Origin: Cyanobacteriota bacterium
Lineage (GTDB): Bacteria; Cyanobacteriota; Cyanobacteriia; Leptolyngbyales; Leptolyngbyaceae
DNA: 41,872 bases
Assembly (NCBI GenBank): GCA_026389365.1
Contig: JAPLHZ010000180.1
Location: 1-41,872 of the forward strand
Reading direction: 5' to 3'
The notes beneath the pieces were generated by a model that saw only the letters and a program-made list of their open reading frames with translations, was not told the DNA's origin and did no database searches. The translations under genes and the position numbers were made by a program. Each line of letters opens with the position of its first letter. Position 1 is the first letter of the stretch. Of this stretch, positions 1 to 41,872 are shown one piece after another.

Positions 1-1
1 A

Positions 2-400
2 GCAAATGTATCTGATGCCGTTGGACTGATAGAAATGTTCACGAATAATATTGAATATTTCAAATCAAAGCCCGTCAACATTCCAAAGATTACAATTTTG
101 TTAGACCATGGATACCCGATTGATCATTTGGTTCAAGAACTGCAAAAAGTGTATCCTCAAATCATGACAAAGATCAGATTTGAGCGTTCAAAGAAGCATT
201 CAAAACAGGAAAAGAAAGAACAAGGAAAGTCAGGATTTATCCCAGCGATTGCACGTTGGGTAGTGGAACGATCGAATGCATGGGTGGAACGCTGCAAGAT
301 ATTGGTAAAGAATTATGAAAGAACATTAGGAAATGCGATGACCAAAATGAACCTCTGTTTTGTTAGGCTAATGACAAAGCGGCTTTCAGCCTCTGATTAG
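2..400 (+). mobile_element. IS5-like transposase, C-terminal part (runs off left edge)
   Basis: The reading frame is open from base 2 through the internal ATG at 35 to a TAG at 398-400, so this is the C-terminal part of a longer gene. The ending, with ARWVVERSNAW, a WVERC segment and a final NLCFVRLMTKRL, is typical of the region around the last catalytic Glu of IS5-family DDE transposases, which cut and rejoin DNA at the element's terminal repeats. The upstream half, with the two Asp residues, lies outside the window, so I cannot tell whether the element is intact. It is followed directly by the element's terminal repeat at 401-420. Confidence 0.85.
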
Positions 401-420
401 GATGTCAAATAGGTTCTATA
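401..420. repeat. Terminal inverted repeat (right end) of the IS5-like element
   Basis: The 20 bases right after the transposase stop codon, GATGTCAAATAGGTTCTATA, differ at one position from the end of the 175 bp element at 4130-4304 read on the opposite strand. This marks the right end of the insertion sequence and shows that the small elements are its derivatives. The outermost TA may be target duplication rather than element. Confidence 0.75.
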
Positions 421-508
421 GGAATCGCCTTAAGCCAGTTATGAGTGCTTTTTTGTCATATAGACCAATTGTCATTAAAGTAAAGGCATCAAGATAACAC
501 TCTTACTT

Positions 509-1508
509 TCAAGAATATTTTTTTACAATTATGCCAAAAGATGTTGTGGCAAAGTCACCAACCAATAATTTCAGATGTGCATCTTGGACTTCTTGATAGG
601 GAGGAATATCAATAAATTGATCTAAGAAACCTGAGCCAATATCAAAATTTAATGGTGCAACTTGATGCCCCTGAGCAGTCAATTGTTGAGCTAGTTTTAT
701 AAAATCTTGTTTTCTAAATAGAACTGTTCCCTCATTATCAATAGTATTTTTTTCTTGTAGATAATTGAGTTCTGTAGTGTGTATACATACACCTCCAGAA
801 ACGAGTGTGTCGAGGGATTTCTCAATAAATCGAAGTCCATTAGCAATACTGCCGAGATGTTCTAATGCACAAGCAGACCAGCAAAAATCATACTTATTTG
901 CTAAATCAGTAGGGATTGCGTTCATATCAACATATCTCAAGCTGACATTTTTTTTTAAATAATTCTTGTGAGCACAATTCATGAAGCCATATTTTCTCCA
1001 CAGAAGACATACTTTGATTCGTGTCTACCCAACCTTTTGATGCAGATTCTTGAGGATCTAATTCTGTCGCAGTAATTTCAATGTCATAAGAGGCTAATAA
1101 ACTAGGTAGAGGTTCTTCTCCACAGCCAAAACCAAGCCCTCGTAATTTGGGTTTGAGAAGATCGTATTCATGCATTACCTGAAGGATATAGCAGAATTCC
1201 CACATCTTGCGATGATATACAACGGGAATTTTCATCTGTTGACACCAATAGGCAAACCACGCTGATTCAATATCTTGTTGTTGACAGGCTTTAGGTTCTA
1301 ACCCAACCTTTATTGGTGATAAATTATCTGGAATTTTCAAGTTTCGTAGTAAACTTCGAGCATATTCATATCCTAAATTTTTTATATTAGAGCGCAATTC
1401 AGATTGGTGATTTGCTGAGCTGCCCTCTAGATTTATAGATGATAGTTTGTAAAACTTTTTAAAGGCTTTAATAATTTTTTCAAGGTTAGTAAAGATAGGC
1501 TTTTTCAC
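509..1508 (-). pseudogene. Class I SAM-dependent methyltransferase, split by a frameshift at an A9 run
   Basis: Two overlapping minus-strand frames form one methyltransferase of about 333 residues. The N-terminal frame (GTG start at 1508, ending at 927) has the SAM-binding loop GLGFGCGEEPLPS. The C-terminal frame (to 509) continues with VSLRYVDMNAIP and the acidic/aromatic motif DFCWSACALEHLGS. They meet at nine consecutive A (coding strand, about 949-957); eight A would join them as FKKNVSLRY. The gene is last in a minus-strand run behind two glycosyltransferases, suggesting methylation of a surface glycan or its lipid carrier; the substrate is not evident. The shift may be a real mutation, a sequencing error, or a slippage site that makes some full-length protein. 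The GTG is the first start codon after an in-frame TAG, and no strong ribosome-binding site precedes it. Confidence 0.75.
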
Positions 1509-1594
1509 AAGTATATGCTAATGGATTTCCTAGAATATCTTCATAAGAATACAACAAATATTTAAAATTTTCTGAAATTCTTTTATCAACTTTT

Positions 1595-2845
1595 CTATGT
1601 AGATATTACAGAGAGTAATTGTTCAGCTGATTCTTTCCATGAGAATGGTCTATATTCATTTTTGATACGGGTCACTAACTGATCATAGAAATCATCTGAT
1701 GCCAATAACTTTTCTAGAGCCTGATATAGTTGTGATGGTTGCGTAGGATCGAAATATATACAAAAATCTTCTCCAACTTCTGGTAAAGAACCACCATTAC
1801 TTGAGATTACAGGCTTGCTGTGCTGTAATGCTTCTACAACTGGCAGCCCAAACCCTTCATAAAATGAGGCTTGCACTAAACAGTAACAATTTTCATAAAG
1901 AACATCTAGTTGAGAATCTGTTACTGAATCTAAAATATGTATCAGATTGCCATACATTTTATTTTTTTCAATTAGTAAGTCAGCATCATTGTGCCGCCCT
2001 CGATTGCCTGCAAATACTAAATGTATATCGTTGTTGGATGTTGTTAATAGATCAAAAGCGGTAATAATAGTTTTAATATTTTTATGGGGAACTAAGCTTC
2101 CGACTACTAGTATATATCTTTGATTGAGAAGTGATAAAAAGTTAGGGTCATCAATAACATTATTGTTAGCGTCTAGTTTTTGATCTTTAGAGTAGTCAGA
2201 TCCAAGTCGGAAACTATTCACGGCTTGTCTTTTGTTGTTGTTTGGCAATACACCATCTTGCTGAGCTTTGATGAAGTCTTCTGCACTTTTATTGGATATA
2301 CATATTACTTGATCAAAACAATCAGAATATCGACAATAAAAATCTCCAAAAGATTTTACAAATTTTTTTGGACAAAACTCTGGAAATTTTATCGGAATCA
2401 GGTCGTAACAGATTGATGCAATAGAAACTTTGTGAATTCTTAAATGTTGTAGGAAATGATAGTAAGAATTAGGTAAATCCCAGTTGGCATCAACAATTAG
2501 ATAAATATCTGACGATGAAAATTGAATGCCTAAAAATTCGGATTCATATTTCCCATGATTATTTATAGTTAAATAATCAAGAAATAATTTTTTTAGTTTG
2601 TTTTTTAGTTTACGTATATATAAATATTTTTTTTTACCTATTGGAGAGGAATTTAGATCTGTTTCATGAAGAGAAGTTACTTTAGTTATAAAATTGCCAT
2701 CAAATTTTACTGGGATTATTTCTAAAGTAGAGTTGCTTTTAGATATTTGAATTAACTCTTCTGTTATCTGGCGAACAACCCTATGAATACCAGTGTTTTT
2801 ATAAGTATTATTTGATGTGTGGGTACAGTCTATGAAAATCCTCAT
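1595..2845 (-). CDS. Glycosyltransferase family 4 (GT-B fold)
   Basis: The 416-residue protein has a typical GT4 C-terminal domain: YILVVGSLVPHKN opens the nucleotide-sugar half, FAGNRG follows, and EGFGLPVVEAL carries the donor-binding EX7E motif (Glu at both ends of FGLPVVE), then GGSLPEVGED. The N-terminus (MRIFIDCTHT, then NTGIHRVVRQI) matches a subgroup that adds sugars during polysaccharide assembly. It is cytoplasmic, probably membrane-associated. The start has a good ribosome-binding site (GAGGTG, 8 bases before ATG). It lies 40 bp after the GT2 gene and 86 bp before the methyltransferase, probably in one transcript. The sugar and acceptor cannot be read from sequence. Base composition is more AT-rich than the housekeeping genes further right. 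Confidence 0.88.
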   Translation of the reverse strand: MRIFIDCTHTSNNTYKNTGIHRVVRQITEELIQISKSNSTLEIIPVKFDGNFITKVTSLHETDLNSSPIGKKKYLYIRKLKNKLKKLFLDYLTINNHGKYESEFLGIQFSSSDIYLIVDANWDLPNSYYHFLQHLRIHKVSIASICYDLIPIKFPEFCPKKFVKSFGDFYCRYSDCFDQVICISNKSAEDFIKAQQDGVLPNNNKRQAVNSFRLGSDYSKDQKLDANNNVIDDPNFLSLLNQRYILVVGSLVPHKNIKTIITAFDLLTTSNNDIHLVFAGNRGRHNDADLLIEKNKMYGNLIHILDSVTDSQLDVLYENCYCLVQASFYEGFGLPVVEALQHSKPVISSNGGSLPEVGEDFCIYFDPTQPSQLYQALEKLLASDDFYDQLVTRIKNEYRPFSWKESAEQLLSVIST

Positions 2846-2885
2846 TTGTTTGTCACCTCGGATGATACTTTGATTTTTATCTGAT

Positions 2886-3791
2886 TTATGGCTTGGATCG
2901 TAGTGACGAAAGCACTAATTTTGATTTTGATAATAGCTTTCTAAAGAAGACTTTTAAGAAAATTTTGTTGAAAGGATTCTTGATACCTTCAATCAAGATT
3001 CTACGCTCTTCTGAAAGTGTTTGGATTTTTTGGATGAAATCTTGTAGTTCAATAATGGAGCTTTGAAACTTTAGTATTCTTATCCTCTGCCAATCATTAC
3101 TTTGATACATTAGCACTTGATTTTGAATCTCAAACATTTCTTTGAGAGTTGCTGTTACATTGCCAGATATGCCTCCTTGGTAATAAGAAAAAACTATTCT
3201 TGGATAGTACAACATTTTCAATTTTTCATCTTGTACTATCCTGGTAAACCATTCATAGTCTGCTGATATCTTATAATTTTCAGAAAACAAACCTAATTTA
3301 GAAAATAAGTCACGTCTAAAGAAAATAGCACCTTGGAGAAAAAGAGAGCCATATGATATTATAGCTTCAGGTATCTCTGATGGTGATGGAGGTTTAGAGA
3401 TGAATGATTGAGTAAAGACTTTGGAATCAGATCTTATATGTGCATCTCCATATAACATACAGCACTCAGGATGTTCATTAATAAAGTTAGCTACATCTTC
3501 AACTACACGATCATCATAAAAATAGTCGTCTGAATTTAAAAAATTGATAAATTCTCCTGTGGCAATCTTAATACCTTTGTTCATTGCCCCATATAGACCA
3601 TTATCTGGTTCACTTATGAAATGTGTAATGTATTCAGAATATTTGGCAACTATTTGTTTAGTACTGTCCTCAGAGTCACCATCAATAATAATATATTCAA
3701 TGTCTTTATAGGTTTGAGAAATCACACTTTTAATTGACTCCTCAATATAAAGTTCAGAATTCTTACAGACTGTAATTATAGATATTTTCAT
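2886..3791 (-). CDS. Glycosyltransferase family 2 (GT-A fold)
   Basis: The 301-residue protein begins with the GT2 signature SIITVCKNSELYIEESIKSV, followed by SQTYKDIEYIIIDGDSEDST, EPDNGLYGAMNKG and the DXD-type motif NSDDYFY that binds metal and nucleotide sugar. SADYEWFTRI lies further on, in the acceptor/catalytic region. No membrane segment is obvious, so it is presumably a cytoplasmic sugar transferase of polysaccharide synthesis. It is first of three minus-strand genes (GT2, GT4, methyltransferase) and probably carries the promoter. The 338 bp upstream up to the element at 4130 hold no intact gene. Confidence 0.88.
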   Translation of the reverse strand: MKISIITVCKNSELYIEESIKSVISQTYKDIEYIIIDGDSEDSTKQIVAKYSEYITHFISEPDNGLYGAMNKGIKIATGEFINFLNSDDYFYDDRVVEDVANFINEHPECCMLYGDAHIRSDSKVFTQSFISKPPSPSEIPEAIISYGSLFLQGAIFFRRDLFSKLGLFSENYKISADYEWFTRIVQDEKLKMLYYPRIVFSYYQGGISGNVTATLKEMFEIQNQVLMYQSNDWQRIRILKFQSSIIELQDFIQKIQTLSEERRILIEGIKNPFNKIFLKVFFRKLLSKSKLVLSSLRSKP

Positions 3792-3853
3792 GTTTGCGTA
3801 ATGTCTAGTATTAACGTCGTAGAAATCTCATTATACATCAGCCTATTTGGCAA

Positions 3854-4000
3854 CTACTTCTGAGAAAACTGCAGCTGGATGTGATGACCATTCTTTGTAG
3901 CAAATCTTTCCTCACCAATAATTACTTAATGTTCTTCAGGCCCTACCGAAATAATAGAACAAGGTATAAATTCACTATAAGAAAAAATAACAGATTCAGC
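3854..4000 (-). pseudogene. Possible coding relic upstream of the glycosyltransferases
   Basis: On the minus strand one frame reads plausible protein, including FSYSEFIPCSIISVGPEEH, a TAA, then VIIGEERFATKNGHHIQLQF and a TAG at 3854-3856. I do not recognise the family. The internal stop, the lack of a start codon and the neighbouring gmd and GT relics suggest the tail of a decayed polysaccharide gene, but a chance open stretch is possible. Confidence 0.3.
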
Positions 4001-4129
4001 TTTGAATTATTGATTTTCATTACTACAACGAAGTAGATATTTTTTATTTTATGTACATAGAAGTACTTTATCAGGATGTGACTCAATAGTCAATTATTCT
4101 GAGTTTACTATTAGTAATTCTCAGCTTAG

Positions 4130-4304
4130 TATAGAACCCATTTGACATCTTTTCCCGTGATACTTGGCTTTGAAGGAAGCCGTTACTCTGCGATCAGTGG
4201 TAGAGCCTGCCTACCCAGCAAAACCGCTTTCTGCCAGAAAATGAAGAAAACCAGCTAGCTGCAAGGCTTCTGGTTTTAGGATTAGATCTCAAATGGGTTC
4301 TATA
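4130..4304. mobile_element. 175 bp non-autonomous element (MITE) of the IS5-like family, copy 1
   Basis: The element has near-perfect 21 bp terminal inverted repeats: TATAGAACCCATTTGACATC... on the left and the complement with one mismatch on the right, ending GGGTTCTATA. It encodes nothing. Its interior recurs in reverse orientation at 27151-27318, and its end matches the IS end at 401-420 at 19 of 20 bases. The transposase of that IS probably moved it. The right end lies on the 3' end of the gmd relic and supplies that frame's TAG. Flanking TA dinucleotides are compatible with a TA target, though the terminal repeat itself starts TATA so the edge is ambiguous. Confidence 0.85.
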
Positions 4305-4640
4305 CAGCATTGCGTAAATCAACTTCTTGCCGACTATTTAATTCTAAGACTTCAAGGTCAGCATCAACCATTAACTCAGCTAACCCCTTAAAAGTAACTT
4401 GACGACCTGTATTGATAGTAGAAGAACGGAGAATAATCCCATGTACCTCATAGCCTTTATCTAGTATAGCCGTTCTCGATCGAGTGAGATACAAAGTAGA
4501 TTTCTAAAAGCCTCTCCACGCAAGGATTTTAGGTTTTGACTTGTACCTCATGGAAGTCGGAATGGCTATAATAGCTCTAATAGATAGGAGCCATCCTGTC
4601 CTGTGATGCCTGTGATTAACGCCCGTTTTGAGTTACCCAT
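4300..4640 (-). pseudogene. gmd: GDP-mannose 4,6-dehydratase relic (internal deletion plus 102 bp insertion)
   Basis: The minus strand starts at ATG 4640 with MGNSKRALITGITGQDGSYL and LELL, the Rossmann NADP-binding start of GDP-mannose 4,6-dehydratase, which makes the GDP-fucose/rhamnose precursor. The frame breaks at 4570 where a small element (4467-4568) is inserted, then resumes as LDKGYEVHGIILRSSTINTGR. It then jumps to VTFKGLAELMVDADLEVLE, normally the extreme C-terminus of Gmd. About 270 residues, including the catalytic Tyr-Lys region, are missing. The stop TAG comes from the adjacent element at 4130-4304. The gene cannot be functional; it indicates former deoxyhexose synthesis for the nearby glycosyltransferases. 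Confidence 0.88.
4467..4568. mobile_element. 102 bp TA-flanked mini-element inserted in the gmd relic
   Basis: The two ends carry the inverted sequence TAGCC(A/G)TTC, and TA dinucleotides flank the element at 4465-4466 and 4569-4570. Removing it with one TA restores the gmd frame GAG CTA TTA CTA GAT (ELLLD), as expected in Gmd, so the boundaries are defined by the host gene. A TA duplication with short terminal repeats is typical of IS630/Tc1-mariner-type or related non-autonomous elements. No coding capacity. Confidence 0.75.
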
Positions 4641-4662
4641 AATATCTTTTTAGTCTTTTTAA

Positions 4663-4860
4663 AGCTTTATAGCGATAAGAGTATACAGCATACTTAAAAA
4701 TTGGTCAATAAGCCCTGTAAAAAATCAGCAATTCCAAATTCAGAATGTAGCCAAAGATAAAAAGCGTAAAATGCTTGCTGGAACGGGGTTTTATTCCAAT
4801 ATGCGGAATCAACGTAATGCTCTATTGAATGACTTATCAAGTTTGTTTTCAGGTTACTGA
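4663..4860 (+). other. Open frame without start, possible coding relic
   Basis: From 4663 to a TGA at 4858-4860 one + frame stays open for 65 codons without a clear start. Its latter half (for example KMLAGTGFYSNMRNQ followed by ALLNDLSSLF) looks protein-like. I do not recognise it. Between the gmd relic and the GT4 relic it may be the tail of another lost polysaccharide gene; chance is not excluded. Confidence 0.25.
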
Positions 4861-4986
4861 CTCTCTAAGAGACTAAGATTCGAGGAGGGAATGCCAAAAA
4901 CCTCAGAAATTAGCTTAATATCTCTTGTTTACATAAAAACGAGTCGTATTTGTATCCTATATTACTGTTTGAATTCGGAATTGCTG

Positions 4987-5414
4987 ATTAATTTACGCTA
5001 TCCAACCATGGGGGAAGCCTCTCTCAGCCAATTAAGAATTTGGCGACATGCCTTGCCGTCAATGGTGACACAAGTAGGTTGGTATGAGGAACAGAAAATG
5101 CTGTTTTATTCGTCCGACAAGAACATAAAATCGAAGATATTAAGCGACACTTACAGCGGTTGGTTGACGATCCTGAATCACTAGTCGCTATGGGCAAATG
5201 TGGACGTAAAATTCTAGAAGAAAACCATTCTCCTGATGCCTACGCCAAAGCGTTGATTGAGTTAGCTAAAGAGTTACCGATCGGCTACCAAGCCTTAACA
5301 GCTCAATATCTAGTGCGACGAGTTGGAAGGGAAATAGCTCCTTGGCAGATTCCTGGATTAGGTAACCAAGAATTAAGTCGCATAGCAAAAGCAATGCATT
5401 TTCTAACTCAATAA
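4987..5414 (+). pseudogene. GT4 glycosyltransferase relic (C-terminal part, frameshifted)
   Basis: Frame one (ending at 5184) reads INLRYPTMGEAS then ALPSMVTQVGWYEEQ, the donor-site region of GT4 glycosyltransferases. Near 5090-5100 homology moves to another frame as ENAVLFVRQEHKIEDIKRHL, then QRLVDDPESLVAMG and HSPDAYAKALIELAKEL, ending at TAA 5412-5414. The N-terminal acceptor half is absent and upstream sequence from 4891 is not recognisable. Two frames and a missing half make it a pseudogene. With the gmd relic it shows that a larger sugar-nucleotide/glycan locus has decayed here. Confidence 0.8.
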
Positions 5415-5447
5415 ACTTCATTGAATTATTAAATAATTGTCATTGAG

Positions 5448-7181
5448 CTAATATCTACGTTCTTTCGGTTCAAACTGATTAACCACCACAGGCATGTAAT
5501 CAATAGTAACCCCAGCTTCAGGACTGTAGGACGCGATCGTATGCTGCAAGAATTTTTCGTCGTCCCGATCGGGGCAATCTTCACGAAAGTGAGAACCCCG
5601 GCTTTCACGGCGATTGAGGGCTGAGGTGAGGATAATTTCGCCCACGCGCATCAGCGATCGCAGTTCTAATGCCTCCACCAATTCACTATTCCAAGTGCGG
5701 CTCCGATCGTCCAGCTTCACCCGTTCAGCTTGGGCACGAATTTCCTTAAGCTTAACTAGGCCCGCTTCCATGATTTCCTGGGTGCGGAAAATACCGCAAT
5801 GTTCAGTCATACAGTCTTGATAGGCTTGGCGAATGTCGTTGACCCGGTAGGTGCCGGGGTTGTCAAGAACTGACTGCAATTGAGTTTCAGCAGCTTTGAT
5901 ATACCGATCGCTATCCACCTCAGGAAACGATCGGCCTTCGACATAATTGGCCATCGCAAACCCAGTCCGCTTACCGTAGACCACGCACTCTAAAAGTGAA
6001 TTACTACCCAATCGATTGGCCCCATGGACCGAAACACAGGCCGTTTCCCCGGCGGAGAAAAAGCCGTCCGTCAGTTCGGTGGCACTTCGGCGGACCCGGC
6101 CATCGACATTTACGGGAATACCGCCCATGGAATAGTGAACCGTGGGACGGATGGGAATAGGGGTAACAGCCGCGTCAATTCCGAGGTGGACGTGGGCTTC
6201 TTCCCAACAAAACGGAATGCGATCCATGATTTTTGCACGGCCCATATGACGCAGATCAAGGTACGCAACGGGACCGCCTGCACTGCCATCTTTAGGATGA
6301 ATTCCCCGTCCAGCCCGAACTTCGTAGTTAATAGCGCGAGAGGTGATGTCTCGGGGGGCCAGTTCCATGCGGCTTGGAGCATATTGGGCCATGAACCGAT
6401 CGCCCGCTGCATTAATTAGATAAGCACCTTCGCCTCGGACCGCCTCAGAAATCAACACGCCCACAGGGTATAAGCCCGTCGGATGAAACTGGACAAATTC
6501 TAAATCTTCGACGGGCAAACCTGCGGCCACGGTCATCGCAAGACCATCTCCGCATGAGGCATAGTCATTGGACGTGGTGTTATAAACTCGCCCGTACCCG
6601 CCCGTGGCAAACATGACGGCTTTGGCCCGGAAAACTTCGATCGCACCGTCGAGAATTCGATACGCGACTACCCCTTTGGCTTGATTCTCTTCAAAAACCA
6701 ATTCCATCACGTACCACTCGTCGTAGAGCGTGACCTTGTGGCGTTGGAGATTATTCACCAACTCATGCAAGATGGCATGGCCTGTTTTGTCGGCGGCGTA
6801 ACAGGTACGGTTGTGGGAGTGACCACCAAAGGCGCGTTGGGCAATGCGGCCATCTTCGCGGCGAGAGAACAGTACGCCCATGTGTTCGAGGTCGATGACC
6901 ACATCGGGGGCTTCCTGGGTCAGGATGGCAACAGCATCTTGGTCGGCTAGGTAGTCGCCGCCTTTTACGGTGTCGAAGGCGTGGGCTTCCCAGGAATCGG
7001 AGGGGTCGGCATTTTTTAGGGTGGCTGCCATTCCGCCTTGGGCCGCGACGGAATGCGATCGGATTGGATGGGTTTTAGCAATTAGTCCGATGCTGAGTCC
7101 GGGATTAGTGCGTGCGACTTCAACAGCAGCACGGGTTCCAGCTAAGCCACCGCCAATAATTAGCACATCGTGATCAATCAT
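5448..7181 (-). CDS. sdhA: Succinate dehydrogenase/fumarate reductase flavoprotein subunit
   Basis: The 577-residue protein oxidises succinate to fumarate with FAD and passes electrons to the iron-sulfur subunit and plastoquinone. The dinucleotide fold (LIIGGGLAGTRAAVE, residues 7-21) and the FAD-attachment region RSHSVAAQGG (His43 is the likely flavin-linked residue) are present. So are FHPTGLYPVG, the substrate region RGEGAYLINAAGDRFM, APRDITSRAI, HYSMGGIPV, SAGE and GANRLGSNSLLE. Length is normal. No sdhB or membrane anchor gene adjoins it, as is common in cyanobacteria where sdh genes are dispersed. ATG start at 7181; the next upstream gene ends 66 bp away on the same strand. Confidence 0.96.
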   Translation of the reverse strand: MIDHDVLIIGGGLAGTRAAVEVARTNPGLSIGLIAKTHPIRSHSVAAQGGMAATLKNADPSDSWEAHAFDTVKGGDYLADQDAVAILTQEAPDVVIDLEHMGVLFSRREDGRIAQRAFGGHSHNRTCYAADKTGHAILHELVNNLQRHKVTLYDEWYVMELVFEENQAKGVVAYRILDGAIEVFRAKAVMFATGGYGRVYNTTSNDYASCGDGLAMTVAAGLPVEDLEFVQFHPTGLYPVGVLISEAVRGEGAYLINAAGDRFMAQYAPSRMELAPRDITSRAINYEVRAGRGIHPKDGSAGGPVAYLDLRHMGRAKIMDRIPFCWEEAHVHLGIDAAVTPIPIRPTVHYSMGGIPVNVDGRVRRSATELTDGFFSAGETACVSVHGANRLGSNSLLECVVYGKRTGFAMANYVEGRSFPEVDSDRYIKAAETQLQSVLDNPGTYRVNDIRQAYQDCMTEHCGIFRTQEIMEAGLVKLKEIRAQAERVKLDDRSRTWNSELVEALELRSLMRVGEIILTSALNRRESRGSHFREDCPDRDDEKFLQHTIASYSPEAGVTIDYMPVVVNQFEPKERRY

Positions 7182-7247
7182 GATTCGTCAAACCCTAAAT
7201 TTACTTATGGGAAATTTGTTGGTTAACCTTAACGGCACTGAACGGTA

Positions 7248-7877
7248 TTACTTGGATCCGTTGCGACGTTTTACAAACCATAGCCCAAGGAAAACAATCC
7301 CAACTAGTGGCATCCATACTAATATTCCTGGTAAATCAACCACAGTATCTGGATTGAGAATGGCACTAATGGGGCTTTCTGAAGCATTAGGCTGCGGGAC
7401 TGCATTCCCCGGTTGGACGGTGACATCGTAGTTGAATTTGAAACTCTCAAAATCGCCGTCTTGTTTGGGTGTGCCTTTAATTTCGACTTGGTAAATCCCA
7501 GCCTTTGGGAACATCACGACAGCACTGGGCAAAGCTTTATAGCGCTCAGCATTAAGGGGACTGAGGGGAGGCTGAAAGAGAACTTGTTGGTTGCTGTAGA
7601 CGGTGATTTGACAGTTGCATTGATCGAGAGCGATCGCTTCTCCGCCTTGTTTGGTCAGGGCAAACCAAATTTTCGACGGATCTCCAGCCTTGGGGTTGTG
7701 ATTGGGTTCAAGGTGGAAAAGAGCGGCGACGTTGCCGGAGGTTTTGACGTTGTGAGCAAAGGCTGGCGCAGACAACCCTAAATCTTGATTTTGCGTACTA
7801 AGAGATTCTTCAGTTTGCGTTGGCACGTCAAACGTGGTCCGCGATCGTGCGGCATAGCGCTGTGTTTGAATAATCAT
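7248..7877 (-). CDS. Exported, membrane-anchored protein of unknown function
   Basis: The 209-residue protein has a likely extracytoplasmic domain with an NCNC pair (ALDQCNCQITVY) and a PKAGIYQVEIKG beta-strand segment. It ends in one membrane helix (ILVWMPLVGIVFLGLWFV) and the basic tail KRRNGSK. Residues about 33-43 (LGLSAPAFAHNV) look like the end of a signal peptide, but the preceding residues are polar and lack the hydrophobic core, which is odd. I found no better start or frame. It is 139 bp downstream of the TauE/SafE-ferric-reductase fusion on the same strand. The Cys pair and that neighbour hint at metal handling or redox work in the periplasm; this is inference only. Confidence 0.7.
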   Translation of the reverse strand: MIIQTQRYAARSRTTFDVPTQTEESLSTQNQDLGLSAPAFAHNVKTSGNVAALFHLEPNHNPKAGDPSKIWFALTKQGGEAIALDQCNCQITVYSNQQVLFQPPLSPLNAERYKALPSAVVMFPKAGIYQVEIKGTPKQDGDFESFKFNYDVTVQPGNAVPQPNASESPISAILNPDTVVDLPGILVWMPLVGIVFLGLWFVKRRNGSK

Positions 7878-8016
7878 GCCCGCTAATGACTTAATGCCCC
7901 TACTAAACTTGTACTAAATTCTCTATCAAAACTCGATCGATTAATATCAGTCCCATGTCATAACATCACTATCAACACATCGAACCCGATCGGACTGAAT
8001 TTTGCCAGTTTTCACC

Positions 8017-9219
8017 CTAGTTTTTCACTCTAGTATAGTGCGCACCTTGGCCCAGACATTGCCAGACCCATTCCGATCGAATCGCAATTAAACCTATAGC
8101 TGTCAACACTAATAATAACGTGTGATTCCATTGGCGAGGCGTAAGTTCAGGATTTCCTAAGTAATGAGATCCAATGATCACCGTATGCCCCAAAGCTAAG
8201 GCCAAGGCGGGAAGACTCAGCAGATGCAGTTTTCGCCACCCGCGCCCCAGAATTTTCACCCACCGATCGAAACTGGTGAACAGCAGCGGCAATAAGAGCA
8301 AGAGCGCACCCACACCTGCAACATATCCCCATTGCTGCTGTGGGGGTAAAAAACTAACAGCACTAAAATTCCAATTGAGGCTATGGGACAACATATGGGC
8401 CGTGTGAGCGATCGCCAAAATTCCCGCACTAACGCCCAGGGTTCGACGATAGATCAACAGCTTGGGCCAGACTTTTGCTAGGGGACGCGCGGCTAATGCC
8501 AACATCAAGCAACCGATCGCACCATGACCCGTCAAATCCACCATTTCACTAGTACGAAAAATCGTTAGAACTCCGATGATCGCAGTGACAACTCCGCCTA
8601 ATTTAAATAACTGACGGCTGCGATCCTCGCTCCAGTGGGACACCAGCCCGCCCACACTCAGCATCATGGGCAAAGTTCCGAGTCCAAAGGCTAACATCGT
8701 CAAGGCTCCCGACAGCGGAGTTAACGTTTCGGCGGCTTTGAGTTGTGCAACGTACAGAAACCCGCAGGGCATTAGTCCCCACAGCAATCCGAGAACTCCC
8801 GGTGAAGCCATGACCCAGCGGCCCATCCAGTGATTAAGACCATTGTGCAATCGGACCGCGAAGGGATGCTGCGGTAAGCCCCGATCGCCGAAGGCCGAGA
8901 ATCCAAATCCCACCAACATCAGTCCCGTGACAACAGCAAAGGCTTGTCGAAGTGGACTGCCTAATCCCACCCACGCACCGCCTGCAATCATCACCGACCC
9001 AACCCCGCCCATCAATGCACCGACTAAGGCATAGCTAATCAAGCGCCCAATATTGAGCAAAATTACGGGCAAAAATTTCAAAAAAACAGATTTATTCTGG
9101 CTCGCCGAATCGCTGAGGAGCAAGGCCGTACTGAGCGGCCCACACATCCCTAAGCAATGCCCAAAGCTACCCAAAAACCCTAAACTCACCATCAGCCAAT
9201 AGTCGATCGTCGCCATCAT
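8017..9219 (-). CDS. TauE/SafE (UreH-like) membrane protein with C-terminal ferric-reductase-like domain
   Basis: The 400-residue protein is almost entirely membrane helices. Its N-terminal half has the motif GSFGHCLGMCGP (residues about 15-26) and, later, LLWGLMPCGFLYVA, hallmarks of the UreH/SafE-type transporter family associated with sulfite/anion export or copper-cofactor assembly. The second half (from about residue 255) has His pairs in helices (AHTAHMLSHS; LGHTVIIGSHY), as in the heme-binding helices of ferric-reductase-like transmembrane domains. The fusion suggests membrane electron transfer coupled to metal handling; the substrate is unknown. Two adjacent ATGs (MMATIDYW) begin the frame. 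Confidence 0.8.
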   Translation of the reverse strand: MMATIDYWLMVSLGFLGSFGHCLGMCGPLSTALLLSDSASQNKSVFLKFLPVILLNIGRLISYALVGALMGGVGSVMIAGGAWVGLGSPLRQAFAVVTGLMLVGFGFSAFGDRGLPQHPFAVRLHNGLNHWMGRWVMASPGVLGLLWGLMPCGFLYVAQLKAAETLTPLSGALTMLAFGLGTLPMMLSVGGLVSHWSEDRSRQLFKLGGVVTAIIGVLTIFRTSEMVDLTGHGAIGCLMLALAARPLAKVWPKLLIYRRTLGVSAGILAIAHTAHMLSHSLNWNFSAVSFLPPQQQWGYVAGVGALLLLLPLLFTSFDRWVKILGRGWRKLHLLSLPALALALGHTVIIGSHYLGNPELTPRQWNHTLLLVLTAIGLIAIRSEWVWQCLGQGAHYTRVKN

Positions 9220-9267
9220 CTACTCCCATCCGCACTTTGTTATTGTGACGGAAAATTAGAATCCAAA

Positions 9268-11529
9268 TCAATAAACGGGGTCATTTGATGGCAGTGACGA
9301 TGGATTCACGATCGCATAACGATTTTTTCCAGCAGCTTTTGCCTCATACATGGCCCCATCTGCTCCCTGTAACAACCCTTGTACGGTGTCATAATGAGTC
9401 GGGTACAGCGCAATACCAACGCTAGCACTCACCCGAACCAACTGCCCATCAAAGTTGTAAGGCAACGCGAGGGTCTCTATCATTTTTTGGGCGACTCGCA
9501 TTACCTCTAGCTCTCCTGGAACCACCGTCAAAATTACCGTAAATTCATCGCCGCCTAGACGAGCCACCATATCACTGGCTCGTAAACTGGAAATCAATCG
9601 CTTCGCCACTGATTTCAATAATTGATCGCCCACACCATGGCCGAAGGAGTCATTTACCTGCTTAAATCCATCTAAATCGATAAATAACAGCGCAACCATG
9701 CGGGATTCGGAAGCAGCCCATTCGATCGACTGTTGGAGGTTTTCATGGAACAGTTGACGATTGGGCAGGCCCGTCAGTGGATCATGGTTGGCCAAGTAAT
9801 GCAATTGGGTTTGGGAGTCTCGCAATTCTTGATTGGATTTGGATAGTTCTTGAGTGGTGCGACGCAGGCTTTCTTCGAGGGATTTCCGGATGGTAATGTC
9901 GCGAATCACGCCCACCAACAGCACATTTCCCTGGGCATCACGGTGTAACGATCGCTTTGTGGCAATGGAGTAGGTCTTACCCAACACATCCGTCAGCGTT
10001 TCTTCATATTCCTGTTTCTGTTGCTGCCTCAAGACCTCTTCATCTGCTTGATAGAAGGCATCTGCCTCTCGTTTAGAGAAAATATCGTATACCGTTTTTC
10101 CAATCAGGGCTTCTATGTCCATACCAATAAATCGCCCATAGGCTTGGTTCACCACCACCCAGCGATGGCTTCGATCTTGGACAAAGACAGGATCCGGAAT
10201 CGTATTGAGAATTTGATGCAAAAAATCTTTCGATTGCTCGAGTTTTTCCTTAGATTGAGCCACACGGCTGGTTATGAGTGCAAACGCTGTAATCAACGCG
10301 GCCAACGGGGCCACAACGGGAATTATCCAGCCCATCAAAAAAGCTGCATAGCCAATCACCAGAACGATCGCCCCCAGGATCACGACCAGCACCAACGATC
10401 GTTTTGGGCCGCGAAATCTCATACAGACAAACACCCCCATCGCCGCCCACAGAGCAATCCAGGCAACTTCGAGTGGTTCCGACCAAACTTGCAGTAACGC
10501 TCGACCATCAAGGGCGGCTGACAAAATCTGGCTGGTGAACTGCGCCTGTAACTCCATGCCGCTCATTAACGAGGTTGCACCGCCAAACCGATGATGAGTA
10601 TAGGGCGTTGCGAAAAAATCGTGCAAACTGGTGGCGGTAGTCCCAATTAACACAATTTTATCTTGCAAAATCTGCGCCGGAACATCTCCCCCCATTAAGT
10701 CCTGAAGCATCAATGTTTGAAAGCGCCGATTTAGTCCACGAAAATTAACCATCACCTGATACGCGCCCGCATCCGCATTGATATAAGGTCCATCATTCCT
10801 CTGAAATTGTCGGAAAATTCCGCGTCCTAATTTCAGATCTGAGACGTGGTAGGGAGAAGGTTGTTCATAAATTTTTTCTTTAGATAGATAAAGCTTAGCC
10901 AATTTCAGTGAAAAACTTTCCCGAATATAGTTACCCCGGTTGCTTTTCCAATACAAAAACGATCGACGCACCCGTTGATCACTGTCTAAAATAATATTGT
11001 TAAACCCCACCCGCTTTGCCTTTTCCAATACAGGTGGCGGTGCAACTTGGCTACCACTTTGATCCGCTAGCTGCTCAATACCGATAATATTTGCGTTAGT
11101 TTCTAGAAATTTCTGTAGTTGCGATGTTCCTGGCGATAGCGGAATATCGCGGTATAAATCCAATCCGATTGCCGTCGGCTTCATCTCCTGAATTTGCGTC
11201 AAAATATCGACTAGTTGTTGATCCGATATAGGCCATCGACCGATCTGGTTGAGATCATTTTCATCAATATCAACAATCACAATCCGCGAATCCAATGGCT
11301 CATCGCCACGCATCCGAAAGAACTGATCTAACATCCTGAACTCTGAACCTTCTAACATCGAGAGCGATCGAATTACTAACACTAGTAGTGTCACTAAAAG
11401 GGCGCTACCGAGTCCATTTTTAAAACGCCCATTCTTAACCGCAACCCATCGACGAATCGTAGGCATCACAATTTTAAAAAAGCCTGTAAGTTTAGAAGCC
11501 GATAGCGTTAGGCGAAATGAATTCACCAC
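9268..11529 (-). CDS. CHASE2-PAS-GGDEF diguanylate cyclase
   Basis: The protein (about 750 residues) has a signal-anchor helix near residue 45, a periplasmic CHASE2 sensor domain (about 60-345; DSRIVIVDIDENDL, GLDLYRD, VLIGTTATSLHD) and three more helices (about 355-425). A PAS domain (about 435-555; TIPDPVFVQDRSHRW, then GVIRDITIRKSLE) and a GGDEF domain (from about 585; NHDPLTGLPNRQLF) follow. The active site is intact (RLGGDEF) and the inhibitory RxxD product site (RASD) lies five residues before it. It should make cyclic-di-GMP from GTP in response to an external signal and be feedback-inhibited. No EAL domain follows. Two GTG codons occur at 11529 and 11526; the AAGGAG at 11533-11538 fits the second better. 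Confidence 0.93.
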   Translation of the reverse strand: MVNSFRLTLSASKLTGFFKIVMPTIRRWVAVKNGRFKNGLGSALLVTLLVLVIRSLSMLEGSEFRMLDQFFRMRGDEPLDSRIVIVDIDENDLNQIGRWPISDQQLVDILTQIQEMKPTAIGLDLYRDIPLSPGTSQLQKFLETNANIIGIEQLADQSGSQVAPPPVLEKAKRVGFNNIILDSDQRVRRSFLYWKSNRGNYIRESFSLKLAKLYLSKEKIYEQPSPYHVSDLKLGRGIFRQFQRNDGPYINADAGAYQVMVNFRGLNRRFQTLMLQDLMGGDVPAQILQDKIVLIGTTATSLHDFFATPYTHHRFGGATSLMSGMELQAQFTSQILSAALDGRALLQVWSEPLEVAWIALWAAMGVFVCMRFRGPKRSLVLVVILGAIVLVIGYAAFLMGWIIPVVAPLAALITAFALITSRVAQSKEKLEQSKDFLHQILNTIPDPVFVQDRSHRWVVVNQAYGRFIGMDIEALIGKTVYDIFSKREADAFYQADEEVLRQQQKQEYEETLTDVLGKTYSIATKRSLHRDAQGNVLLVGVIRDITIRKSLEESLRRTTQELSKSNQELRDSQTQLHYLANHDPLTGLPNRQLFHENLQQSIEWAASESRMVALLFIDLDGFKQVNDSFGHGVGDQLLKSVAKRLISSLRASDMVARLGGDEFTVILTVVPGELEVMRVAQKMIETLALPYNFDGQLVRVSASVGIALYPTHYDTVQGLLQGADGAMYEAKAAGKNRYAIVNPSSLPSNDPVY

Positions 11530-11811
11530 AAACTCCTTGACGGCAGATTAATACCATCTATAATATTTGCCTAAATTTACGACGAGATGGACCGCAGCTG
11601 CTCCTCCAAAAGAAAGAGACTGCCAGGTCAAACGGCATTATTTAATATGATTTTTTTGTATCGTTTTTAAATCGTCGCTTTGGATAATCTAGGAGTCTTA
11701 GGAATGAGCATTTCATACGATGATCGCTCATTCAATAAACTCAGACTGCCCCCATTCTCAGGTATTCCCCTAAGATGAGGGTAATCCGGATCTTAATTGA
11801 AGAGTAATTTC

Positions 11812-12783
11812 TTAGTGCGGAGAAATTCCCTTTTCAAGCCATGTCATCACTTGAATTCCCAGGGTCAATCCGCTTAACCGATCGACCTCTCGAATGCCCG
11901 TCGGACTGGTGACATTCACTTCTGTGAGGTTGCCGCCAATGATATCTATCCCCACAAAAATCAAGCCATCGCGCTGTAGAGCCGGAGCCAATTCCGCCGC
12001 AATTTCCCGATCGCGTGGCGTTACGTCTACTTGGTCCGCCCGTCCACCAACGGCCATGTTGCCTCGGAAGTCATCGCCCGTGGGTACTCGGTTCACGGCC
12101 CCGATCGGCTCCCCATTCAACAAAATAACTCGTTTGTCACCCAATTTTGCATCCGGCAAATAAGTCTGAACCATGACCGGAATCGAGCCTTGGACCGTGC
12201 TGATTTCAACGTGGGAATTAAAGTTTCGATCGCCCTCTTCCAAAAACAAAATGCCTTCTCCAGCCTTCCCACCCAAAGGTTTCATCACGACTCGACCTTC
12301 CTGGGCTAAAAAGTCACGAATCACCTGTTTATTTTGGGTGACGATCGTGGTGGGAATCGAGTTCAAAAATTGCAGGGCGTACATTTTTTCATTGGCCGCC
12401 CGAATACCGCTCGGCGCATTCACCACACGGGTTTTTGCGGGATTCACATAATCCAATAAATAAGTCGCATACAGGTAAGCGGTGTTGACAGGCGGATCAA
12501 TTCGCATCCACACAACATCAAAGGTTTCCAGGGGCAAAAACTGAGACGTACCGAGTTCAAACCAAGATTCGATCGCCACCCAACGATTTTCGCCCAACGT
12601 CACGGGGACGAGCTTCACAGGCGTAACGGTGGCCCAGGTTTTACTCGCCATCACCGTCAATGAATTGGCTAGCAACATCCAGACTTCGTGGCCCATTTCT
12701 TGCGCGGCTTCCATCAAGGCCACATTGCTGTCATGGGTGGGATCAAGACGATCGATCGGGTCAATGATAAAGGCCAGTTTCAC
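11812..12783 (-). CDS. gshB: Glutathione synthetase
   Basis: This ATP-grasp enzyme joins gamma-glutamylcysteine and glycine. The start MKLAFIIDPIDRLDP is characteristic of bacterial GshB. Later motifs are DVVWMRIDPPVNTAYLYATY, VMKPLGGKAGEGI (ATP-binding loop), GDKRVILLNGEPIGAVNRVP, DIIGGNLTEVNVTSPTG (metal/ATP site) and GIREVDRLSG. The frame can start at TTG 12795, but the GTG at 12783 gives the family-typical N-terminus and is preferred. It is monocistronic in appearance, with 282 bp without genes downstream, containing only a short inverted repeat (GAATGAGC at 11702 and its complement at 11726). Confidence 0.95.
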   Translation of the reverse strand: MKLAFIIDPIDRLDPTHDSNVALMEAAQEMGHEVWMLLANSLTVMASKTWATVTPVKLVPVTLGENRWVAIESWFELGTSQFLPLETFDVVWMRIDPPVNTAYLYATYLLDYVNPAKTRVVNAPSGIRAANEKMYALQFLNSIPTTIVTQNKQVIRDFLAQEGRVVMKPLGGKAGEGILFLEEGDRNFNSHVEISTVQGSIPVMVQTYLPDAKLGDKRVILLNGEPIGAVNRVPTGDDFRGNMAVGGRADQVDVTPRDREIAAELAPALQRDGLIFVGIDIIGGNLTEVNVTSPTGIREVDRLSGLTLGIQVMTWLEKGISPH

Positions 12784-12878
12784 AGCAGTTGCCAAGCAGA
12801 ATAACTAGCCCATTTTATCGCGAAATGCCGCGTACTTTATCGTGAAGCCACATCGTGAAGCCGCCCAATGAAACGCAC

Positions 12879-14510
12879 CTAGGTGATGGCGATCGGTTCT
12901 TTACCCGCAACAACGGGAGCGATCGCATTCAGGACAAGTTCAGGGTGATCGCCCATAAGCTGCTGACAGTTCCACTCGTTTTTAAAGAGCAACACGGGCC
13001 GTTCCCAGCTATCTTTCACCACCAACGTATTAAACATCCGCCCTACAGCCTCAACCGCCGCCCAGCCGCCCTCCACCCAGCGCGCTACAGAATAGGGCAG
13101 CCAATCAAGCTGAGTCTCGACTCCATATTCACTCTGCAACCTGAACTGCACCACTTCCATTTGCAATTGCCCCACCGCCGCCAAGATTGGGTCGCGTTTA
13201 GATTCGTCGCTGGAGTACATGATTTGTACGGCTCCTTCTTCGCGCAGTTCGGAAACGGCTTTGCGGAATTGCTTAAATTTCGAGGGATTAGGGTTACGAA
13301 GATAGGCAAAGAGTTCGGGCGAAAAACATGGAATTCCTTCGTACTCCAGCTTTTTACCCATATAAATGGTGTCGCCGATCGCAAAAACTCCAGGATTATT
13401 TAGCCCGATAATATCGCCGGGATAGGCTTCTTCAATCACTTCACGATCTTGAGCAAATAGCTTCTGGGGGCGAGATAGACGTACAACTTTCCCCGATCGC
13501 GCATGGGTCACAGACATGTCTTTTTCAAACTTGCCTGAGCAAACCCGTACAAAAGCAATCCGATCGCGGTGACGTGGATCCATGTTGGCTTGAAGCTTAA
13601 ACACAAAGCCCGAGAATTCAGGATAAGTTGGCTCAATAATGCCTTCGGTGCTTTCGTGGGAACCGGGCTTCAGAGCGTAATTCAAGAAAGAGTCCAGAAA
13701 TAATTCCACCCCAAAATTGGTCATGGCACTGCCAAAAAACACAGGAGTCATTAATCCTTCATGAATCGCCTCCACATCCAACTCGCAACCTAATTGATCC
13801 AGAAGCTCTAGTTCTTCCTGGAACTGTGCATACAAATCTGGTTCAAACATCGACTCTAGATTCGGATCATCTAGCTCCACAATCGTATCTTTTGCAACTT
13901 TTCTCCCACCGATCGATCGTTCAAATAAATGAATTTGTCGCTTTTGCCGATCGAACACGCCTCGGAACCGATCGCCGCTGCCAATGGGCCAATTGACCGG
14001 ATAGGTCATCATCTGAAATTCTTTTTCAATTTCATCGAGTAGATCGAGCGGCGCACGACCGGGACGATCCATTTTGTTGATGAAGGTGAAAATCGGAAGT
14101 TCCCGCATCCGACACACTTCAAAAAGCTTACGAGTCTGAGGCTCTAGCCCCTTTGCTGCATCAATCAACATCACCGCATTGTCTGCCGCCGCCAACGTCC
14201 GATACGTATCTTCACTAAAATCTTGGTGTCCCGGCGTATCCAAAAGATTAATTGAGCAGTCACGATAGTCGAACTGCAACACCGTTGAGGTAATGGAAAT
14301 TCCCCGCTGCTTTTCCATTTCCATCCAGTCAGAAGTGGCATGACGCTGTTCTTTACGCGCTTTCACGGCACCCGCTTCATGAATCGCGCCTCCGTAAAGC
14401 AGCAATTTTTCCGTCAGCGTTGTTTTTCCCGCATCTGGGTGGGAGATGATGGCAAAATTTCGGCGACGATCGACCGCAATCTTAAGTTCAGCTAGCAATT
14501 CAGTAGACAT
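12879..14510 (-). CDS. prfC: Peptide chain release factor 3 (GTPase)
   Basis: RF3 removes RF1/RF2 from the ribosome after termination. The GTPase motifs are plain: [14 protein letters not shown] (P-loop), RGISITSTV (switch I), [16 protein letters not shown] (switch II) and [12 protein letters not shown] (NKxD). The rest matches RF3 ([10 protein letters not shown] near the C-terminus). The frame is open up to 14570, but ATG 14510 gives the family N-terminus [22 protein letters not shown] tandem 16 bp repeat duplicates the start region: CTATGTCTACTGAATA occurs just upstream and the second copy carries the start. No clear ribosome-binding site is visible. Confidence 0.95.
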
Positions 14511-14738
14511 AGTATTCAGTAGACATAGTGCGTTCAGACTTAGTGCATTGAGGCGCGTGAGGTTCTTCATTCTACCTCAAGGGGAATCCATGGAGATTCG
14601 ATCGGTTAACTTCATCCCCCTTCAGGCCTATTCCCTCTCCCTAAAAACTGTCCCGGATAAACCTTCGAGCTGGAGCGTTATAGCCTACAATGCGTTACTA
14701 GATCGCGTTCTAGGTCTTGGCTTTCCAAGAGAGTTTTT

Positions 14739-16328
14739 ATGAGCAATGGATACGTTGCACTGGTTCTCCACGCTCACTTACCATTTGTGCGTCACCCCGA
14801 GAGCGACTTTGTTCTCGAAGAAGAATGGCTTTATGAGGCAATTACAGAGACCTATATTCCCCTTCTTCAAGTTTTTGAAGGCTTAAAGCGCGACGGCGTT
14901 AACTTTAAGCTCACCATGAGCATGACCCCGCCCTTGGTTTCGATGTTGGCGGATCCCCTACTCCAAGAGCGCTACAACGAACACTTGGGCGCACTAGAAG
15001 AACTCGCAGAACTCGAAATCGATCGTCATCGTAACAATGGCCACATGAAATATTTGGCGGAATACTACGCCGAAGAGTTTCAAAAAGTCCGACAGATGTG
15101 GGAAAAGTACGACGGCAATCTCATCACCGCCTTCAAAGAATACCAAGATTCAAACAACCTCGACATCATCACCTGCGGCGCAACCCACGGATATTTGCCG
15201 TTGATGAAGATGTACCCCCAAGCGGTATGGGCACAACTCAAGGTCGCAACAGAGCATTACGAAGACACCTTTGGCCGATCGCCCAAGGGCATATGGCTGC
15301 CTGAATGTGCCTACTACGAAGGGCTGGAACGCATGGTGGCGGATGCGGGTCTGCGGTACTTCCTGACGGATGGTCACGGGATTTTATACGGTCGTCCGCG
15401 TCCAAGATTTGGCACCTATGCCCCCATTTTTACTGAATCTGGTGTAGCAGCATTTGGCCGAGATCAGGAGTCATCGCAGCAGGTTTGGTCGTCAGAAGTT
15501 GGCTATCCGGGAGCGGCTGAATATCGTGAATTTTATCGAGATTTGGGCTGGGATGCGGAGTATGAGTACATTAAGCCGTACATTATGCCCAACGGCCAAC
15601 GCAAAAATGTGGGAATCAAGTATCACCGGATTACGGGTAAGACCGTCGGCTCTAGCGATAAGGCTCTGTATGACCCTTACTGGGCCAAGGAAAAAGCCGC
15701 GTCCCATGCCGGAAACTTCATGGAGAACCGCAAACAACAAGTCGGCAGTCTGAGCAATATGATGGGCCGTAAGCCGATCGTGGTTTCGCCCTATGATGCG
15801 GAACTGTTCGGCCATTGGTGGTATGAAGGTCCGTGGTTTATTGATTATTTCCTGCGTAAATCTTGGTTTGACCAAAAGGACTACGAAGTTACTCACCTAT
15901 CTGATTATTTACGCGGCAATCCCACTCAACAAGTGGTGCGGCCTTCGCAGTCAAGCTGGGGCTACAAAGGCTTCCATGAATATTGGCTGAATGATACGAA
16001 TGCGTGGGTTTATCCTCATTTGCACAAAATTGCAGAGCGCATGATCGATCTATCACGCATGGAACCAGAAGACGAGTTGCAATGGAAGGCGCTGAATCAG
16101 GCCTCTCGTGAAGTGTTGTTGGCGCAGTCGTCGGATTGGGCATTCATTATGCGAACCGGAACGATGGTGCCCTATGCAGTGCGGCGAACAAAATCCCATG
16201 TCCAACGGTTTAATAAGTTATACGAGGATATTCGGGCTGGAAAAATCGATTCGGGTTGGTTGGAAAAGGTGGAGGCGATCGATAACATCTTCCCCAACAT
16301 CAACTACCGTGTTTATCGCCCCTTGTAA
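14739..16328 (+). CDS. 1,4-alpha-glucan branching enzyme, GH57 family
   Basis: The 529-residue protein begins GYVALVLHAHLPFVRHPE, the GH57 start. It has the nucleophile region GIWLPECAYYEG (Glu) and the acid/base region VVSPYDAELFGHWWYEGP (Asp). The C-terminal helical domain ending WLEKVEAIDNIFPNINYRVY is typical of GH57 branching enzymes, which make alpha-1,6 branches in glycogen. The ATG at 14739 is the first in frame after the upstream non-coding 228 bp. Its last 24 codons and stop are repeated at 20622-20692 as part of the duplicated integron platform. The intact gene is the copy here. Confidence 0.93.
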   Translation: MSNGYVALVLHAHLPFVRHPESDFVLEEEWLYEAITETYIPLLQVFEGLKRDGVNFKLTMSMTPPLVSMLADPLLQERYNEHLGALEELAELEIDRHRNNGHMKYLAEYYAEEFQKVRQMWEKYDGNLITAFKEYQDSNNLDIITCGATHGYLPLMKMYPQAVWAQLKVATEHYEDTFGRSPKGIWLPECAYYEGLERMVADAGLRYFLTDGHGILYGRPRPRFGTYAPIFTESGVAAFGRDQESSQQVWSSEVGYPGAAEYREFYRDLGWDAEYEYIKPYIMPNGQRKNVGIKYHRITGKTVGSSDKALYDPYWAKEKAASHAGNFMENRKQQVGSLSNMMGRKPIVVSPYDAELFGHWWYEGPWFIDYFLRKSWFDQKDYEVTHLSDYLRGNPTQQVVRPSQSSWGYKGFHEYWLNDTNAWVYPHLHKIAERMIDLSRMEPEDELQWKALNQASREVLLAQSSDWAFIMRTGTMVPYAVRRTKSHVQRFNKLYEDIRAGKIDSGWLEKVEAIDNIFPNINYRVYRPL

Positions 16329-16429
16329 TTGCTTGAGGCTCCAGAGATTCGCTAACAGAATCATTCATTTGCGGATGGTTCTGTGGCGAAAACGATCGAT
16401 TTTAGGAAGTTTGGTTTTGAGACGTTGCC

Positions 16430-16570
16430 TTAGTTGCGCAATTCATGACCGTAGCGAACTCTGCCACCCGCCCAATGCAACTTTTCTCGTAATGTTCGGT
16501 AAGAGTAGTGTTTGAGTCGAATGGCATCACGGACTTGATCTAGGAGTTTCTTCTTAGGTGGGATTTCCAT
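16430..16570 (-). pseudogene. Chimeric ORF: integron integrase N-terminus fused to NAD kinase C-terminus
   Basis: The 46-codon frame starts at ATG 16570. Residues 1-26 (MEIPPKKKLLDQVRDAIRLK then HYSYRT) are the start of an integron-type tyrosine recombinase; in IntI this continues with the first DNA-binding helices. From the shared YRT it continues LREKLHWAGGRVRYGHELRN and stops, which is exactly the last 20 residues of the NAD kinase at 23353-24273. The catalytic Arg/His/Tyr domain is absent, so no recombinase is made. In the fused tail every difference from the true nadK end is synonymous. The minus-strand position directly beside attI, facing away from the cassettes, is the classical intI position. 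Confidence 0.8.
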
Positions 16571-16670
16571 AAGATCTCACGGGTGATTGTGTTGTGAAAA
16601 GCTAACCTTCGTTAAGACTTTATGAGAGGATGGTGACCTGTGGGAGGGGTGACTATACTGAAGTGAGTCC

Positions 16671-16810
16671 ACCTAAGATCCCGATTTGGGTTGTTAGACG
16701 GACAGATTGGCGACCTAAGCACCCGTTTGGATGGGTTAGGCAGAAATACTTCTACCTAAGATCCTGTTTCAGAGTGTTAGGCGGAATGAGTTCAGTCTAA
16801 TAAATAGTTA
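16671..16810 (+). other. attI-like site with three 41-42 bp hairpin repeats, copy A
   Basis: Units begin ACCTAAG at 16671, 16713 and 16754. Each contains CCTAA, about 20 bases, then TTAGG or TTAGA (in GTTAGACGG, GTTAGGCAG, GTTAGGCGG), so each can fold into a hairpin. The region ends in AATAG|TTA at 16803-16810, where the first cassette begins. Its place between the intI start and the first cassette matches attI, where IntI inserts incoming cassettes. A TATACT at 16654-16659 might be the -10 of a cassette promoter, but I see no convincing -35. Confidence 0.65.
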
Positions 16811-16886
16811 GCTGTACAATATCCTAAATAAATTGAGTCAAATAAGAGATAATTCTTGTAAGACGTATAGGCAATGGTGAAAACAG

Positions 16887-18416
16887 TTGAATCGGCAAGC
16901 ACTTATTGAACCAAAAGACGATATTGTTAGCCTCCAAAGTGCGTTTCTCAGATCTAAATCATTGGAAAGTAGGAAGATCTTGGGGCAGTTCTTTACAGGA
17001 TCCGTTGTGTCCGATTACATGGCATCTCTGGTTGTCAAGCCCAAAAGTAAGATTATTCGCATACTGGATGCTGGCGCAGGAACAGGTATATTAGCCGCGT
17101 CTACTGCTTTGTATTGCTTGAATATGGGTTGTAAGACTGTTCATGCTGTACTGTACGAACTAGACTCCGAAGCAGTTGCAAGCCTTAAACAGGCGATGAA
17201 TATCGTTAAGCGTTTGTTTTGCGAACAACTGGGAACATTTACTTACGAAATTTGTTGTGAAGACTTTGTACTTGCTAGACCAGATAAAGAAAAAACTGTT
17301 CACCCCTTTGATATATCGGTAATCAACCCTCCATATTTTAAATACAGTGCGAAAGATTCACCTTATGCTAGAGCGGTAGCCGATTTGTATCACGGCGATC
17401 CGAATATATATGCTTCATTCATGGCAGTTGTAATAGCTTGCATGAAGGCTGACGGTCAAATAATAACGATAACACCTCGCAGCTTCACAAACGGACTATA
17501 CTTCAAGGGTTTCCGTGAATACCTGCTAACTGAATCAGCACTGAGCTTAATTCATATTTTCAAACATCGAGACAAGGTGTTTAATCATGATGACTCAGCG
17601 GTGCTTCAAGAAAACATTATTTGCTACTTTGTTAAAGGCAGTAATACTGACATCATAACAGTTCGATCGAGTGACTGTGATGCCAGCATCAACAATGCTG
17701 ATGAAAAACAATATCCGGTTCATTTAATCGTCGATTATTCAAATGATCAAAGACTAATTAGAATTCCTGAGTCAGATTCTGCTGCTAGCATTTTGAAACA
17801 AGCTGAAACTTTCAAAACCACTTTTGAAGGTGCTGGATATTTTATTTCGACTGGTCGTGTGGTCGAGCATCGTGCCCGCCAATATATCACCGAAGATACT
17901 AGTGCTGAAAACACGGTTCCGCTTTACCGTCCACATAATGTGACACCATTAATGGCAACTTGGATAGGTAATCACAAGAAAGATGTAGCCTTTAAGCTTA
18001 ATGAAGGCCATACCAAACATACGATGAAGAATGGTACTTATGTGTTGCTAAAACGTTTTTCATCCAAAGACGAAAAACGCCGCTTAGTTGCTAGCGTTCA
18101 CCTTGAAAACATGCACTATTGTGAATTGATTGGTTTTGGTAACAAAACAAATTATATCGGTATATTAGGTGGTGAATTATCCACTATTGAAGCCTATGGA
18201 CTTGCAACTGTTCTTAATTCATCATTCATGGACAAGTATTTCAGGTGCATTTCAGGAAATACACAAGTAAATGCTACTGAAATTAGAGTAATGAAATTTC
18301 CATCCCGCGACCAAGTGAAAGAAATTGGCGATAAATCGCACAAGCTGAGGCTTTTTGAAACGGCTAAAATTGACTTGATTGTGAATCCAATTCTTGGTGT
18401 AGTAGATTCAATATAA
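16887..18416 (+). CDS. Type II DNA adenine-N6 methyltransferase (PstI/BsuBI-type partner)
   Basis: The 509-residue protein has KILGQFFTGSVVSDYMA, the SAM-binding motif ILDAGAGTGILAAST, and the catalytic motif IV NPPY (SVINPPYFKYSAKDSPYA), all features of N6-adenine methyltransferases of the Eco57I/PstI kind. It should protect the site cut by the following nuclease; by analogy to PstI/BsuBI that is CTGCAG. The frame opens with TTG at 16887, the first start after the in-frame TGA at 16878-16880. A tiny 11-codon ORF from ATG 16874 overlaps it, and no strong ribosome-binding site is seen. It ends 11 bp before the nuclease gene. The short leader from attI is typical of cassette genes. Confidence 0.9.
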   Translation: MNRQALIEPKDDIVSLQSAFLRSKSLESRKILGQFFTGSVVSDYMASLVVKPKSKIIRILDAGAGTGILAASTALYCLNMGCKTVHAVLYELDSEAVASLKQAMNIVKRLFCEQLGTFTYEICCEDFVLARPDKEKTVHPFDISVINPPYFKYSAKDSPYARAVADLYHGDPNIYASFMAVVIACMKADGQIITITPRSFTNGLYFKGFREYLLTESALSLIHIFKHRDKVFNHDDSAVLQENIICYFVKGSNTDIITVRSSDCDASINNADEKQYPVHLIVDYSNDQRLIRIPESDSAASILKQAETFKTTFEGAGYFISTGRVVEHRARQYITEDTSAENTVPLYRPHNVTPLMATWIGNHKKDVAFKLNEGHTKHTMKNGTYVLLKRFSSKDEKRRLVASVHLENMHYCELIGFGNKTNYIGILGGELSTIEAYGLATVLNSSFMDKYFRCISGNTQVNATEIRVMKFPSRDQVKEIGDKSHKLRLFETAKIDLIVNPILGVVDSI

Positions 18417-18427
18417 GGGGGTAAAAT

Positions 18428-19414
18428 TTGGAATTCACGGCACAACAAAAAGAAAAACTAAATGAAGCAAAAACATTATTGACTGCCTTTGGGCTGCCCA
18501 AAGCACAGTGTAACGATCGATCGGCATGGGTCTTTTTGTCGCTGGCTAATATAAAACCTTTGGACGACTGGAGTTCATCGACAGCACCGCTTTTGCCAAC
18601 CGTGAATATCATGGAATTCATCCGTAATGAATATGGAATGGACTATAAGCCGAACAGTCGCGAAACTATCAGAAGACAAACACTTCATCAATTCGAGCAA
18701 GCCCGTATTGTCGATCGAAACCGAGACGATCCTACGCGAGCAACTAATAGTAAAGATAATAACTATTCATTGAATCAGTCAATATTGGAGATTCTGGCGG
18801 AATATCCACACGGCGGCTGGTTGGGGAAAGTTCAAGACTACAAGGACGCGGTGCCCGAATTGAAGGCACAATACGAACGCGCTCTCGATCTGCACAAAAT
18901 TCCAATTAGCTTACCCAGCGGCGAAACCATTACACTGTCACCTGGAAAGCATAACCAGCTTCACGCCGACATTGTTCACGAATTCTGTTCGCGCTTCATC
19001 GGTGCTGGTGGTCAATTGTTATACATTGGTGATACCGCCAGCAGTCGAAAAGAAGGCGGAAAGCTGATGTTCTTAGAAGCCGAATACCTGGAATCCTTGG
19101 GTGTCCCCCCAATATCACATGAAAAATTGCCAGATATTGTAGTATACGACGAAGATCGGGAATGGCTGTTTTTGATTGAAGCAGTTACTAGTCATGGCCC
19201 TATATCCCCAAAACGTTGGGTTGAACTTGAAGAAGCCTTCAAAGATTGTAAGGTTGGTCTTGTGTATGTGACAGCGTTTCCAGACCGTGCTGAATTTCGC
19301 AAGAATGCGGCTGATATTGCATGGGAAACTGAAGTGTGGATTGCCGATAACCCAGACCATATGGTTCATTTTAATGGTGAGCGTTTTCTTGGCCCTCATG
19401 ACAAAAGCAGCTAA
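18428..19414 (+). CDS. Type II restriction endonuclease, BsuBI/PstI family
   Basis: The 328-residue protein matches this family throughout its C-terminal half: [55 protein letters not shown] and [18 protein letters not shown], then [12 protein letters not shown] and [18 protein letters not shown]. The PD..EA pattern in [18 protein letters not shown] is the likely metal-binding catalytic core. PstI and BsuBI cut CTGCAG; the same specificity is inferred. Start is TTG at 18428 with AAGGGGG nine bases upstream. The TAA stop (19412-19414) lies inside the R'' box of the cassette's attC site. Confidence 0.95.
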
Positions 19415-19500
19415 CAAGCGCTTGCACGCGGAACGGTGACATACACTATCAGTTATGATGCCTATTTAATTGCCGTCCGGTGAAGCGCAAGCCGTTAGGC
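19409..19500 (+). other. attC recombination site 1
   Basis: R'' is AGCTAAC (19409-19415) and R' is GTTAGGC (19494-19500). The arms AAGCGCTTGCACGCGGAAC and GTCCGGTGAAGCGCAAGCC pair imperfectly, leaving unpaired bases as in known attC hairpins. Crossover is expected between G19494 and T19495. Confidence 0.88.
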
Positions 19501-19629
19501 TTTATTCGCAGGTTTAAGACAGAACTGATTTATCCAGTTCATGGCGATAGACTTCGTTCATGTAGCCGCAAATTTTATTCACCAGATCGAATAATTGCAC
19601 ATGGCAAAGTTGTAATAATGGCAGAGTAA

Positions 19630-20478
19630 TTGATCACAAAATCTATGCGAGTACTCAGCTACAATATTCATGGTTGGCGAACGATCGAAGGTAAACCTAA
19701 TTACGATCTACTCCTGCGATTGCTCACTTCGATCGAAGCCGACGTGATTGGACTCAACGAGGTCTATCATCCTGAGCCAACCGAAGCAGGGCCAGCACTC
19801 AATTGGCTTGCTGAACAACTCGGTATGCAAGTCGTGTTTGCCGCCAAACGATCCTACGAAGAGGGCGATCGTCCCTTTGGAGCTTCTGGAAATGCCCTCC
19901 TGACGCGCTTTCCCCTCGTCTCAACCTACTCCGGCTTGTACACACCGATCGCAGGGAAAAAGCAACGCGGCTGGTTAGAAACACAACTCGACCTGGGAAA
20001 CCGCCGCACCCTCTCCATCCTCGTGACCCACCTCGCTCACGAAGATGAGACCACCCGCCAGAATCAATTCGCTGAACAGATCAACTGGTTCAACCAAAGT
20101 GGTCAGCGCCCCGATCTAATTCTGGGAGACTTCAACTGCCTCAATCCCAAAGACTTTACCCATCTCTCAGACTTGGATGCCGTATTGAACCAGTTGCCTG
20201 AAGTCGCCCAACATCTGTCCAACTCGCCCAACGGACCCCAACTCACCCACCAAGTTGAACAGGCAGGCTACATTGATACAGGTGCATGGCAAGGGTTGCG
20301 CGATCGCGGCACCTTTGTAGGCGCTGAGATTCCCGTGCGGCTCGATTACATCTGGGTGCGATCAGATTCGGCGGTGCGCTTGGTCAAGGCTGCAATTGTC
20401 GAAGAAGAGATCGGTCAAGAAGCCTCAGATCATCGTCCTGTAATGGCAGACTTCAAACTGCAAACACTGGATGAGTAA
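19630..20478 (+). CDS. Endonuclease/exonuclease/phosphatase (EEP) family hydrolase
   Basis: The protein (about 282 residues, or 274 from the inner ATG 19654) shows all EEP motifs in order: LSYNIHGW (Asn), IGLNEVY (metal-binding Glu), GNALLTRFPL, LVTHLAHED (His), ILGDFNCL (Asp/Asn), VRLDYIWV and ASDHRPVMAD (catalytic Asp-His). Such Mg-dependent enzymes cleave phosphodiester or phosphate-ester bonds in DNA, lipids or inositol phosphates; the substrate is not apparent. The frame's first ATG lies at 19630. It sits after attC site 1 but contains many CGATCG words like the host chromosome, so it may be host DNA rather than cassette cargo. Confidence 0.88.
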   Translation: MITKSMRVLSYNIHGWRTIEGKPNYDLLLRLLTSIEADVIGLNEVYHPEPTEAGPALNWLAEQLGMQVVFAAKRSYEEGDRPFGASGNALLTRFPLVSTYSGLYTPIAGKKQRGWLETQLDLGNRRTLSILVTHLAHEDETTRQNQFAEQINWFNQSGQRPDLILGDFNCLNPKDFTHLSDLDAVLNQLPEVAQHLSNSPNGPQLTHQVEQAGYIDTGAWQGLRDRGTFVGAEIPVRLDYIWVRSDSAVRLVKAAIVEEEIGQEASDHRPVMADFKLQTLDE

Positions 20479-20807
20479 AATGCTTGAACGGTAATGTAGT
20501 GAGTGGTAAGGTGGGAGAACGCCCCCAAAGCGAGAGACTGAGCATACAAGCATCACTCCCCAAGTTAAAAATCCATGAATATTCTTCCTGCCAAGTGAGA
20601 GATTGAGTATACTGAGGCTAAGGTTGGAAAAGGTGGAGGCGATCGATAACATCTTCCCCAACATCAACTACCGCGTTTATCGCCCCTTGTAATTGCCCCC
20701 ATATAGTTGTTTGAGGTTCCAGAGATTCGCCAACAGAGTCATTCATTTACGGATGGTTCTGTGGCGAAAACGATCGATTTTAGGAAGTTTGGTTTTGAGA
20801 CGTTGCC

Positions 20808-20949
20808 TTAGTTGCGCAATTCATGACCGTAGCGAACTCTGCCACCCGCCCAATGCAACTTTTCTCGTAATGTTCGGTTAAGAGTAGTGTTTGAGTCGAA
20901 TGGCATCACGGACTTGATCTAGGAGTTTCTTCTTAGGTGGGATTTCCAT
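20808..20949 (-). pseudogene. intI/nadK chimera, copy B (frameshifted)
   Basis: This copy has the same start (ATG at 20949) and tail as 16430-16570, but one additional T in CGGTTAAG at 20876-20881 gives a TAA after HYS. It therefore encodes only a 23-codon remnant. The loss of frame here but not in copy A argues against either product having a needed function. Confidence 0.75.
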
Positions 20950-21049
20950 AAGATCTCACGGGTGATTGTGTTGTGAAAAGCTAACCTTCGTTAAGACTTT
21001 ATGAGAGGATGGCGACCTATGGGAGGGGTGACTATACTGAAGTGAGTCC

Positions 21050-21191
21050 ACCTAAAGATCCCAATTTGGGGTGTTAGACGGACAGATTGGCGACCTAAGC
21101 ACCCGTTTGGATGGGTTAGGCAGAAATACTTCTACCTAAGATCCTGTTTCAGAGTGTTAGGCGGAATGAGTTCAGTCTAAATAAATAGTTA
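21050..21191 (+). other. attI-like site with three hairpin repeats, copy B
   Basis: Repeat units begin at 21050 (ACCTAAAG), 21093 and 21134 and match copy A apart from small differences in the first unit. The site ends AATAG|TTA with the crossover G at 21188; cassette 2 starts at 21189. Confidence 0.65.
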
Positions 21192-22654
21192 TACGGCTTG
21201 AGCGTTTGGTAAAGGCGAGAATAAAATGGATGTTAGATTTTTTCTATATCATTGACAAATACAATACTTTTGCAAGTGCCCTTGCAAAATAAGTCAAAAA
21301 GATAACATGGCTGTACTACGTGGTTACGCTCAATGTGAAACATGCGGAGAAAATTATATTTTGCGAGCGGGAGTTGGAACAGAAAAATTTCAGCCTCACA
21401 CTTTTGATTGCAAGTCTTGTGGAATATCAATATCAGTAATAGTTAGAGCAAATCCACCTAGTGCCCATTTTGAACCCGAAGAAAACGTCGTTATTGAAGA
21501 TAGTGAAGGCGAAAATGCAGTTATCTTAAACCTGCACCCATTTTTTGCATTTGACAGCGATGAAATACACGATCGTGTAGCATTTCCTTCTTTAATGTAT
21601 GGATCAAAAATAGAACCATATCTAAGGCTTGTCCCAAATCAATATTTTATGGGTATTCAGACTCAAGACATAGCACTACAATTTGGTGTGCCAAATGCAG
21701 CTAATCTCTGGACTACAGTTAAAAATGTCTTTTTGCTGCAAGAGCAAGAGGGGGCAGAGAAAAGTAAAAGAGTTAGGAAAGCAATTGAATATTACGAAAA
21801 GCAACGTCAAAAATATTTCTCGGAAACAAATGTGTCAACTTCCAAAGAGGTTGTATTTAATTTCTTCGACAGTCTCTTCTATCCACGCTTTGGAAAGATT
21901 TTAGAGCCTGCAATTAAATTAATTTACGAGATCAAACGTGACTATCCACAAGAGTTTTCGGAGTTTTTGGAATTTTACTCAAGTAATCTTAAGACTCAGC
22001 ATTTAAGGCAATATCTTTCAATATTTTCTGATTATTTCAAGATATATAATCAGCTAAGTCAAATGGTTGTACATTCGCGAATTGATGATGAGGATGTTGA
22101 AGACAAGATAGTTGGCTCAAAGTCATTTGAAGCCGTGAAATTATATTATGGTCAAGCCTATGAATCTATCACGAGCTTTTTTGTGGTATTTGCTTGTCTA
22201 AACAATATTTTTCTTGGACGAACTTACGACCAGTTTGAATCAATGACATTCAGTAGGTATATGAAGGACCTGAGCAAGGAAAATAAAGCTAATCCTTTTA
22301 AACTCACACACCCATTCTATACTTTCACGGATGGTTTAGACAGTACGTTAAGAAACGGTTCACATCATGCTTCGATATGGAGGGACGGAGAAAAGGTTTT
22401 ATATAGAAGCGGTGGCACTGGTGCTCAACGAGAAATCGCGTACAGTCGCTACCTTCACTTGTGTAATAAGTTGACGATATCGCTATCGGTGTTATTTATC
22501 ATTGAGCTTGAGTTGGGAGATGTACAATAAATAAAAATATTTGTGCCGTTAGGTAAATGATGTGCAGATCGCCGTATAACAATTCGGTTGCAGCGGACGG
22601 TTGAAAGATTTTGGTATAGAAGCAAAGGTTAATCGCCGCCGCTGAACCGAGTCG
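21189..22654 (+). mobile_element. Integron gene cassette 2 (zinc-ribbon/HEPN-like protein)
   Basis: The cassette starts TTATACGGC at 21189 and ends at G22654. GTTATACGGC is the exact complement of GCCGTATAAC at 22571-22580, the R'' side of its own attC. It carries one gene on the + strand. Confidence 0.88.
21307..22530 (+). CDS. Zinc-ribbon protein with C-terminal HEPN-like motif, function unknown
   Basis: The 407-residue protein starts with a zinc ribbon: CETC at residues 10-13 and CKSC at 35-38. The rest is mainly helical and AT-rich in coding. Near the C-terminus RNGSHH (Arg349-His354) fits the R-x4-H pattern, often RN followed by H, of HEPN-type ribonuclease domains, with helical flanks (LHLCNKLTISLSVLFIIEL). 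HEPN proteins in mobile DNA are frequently toxins or phage-defence nucleases, so defence is possible, but I do not recognise the family and the motif is short. ATG 21307 is the only cassette gene start and follows about 118 bp after attI. No antitoxin-like partner gene is visible in the cassette. Confidence 0.75.
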   Translation: MAVLRGYAQCETCGENYILRAGVGTEKFQPHTFDCKSCGISISVIVRANPPSAHFEPEENVVIEDSEGENAVILNLHPFFAFDSDEIHDRVAFPSLMYGSKIEPYLRLVPNQYFMGIQTQDIALQFGVPNAANLWTTVKNVFLLQEQEGAEKSKRVRKAIEYYEKQRQKYFSETNVSTSKEVVFNFFDSLFYPRFGKILEPAIKLIYEIKRDYPQEFSEFLEFYSSNLKTQHLRQYLSIFSDYFKIYNQLSQMVVHSRIDDEDVEDKIVGSKSFEAVKLYYGQAYESITSFFVVFACLNNIFLGRTYDQFESMTFSRYMKDLSKENKANPFKLTHPFYTFTDGLDSTLRNGSHHASIWRDGEKVLYRSGGTGAQREIAYSRYLHLCNKLTISLSVLFIIELELGDVQ

Positions 22655-22660
22655 TTAGGC
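22574..22660 (+). other. attC recombination site 2
   Basis: R'' is GTATAAC (22574-22580) and R' is GTTAGGC (22654-22660). The arms AATTCGGTTGCAGCGG and CCGCTGAACCGAGTC pair almost completely, with one extra G on the left arm, the typical extrahelical base that sets strand choice. Crossover lies after G22654. Confidence 0.9.
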
Positions 22661-23259
22661 GGCATTGCCCGTCACAGTCATTGGAGAGTATCATGAAATT
22701 CTACAAAGCACCCTGGAGCAAGTTACTCATCATCACCTCCTCGCTCGTCACCGCATTGGGTGCTGGCATCGCGATCGGCTTCATTTGGAGCGGTCACGAG
22801 GTGCTGACGTGGGTTGCAGCACTTCCGATTGCAATCGTCGCTGGCAGCGCGCTGTTTATGATTCGCGGATATACCGTTACTGCTAACGCCCTTTTAATCC
22901 ATCGTCTGTTCTGGACGACGCGGCTGCCGTTGGGCTGCCTCGAATCGGTGCTCTTTGAACCCGATGCGATGCGCGGAAGCATTCGTCTGTGCGGCAACGG
23001 CGGCTTGTTTTCATTCACGGGCTTGTTCCGCAACAAGACGCTGGGTAATTACCACGCGTTTGCCACCGACCTGCGTCGAACGGTGGTATTGCGTTTCCCT
23101 TCACGCACCGTAGTTGTCTCACCAGCGGCACCGGAGACTTTTGCTCTTGATATTGCAGCTTCTAGCCATGCCGCCTAACAAGGCGCTTCAGCGAACCTGG
23201 CCATCGCGCCTCGGTTGCAATAATTGCTTTTCGGCGGCCAGGTCGCTGAGCTTACTTCG
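22655..23259 (+). mobile_element. Integron gene cassette 3 (small membrane protein)
   Basis: The cassette runs from TTAGGCGGCA (22655) to G23259. GTTAGGCGGCA is the complement of TGCCGCCTAAC at 23169-23179, the R'' side of its attC. One gene fills it. Its GC content is visibly higher than cassettes 1 and 2, so the three came from different sources. Confidence 0.88.
22693..23178 (+). CDS. Small membrane protein, possibly with a PH-like domain
   Basis: The 161-residue protein has two N-terminal membrane helices (LLIITSSLVTALGAGIAIGF and LTWVAALPIAIVAGSALFMI) and a cytoplasmic beta-rich domain (RGYTVTANALLIHRLFWTTR, then LPLGCLESVLFEPDAM and TVVLRFPSRTVVVSP) that resembles bacterial PH-like domains. 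Function unknown. ATG 22693 follows a GGAGAG site; an upstream TTG at 22681 is in frame but lacks one. The TAA stop (23176-23178) lies in the attC R'' box. Proteins like this are common cargo of integron cassettes. Confidence 0.75.
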   Translation: MKFYKAPWSKLLIITSSLVTALGAGIAIGFIWSGHEVLTWVAALPIAIVAGSALFMIRGYTVTANALLIHRLFWTTRLPLGCLESVLFEPDAMRGSIRLCGNGGLFSFTGLFRNKTLGNYHAFATDLRRTVVLRFPSRTVVVSPAAPETFALDIAASSHAA

Positions 23260-23265
23260 TTATGT
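23173..23265 (+). other. attC recombination site 3 (end of array)
   Basis: R'' is GCCTAAC (23173-23179) and R' is GTTATGT (23259-23265). The arms GCTTCAGCGAACCTGGCC and GGCCAGGTCGCTGAGC pair with single unpaired bases. The bases after it (TTATGTGGCAG) would be the start of a further cassette, but no matching R'' box follows before nadK, so the array is broken off here. Confidence 0.9.
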
Positions 23266-23352
23266 GGCAGAAATTCAAAAATTTCAGAGCTTGAAACCCG
23301 TTCCGAATTTGGAATTGCTGCTGTGCATTAGAAAGACTGGGTTTCTAAAAAG

Positions 23353-24273
23353 TTAATTTCGCAATTCATGACCATAGCGAACTCGGCCACCTGCCCAATG
23401 CAACTTTTCCCGTAGCGTTCGGTAATAGCAATAATCCTCCCGCAAAACAACAAATTCCGCATTCCGATCGGTCATGCGAATATCAACCCGATGACCGGGA
23501 TACAGCGTTGTTGCCATGACCCCATCCATCCAAAGTTTGGTCGTCAAATCAGGATCGCACAATGCCCAAACGCTAACGACACAGCCCGCTGGGATAATAA
23601 TGGCTCGACTCGACAAACTTAAGGGATTAATCGGAGTAATGACGATCGCTTCCATTCCCGGATGCACAATCGGACCGTTGGCCGCCAGCGTATAACAAGT
23701 GCTGCCCGTGGGGGTCGCAATCAACAAGCCATCGCCTTGATATTGATCCACCACTTGCCCATCGATTTCCATTTCCAAAATAGACGTGACCATCCGATCG
23801 GCGGAAGCGGGTTTGATGCACATCTCATTCAGGGCCAAATATCGGTCGCTCACAGGTTCAAGATTAGAACGATCGTTCCCTTCAAACATCGTCGCCTGCA
23901 ACATCATTCGTCGCTGAATCGCATATCGATCGTCCGCCAATCGGTCCCAGGTTGTTTCGCTGTCAAACTGATCAGCAGATTCGGTCAAAAATCCTAAATG
24001 CCCACCAATATTGACGGCCAAAATCGGAATCCCTTCAGGGGCTAAATACCGCGCTGCCCCCAATGCGGTTCCATCCCCCCCCAACACCACGGCTAGGTCG
24101 ATCGGTCGATCGCTACAAGCAATAAATGCCGGATAGGGATTGTCATAGGCTCCCGAAGCGCCCACTAAAACCGTCGAACCTCTGGCTTCGAGAACCTCCG
24201 CACTTTGCCTTGCTGTGCGTTCTGCGATCCGATTGCCTGCTTTGTAGGTAATCACTACCGTCTTTAACTGCAT
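23353..24273 (-). CDS. nadK: NAD kinase
   Basis: The 306-residue enzyme phosphorylates NAD to NADP with ATP. Motifs: VVLGGDGTALGAARYL (GGDGT active site), NIGGHLGFLTE, YLALNEMCIKPASADRM (NE/D motif) and GDGLLIATPTGSTCYTLAANGPIVHP. Length is normal. The ATG at 24273 lies 8 bp after the upstream membrane-protein gene, so the two are probably co-transcribed. The last 20 codons exist in two further, synonymously diverged copies at 16430-16492 and 20808-20870, fused to an integrase start. The integron array ends about 90 bp from the stop. Confidence 0.95.
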   Translation of the reverse strand: MQLKTVVITYKAGNRIAERTARQSAEVLEARGSTVLVGASGAYDNPYPAFIACSDRPIDLAVVLGGDGTALGAARYLAPEGIPILAVNIGGHLGFLTESADQFDSETTWDRLADDRYAIQRRMMLQATMFEGNDRSNLEPVSDRYLALNEMCIKPASADRMVTSILEMEIDGQVVDQYQGDGLLIATPTGSTCYTLAANGPIVHPGMEAIVITPINPLSLSSRAIIIPAGCVVSVWALCDPDLTTKLWMDGVMATTLYPGHRVDIRMTDRNAEFVVLREDYCYYRTLREKLHWAGGRVRYGHELRN

Positions 24274-24281
24274 AGAATCCT

Positions 24282-24752
24282 TTAGTTCGATTGATTGGTC
24301 TTCGAGTGGTCACCATAAACCTTAGCCCACAGCGGGTGGGACGGACCCTGTTGCTGAATTTTAAGAACTCGTTGCTGAAGCCATAGTTGTTCGGACTCTG
24401 GCAATCCCCAAAGAATATTGCGACTTTGCCAAATCAAAACACTGAGCGTCATGCCGATACATAGGCCCAGCCCGATCGTCGCCAACGGATGAAACATAAT
24501 TCCCACCCGAATCGCCGACCAAGTGAAATACTCCCAAGCCACTTCCCAGACTTTCCGCATTTGCCAAAGACTCCAACTCCCCACCGTCAACCAAAGCCCC
24601 GTAACCACGGCCCATCGTCCCCACACCGTCAATTGGTGAAGACGTTCTATAGCTTGCTGCATTTGGGGATCGATCGGAGATTCAGGAGCAGGAGTTGAGT
24701 TCACGGTGACATTAAGTGACAGGGCTAGAAGGATATCCACATTCGCCAACAA
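24282..24752 (-). CDS. Two-helix membrane protein of unknown function
   Basis: The 156-residue protein has two membrane helices (WAVVTGLWLTVGSWSLW, residues about 47-63, and PLATIGLGLCIGMTLSVLIW, about 88-107), a cytoplasmic helix with the heptad-like EQLWLQQRVLKIQQQG, and a charged tail. I do not recognise a family. It is between the gene for a secreted Pro-rich protein (2 bp away) and nadK (8 bp away), suggesting one three-gene transcript. The ATG chosen at 24752 is the frame's first; MQQAIERLHQL further in would drop about 30 residues. Confidence 0.7.
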   Translation of the reverse strand: MLANVDILLALSLNVTVNSTPAPESPIDPQMQQAIERLHQLTVWGRWAVVTGLWLTVGSWSLWQMRKVWEVAWEYFTWSAIRVGIMFHPLATIGLGLCIGMTLSVLIWQSRNILWGLPESEQLWLQQRVLKIQQQGPSHPLWAKVYGDHSKTNQSN

Positions 24753-24754
24753 AA

Positions 24755-25369
24755 TTAGGGCACAGGAGGAGTTGGGGTTGCTGCTGGAGTGGGATCTGGA
24801 GTGGGAGGCGCGAATGGATTGGCTGGCACCGTCGCCTCTGGAGATGGGGGTGGGGTGGGGGTGGCCATTTTTCTAGTTCTCAGAGACGGCTTACTCGTAG
24901 ACAAGGGCAATAGTTTAATCGGTTGGGGGATGGAAGGAAGAAACGGCTGAGCGGGAGCTGTTCCTCCTAGGAGATCCTGCGTTGAAGCATAGCCGAAGCC
25001 CAGTAACGTCTGAGACATCCGGTAATAAGTCGCCCAAACTCGTGGATCGGGACGGCTTTGCCATTGCGATCGGCTGACTTCGACACTCATAACGGGCGCT
25101 TCCATTCCTTGATGTTGACCGATGATAAAAATAAACATCGAACTCATGACCACATCCCGATCGAAGCCTCGTTGAAGCGCGGCCCGCAGTACCAGTTCCG
25201 ATCGCCTCAAAAATGCCCCATAGGATTCATTTTTGAGGCGTTCAACCCGAATTTCTTGGCGGGCAATGTAGGCGTGGGCGCTTTGGGGGCTAGGCAAAAG
25301 ATTGACAACAGCAATCAAACCCAAGGCTGCACACAAGAGAAACGAGCGAGTACTTAATCGCGTATTCAT
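24755..25369 (-). CDS. Secreted protein with Pro/Thr-rich tail, function unknown
   Basis: The frame is open from 25459, but ATG 25369 gives a typical signal peptide: MNTRLSTRSF, a hydrophobic core LLCAALGLIAVVNLL and cleavage after QSAHA. The mature part has one compact domain (RVERLKNESYGAFLRRSELV, then AALQRGFDRDVVMSSMFIFI, VEVSRSQWQSRPDPRVWATY) and ends in some 75 residues rich in Pro, Thr and Ala. It is probably a periplasmic or surface protein that recurs in cyanobacteria; I know no function. It ends 2 bp before the next gene, towards nadK. Confidence 0.7.
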   Translation of the reverse strand: MNTRLSTRSFLLCAALGLIAVVNLLPSPQSAHAYIARQEIRVERLKNESYGAFLRRSELVLRAALQRGFDRDVVMSSMFIFIIGQHQGMEAPVMSVEVSRSQWQSRPDPRVWATYYRMSQTLLGFGYASTQDLLGGTAPAQPFLPSIPQPIKLLPLSTSKPSLRTRKMATPTPPPSPEATVPANPFAPPTPDPTPAATPTPPVP

Positions 25370-25510
25370 CAGCTTAGCCCCAGAAACCCAAAACAAGTGT
25401 CTATATTGTGCGTCATGTTTAGAAGATTGCGATCGAAAGAGCGATCGCAAAGTTGTCATTTGTCGATCGCTTCAAGTTCTGGATTATTTTGTAGAAAAAC
25501 CCATGCATAA

Positions 25511-26506
25511 CTAGGGTTGACGACAGACCTGGAATGCATTTTTGAAATCTTTTGGCCCCGTATAGCCTGAATTTTTAGCTAAATCAGCCAACGTTTGACG
25601 ACCTGCATAAAACTTCCCGCCAACTTCCCAACTCGGGAACCCAAAGGACTGTCCAGTTTGCTTTTCAGCTTCTGGCCGGATGCTAGCACAAGCTTTTGCG
25701 TCGGCATTTTTACCATCATCAGCGCATTCAACATAGTTAAATTCTTTCATGGCTTCTTTGCCAAAAAGCTGCTTCTGTTCACAACAATGGGGACACCAAT
25801 AAGCGCCATACATTTTTGCCCCTGTTTCCTTCAAGTGCTTAGCGAGTTGGGTTTCAGAATCACCCGAAGTGGTATCTACCAAAAAGAAGGTATTACCAGC
25901 CGCATTAGTAATCGCTCCGGTACTAGGAGCCACTGATGTCAGGCTTCCGCTTCCAGCAAACGTAACAACCAAAGTAGCAATTCCCACTAGGATTCCCTGA
26001 AATATTAGCGTCCCCTTATCATCCCAGTCCCGTCCCAGTAGCGTCATACCAAACATAATGGCAGCGAAGATGGCTGAGGCTAAGCAAAATGGACAGACTC
26101 CAGCGAGTCCCAGAGGTGCCACGAATTGCGAAAACATAATGTACATGAGCCAGCCGCTAAACAGAGCCATGCCCGTTGTACCTAGAAATAGCAGCATCCA
26201 GGTTTTGTCTTCTAAGCTGCGCTTGAGCGATCGGTTGCTGTCTTCATTCACAAAAAGAGGAGCGATCGCCAGCACAACAATCCCCGCGTAAGCCAACATC
26301 CCAAATAACGACAACGGCTGCCCAAAAAACACCGCATAGGGACTTGCCAACACACGGCAGCTTCCCGTTGCACAAGCCGTGTCCCCACCGAAAAACTTCA
26401 TGTAGGTCAAATAGGCAGTATTTAGGAAGCCTAGACCTGCAACTCCCCCAATAATGGGGCGTGCCCAAGTTTGAATCCAAGGCGTTGAACGGCGGCGACT
26501 GGTCAT
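25511..26506 (-). CDS. Vitamin K epoxide reductase-thioredoxin fusion (disulfide-forming enzyme)
   Basis: The 331-residue protein joins a VKOR membrane domain to a C-terminal thioredoxin-like domain. The VKOR part has the loop Cys pair CATGSC, LSLFGMLAYAG and the quinone-site CPFC (GVCPFCLASAIF), plus four to five helices. The last domain has the redox motif GAYWCPHCCEQKQLFG and the cis-Pro region FPSWEVGGKFY. It oxidises Cys pairs of exported or lumenal proteins and passes electrons to quinone; homologues in cyanobacteria and plastids (LTO1) support photosystem assembly. Start ATG at 26506. It is alone on its strand between tRNA-Phe and the secreted-protein gene. Confidence 0.95.
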   Translation of the reverse strand: MTSRRRSTPWIQTWARPIIGGVAGLGFLNTAYLTYMKFFGGDTACATGSCRVLASPYAVFFGQPLSLFGMLAYAGIVVLAIAPLFVNEDSNRSLKRSLEDKTWMLLFLGTTGMALFSGWLMYIMFSQFVAPLGLAGVCPFCLASAIFAAIMFGMTLLGRDWDDKGTLIFQGILVGIATLVVTFAGSGSLTSVAPSTGAITNAAGNTFFLVDTTSGDSETQLAKHLKETGAKMYGAYWCPHCCEQKQLFGKEAMKEFNYVECADDGKNADAKACASIRPEAEKQTGQSFGFPSWEVGGKFYAGRQTLADLAKNSGYTGPKDFKNAFQVCRQP

Positions 26507-26683
26507 ACTCTCTTCTACAGCAGAACTGATGTCTATTTTTACTTGTCTATTGTACTCACGGTTTTTGCCTTACGATCGTCTCCCCCCGTGAGAAACACGA
26601 TGATTTAAAAAAATTCAGAAAGAAGACTTGCCAACGTCCATAAGGTTTGCTAACTTAATTAAGCGCTCGCAAAGAGTTAGCAG

Positions 26684-26756
26684 GCCGGGATAGCTCAGTT
26701 GGTAGAGCAGTGGATTGAAAATCCACGTGTCCGGAGTTCAAATCTCCGTCCTGGCA
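26684..26756 (+). tRNA. tRNA-Phe (GAA)
   Basis: A 73-nt cloverleaf: acceptor GCCGGGA pairs with TCCTGGC (one G-T), the D arm is GCTCAGTTGGTAGAGC, and the anticodon stem TGGAT/ATCCA holds GAA. The T arm is CGGAG TTCAAAT CTCCG, followed by discriminator A. CCA is not encoded. Confidence 0.96.
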
Positions 26757-26902
26757 TAGGAATGAGAACTAAATAAGATCCAGAACTGGGATTCCCTTAA
26801 ACTCTTCCTAGAAGCCATAAGGGTTTCAAGAATTGTGGGTGTTATTAAATTCTCGTTCCATACGTTTTAAGTACTAAACAACATCGTTCGTTGGGAGGCC
26901 GT

Positions 26903-27166
26903 ATGACAAACGGCACACTCGATCCATTTTCTCGCAAACTTGTTAACAATGAAAATACAATTCCTTCAGATATTCATGAGGCACTAGTCTACGTTCACGA
27001 CACTGTGGAGTTCTGTCTTGCGTCTGCTAAGACCCATTTCGGGGAAGACGTATCTCCTGAGATCGTGTTAGGTATCTACGATCGCGTCGTTAAAAGAATC
27101 AATGACTACCGAGAGGGTGAGCGACAAATTGACGCAAAACTTGATGAACTTATAGAACCCATTTGA
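26903..27166 (+). CDS. Small acidic protein of unknown function, end altered by element insertion
   Basis: ATG 26903 is preceded by GGGAGG and gives an 87-residue protein (MTNGTLDPFSRKLVNNENTI, then EALVYVHDTVEFCLASAKTH). It is helical and acidic; no family recognised. A longer frame from TTG 26891 would start inside the ribosome-binding site, so it is rejected. The last codons (ATA GAA CCC ATT) and the TGA stop belong to the left terminal repeat of the element at 27151-27318. The original C-terminus was therefore replaced and may have been longer. No partner gene is adjacent. Confidence 0.7.
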   Translation: MTNGTLDPFSRKLVNNENTIPSDIHEALVYVHDTVEFCLASAKTHFGEDVSPEIVLGIYDRVVKRINDYREGERQIDAKLDELIEPI

Positions 27167-27318
27167 GATCTAATCCTAAAACCAGAAGCCTTGCAGCTAG
27201 CTGGTTTTCTTCATTTTCTGGCAGAAAGCGGTTTTGCTAGGTAGGCAGGCTCTACCACTGATCGCAGAGTAACGGCTTCCTTCAAAGCCAAGTATCACGG
27301 GAAAAGATATCAAATGGG
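27151..27318. mobile_element. MITE of the IS5-like family, copy 2 (right end lost)
   Basis: Reverse-oriented copy of 4130-4304. The left end, TATAGAACCCATTTGAGATC, is intact; the interior is nearly identical. Likeness stops after CAAATGGG at 27311-27318, so the terminal GTTCTATA is missing or mutated and the copy is probably immobile. The left end supplies the stop codon of the preceding gene. Confidence 0.82.
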
Positions 27319-27557
27319 GGAAAATTTGGCTTGTATAAGTGTAGTAATCAAGGCAAATAGCTATTAGAAAAAGGCGATCGCCGCAATTGCAGAACGATCG
27401 CTTTTCTTGTGTCTAAACGGTAAAGTAGCTACTACAGTTTTCTGACTACCTTCAGTTGAACGATCGATCGCTCTGCGATTATGGTTTTGGTAGCAAGTCG
27501 GTCCGACGAAATTTGACCTTTGGTCTGTTCTACAACATAGTTTCGGATTATCACATG
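27319..27557. other. Intergenic stretch without gene; HIP1-rich hairpin
   Basis: No credible gene. AAAAGGCGATCG at 27370-27381 pairs with CGATCGCTTTT further right, with one unpaired G, and is followed by CTTG; it may work as a weak terminator. The 65-codon minus-strand frame here lacks any protein-like feature. Confidence 0.45.
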
Positions 27558-27608
27558 ACAAAATCCCCCGATCGTGCCTTAACCGGGTTTACGATCGGGG
27601 GATTTTGT
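27558..27608. terminator. Long perfect hairpin, probable bidirectional terminator
   Basis: ACAAAATCCCCCGATCGT is followed after 15 bases by its perfect complement ACGATCGGGGGATTTTGT, an 18 bp stem with T-runs on both strands. It is shortly upstream of the pentapeptide-repeat gene and could isolate it from transcription coming from the left. Confidence 0.65.
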
Positions 27609-27675
27609 ATGGAGGCAGATAAAGCTCTACACTGAGGGAATCTAATGTTTTCTTCCCAATATTGAACGGAGTGTC

Positions 27676-28215
27676 ATGGCTGTCGATCGTCATTTTTGGT
27701 CTAGTTGGCTATCTCGGGTAATTGCCCTTGCGATTGTAGTCGGGCTTAGTTTGGGAGGATTTTCGGGGAGCGCTCAAGCTGCTGCATCTGCTGCTGCCAG
27801 TGGAAACCCATTAGCCGAAGAAGGGGGAACCTTGGCCGGACGAGACATGTCCGGGGCACAGTTACCGACAGAGGAATTCGCTAACGTTGATCTCAATCGT
27901 ACGAATTTGAGTAACGCAAATCTGATTGGCACCGTCTTTAGCACCTCGACCCTAACCGGAACTATTTTTCGAGGCGCTAATCTGACCCAGACCATCATGG
28001 ATCAAGTCAGGCTGTTGGATGTCGATTTTAGTGATGCCATTTTGGAAGATGCCATGATGTTACGTACTGAGTTCCGAAATGTAAAAATTGAAGGTGCAGA
28101 TTTTTCTGGTGCGATTCTGAATGCATTTCAGGTCAAGCAACTTTGCGTGTTTGCCAGTGGTACTAACTCTAAAACAGGGGTTGATACAAGAGAGTCTCTT
28201 GGTTGTCGAGAGTAA
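27676..28215 (+). CDS. Exported pentapeptide-repeat protein
   Basis: The 179-residue protein has a signal peptide (hydrophobic core VIALAIVVGLSLGGF, cleavage likely after GSAQA). A run of A(D/N)LXX-type pentapeptides follows: FANVDLNRTNLSNANLIGTV, then IFRGANLTQTIM, VDFSDAILEDAM and IEGADFSGAILNA, which should form a short right-handed quadrilateral beta-helix. A Cys pair near the end (QLCVF and SLGCRE) may form a disulfide. Such proteins are abundant in the thylakoid lumen or periplasm of cyanobacteria; the role is unknown. ATG 27676 follows GGAGTG. It is convergent with guaA and shares a terminator with it. Confidence 0.85.
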   Translation: MAVDRHFWSSWLSRVIALAIVVGLSLGGFSGSAQAAASAAASGNPLAEEGGTLAGRDMSGAQLPTEEFANVDLNRTNLSNANLIGTVFSTSTLTGTIFRGANLTQTIMDQVRLLDVDFSDAILEDAMMLRTEFRNVKIEGADFSGAILNAFQVKQLCVFASGTNSKTGVDTRESLGCRE

Positions 28216-28230
28216 ACGACAGCCTAAATA

Positions 28231-28265
28231 AAAAAGCGGAGAACTTTAAAAATTCTCCGCTTTTT
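28231..28265. terminator. Bidirectional Rho-independent terminator
   Basis: AAAAAGCGGAGAA and TTCTCCGCTTTTT form a perfect 13 bp stem around CTTTAAAAA, with T-runs on both strands. It ends the pentapeptide-repeat gene (+) and guaA (-). Confidence 0.9.
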
Positions 28266-28292
28266 CAGCATCTATCAATTATTGTTCAAGAC

Positions 28293-29933
28293 TCATTCCC
28301 ATTCTATTGTCCCTGGTGGCTTAGACGTAATGTCATAAACTACGCGGTTTACCCCTTTTACTTCATTAACAATACGGGTCGATATTGTTTCAAGTAGATC
28401 ATAGGGAACTCTCGCCCAATCTGCCGTCATCCCATCTTCGCTTTTCACCATCCGAAGCACGATCGGGAACGCATAGGTGCGCTTATCTCCCATCACTCCA
28501 ACACTTCGCACAGGTAATAAGACCGCAAATGCCTGCCAAATCTCATTATAAAGACCTGCTTTGTTAACCTCTTGACGAACAATTAAGTCCGCATCCCGGA
28601 GAATATCAAGCTTTTCTTCAGTAATCTCACCCAAAATTCGGATCGCTAATCCAGGGCCGGGGAAAGGTTGACGCTTAACAATTTCATCCGGTAAACCCAG
28701 AATTTGGCCCACTTTTCGGACTTCATCTTTAAATAGCTTACGAAGAGGCTCGATCAGCTTAAATTGCAGATCCTTGGGCAACCCGCCGACATTGTGGTGA
28801 CTTTTGATCTTGACCGCAACCCGTTCACCGGTCGCAGGATCCGCATTTGTGTCTGCCGACTCAATCACATCAGGATAAAGAGTTCCTTGAGCTAAGTAGT
28901 CAAATGGACCTAGGCGTTTTGATTCTGCCTCGAAGACGCGGATAAATTCGTGGCCAATTTTTTTGCGTTTTTCTTCGGGATCAGTGATTCCTTTGACAAC
29001 GCCTAGAAAACGATCGCGGGCTTGAACATGAACCACAGGAATGTGGAACTGTTCGTCAAAAAGCTTAACTAAGCGCTCCGGCTCACCTTTACGCATAAAG
29101 CCTTGGTCAATGAACATGCAGGTCAGCTTATCGCCGATCGCCCGATGCAATAAGAACGCCAACGTCGAAGAATCAACCCCGCCGGATAATGCCAGAAGGA
29201 CTTGCTTCTCACCGACTCGTTCCTTCACCTCGCGAATGGCCTGCTCCACAAACGCTTCCGTCGTCCAAGTTGGCTTACATCCACAAACTTGATAGACAAA
29301 ATTACGAATTAGGATCTGGCCGCTTTGGGAATGGACTACTTCCGGATGAAACTGTACCCCGTAGAAGTTTCGGGTCCTGTCCGCGATCGCAGCACAAGGT
29401 GTATTTTCGGTATGGGCCAGTAGCTCAAAACCATCTGGCATTTTCACGACCGAATCGCCATGACTCATCCACATGACAGAGCTATCAGGCACAGCATCAA
29501 GCAATTTAGATGTGCTATCAACCAGAAGATTTGCTTTTCCATACTCACCCCGTTCGGCACGCTCAACTAAGCCACCCAACTGCTGAACCATGAGTTGCAT
29601 CCCGTAACAAACCCCGATCACTGGAATCCCTAGATTCCATATTTCAGGATCACAAAGGGGCGCACGATCGTCGTAGACCGAACTAGGACCACCCGAAAGA
29701 ATAATACCCTTAGGATTAAGTTCGCGAAGTTGAGCAGCGGTTGTTCGGTAGGAGAGAACTTCAGAATACACTTCCGTTTCTCGGATTCGACGTGCAATCA
29801 GCTCAGAATACTGAGACCCAAAATCTAAAATCGCAATCATCTGGCGATCGAGTGAACCGAAATCTGAGGAATTAATATTGTCCTGTTCTTTCGGCTGAGC
29901 CGAAAGGACTGAGGAATCAACGGGAGGGGTCAC
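28293..29933 (-). CDS. guaA: GMP synthase (glutamine-hydrolysing)
   Basis: The 546-residue enzyme converts XMP to GMP. The N-terminal class I amidotransferase domain has [29 protein letters not shown], the nucleophile GVCYGMQLM and QFHPEVVHS. The ATP-pyrophosphatase domain has [16 protein letters not shown] (PP-loop), and the dimerisation domain ends KPPGTIEWE. The frame starts at GTG 29933, giving a 31-residue extension before MIAILDFG (ATG 29840); either start is possible. The terminator at 28231-28265 lies downstream. Confidence 0.96.
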
Positions 29934-30451
29934 GCTTGTTTTCCTATCTTTAGTGATGAGGGAGGACTATCTCAACATATACGTTGAATGTAAATTTTGA
30001 TGGGTATAAATTAAAAGCTGCAACCCCCTTGAAGCGATCGCAAAAGTGAAAAAAATTAATATCTATAGGTTTTAAAGTTTAGTCATCTTATGTCAATTCG
30101 TAAAGTAAGCTCAATCCAAAACTAGGGTTAGATCAAATTTTATTAATATTTTGTGTCAAATTAGCACAGGTAGTCCCTTCCTCTGTGCAAGTTATATTCC
30201 GGCCAACTTCTTAGCAATTTGGCTTAAAACAAAAAATGTTGGATATCAAGACTTTGTGAATTTTAAATATCCCCCTCGTCACGATTTTTTGATTTGTTTA
30301 AGCTTAGGCTTATCCATGAATCTTAAACTTAAACCCGATCGGACTATTTTATAGATTCGCTAATTTAATAATTAACACCCCTACATCCTCTGATTTTCGA
30401 GTCTATCCTGTTGGTCCCTAAGGCTATGTTCTCGTCTAAATTAAGGTATCT
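29934..30451. other. Intergenic stretch of 518 bp between guaA and a STAS gene
   Basis: AT-rich and without a credible gene. One 67-codon + frame (30151-30354) has neither ribosome-binding site nor family features. The stretch must hold the promoters of two divergent genes, but I see no confident -35/-10 pair. Confidence 0.5.
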
Positions 30452-30832
30452 ATGCTCATTTCTCAGGAACCTATCACGCCTAATACTATAATTTTGCAAC
30501 CAGAGAGCCTTGATGGATCCTCTGGACGAATTTTTCAGCAAGCTCTAGAACAAGCTTTGACCCAGGCCAGTGGAGTGATTGTTGATTTACTCTGGGTTGA
30601 AACAATCGATAGTGAGGGGCTTAATTTGTTGGCTCAATCTATGGTTCGATCGCGGGATTCTGGCAAAGACATTACCTTTCTCGGACTGGAATATGATGAC
30701 AATCTCGAAGTAGAGCATCGAGTTAAGTCTTCATCACCTAATACAACCTTAGGGCATGGAATTTTTGCGCCAGATTTTGAAGCGTTTCTCGATCGTCATC
30801 GTGATTTAAAAGCCTCTGAAGCCTTGATTTAA
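30452..30832 (+). CDS. STAS-domain protein (anti-sigma factor antagonist-like)
   Basis: The 126-residue protein is a single STAS domain: SGVIVDLLWVETIDSEGLNL, LAQSMVRSRDSGKDITFLGL. The Ser in IDSEG is where anti-sigma antagonists are phosphorylated. In cyanobacteria such small proteins take part in partner-switching with Ser/Thr kinases or in response to nutrient and light state. The C-terminal tail (FAPDFEAFLDRHRDL) is short. The TAA stop overlaps by four bases (TTAA) the stop of the convergent O-methyltransferase gene. Confidence 0.82.
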   Translation: MLISQEPITPNTIILQPESLDGSSGRIFQQALEQALTQASGVIVDLLWVETIDSEGLNLLAQSMVRSRDSGKDITFLGLEYDDNLEVEHRVKSSSPNTTLGHGIFAPDFEAFLDRHRDLKASEALI

Positions 30833-31494
30833 GATTTCTTCAAGGCGAGCGTAATACCGTCACCCAAGGGAAGAAGGCTGACTTGCACCCGATCGTCTTG
30901 GGCTACTTTCTCATTAAAAATCCGCATTGTCTGAACAATTTTATCCGTGGATTGGGGATCCGCAATTCGTCCAGACCACAAAACATTGTCAATAGCCATC
31001 AGTCCACCGGGACGCAATAATTTAAGCGCACGATCGTAATAATTGCAATAATTGGCCTTATCAGCATCGACAAAAGCAAAATCAAAGGTCTCCGCTTGTC
31101 CGGATTGGAGGAGTGAATCTAACGTCTCTAGAGCGGGCGCTATGTGGAGATCGATTTTGCTTTGAACGCCAGCCTGCCGCCAATAACGCTTCGCTATTGC
31201 AGTGTATTCCTCACTAATATCACAGGCCACCAGAACCCCATCCGTCGGCAAGGCCAGGGCAATCGTTAGTGAGCTATATCCGGTAAATACGCCAATTTCC
31301 AACACGCGCCGTGCAGACATCAAGCGAATTAGGAGTGCAATTAATTGCCCCTGATCAGGAGAAATTTGCATTCGGGCTTGTTTATGATGTTCGGTTTCCT
31401 GTCGGAGTTCCGCTAAGATAGGCAACTCTTTTAAAGAATTGTCCAAAATGTAGTCATGTAGCTGATCTGGAAGTCCAAGGGTATTTTTGAACAT
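30829..31494 (-). CDS. O-methyltransferase, class I (catechol/caffeoyl-CoA type)
   Basis: The 221-residue protein has the SAM-binding motif VLEIGVFTGYSSLTIALAL, then VACDISEEY, the metal-binding/catalytic FAFVDADKANYCNYYD and LRPGGLMAIDNVLWSGRIAD. These are the marks of the Mg-dependent family that methylates catechol-like hydroxyls; in cyanobacteria a SynOMT-like enzyme of this group accepts phenolics. The physiological substrate is unknown. Start ATG at 31494. Downstream it meets the STAS gene tail to tail with overlapping stops; upstream 89 bp separate it from map on the same strand. Confidence 0.9.
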   Translation of the reverse strand: MFKNTLGLPDQLHDYILDNSLKELPILAELRQETEHHKQARMQISPDQGQLIALLIRLMSARRVLEIGVFTGYSSLTIALALPTDGVLVACDISEEYTAIAKRYWRQAGVQSKIDLHIAPALETLDSLLQSGQAETFDFAFVDADKANYCNYYDRALKLLRPGGLMAIDNVLWSGRIADPQSTDKIVQTMRIFNEKVAQDDRVQVSLLPLGDGITLALKKS

Positions 31495-31583
31495 TATCGT
31501 CGTAAAAAAGGCTGTTTTAAAAAGAGTGTATGGACTAAGGCAAGGGTTGAGGATCAGGGAAACAAGTTAATTCTCACGCTAGT

Positions 31584-32399
31584 TTAAATGAGAGAGCGAT
31601 CGGTCAAAATTTCCGATCCCGTCTCCGTCACTAGGACCGTGTGTTCAAACTGAGCCGATAATTTTGTATCCATCGTCACCACCGTCCAGCGATCGGCCAA
31701 GATTCGTGTTGCATTGGATCCTGCATTCACAATAGGCTCGATCGCCAAGGTCATGCCCGCCTTCAATTTCACATTAGGAATTTCATTGGTTCGGAAATTA
31801 AAGACATGTGGCTCCTCATGAAGATTCCGTCCTACTCCATGGCCCGTATATTCCTCGACAACACTATAACCATTTTCTTCCACGTAGGTCTGTACCGCGA
31901 TCGCCATGTCCAATAGATAGGCTCCAGCGCGGACCTGTTCGATCGACTTATATAGAGCTTGTTCGGCAACTTTGATTAAATGAGCGGTTTTGGCGGGAGC
32001 GTCACCACCTACGACAACGGTGATACAGGAGTCGCCATGAAATCCTTGAAAGTAAGCACCAGTATCTAATTTCAGGACATCTCCCGATCGTAAAATTTTC
32101 TTCCGGCTCGGAATACCATGCACCACCTCATGATTAACAGAGGTACAGAGGGATGCCGGAAATCCGTGATAGCCCTTAAAACTTGGCGTTGCACCAAACC
32201 CCCGAATCCGTTTTTCAGCGAACGCATCCAAATCAGCCGTGGTCATTCCCGGCTCAACCAATTGCCCAACCTCCTTCAGCACCGTTGCGACAATCCGACA
32301 AGACTGACGCATGATGGCGATTTCATCAGAGGTTTTGACCATCCCACCTCGGCGCTTACGGAGCAGGGGCGCGGGAAGAAGATTGCTGAAAATGTTCAT
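31584..32399 (-). CDS. map: Methionine aminopeptidase, type I
   Basis: The enzyme removes the initiator Met. Metal ligands are visible: Asp in [20 protein letters not shown] (both Asp), His in [17 protein letters not shown], Glu in LAIEPIVN and Glu in [15 protein letters not shown]. The open frame extends to 32489, but ATG 32399 gives [36 protein letters not shown], matching the type I family (271 residues). The 30 upstream residues lack conservation features. Confidence 0.94.
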
Positions 32400-32589
32400 G
32401 GAGGTCGTGCAACTTACAAGATGTGGACTGGAATTGAGCCTTATTCTAAACTTAGCCTGAATTGGAAGAAGTTGACGATATAAAGACACGATCGATCATT
32501 CTAGGATTTACCAAATTAATTTAAAAATAGATAGACTATTTCCACTTTATACGCTACATTTAGCAATTGTGAGTTTTTGGCCTCCCTCT

Positions 32590-32952
32590 ATGAAAGCGCA
32601 GGAAATCATCCGCTCAATTGAAGCGGAACAAATGAAGAGTGATCTTCCCGTTGTTCATGTGGGCGACACCGTGCGTGTCGGCGTGAAGATTCGCGAAGGA
32701 GAAAAAGAACGGACTCAGCCCTATGAAGGCGTTGTCATTGCTAAGCGCAGTGCTGGTGTTACTCAGAACATTACTGTTCGCCGAGTATTCCAGAATGTCG
32801 GCGTTGAGCGGGTGTTCTTAATTCACTCTCCTCGAATTGAAAGTGTTACAGTTCTGCGTCGCGGTAAAGTCCGTCGGGCGAAATTGTTCTACTTACGTCA
32901 ACGCACCGGTAAGTCTGCTCGCTTGAAGCAGCGTTTCGATCGAGAGATTTAA
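32590..32952 (+). CDS. rplS: 50S ribosomal protein L19
   Basis: L19 sits at the 30S-50S interface. From ATG 32590 the 120-residue protein reads [20 protein letters not shown], then [32 protein letters not shown] and [19 protein letters not shown], all typical. The longer frame from 32569 would start at a TTG-type codon without support. It lies upstream of tRNA-Trp and the secE cluster, an arrangement frequent in cyanobacteria. Confidence 0.96.
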
Positions 32953-32967
32953 TCTCAGATCTCGCTA

Positions 32968-33009
32968 GGTTTTGTCTTTAAGAAACTCTGTTACACTAAA
33001 GACAAAACC
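32968..33009 (+). terminator. Hairpin after rplS, possible terminator
   Basis: GGTTTTGTCTTT and AAAGACAAAACC form a perfect 12 bp stem with an 18-base loop. The trailing T-run is missing (GGGTTATAATG follows). TATAAT at 33014-33019 could be the -10 box for tRNA-Trp, starting 18 bases later. Confidence 0.6.
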
Positions 33010-33036
33010 GGGTTATAATGAAGCAGTTCATAACAT

Positions 33037-33109
33037 GCGTCCTTAGTTCAGTTGGTAGAACGCAGGTCTCCAAAACCTGATGTCGAGGGTTCAAGTCCTT
33101 CAGGGCGCG
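33037..33109 (+). tRNA. tRNA-Trp (CCA)
   Basis: A 73-nt cloverleaf: acceptor GCGTCCT/AGGGCGC (one T-G pair), anticodon stem CAGGT/ACCTG with loop CT-CCA-AA, T arm with GGTTCAAGTCC, discriminator G. CCA tail not encoded. It stands before secE, as in many bacteria. Confidence 0.96.
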
Positions 33110-33234
33110 TTGAATTGCTTCATTTAAGCTCCTAAAGATAGGTATAGTCTCCTGGTTACAGGGTTAGGCTGTACCTATCTTTTCTGAAAGGGGTTAGAGA
33201 TTGATCGACTGTAGAATTAGAATGGTGACTACCA

Positions 33235-33492
33235 ATGGCAGACGAAGAGACCTCCCGTTCAGAACCGGATACGATCGCTATCAAAGGGAAGGATCCCGTT
33301 AAGGCATCGTTGAATCCAAATGTATTTTTTCAAGAAACAAAAAAAGAGCTTAGTCAGGTCAGTTGGCCCAGTCGTCAGCAGTTGATTAGTGAGTCGATCG
33401 CGGTGATTGCGATGGTTGCACTGTCTGCAACGCTGGTCTACTTTCTGGATCAATTGTTTGCATGGGCACAAACGCAGGTATTCCCCTCATGA
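33235..33492 (+). CDS. secE: Preprotein translocase subunit SecE
   Basis: The 85-residue, single-span subunit holds SecY in the membrane. It has the family motif FFQETKKELSQVSWPSRQQL followed by the helix SIAVIAMVALSATLVYFLDQLF. The polar first 28 residues are variable in cyanobacteria. The TGA stop overlaps the ATG of nusG (ATGA), so the two are translationally coupled. Confidence 0.95.
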   Translation: MADEETSRSEPDTIAIKGKDPVKASLNPNVFFQETKKELSQVSWPSRQQLISESIAVIAMVALSATLVYFLDQLFAWAQTQVFPS

Positions 33493-34154
33493 CATACATC
33501 GCTGAAGAAGAATCGCAAGAAATGGATCCAAGAGATCTAGTTGATCTTGAAGTGCTTGGAGAGGATGAGTACAATCGAAAGTCTCTCCTGAAGCAGTCCC
33601 GATGGTATGCCGTTCAGGTCGCGTCGGGTTGTGAAAAGCGTGTCAAGATGAATCTGGAGCAACGGATCCAAACCCTAGACGTATCCAATCGAATTCTGGA
33701 TGTTCAGATTCCGGAGACTCCTATTCTGAAGCATCAGAAAGATGGGAAGTCAAAAGAGGGCAGTGAGAAGGTATTTCCCGGTTATGTCTTGATTCGCATG
33801 ATCATGGATGATGATGCTTGGCAGGTGATTAAAAATACGCCTCACGTCATCAATTTTGTGGGATCTGAGCAGAAACGTCGTTATGGGCGAGGTCGGGGTC
33901 ATGTAAAACCCATGCCTTTGGCCCATTCGGAAGTGGAACGTATCTTTAAACGGACTCAAGAGCAAGAACCAGTTCGTAAAATTAACCTGTCAACAGGTGA
34001 TAAAATTATGGTTCTGTCTGGACCCTTTAAGGAATTTGAAGGGGAAGTTGTGGAAGTCAGTGCTGAACGGAACAAACTGAAAGCACTACTCTCAATTTTC
34101 GGACGGGAAACTCCTGTGGAGTTAGAAATAGGTCAAGTTCAAAAGATTGAGTAG
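33489..34154 (+). CDS. nusG: Transcription termination/antitermination protein NusG
   Basis: From ATG 33489 (overlapping the secE stop) the 221-residue protein has an acidic N-terminal extension and then the NGN domain: RWYAVQVASGCEKRVKMNLE, VFPGYVLIRMIMDDDAWQVI and NTPHVINFVG. The KOW domain follows: GDKIMVLSGPFKEFEGEVVE, VSAERNKLKALLSIFGRETP, VELEIGQVQKIE. It binds RNA polymerase and links it to pausing, Rho or ribosomes. The upstream frame extension to 33462 lies within secE and is not used. Confidence 0.96.
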   Translation: MTYIAEEESQEMDPRDLVDLEVLGEDEYNRKSLLKQSRWYAVQVASGCEKRVKMNLEQRIQTLDVSNRILDVQIPETPILKHQKDGKSKEGSEKVFPGYVLIRMIMDDDAWQVIKNTPHVINFVGSEQKRRYGRGRGHVKPMPLAHSEVERIFKRTQEQEPVRKINLSTGDKIMVLSGPFKEFEGEVVEVSAERNKLKALLSIFGRETPVELEIGQVQKIE

Positions 34155-34204
34155 TGGTTTGCCATTGCTTGAGTCTCGTTATTAGCTAGTGAGTAGTTCG
34201 ATCG

Positions 34205-34630
34205 ATGGCCAAGAAAGTCGTAGCAATGATTAAGCTCGCAATTAATGCGGGCAAAGCGAACCCAGCACCTCCTATTGGTCCTGCATTGGGTCAACATGGT
34301 GTAAACATCATGATGTTCTGCAAAGAGTACAACGCACGCACCTCCGACCAAGCCGGAATGGTTGTGCCTGTTGAAATCTCTGTGTATGAAGATCGTAGCT
34401 TTACCTTCATTCTGAAAACGCCTCCAGCGTCTAAGTTGATTGCAAAAGCTGCTGGAATCGAAAGCGGATCCGGTGAACCCAACACAAAGAAAGTTGGATC
34501 AATCTCCCGCGCTCAACTCGAAGACATTGCAAAAGTCAAAATGCCTGACTTGAATGCGATCGACATCGAAGGCGCAATGAAGATTATCGCTGGAACCGCC
34601 AAGAACATGGGCGTAACAATCAACGACTAG
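34205..34630 (+). CDS. rplK: 50S ribosomal protein L11
   Basis: The 141-residue protein carries the N-terminal [20 protein letters not shown] and [16 protein letters not shown], then [18 protein letters not shown] and the C-terminal rRNA-binding part ending [15 protein letters not shown]. It forms the GTPase-associated centre with 23S rRNA. It is 50 bp after nusG and 96 bp before rplA. Confidence 0.97.
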
Positions 34631-34726
34631 TGAGAAAATAAATTTTTCTACTAATTCGCTGAATTTTACCCAAACCGTAAATTTTAGGGGAAGAGAGTTT
34701 CTCGTTTGCACCCCAGGAGTAAGACA

Positions 34727-35440
34727 ATGACTAGAAAGCTTTCAAAGCGGACACGCGAATTACAGTCCAAAGTAGAAGATCGGATTTATGCTCCGCTCGA
34801 AGCAATTCAATTGCTAAAGGAAACCGCCACAGCAAAATTTGCTGAATCAGCGGAAGCTCACGTTCGTCTCGGAATCGATCCGAAGTATAACGACCAACAG
34901 TTACGGACAACGGTCGCATTGCCTAAGGGCACTGGACAAACCATTCGCGTCGCGGTCATCGCACGGGGTGAGAAAGTCGCAGAAGCAACTGCCGCTGGTG
35001 CAGATATTGCGGGTTCGGAAGAATTGATTGAAGAAATTCAAAAAGGCCGGATGGATTTCGACCTATTGATCGCCACGCCTGACGTGATGCCACAAGTGGC
35101 AAAACTGGGTCGTGTCCTTGGTCCTCGGGGTTTGATGCCTTCTCCGAAAGCTGGAACCGTTGCGACCGACTTGGTTCAAGCGATCGCTGAATTCAAAGCC
35201 GGGAAAATCGAGTACAAAGCCGATAAAACCGGAATTGTCCACGTTCTATTCGGTAAGTCTGCGTTCTCTGCTGAGGATCTTCTGGTTAACTTAAAGACTT
35301 TGCAAGACAGCATTGAACGGAACCGTCCATCGGGTGCCAAGGGCCGTTACTGGCGTACGCTTTATATCTCATCGACCATGGGTCCTGCGATCGAAGTCGA
35401 TATCAGTGCGCTTCGTGACATCAAGTCTATTGAAAGCTAA
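34727..35440 (+). CDS. rplA: 50S ribosomal protein L1
   Basis: ATG 34727 follows GGAG and gives 237 residues: [20 protein letters not shown], then [40 protein letters not shown] and [16 protein letters not shown]1 builds the mobile L1 stalk and, in many bacteria, represses its own rplK-rplA mRNA. The seven preceding in-frame codons (from 34706) cover the ribosome-binding site, so that start is rejected. Confidence 0.97.
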
Positions 35441-35468
35441 TTCAAACGATTAACGCTTGTGTTTTCAC

Positions 35469-35534
35469 TGGGACTATGGTGTAATGAAATCCGGCTGTAA
35501 AACTTCTCGGAGTTTCAAGCTATTAATAGTCCCA
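35469..35534 (+). promoter_or_regulatory. L10-leader-like RNA structure upstream of rplJ
   Basis: TGGGACTAT (35469-35477) pairs with ATAGTCCCA (35526-35534) and encloses a second hairpin, AAACT-TCTCGG-AGTTT. A long, structured, non-coding 324 bp leader before rplJ is where the L10(L12)4 complex binds its own mRNA in other bacteria. Assignment to that RNA family rests on position and fold only. Confidence 0.55.
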
Positions 35535-35590
35535 TTGAGGCAAAAGATTAGTCGAACCATTCTCTTCAATTGAATAGCAAGCCACAGACA

Positions 35591-35696
35591 GTAGGTTTTT
35601 AAATCCTACCGAGGTTTGAGACGCTCCGATTCATTGAAAGAGTGCGTTTTAAATGTAAAACCTCGTGTCTAGAACAGACCGAGGTTTTGTTTTTTG
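35591..35696 (+). terminator. Attenuator (terminator/antiterminator) upstream of rplJ-rplL
   Basis: AAAACCTCG (35657-35665) can pair with CGAGGTTTT (35680-35688), which is followed by GTTTTTT: a strong Rho-independent terminator placed before, not after, the genes. The same AAACCTCG can alternatively pair with an upstream CGAGGTTT (35610-35617), which would prevent the terminator. A small hairpin GTAGG/CCTAC (35591-35609) adjoins. Together with the fold at 35469-35534 this suggests that excess L10/L12 favours termination. Confidence 0.7.
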
Positions 35697-35764
35697 GTTC
35701 TTGTTTTTGACCAGTAAGAGAAGGGTTTTAACGTCTAGACCCCAAGCCAGGAGGTGATGGTCGA

Positions 35765-36292
35765 ATGGGTAGAACACTCGAAAACAAAAAGCAAATCGTC
35801 GCTGGACTCAAGAACTCTCTTGAAACCGCAACATTTGCCTTCGCGATTAACTATCGTGGTCTGACTGTGGGTGAAATCACAGACCTTCGGACCCGTCTAC
35901 GTGCCAAAGGTGCGGTGTGTAAAGTCACCAAAAACACCTTCATGGGCAAGGCGATCGAAGGGAACGAAAAATGGACTGCCATGGAAAGCCTTCTAAAGGA
36001 TTCCGCCGCATTCATTCTGGTTCAAGAAGATGTCGGTGGTGCTGTTAAGGCATACCAAGAATTCCAGAAAGCTACCAAAAAGACGGAAGTCATTGGTGCT
36101 GTGATGGATGGCAAGCTGCTAACCCAAGCTCAGTTCAAGGATGTTGCAGATCTGCCATCCAAGGAACAGCTTTACTCGCAAATTGCTGGTGCTGTCAACA
36201 GCATTGTGTCCAATATTGCCGTTCTGGTTCAAGAGATCCCGACTGGGGTCGCTCGTGCCGTTCAAGCTGTGGCCGACAAACAAGCTGCTTAA
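35765..36292 (+). CDS. rplJ: 50S ribosomal protein L10
   Basis: The 175-residue protein anchors the L7/L12 stalk: MGRTLENKKQIVAGLKNSLE, FAINYRGLTVGEITDLRTRL, VCKVTKNTFMGKAIEG and the C-terminal L12-binding helix (VLVQEIPTGVARAVQAVADK). A strong GGAGGTGA ribosome-binding site precedes the ATG. Expression is probably limited by the upstream attenuator. Confidence 0.97.
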   Translation: MGRTLENKKQIVAGLKNSLETATFAFAINYRGLTVGEITDLRTRLRAKGAVCKVTKNTFMGKAIEGNEKWTAMESLLKDSAAFILVQEDVGGAVKAYQEFQKATKKTEVIGAVMDGKLLTQAQFKDVADLPSKEQLYSQIAGAVNSIVSNIAVLVQEIPTGVARAVQAVADKQAA

Positions 36293-36389
36293 AAGCCGCT
36301 GAATTGAAGGCGTTGCGATGTGAATTGTGCCCTTCCAAACTGAACATTTTGAGATTGTAAAATCTCGTTTATTACTCAGGAGAATATCC

Positions 36390-36770
36390 ATGTCTAAGGT
36401 TGCTGAAGTTATCGAAATCATGAAGGGCTTAACTGCTCTTGAGTTGGTTGAACTGAAAAAAGGCATCGAAGAAACCTTCGACGTTAGTGCAGCAGCAGCA
36501 GCACCTGTCATGATGATGGGCGGCGGCGGCGCAGCAGCAGAAGCGGTTGAAGAAAAGACCGAATTTGATGCCATCTTAACTGAAGTGCCTGCTGATAAGA
36601 AGATCACGATATTGAAGGCAGTCCGTGAAATCACTGGATTAGGTCTGAAAGAAGCAAAGGATCTTGTTGAAGCTGCACCTAAGGCAATCAAGACAGCAGT
36701 CTCTAAGGCTGATGCTGAAGCGATCAAGACTCAAATCGAAGGTATTGGCGGTAAGGTTGAAATCAAATAG
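36390..36770 (+). CDS. rplL: 50S ribosomal protein L7/L12
   Basis: ATG 36390, after AGGAGA, gives a 126-residue protein: [20 protein letters not shown] (dimerisation domain), a hinge rich in Ala and Gly ([13 protein letters not shown]), and the factor-binding domain [20 protein letters not shown] with [12 protein letters not shown]. It recruits translation GTPases. It is 97 bp after rplJ in the same operon. The 21 codons before the ATG in the open frame are non-conserved leader. Confidence 0.97.
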
Positions 36771-36814
36771 TTTACGAACTTATTGATTTGAATTTTTGAT
36801 CTAATATCAAAATC

Positions 36815-36846
36815 AGGAATGTCTTTCGAGATGTTCCTTTTTTTTG
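36815..36846 (+). terminator. Rho-independent terminator after rplL
   Basis: AGGAATGTCT and AGATGTTCCT form a 10 bp stem (two G-T pairs) closed by a stable TTCG tetraloop and followed by eight T. Confidence 0.88.
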
Positions 36847-36922
36847 CAATCTGATTGCGATCCATACTGTGAATATTCCTCTTTTCCTGTATTCTTAAAT
36901 CCGATATATCTTCCCTATTCCC

Positions 36923-39361
36923 ATGCAAAATGCCCCTGAGATTCCCCAAAGTGCCTGGTCGCGAGAATTAGGGCAAGGCTGGGATCAACCTTATATTGTT
37001 CGCTATCCCAGTAATCTTGATGATGGTCCCTGGCATGGTGCGCCGTTGGGTGGGTTTGGGGCGGGGTGCATTGGCCGATCGTCCCATGGGCAGTTTAATC
37101 TGTGGCATATTGACGGTGGTGAACATACCTTTGAGAATTTTGCGGGTTGTCAATTTAGTATCTTTGAAGAATCAGCGGGCCAAACTCAAGCCTACGCCCT
37201 GGCAACTCAAGGCCCAGAAGATCGCAGTTTAGAGGCTTGGCAATGGTATCCAGAACGATCGGGAATCTATTCGGCGCTTTATCCTAGAAGTTGGTATGAG
37301 TATCAAAAAGTATTCAAAGCACAAATTACTTGTGAACAGTTTTCGCCCATCATTGCTAATAATTATCAGGAAACCAGTTACCCGATCGCAAACTTTCTTT
37401 GGACCATTCACAATCCCACCAATGAACCGATTACCCTCAGCATTATGATGAGTTGGGAAAATTTGGCGGGGTGGTTTTTAAACACAGCAAAATCACCTGA
37501 TATTCAAGTGCGGGATGATGGAAGTCCGTTTTATGACTATGTGCCGCGTATTAAAAAAAGTTCTGGTAATTTCAATCAGTTGATTGGTGATGAAAGTAAG
37601 GTTGGTATTGTGATGGGCAATACTAGAAACAATATTAACAAGCCAGAGGAAGGCGACGGAGAATGGTCGATCGCAACATTGCTAAATCCATTGAACGAAA
37701 CCACGTACAACACGAGATGGAATGCTGCGGGTAATGGGAATGATTTGTGGCGATCGTTTTCCCAAGATGGAACATTAAATAATCTTGATGATGAAACGCC
37801 AGCGGCTGAAACTGAACGTATTGGGGGCGCGATCGCAGTCAAGTTCACTATTCGTCCGGGTAAGACTAAACAAATTCCGTTCATTCTTGCGTGGGATTTT
37901 CCTATTATGGAATTCGCTCAGGACGTGACGTATTTTAAACGCTATACGGATTTCTTTGGCCGATCGGGAAACAATGCTTGGACGATTGCAAAGCAAGGAT
38001 TAAAACGTCATAGTCTTTGGCGTGAACAAATTGAAGCATGGCAAGCGCCGATTTTAGATCGGGCTGATTTGCCAGATTGGTTCAAAATGGCATTGATGAA
38101 TGAGTTGTATGATTTAACGCAGGGTTGTGCGTTGTGGAGTGCGGCGAGTGAAGACGATCCGGTTGGACAATTTGCAGTTTTAGAATGTATTGACTATCGT
38201 TGGTATGAGAGTCTTGATGTTCGGTTGTATGGATCGTTTGGATTGTTGATGTTGTGGCAAAAGCTTGAAAAATCCGTAATTTTAGCGTTTGCACGAGCGA
38301 TTCCAAAACAAGACGATCGGACTCGTAAAATCGGTTACTATGCGACGATCGGCCAAGAAAGTCCTGATGCTTTGCGTAAAGTTCGTGGTGCAACGCCCCA
38401 TGATTTGGGTGCGCCAAATGAACATGTTTGGGAAAAAACAAATTACACCAGTTATCAGGATTGTAATTTGTGGAAAGATCTGAGTTCTGATTTTGTATTG
38501 CAGGTGTACCGGGATTATTTGCTAACGGGCGCAACCGATCGGGACTTTTTAATAGAATGCTGGACGGCTGTTGTTGAAACTTTGCATTATACAAAAGCAT
38601 TTGATCTGGATAATGATGGAATTCCTGAGAACAGTGGTGCGCCCGATCAAACCTTTGATGATTGGCGATTGAAGGGGGTGAGCGCTTATTGTGGTGGGCT
38701 TTGGATTGCGGCGTTAGAGGCGGCTTGTGCTATTGGACGTATTCTAAATGAAGATGTTAGTTTATTTAAACAATGGGTTGAACAGGCTCGATCGGTTTAC
38801 CAGGATAAACTGTGGAATGGATCGTATTACCGGATTGATAGTGAATCAGGTTCTGATGTGGTGATGGCGGATCAACTGTGTGGGCAGTTCTATGCACGGC
38901 TTTTGAATTTGCCGGATGTAGTGCCGATCGATTGTGCAACTATTGCATTGAAGACTGTTTATGATTCTTGTTTTGTCAAATTCAATGAGTATTTAGCATC
39001 CGGTGGTGCGAGTGGGAATGATGGGCGGATTTCTGAGGGCGATCGGGTCTTGGGGAAATCTACGTTGCCGATCGGTGCAGCCAACGGTGTGCGGCCCTCA
39101 GGCGAACCGGAAAATGCAAATTCAACCCATCCTCTAGAAGTATGGACGGGTATCAATTTTGGGCTTGCGGCCTTTTTAGTCCAGTCGGGAATGAAGTCAG
39201 AGGGAATGGCGATCGCGGAGGCGGTTGTGAATCAAATTTATGAGAATGGTTTACAGTTTCGGACTCCGGAAGCGATTACAGCGAATGCAACCTTTCGGGC
39301 ATGTCACTATTTGCGGGCGATGGCGATTTGGGGAATTTATGAAGTGGAGAACGTTGATTAG
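36923..39361 (+). CDS. GH116 (GBA2-type) beta-glucosidase
   Basis: The 812-residue protein has the GH116 N-terminal beta-sandwich (PLGGFGAGCIGRSSHGQFNL) and the C-terminal (alpha/alpha)6 barrel. The nucleophile region AVLECIDYRWYESLDVRLYG (Glu) and the acid/base region DLDNDGIPENSGAPDQTFDD (Asp) are both present, as is VWTGINFGLAAFLV near the end. Human GBA2 of this family cleaves glucosylceramide; bacterial members cleave beta-glucosides. No signal peptide is visible, so it is probably cytoplasmic; a role in glucosylglycerolipid or glucoside turnover is inferred. Start ATG 36923, 153 bp after rplL, behind that gene's terminator. Confidence 0.9.
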   Translation: MQNAPEIPQSAWSRELGQGWDQPYIVRYPSNLDDGPWHGAPLGGFGAGCIGRSSHGQFNLWHIDGGEHTFENFAGCQFSIFEESAGQTQAYALATQGPEDRSLEAWQWYPERSGIYSALYPRSWYEYQKVFKAQITCEQFSPIIANNYQETSYPIANFLWTIHNPTNEPITLSIMMSWENLAGWFLNTAKSPDIQVRDDGSPFYDYVPRIKKSSGNFNQLIGDESKVGIVMGNTRNNINKPEEGDGEWSIATLLNPLNETTYNTRWNAAGNGNDLWRSFSQDGTLNNLDDETPAAETERIGGAIAVKFTIRPGKTKQIPFILAWDFPIMEFAQDVTYFKRYTDFFGRSGNNAWTIAKQGLKRHSLWREQIEAWQAPILDRADLPDWFKMALMNELYDLTQGCALWSAASEDDPVGQFAVLECIDYRWYESLDVRLYGSFGLLMLWQKLEKSVILAFARAIPKQDDRTRKIGYYATIGQESPDALRKVRGATPHDLGAPNEHVWEKTNYTSYQDCNLWKDLSSDFVLQVYRDYLLTGATDRDFLIECWTAVVETLHYTKAFDLDNDGIPENSGAPDQTFDDWRLKGVSAYCGGLWIAALEAACAIGRILNEDVSLFKQWVEQARSVYQDKLWNGSYYRIDSESGSDVVMADQLCGQFYARLLNLPDVVPIDCATIALKTVYDSCFVKFNEYLASGGASGNDGRISEGDRVLGKSTLPIGAANGVRPSGEPENANSTHPLEVWTGINFGLAAFLVQSGMKSEGMAIAEAVVNQIYENGLQFRTPEAITANATFRACHYLRAMAIWGIYEVENVD

Positions 39362-39456
39362 AAGTAGGGCGGAAGGATTTGATGAAATTATGATTAAGTG
39401 ACGATCGTCCCCACACAATCCTCTAAAGTAATAATGATCGCTCTACTTTTCTTGCT

Positions 39457-40572
39457 ATGTCTAACCCCACAAACCCTAATGTTTTCAAAACTGCATGGCA
39501 ACGGATCAAATTTATCACGATTACGATCGGGGCTTTGGGGGCAGGACTTGCTATTGTAAATCTCCCCATTCCTGGTATTCGAGAGACGATCGCGCAAAAA
39601 GCACCGATACTACTGCTACCCAGTATTGCCAGTTGGGATTACCATTACCAAGAAGGTATGGTGAATTTACAGAAAGCTGAACAATTGATTCAAAATGCAA
39701 AACATCCTAATGATTTAGATCTAGGCGATCGGGAACTCAAATCTGCACAGTCTCATTTAAATGCTCTTCCTTTGCAGGGATTTGAGAATTACAATGACAG
39801 CTATTATTGTTATTTTCGCAATTGTAGATGGCAATTCAGTAGTTGGGAAATTCAACAGCGTCGAGAATCCGCAGGCCGTACTGAAGCTATCCTGTTCCAA
39901 GAGCGCAACATACAATCCCAACTTAGAGAAAGCACGGATAAAATAGCGGATTATCAGAATAACTACCCAAAGGCAAAGAACGAAACCGAAAAACAATCGA
40001 TTCTAACTCAGTGGGAACGAGAAATTAACCAAATTAATTTGTTGAATTCTAATGGTCTAATGGGACGGATCGCAAATACTGAACAGAATCGAATCAGAAA
40101 AGACTTTCAGAAAATTACTGGATTAAATCAAGCCACAAATCAATCTGGCAAACTCATGCAAGCAGCTATTCCTTTTGCCCTATCTGCACAGAAGCTAACT
40201 GAGGGTAAGAGCCATACTGTGGCTGAATGGCAAGCGATCGTCCGACAATGGGAATCAGCGATCGGGCAACTAAAATCTATTCCAGTTGAGAATCCAGACT
40301 ATGTAAAGTCTCGCAAAGTGCTTGCTGATTATCAACAACAAGTCGAACGCGCTAAAGTCCGTTTAAATGAAGAAGACAATGCTAGTGCTTTACTACAGAA
40401 AACTGAGTCTCAAATTAATACCCTTGTGCGCAATCATACGTCGCGTAACCGAGATCAAGCTAAATCGGAACTGATGGCGATCGAAGCCGGCCTCAAAAAA
40501 ATCCCGATCGGTACAACCGCCTACGATCAAGCTCAAGATTGGCTCCGATCGTTGCGCAAACGCCTTGAGTAG
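39457..40572 (+). CDS. Membrane-anchored coiled-coil protein of unknown function
   Basis: The 371-residue protein has an N-terminal signal anchor (FITITIGALGAGLAIVNLPI, residues about 19-38) and a second hydrophobic patch (APILLLPSIASW). Long polar helices rich in Gln, Lys and Glu follow, with three segments of the kind AKSELMAIEAGLKKIPIGTT and SAIGQLKSIPVENPDYVKSR. These recurring L-IP-TxxYxxAxxxL units resemble the helical repeats seen in many cyanobacterial proteins of unknown role. Cys pair YCYFRNC near residue 115. It probably lies at the membrane with the helical part outside. ATG 39457, 95 bp after the GH116 gene. Confidence 0.75.
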   Translation: MSNPTNPNVFKTAWQRIKFITITIGALGAGLAIVNLPIPGIRETIAQKAPILLLPSIASWDYHYQEGMVNLQKAEQLIQNAKHPNDLDLGDRELKSAQSHLNALPLQGFENYNDSYYCYFRNCRWQFSSWEIQQRRESAGRTEAILFQERNIQSQLRESTDKIADYQNNYPKAKNETEKQSILTQWEREINQINLLNSNGLMGRIANTEQNRIRKDFQKITGLNQATNQSGKLMQAAIPFALSAQKLTEGKSHTVAEWQAIVRQWESAIGQLKSIPVENPDYVKSRKVLADYQQQVERAKVRLNEEDNASALLQKTESQINTLVRNHTSRNRDQAKSELMAIEAGLKKIPIGTTAYDQAQDWLRSLRKRLE

Positions 40573-40783
40573 GACATTAAATATTTATGGAGGGGAATGG
40601 AGAAAGTTGATGAGAATAGGAAGAGAAGTCGCGCTGTTGTTGCGTTTCGATCGTGTTATGGCAACTAGTAACGATGAATTCTTTTTAGATACCGCTTCAA
40701 CGCTGTAAGAGTAATATTTTTCTGCACCATGGTTCTTCTTGTCTCTGATTTATCGCCGTTCGGACTTAATCCTAAAACACGAA

Positions 40784-40816
40784 AGGCGCGATCGGAATGC
40801 TTTCCAATCAACGCCT
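40784..40816 (-). terminator. Probable terminator of psaD
   Basis: Read on the minus strand, AGGCG and CGCCT enclose an inner GATTGGAA/TTCCGATC stem, and TTTCGTGTTTTAGG follows. It lies 49 bp after the psaD stop. The rest of 40573-40864 holds nothing recognisable. Confidence 0.5.
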
Positions 40817-40864
40817 ATCATGATTCTAATTTCTAGAATTAACAAACAATCCAGAAGGTAATTC

Positions 40865-41287
40865 CTAAGGATCGATCGTCCGTTTGCCACTGAACTTCAG
40901 GGTAGAAGGATTAGGATTGGATCCAATGTTACGGGGAACATAGTTCACCTTTTCACGACCTTCATTCACCTTTTCAGGGAACACGCCATCAGCAGGGTGC
41001 AAGTACTGAATTTCACCACTTGGGTAAACCCGGTAAACTTTGTAATCCGTGATTTTGAACTTTACCTTGAGTTGAGTGCCCAACGCCAAGCATTGTTCTT
41101 TACGTGCAAGATACAAAAGGTTTTCGCCTTCATTCATCGTGGCAGAGCCACCCGTGGGCATTTCAAATACGTCGGCTTTTTTACCAGACCACGTAATTGC
41201 ATATTTTTCTTCGATTTCTGCTTTAGTCAGCAGACCGCCAGTACTGCCCGGAAATAAGGGCGCTTTTCCTGTGAGGGTTTCCGACAT
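40865..41287 (-). CDS. psaD: Photosystem I subunit II (PsaD)
   Basis: PsaD sits on the stromal face of photosystem I and docks ferredoxin. From ATG 41287 the 140-residue protein reads [20 protein letters not shown], then [60 protein letters not shown] and the basic C-terminus [10 protein letters not shown]. Length and sequence are typical of cyanobacteria. The eight in-frame codons before it (from 41311) are leader. An HLR1-like site lies about 75 bp upstream. Confidence 0.97.
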
Positions 41288-41362
41288 GCGTTTCGCTCTC
41301 TCAAAGAACATTTAGTTGAAATTTTACCCCTGACGATCACCCTGATTCCTGAATGACTGCGA

Positions 41363-41380
41363 TCTGTAACAGTTGTTAAT
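41363..41380 (-). promoter_or_regulatory. HLR1-like (RpaB) site upstream of psaD
   Basis: Minus strand reads ATTAACAACTGTTACAGA: the second half (GTTACAGA) fits the HLR1 half-site GTTACAWW at seven of eight bases, the first, ten bases before, only at about five. Photosystem I genes of other cyanobacteria are controlled by RpaB at such paired sites under high light. Confidence 0.4.
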
Positions 41381-41401
41381 AAGGATTTTTCAAAATCGCA
41401 C

Positions 41402-41845
41402 CTAGTAGCCCCGCAGTCGTCGGACAAAAAGGTCCAATCGACGGCGAGCAATGGGCAAACTTTCGAGAACTTGAGGACTTAAATCTCGGACTAATTGCAT
41501 GGGCGAATCCGGCGGATACTCTTGACCATACCCAAGTAGGCCAGCGGTATTGCGCATCCGATCGGCCAAAAACAACGCGATCGCCCGATAGAAATGAGCC
41601 GCAAATTTGCCACCGTCATCTAACTTCTGTTGCAGCGCTTTTCCCGGAATCGTTAACACAATGGAGTCCCGAGTCGCAATCACTGTGGCAACGGGCGGGC
41701 GACTATCTAAGAATGAAATCTCGCCAAAGACTTCTGGTTCTCCTAGAATTGCCGTGGTCGGCATCCAGATATAGCGTTCATCGATTGGCTGTAAAATCAA
41801 GATGTTAGCCAGCAAGCGAGGGGCCTCATGGAGAATCAGATTCAC
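41402..41845 (-). CDS. Cyclic-nucleotide-binding-domain protein, N-terminus uncertain
   Basis: The 147-residue frame contains the phosphate-binding part of a cNMP fold: VFGEISFLDSRPPVATVIAT, then DSIVLTIPGKALQQKLD and FAAHFYRAIALFLADRMR. It ends in a helical tail (LSPQVLESLPIARRRLDLFV) without a DNA-binding helix-turn-helix, so it is probably not a CRP-type regulator. The first strands of the domain are missing: residues 1-30 are atypical and an in-frame TAA lies at about 41857-41859, with stops near in the other frames too. The start (GTG 41845) is a guess; the gene may be truncated or frameshifted at the window edge. Confidence 0.65.
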   Translation of the reverse strand: MNLILHEAPRLLANILILQPIDERYIWMPTTAILGEPEVFGEISFLDSRPPVATVIATRDSIVLTIPGKALQQKLDDGGKFAAHFYRAIALFLADRMRNTAGLLGYGQEYPPDSPMQLVRDLSPQVLESLPIARRRLDLFVRRLRGY

Positions 41846-41872
41846 ATTCCACTCGATTTACCGGATGTCCGC

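Follow-up and report, generated by a model that had tools for sequence, protein, structure and literature searches.

An integrase-less chromosomal integron between GH57 and nadK in a cyanobacterium, with an intI/nadK chimeric ORF as its probable recombination scar

The window, by which we mean the whole stretch of 41,872 nucleotides analysed here, contains at 16430–16570 (minus strand) an ORF of 46 amino acids that joins the start of an integron integrase gene (intI) to the end of nadK. We think it quite probable that this chimera is a recombination scar in a decayed chromosomal integron that has lost its integrase, and that the array entered the locus through homology in nadK. The genome of the window (G000, contig C103) was compared with three genomes of the same genus, G001 (JANXWB010000082), G002 and G003. 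All of these, contig C103 included, are drafts, and G001 and G003 are metagenome assemblies.

Organization of the array

The insert sits between two convergent genes. The left flank is an intact GH57 1,4-alpha-glucan branching enzyme gene (14739–16328, plus strand; Pfam Glyco_hydro_57 4e-40, BE_C 1e-40) that is colinear in G002, and the right flank an intact nadK (23353–24273, minus strand; PRK02645, 448 bits) whose protein is identical in G001 and whose 3′ end is re-supplied (see below). GH57 is followed by the native nadK–GH57 intergenic region (16329–16429), which is common to G002 and carries a 14-bp deletion in this copy, by the chimeric ORF and by an orphan platform leader with a putative attI1 (16571–16807). 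This leader has three CCTAA/TTAGG repeats and a crossover at G16807^T16808. Both attI copies of the platform, putative attI1 and attI2, adjoin an intI remnant, and in G034 the terminal motif of attI likewise precedes an intI by ∼ 300 bp.

The first cassette at attI1 (16808–19494, plus strand) encodes a type II restriction-modification system. It consists of an Eco57I/Alw26-like adenine methyltransferase (16887–18416, plus strand) and a BsuBI/PstI family restriction endonuclease (18428–19414, plus strand; E 2e-62), and its attC (19410–19500, plus strand; R″ GCTAAC, R′ GTTAGGC) folds on the bottom strand. The cassette recurs in G001 contig C10 at 98% identity over 2.7 kb, from attI crossover to attC crossover; the same end points and this identity are in keeping with a mobile cassette. 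Next comes a segment (about 19495–20621, plus strand) with an endonuclease/exonuclease/phosphatase-family gene and without an attC of its own, for which (19500–20625) no DNA match was found in G001–G003. Beyond the second platform copy, described below, the first cassette at attI2 (21189–22654, plus strand) encodes a 407-aa protein (21307–22530) that matched no known family and has its attC at 22574–22660 (plus strand). The last cassette (22655–23259, plus strand) encodes a bacterial PH-domain protein (bPH_5) and is associated with the distal attC of the array (23173–23265, plus strand). All three attC sites have R″/R′ boxes and an imperfect hairpin, and all fold better than shuffled sequences (z -2.4, -4.5 and -3.6, in the order given). 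A 53-bp repeat and then a spacer of ∼ 32 bp separate the array from nadK.

No functional intI with a catalytic domain was found in the insert, where each platform copy keeps only ∼ 23 intI codons. The other intI pieces in the same genome (contigs C140, C259 and C358) are fragments, none of them above the TIGR02249 cut-off. Judged by its sequence, the array is a chromosomal integron in decay, which has lost its integrase and keeps two orphan copies of attI.

The chimeric ORF and its joint

The chimera is composed of ∼ 23 intI codons, ending at codon 23–24, and the last ∼ 73 nt of nadK. HMM and DNA comparison assign 16503–16570 (minus strand) to intI, comparison of the tails and a joint alignment assign 16430–16499 (minus strand) to nadK, and the TTA at 16500–16502 is common to both parents. 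A stretch of 60 bp around the intI start shares 83% identity with other intI fragments of the genome and 87% with one in G001 (E about 1e-10 to 1e-12). The 5′ part also matches the profiles of integron integrase PRK15417 (E 2.4e-4) and Phage_int_SAM_4 (E 0.008), and it contains PPKKKLLDQVRDAIRLKHYSYRT, which matches intact intI genes of many relatives at their start. The 3′ part corresponds to NadK 285–306 with no residue different. Its DNA is 88% identical to the local nadK over 76 bp, and the eight base differences (codons 286, 287, 288, 294, 297, 300, 305 and 306) are synonymous without exception. The original prediction, made from the letters of the window, that an intI start is here joined to a nadK end with about eight differences in the tail, all synonymous, is thus borne out by DNA identity, profile matches and codon comparison. 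It had also placed the joint at a YRT shared by the two proteins. This YRT is indeed shared because of a short DNA match of 3–6 bp at the joint, which it mirrors, and the recombinase part stops at codon 23–24.

The intI match is 20 out of 20 up to CTCTTA, and nadK is matched from TTACCG onward. Three shared bases (TTA) are certain, the number expected for an intI of the TTATCG type, and a parental intI of the TTACCG type would raise this to six. Over the 31 bases that follow the joint, the chimera is identical to G001-type nadK at every position, to its own nadK at 28 and to G002 at 26. Joints with 3–6 bp of microhomology are typical of illegitimate recombination, and the intI/nadK joint appears to be of this illegitimate kind.

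A block comprising the GH57 end, the scar and attI is present twice (16258–16810 and 20622–21191; 95% identical). The second copy begins with the last ∼ 73 bp of GH57 and a native intergenic region without the 14-bp deletion (20622–20807), followed by the second intI/nadK joint (20808–20949, minus strand) and the second orphan leader with attI2 (20950–21188), whose crossover at G21188^T21189 was placed by alignment of the blocks. The two platform copies are homologous as far as GTTA and go on into different cassettes. At the second joint one extra base shifts the frame, which closes at once (…HYS*); copy 1 of the chimeric ORF happens to be in frame.

The nadK and GH57 loci of relatives

Alignment of the tail and the GH57 3′ end with the loci of related cyanobacteria, a check that the original prediction had proposed, gave two informative arrangements. 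In G002 the site is empty: nadK residues 257–306 are uninterrupted and run into intergenic sequence, after which comes the convergent GH57. In G001 nadK is followed, in order, by a spacer, a repeat, an attC, two cassettes, an attI, a degenerate intI, a MORN-repeat gene and ilvN. A second proposed check, a search for a strain with a complete intI between nadK and GH57, found none among the relatives; the degenerate intI of G001 does lie downstream of nadK, but its flank is formed by the MORN-repeat gene and ilvN and not by GH57. GH57 of G001 adjoins an RNase-J-like gene, which has different neighbours in G000 and G002, and nadK of G003 adjoins a ferredoxin gene. In the window's own genome, intI fragments adjoin a MORN/ilvN pair (C140) and ftsH (C259), and in G002 an intact intI adjoins ftsH. 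Among the nadK loci examined, direct adjacency of nadK and GH57 is confined to this genus.

G001 can be set aside as the direct donor, because the platform behind its nadK is of another intI and attI type than that of the window. When 194 relatives were searched for a platform of the window's intI/attI type in complete form, only partial matches came up.

In a genome of another genus (G017), nadK is followed after ∼ 240 bp by a remnant of the C-terminal part of an intI, oriented like nadK (L091 4940–5176). Since this is one such case among ∼ 40 genera, not clearly beyond chance, we do not claim that nadK is a hotspot.

Origin of the two nadK tails

The end of the intact nadK (CGA … CGA AAT TAA), the ∼ 32-bp spacer and the repeat are the same in G001, where they stand directly before the attC array, which indicates that the 3′ end of the intact gene came with the array. 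The distal tail of the chimera (AGA at codon 297; CGC AAC TAA) and the DNA onward to GH57 agree with G002. Because the uninterrupted junction of G002 has the same alleles and the same intergenic type, the distal tail and the GH57 side are taken to be native. The idea that the chimera's tail arrived with the platform is therefore not supported: its distal half is native by the G002 junction, and what arrived was the end of the intact nadK. The accompanying suggestion, that an integron inserted at the nadK 3′ end and re-supplied it, survives in its second half, given the G001 alleles; of integrase-mediated insertion there is no sign, and insertion by the integron integrase is not indicated.

The proximal tail of the chimera (ACA TTA CGA … GCG) agrees with G001, and the intact nadK agrees there with G002. 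At positions 857, 858, 863 and 881 the chimera has the G001 base and the intact gene the G002 base, and at positions 888, 914 and 917 this is reversed, a pattern that a single crossover between 881 and 888, giving rise to both tails, would account for. The mosaic rests on seven sites in four sequences, for which a perfect 4 + 3 segregation has about 1 chance in 18, and the pattern would prove only one recombination somewhere among the four sequences. Outgroup codons at the informative sites are too variable across cyanobacteria to polarise the alleles.

GH57 of G000 is 93.8% identical to that of G002 versus 91.2% for G001, and the DNA upstream of nadK 88.7% versus 85.3%; nadK itself is closer to G001. 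With its flanks nearest G002 and the gene closer to G001, nadK has probably been exchanged. Since GH57 and the nadK-upstream DNA group G000 with G002, the G002 type is the expected native state.

Proposed history and alternatives

The locus started out as two convergent neighbours, nadK and GH57, ∼ 100 bp apart, as the empty site of G002 shows. Homologous recombination inside nadK would then have brought in a nadK 3′ end followed by an array, the arrangement seen in G001, giving an intact nadK with the incoming last codons, the spacer and the array. On the far side the incoming DNA would have been joined, within intI, to the YRT-coding stretch of nadK by 3–6 bp of microhomology, truncating intI after ∼ 23 codons and leaving GH57 with the native nadK end still joined to it. 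The simplest single scheme would be a circle excised between intI and nadK, which have the same orientation, followed by one crossover of the circle's nadK tail with the native nadK tail between positions 881 and 888. The block of GH57 end, scar and attI would have been duplicated later, and at least one cassette would have been gained or lost after the truncation of intI, by an integrase acting in trans. Because two already truncated platform copies carry different first cassettes, such an integrase may have acted on attI1 or attI2; loss of a cassette from one copy would serve equally. We infer the entry by homologous recombination in nadK and the order of these events. The microhomology at the joint can be read off directly, and the process behind it may have been any of three, as homology-facilitated illegitimate recombination or a resolved merodiploid would give nearly the same product as the circle.

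Homology-facilitated illegitimate recombination of linear DNA, with no circle, is a possible variant of the best explanation that deserves some weight. It is a known process, with homology on one side and microhomology on the other (PMC3240628), and would yield the observed arrangement in one event. The microhomology joint is clear, and the tail mosaic is compatible with more than one scheme. However, this route predicts a wholly native tail in the chimera, the proximal half of which is of the G001 type; for this route to account for the tail, the native allele must already have resembled G001 proximally. The mosaic tails fit integration of a circle by a single crossover at least as well and, with a G002-type native state, that scheme would be favoured over one-sided illegitimate recombination, which is only a preference.

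A tandem nadK merodiploid, reduced through loss of the DNA that lay between intI and the YRT of the native nadK, is a further variant of the best explanation, and a rather unlikely one. With intI and nadK pointing the same way, the observed fusion is just what a deletion would produce, and the two sites have partial homology around the joint. No genome with two such nadK copies was seen, however, and the G001-like proximal half of the tail is equally hard to explain.

It is very improbable that a tyrosine-recombinase element targeted the 3′ end of nadK, restoring the gene and displacing its tail. Islands at tRNA genes restore the gene with their own copy and leave the displaced tail at the far end, and the duplicated 76-bp 3′ end, with synonymous replacement at one end and a displaced tail at the other, has this appearance. 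Yet the insert contains no intact integrase, the fusion of the displaced tail falls within the reading frame of an integrase, identity between the two tails is no more than 88%, and the array behind nadK in G001 has no displaced nadK tail at its other side.

That the 46-codon ORF is a functional fusion peptide can hardly be credited: copy 1 is open and in frame and its nadK-part changes are all synonymous, but descent from functional nadK genes accounts for those changes, a promoter and terminator scan of the platform found neither, with no promoter-like site near the chimeric ORF, no intI/nadK fusion was seen in the other genomes among the relatives searched, and the frameshift of copy 2 right at the joint means that the ORF is not maintained as a protein. 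The intI/nadK joint is almost certainly the scar of a recombination event rather than a working protein, and we do not expect the ORF to make a functional one.

Repeats at the array ends and related elements

The 53-bp repeat beside nadK (23268–23320; CAGAAATTC…GAATTTGGAATTGCTG) has CAGCAATTCCAAATTC as its outer end on the minus strand. At seven of eight places in three genomes it stands directly after the distal attC, with unrelated DNA beyond; the other places are L065 4486–4548, L211 108–171, L231 586–648, L232 2707–2767, L233 2491–2554, L234 3036–3093 and L236 317–377. Its outer 16 bp were met only twice in a further 0.5 Mb of sequence belonging to two of the three genomes. Copies of CAGCAATTCCAAATTC are found at the intI side of several platforms and inverted copies at the array end (L065 2155 and 4538; L234 1391 and 3091; L013 2194; L014 1217; L085 3459; L088 2299). 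Inverted CAGCAATTCCAAATTC stands at both ends in G001 contigs C39 and C48, where no target duplication was seen and no transposase was identified; in C48 (L234) the two ends enclose a unit of 1.7 kb that has an attI-like repeat region, a ParA-like cassette, an attC and no intI. One occurrence in G001 (contig C6) is at a site resembling an ftsH locus without an integron. It is possible that a mobile unit has its outer end at the 53-bp repeat. As no target duplication was seen and the C6 occurrence is at an integron-free ftsH-like site, a transposon can only be hypothesized.

An element of ∼ 260 bp with the same 16-bp inverted ends is present in several copies in the window's own genome (window 4726–4986; L232 4493–4750 and 5206–5465) and is probably a miniature inverted-repeat element. 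Some 50 bp of the nadK–GH57 intergenic DNA (16349–16398) recur, 88–90% identical, in contigs C224, C275 and C232 of the same genome as a dispersed short repeat. Regions of attI-like repeats also lie beside cassettes without an intI, at two places in G003 and one in G001 (L073 1440–1630; L077 1500–1640; L083 8460–8540).

Discussion

A cluster of attC sites that lacks an integron integrase is termed a CALIN (IntegronFinder 2.0, PMC9024848). The array belongs to this class, which is defined by at least two attC sites and the lack of a neighbouring functional integrase: it has three attC sites, and no functional intI adjoins them. It differs in that the intI leader and attI are both retained in duplicate and that what is left of intI runs into the end of a housekeeping gene. 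Decay of intI is common, about a third of intI genes being pseudogenes (PMC2426708). Arrays can be acquired by homologous recombination after natural transformation, through flanking homology and with no need of the integrase (PMC3410848); in contrast, the homology here would be chromosomal nadK and one end would be illegitimate, as read from the sequence. Integrons flanked by miniature inverted-repeat elements are known (PMC3934969), and the array end here is likewise a short repeat whose outer 16 bp recur inverted at integron left ends, but neither a transposase nor a target duplication was seen. A genomic island targeting the 3′ end was tried as a further candidate and rejected, there being no integrase gene and the candidate att cores (the tails) being 88% identical. 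The combination of an integron scar and a re-supplied end at nadK was not found in the literature searched. It needs no new kind of system: it is a known kind with an unusual scar.

With little confidence we also raise a broader idea, that platforms and integrase-less arrays in this genus might move as defined units through homology of housekeeping genes, either as a circle or segment cut between intI and its neighbour or as a unit bounded by inverted CAGCAATTCCAAATTC, with orphan attI sites still fed in trans.

The 46-codon ORF is itself of little importance; its joint records the entry of the array into a housekeeping locus. Together with the empty site of G002 and the array of G001, the scar forms a readable record of a sedentary array changing its address and losing its integrase, a relocation in which the integrase was not the mover. 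That the first cassette differs between the two orphan attI copies suggests that cassettes may still be exchanged once intI is lost.
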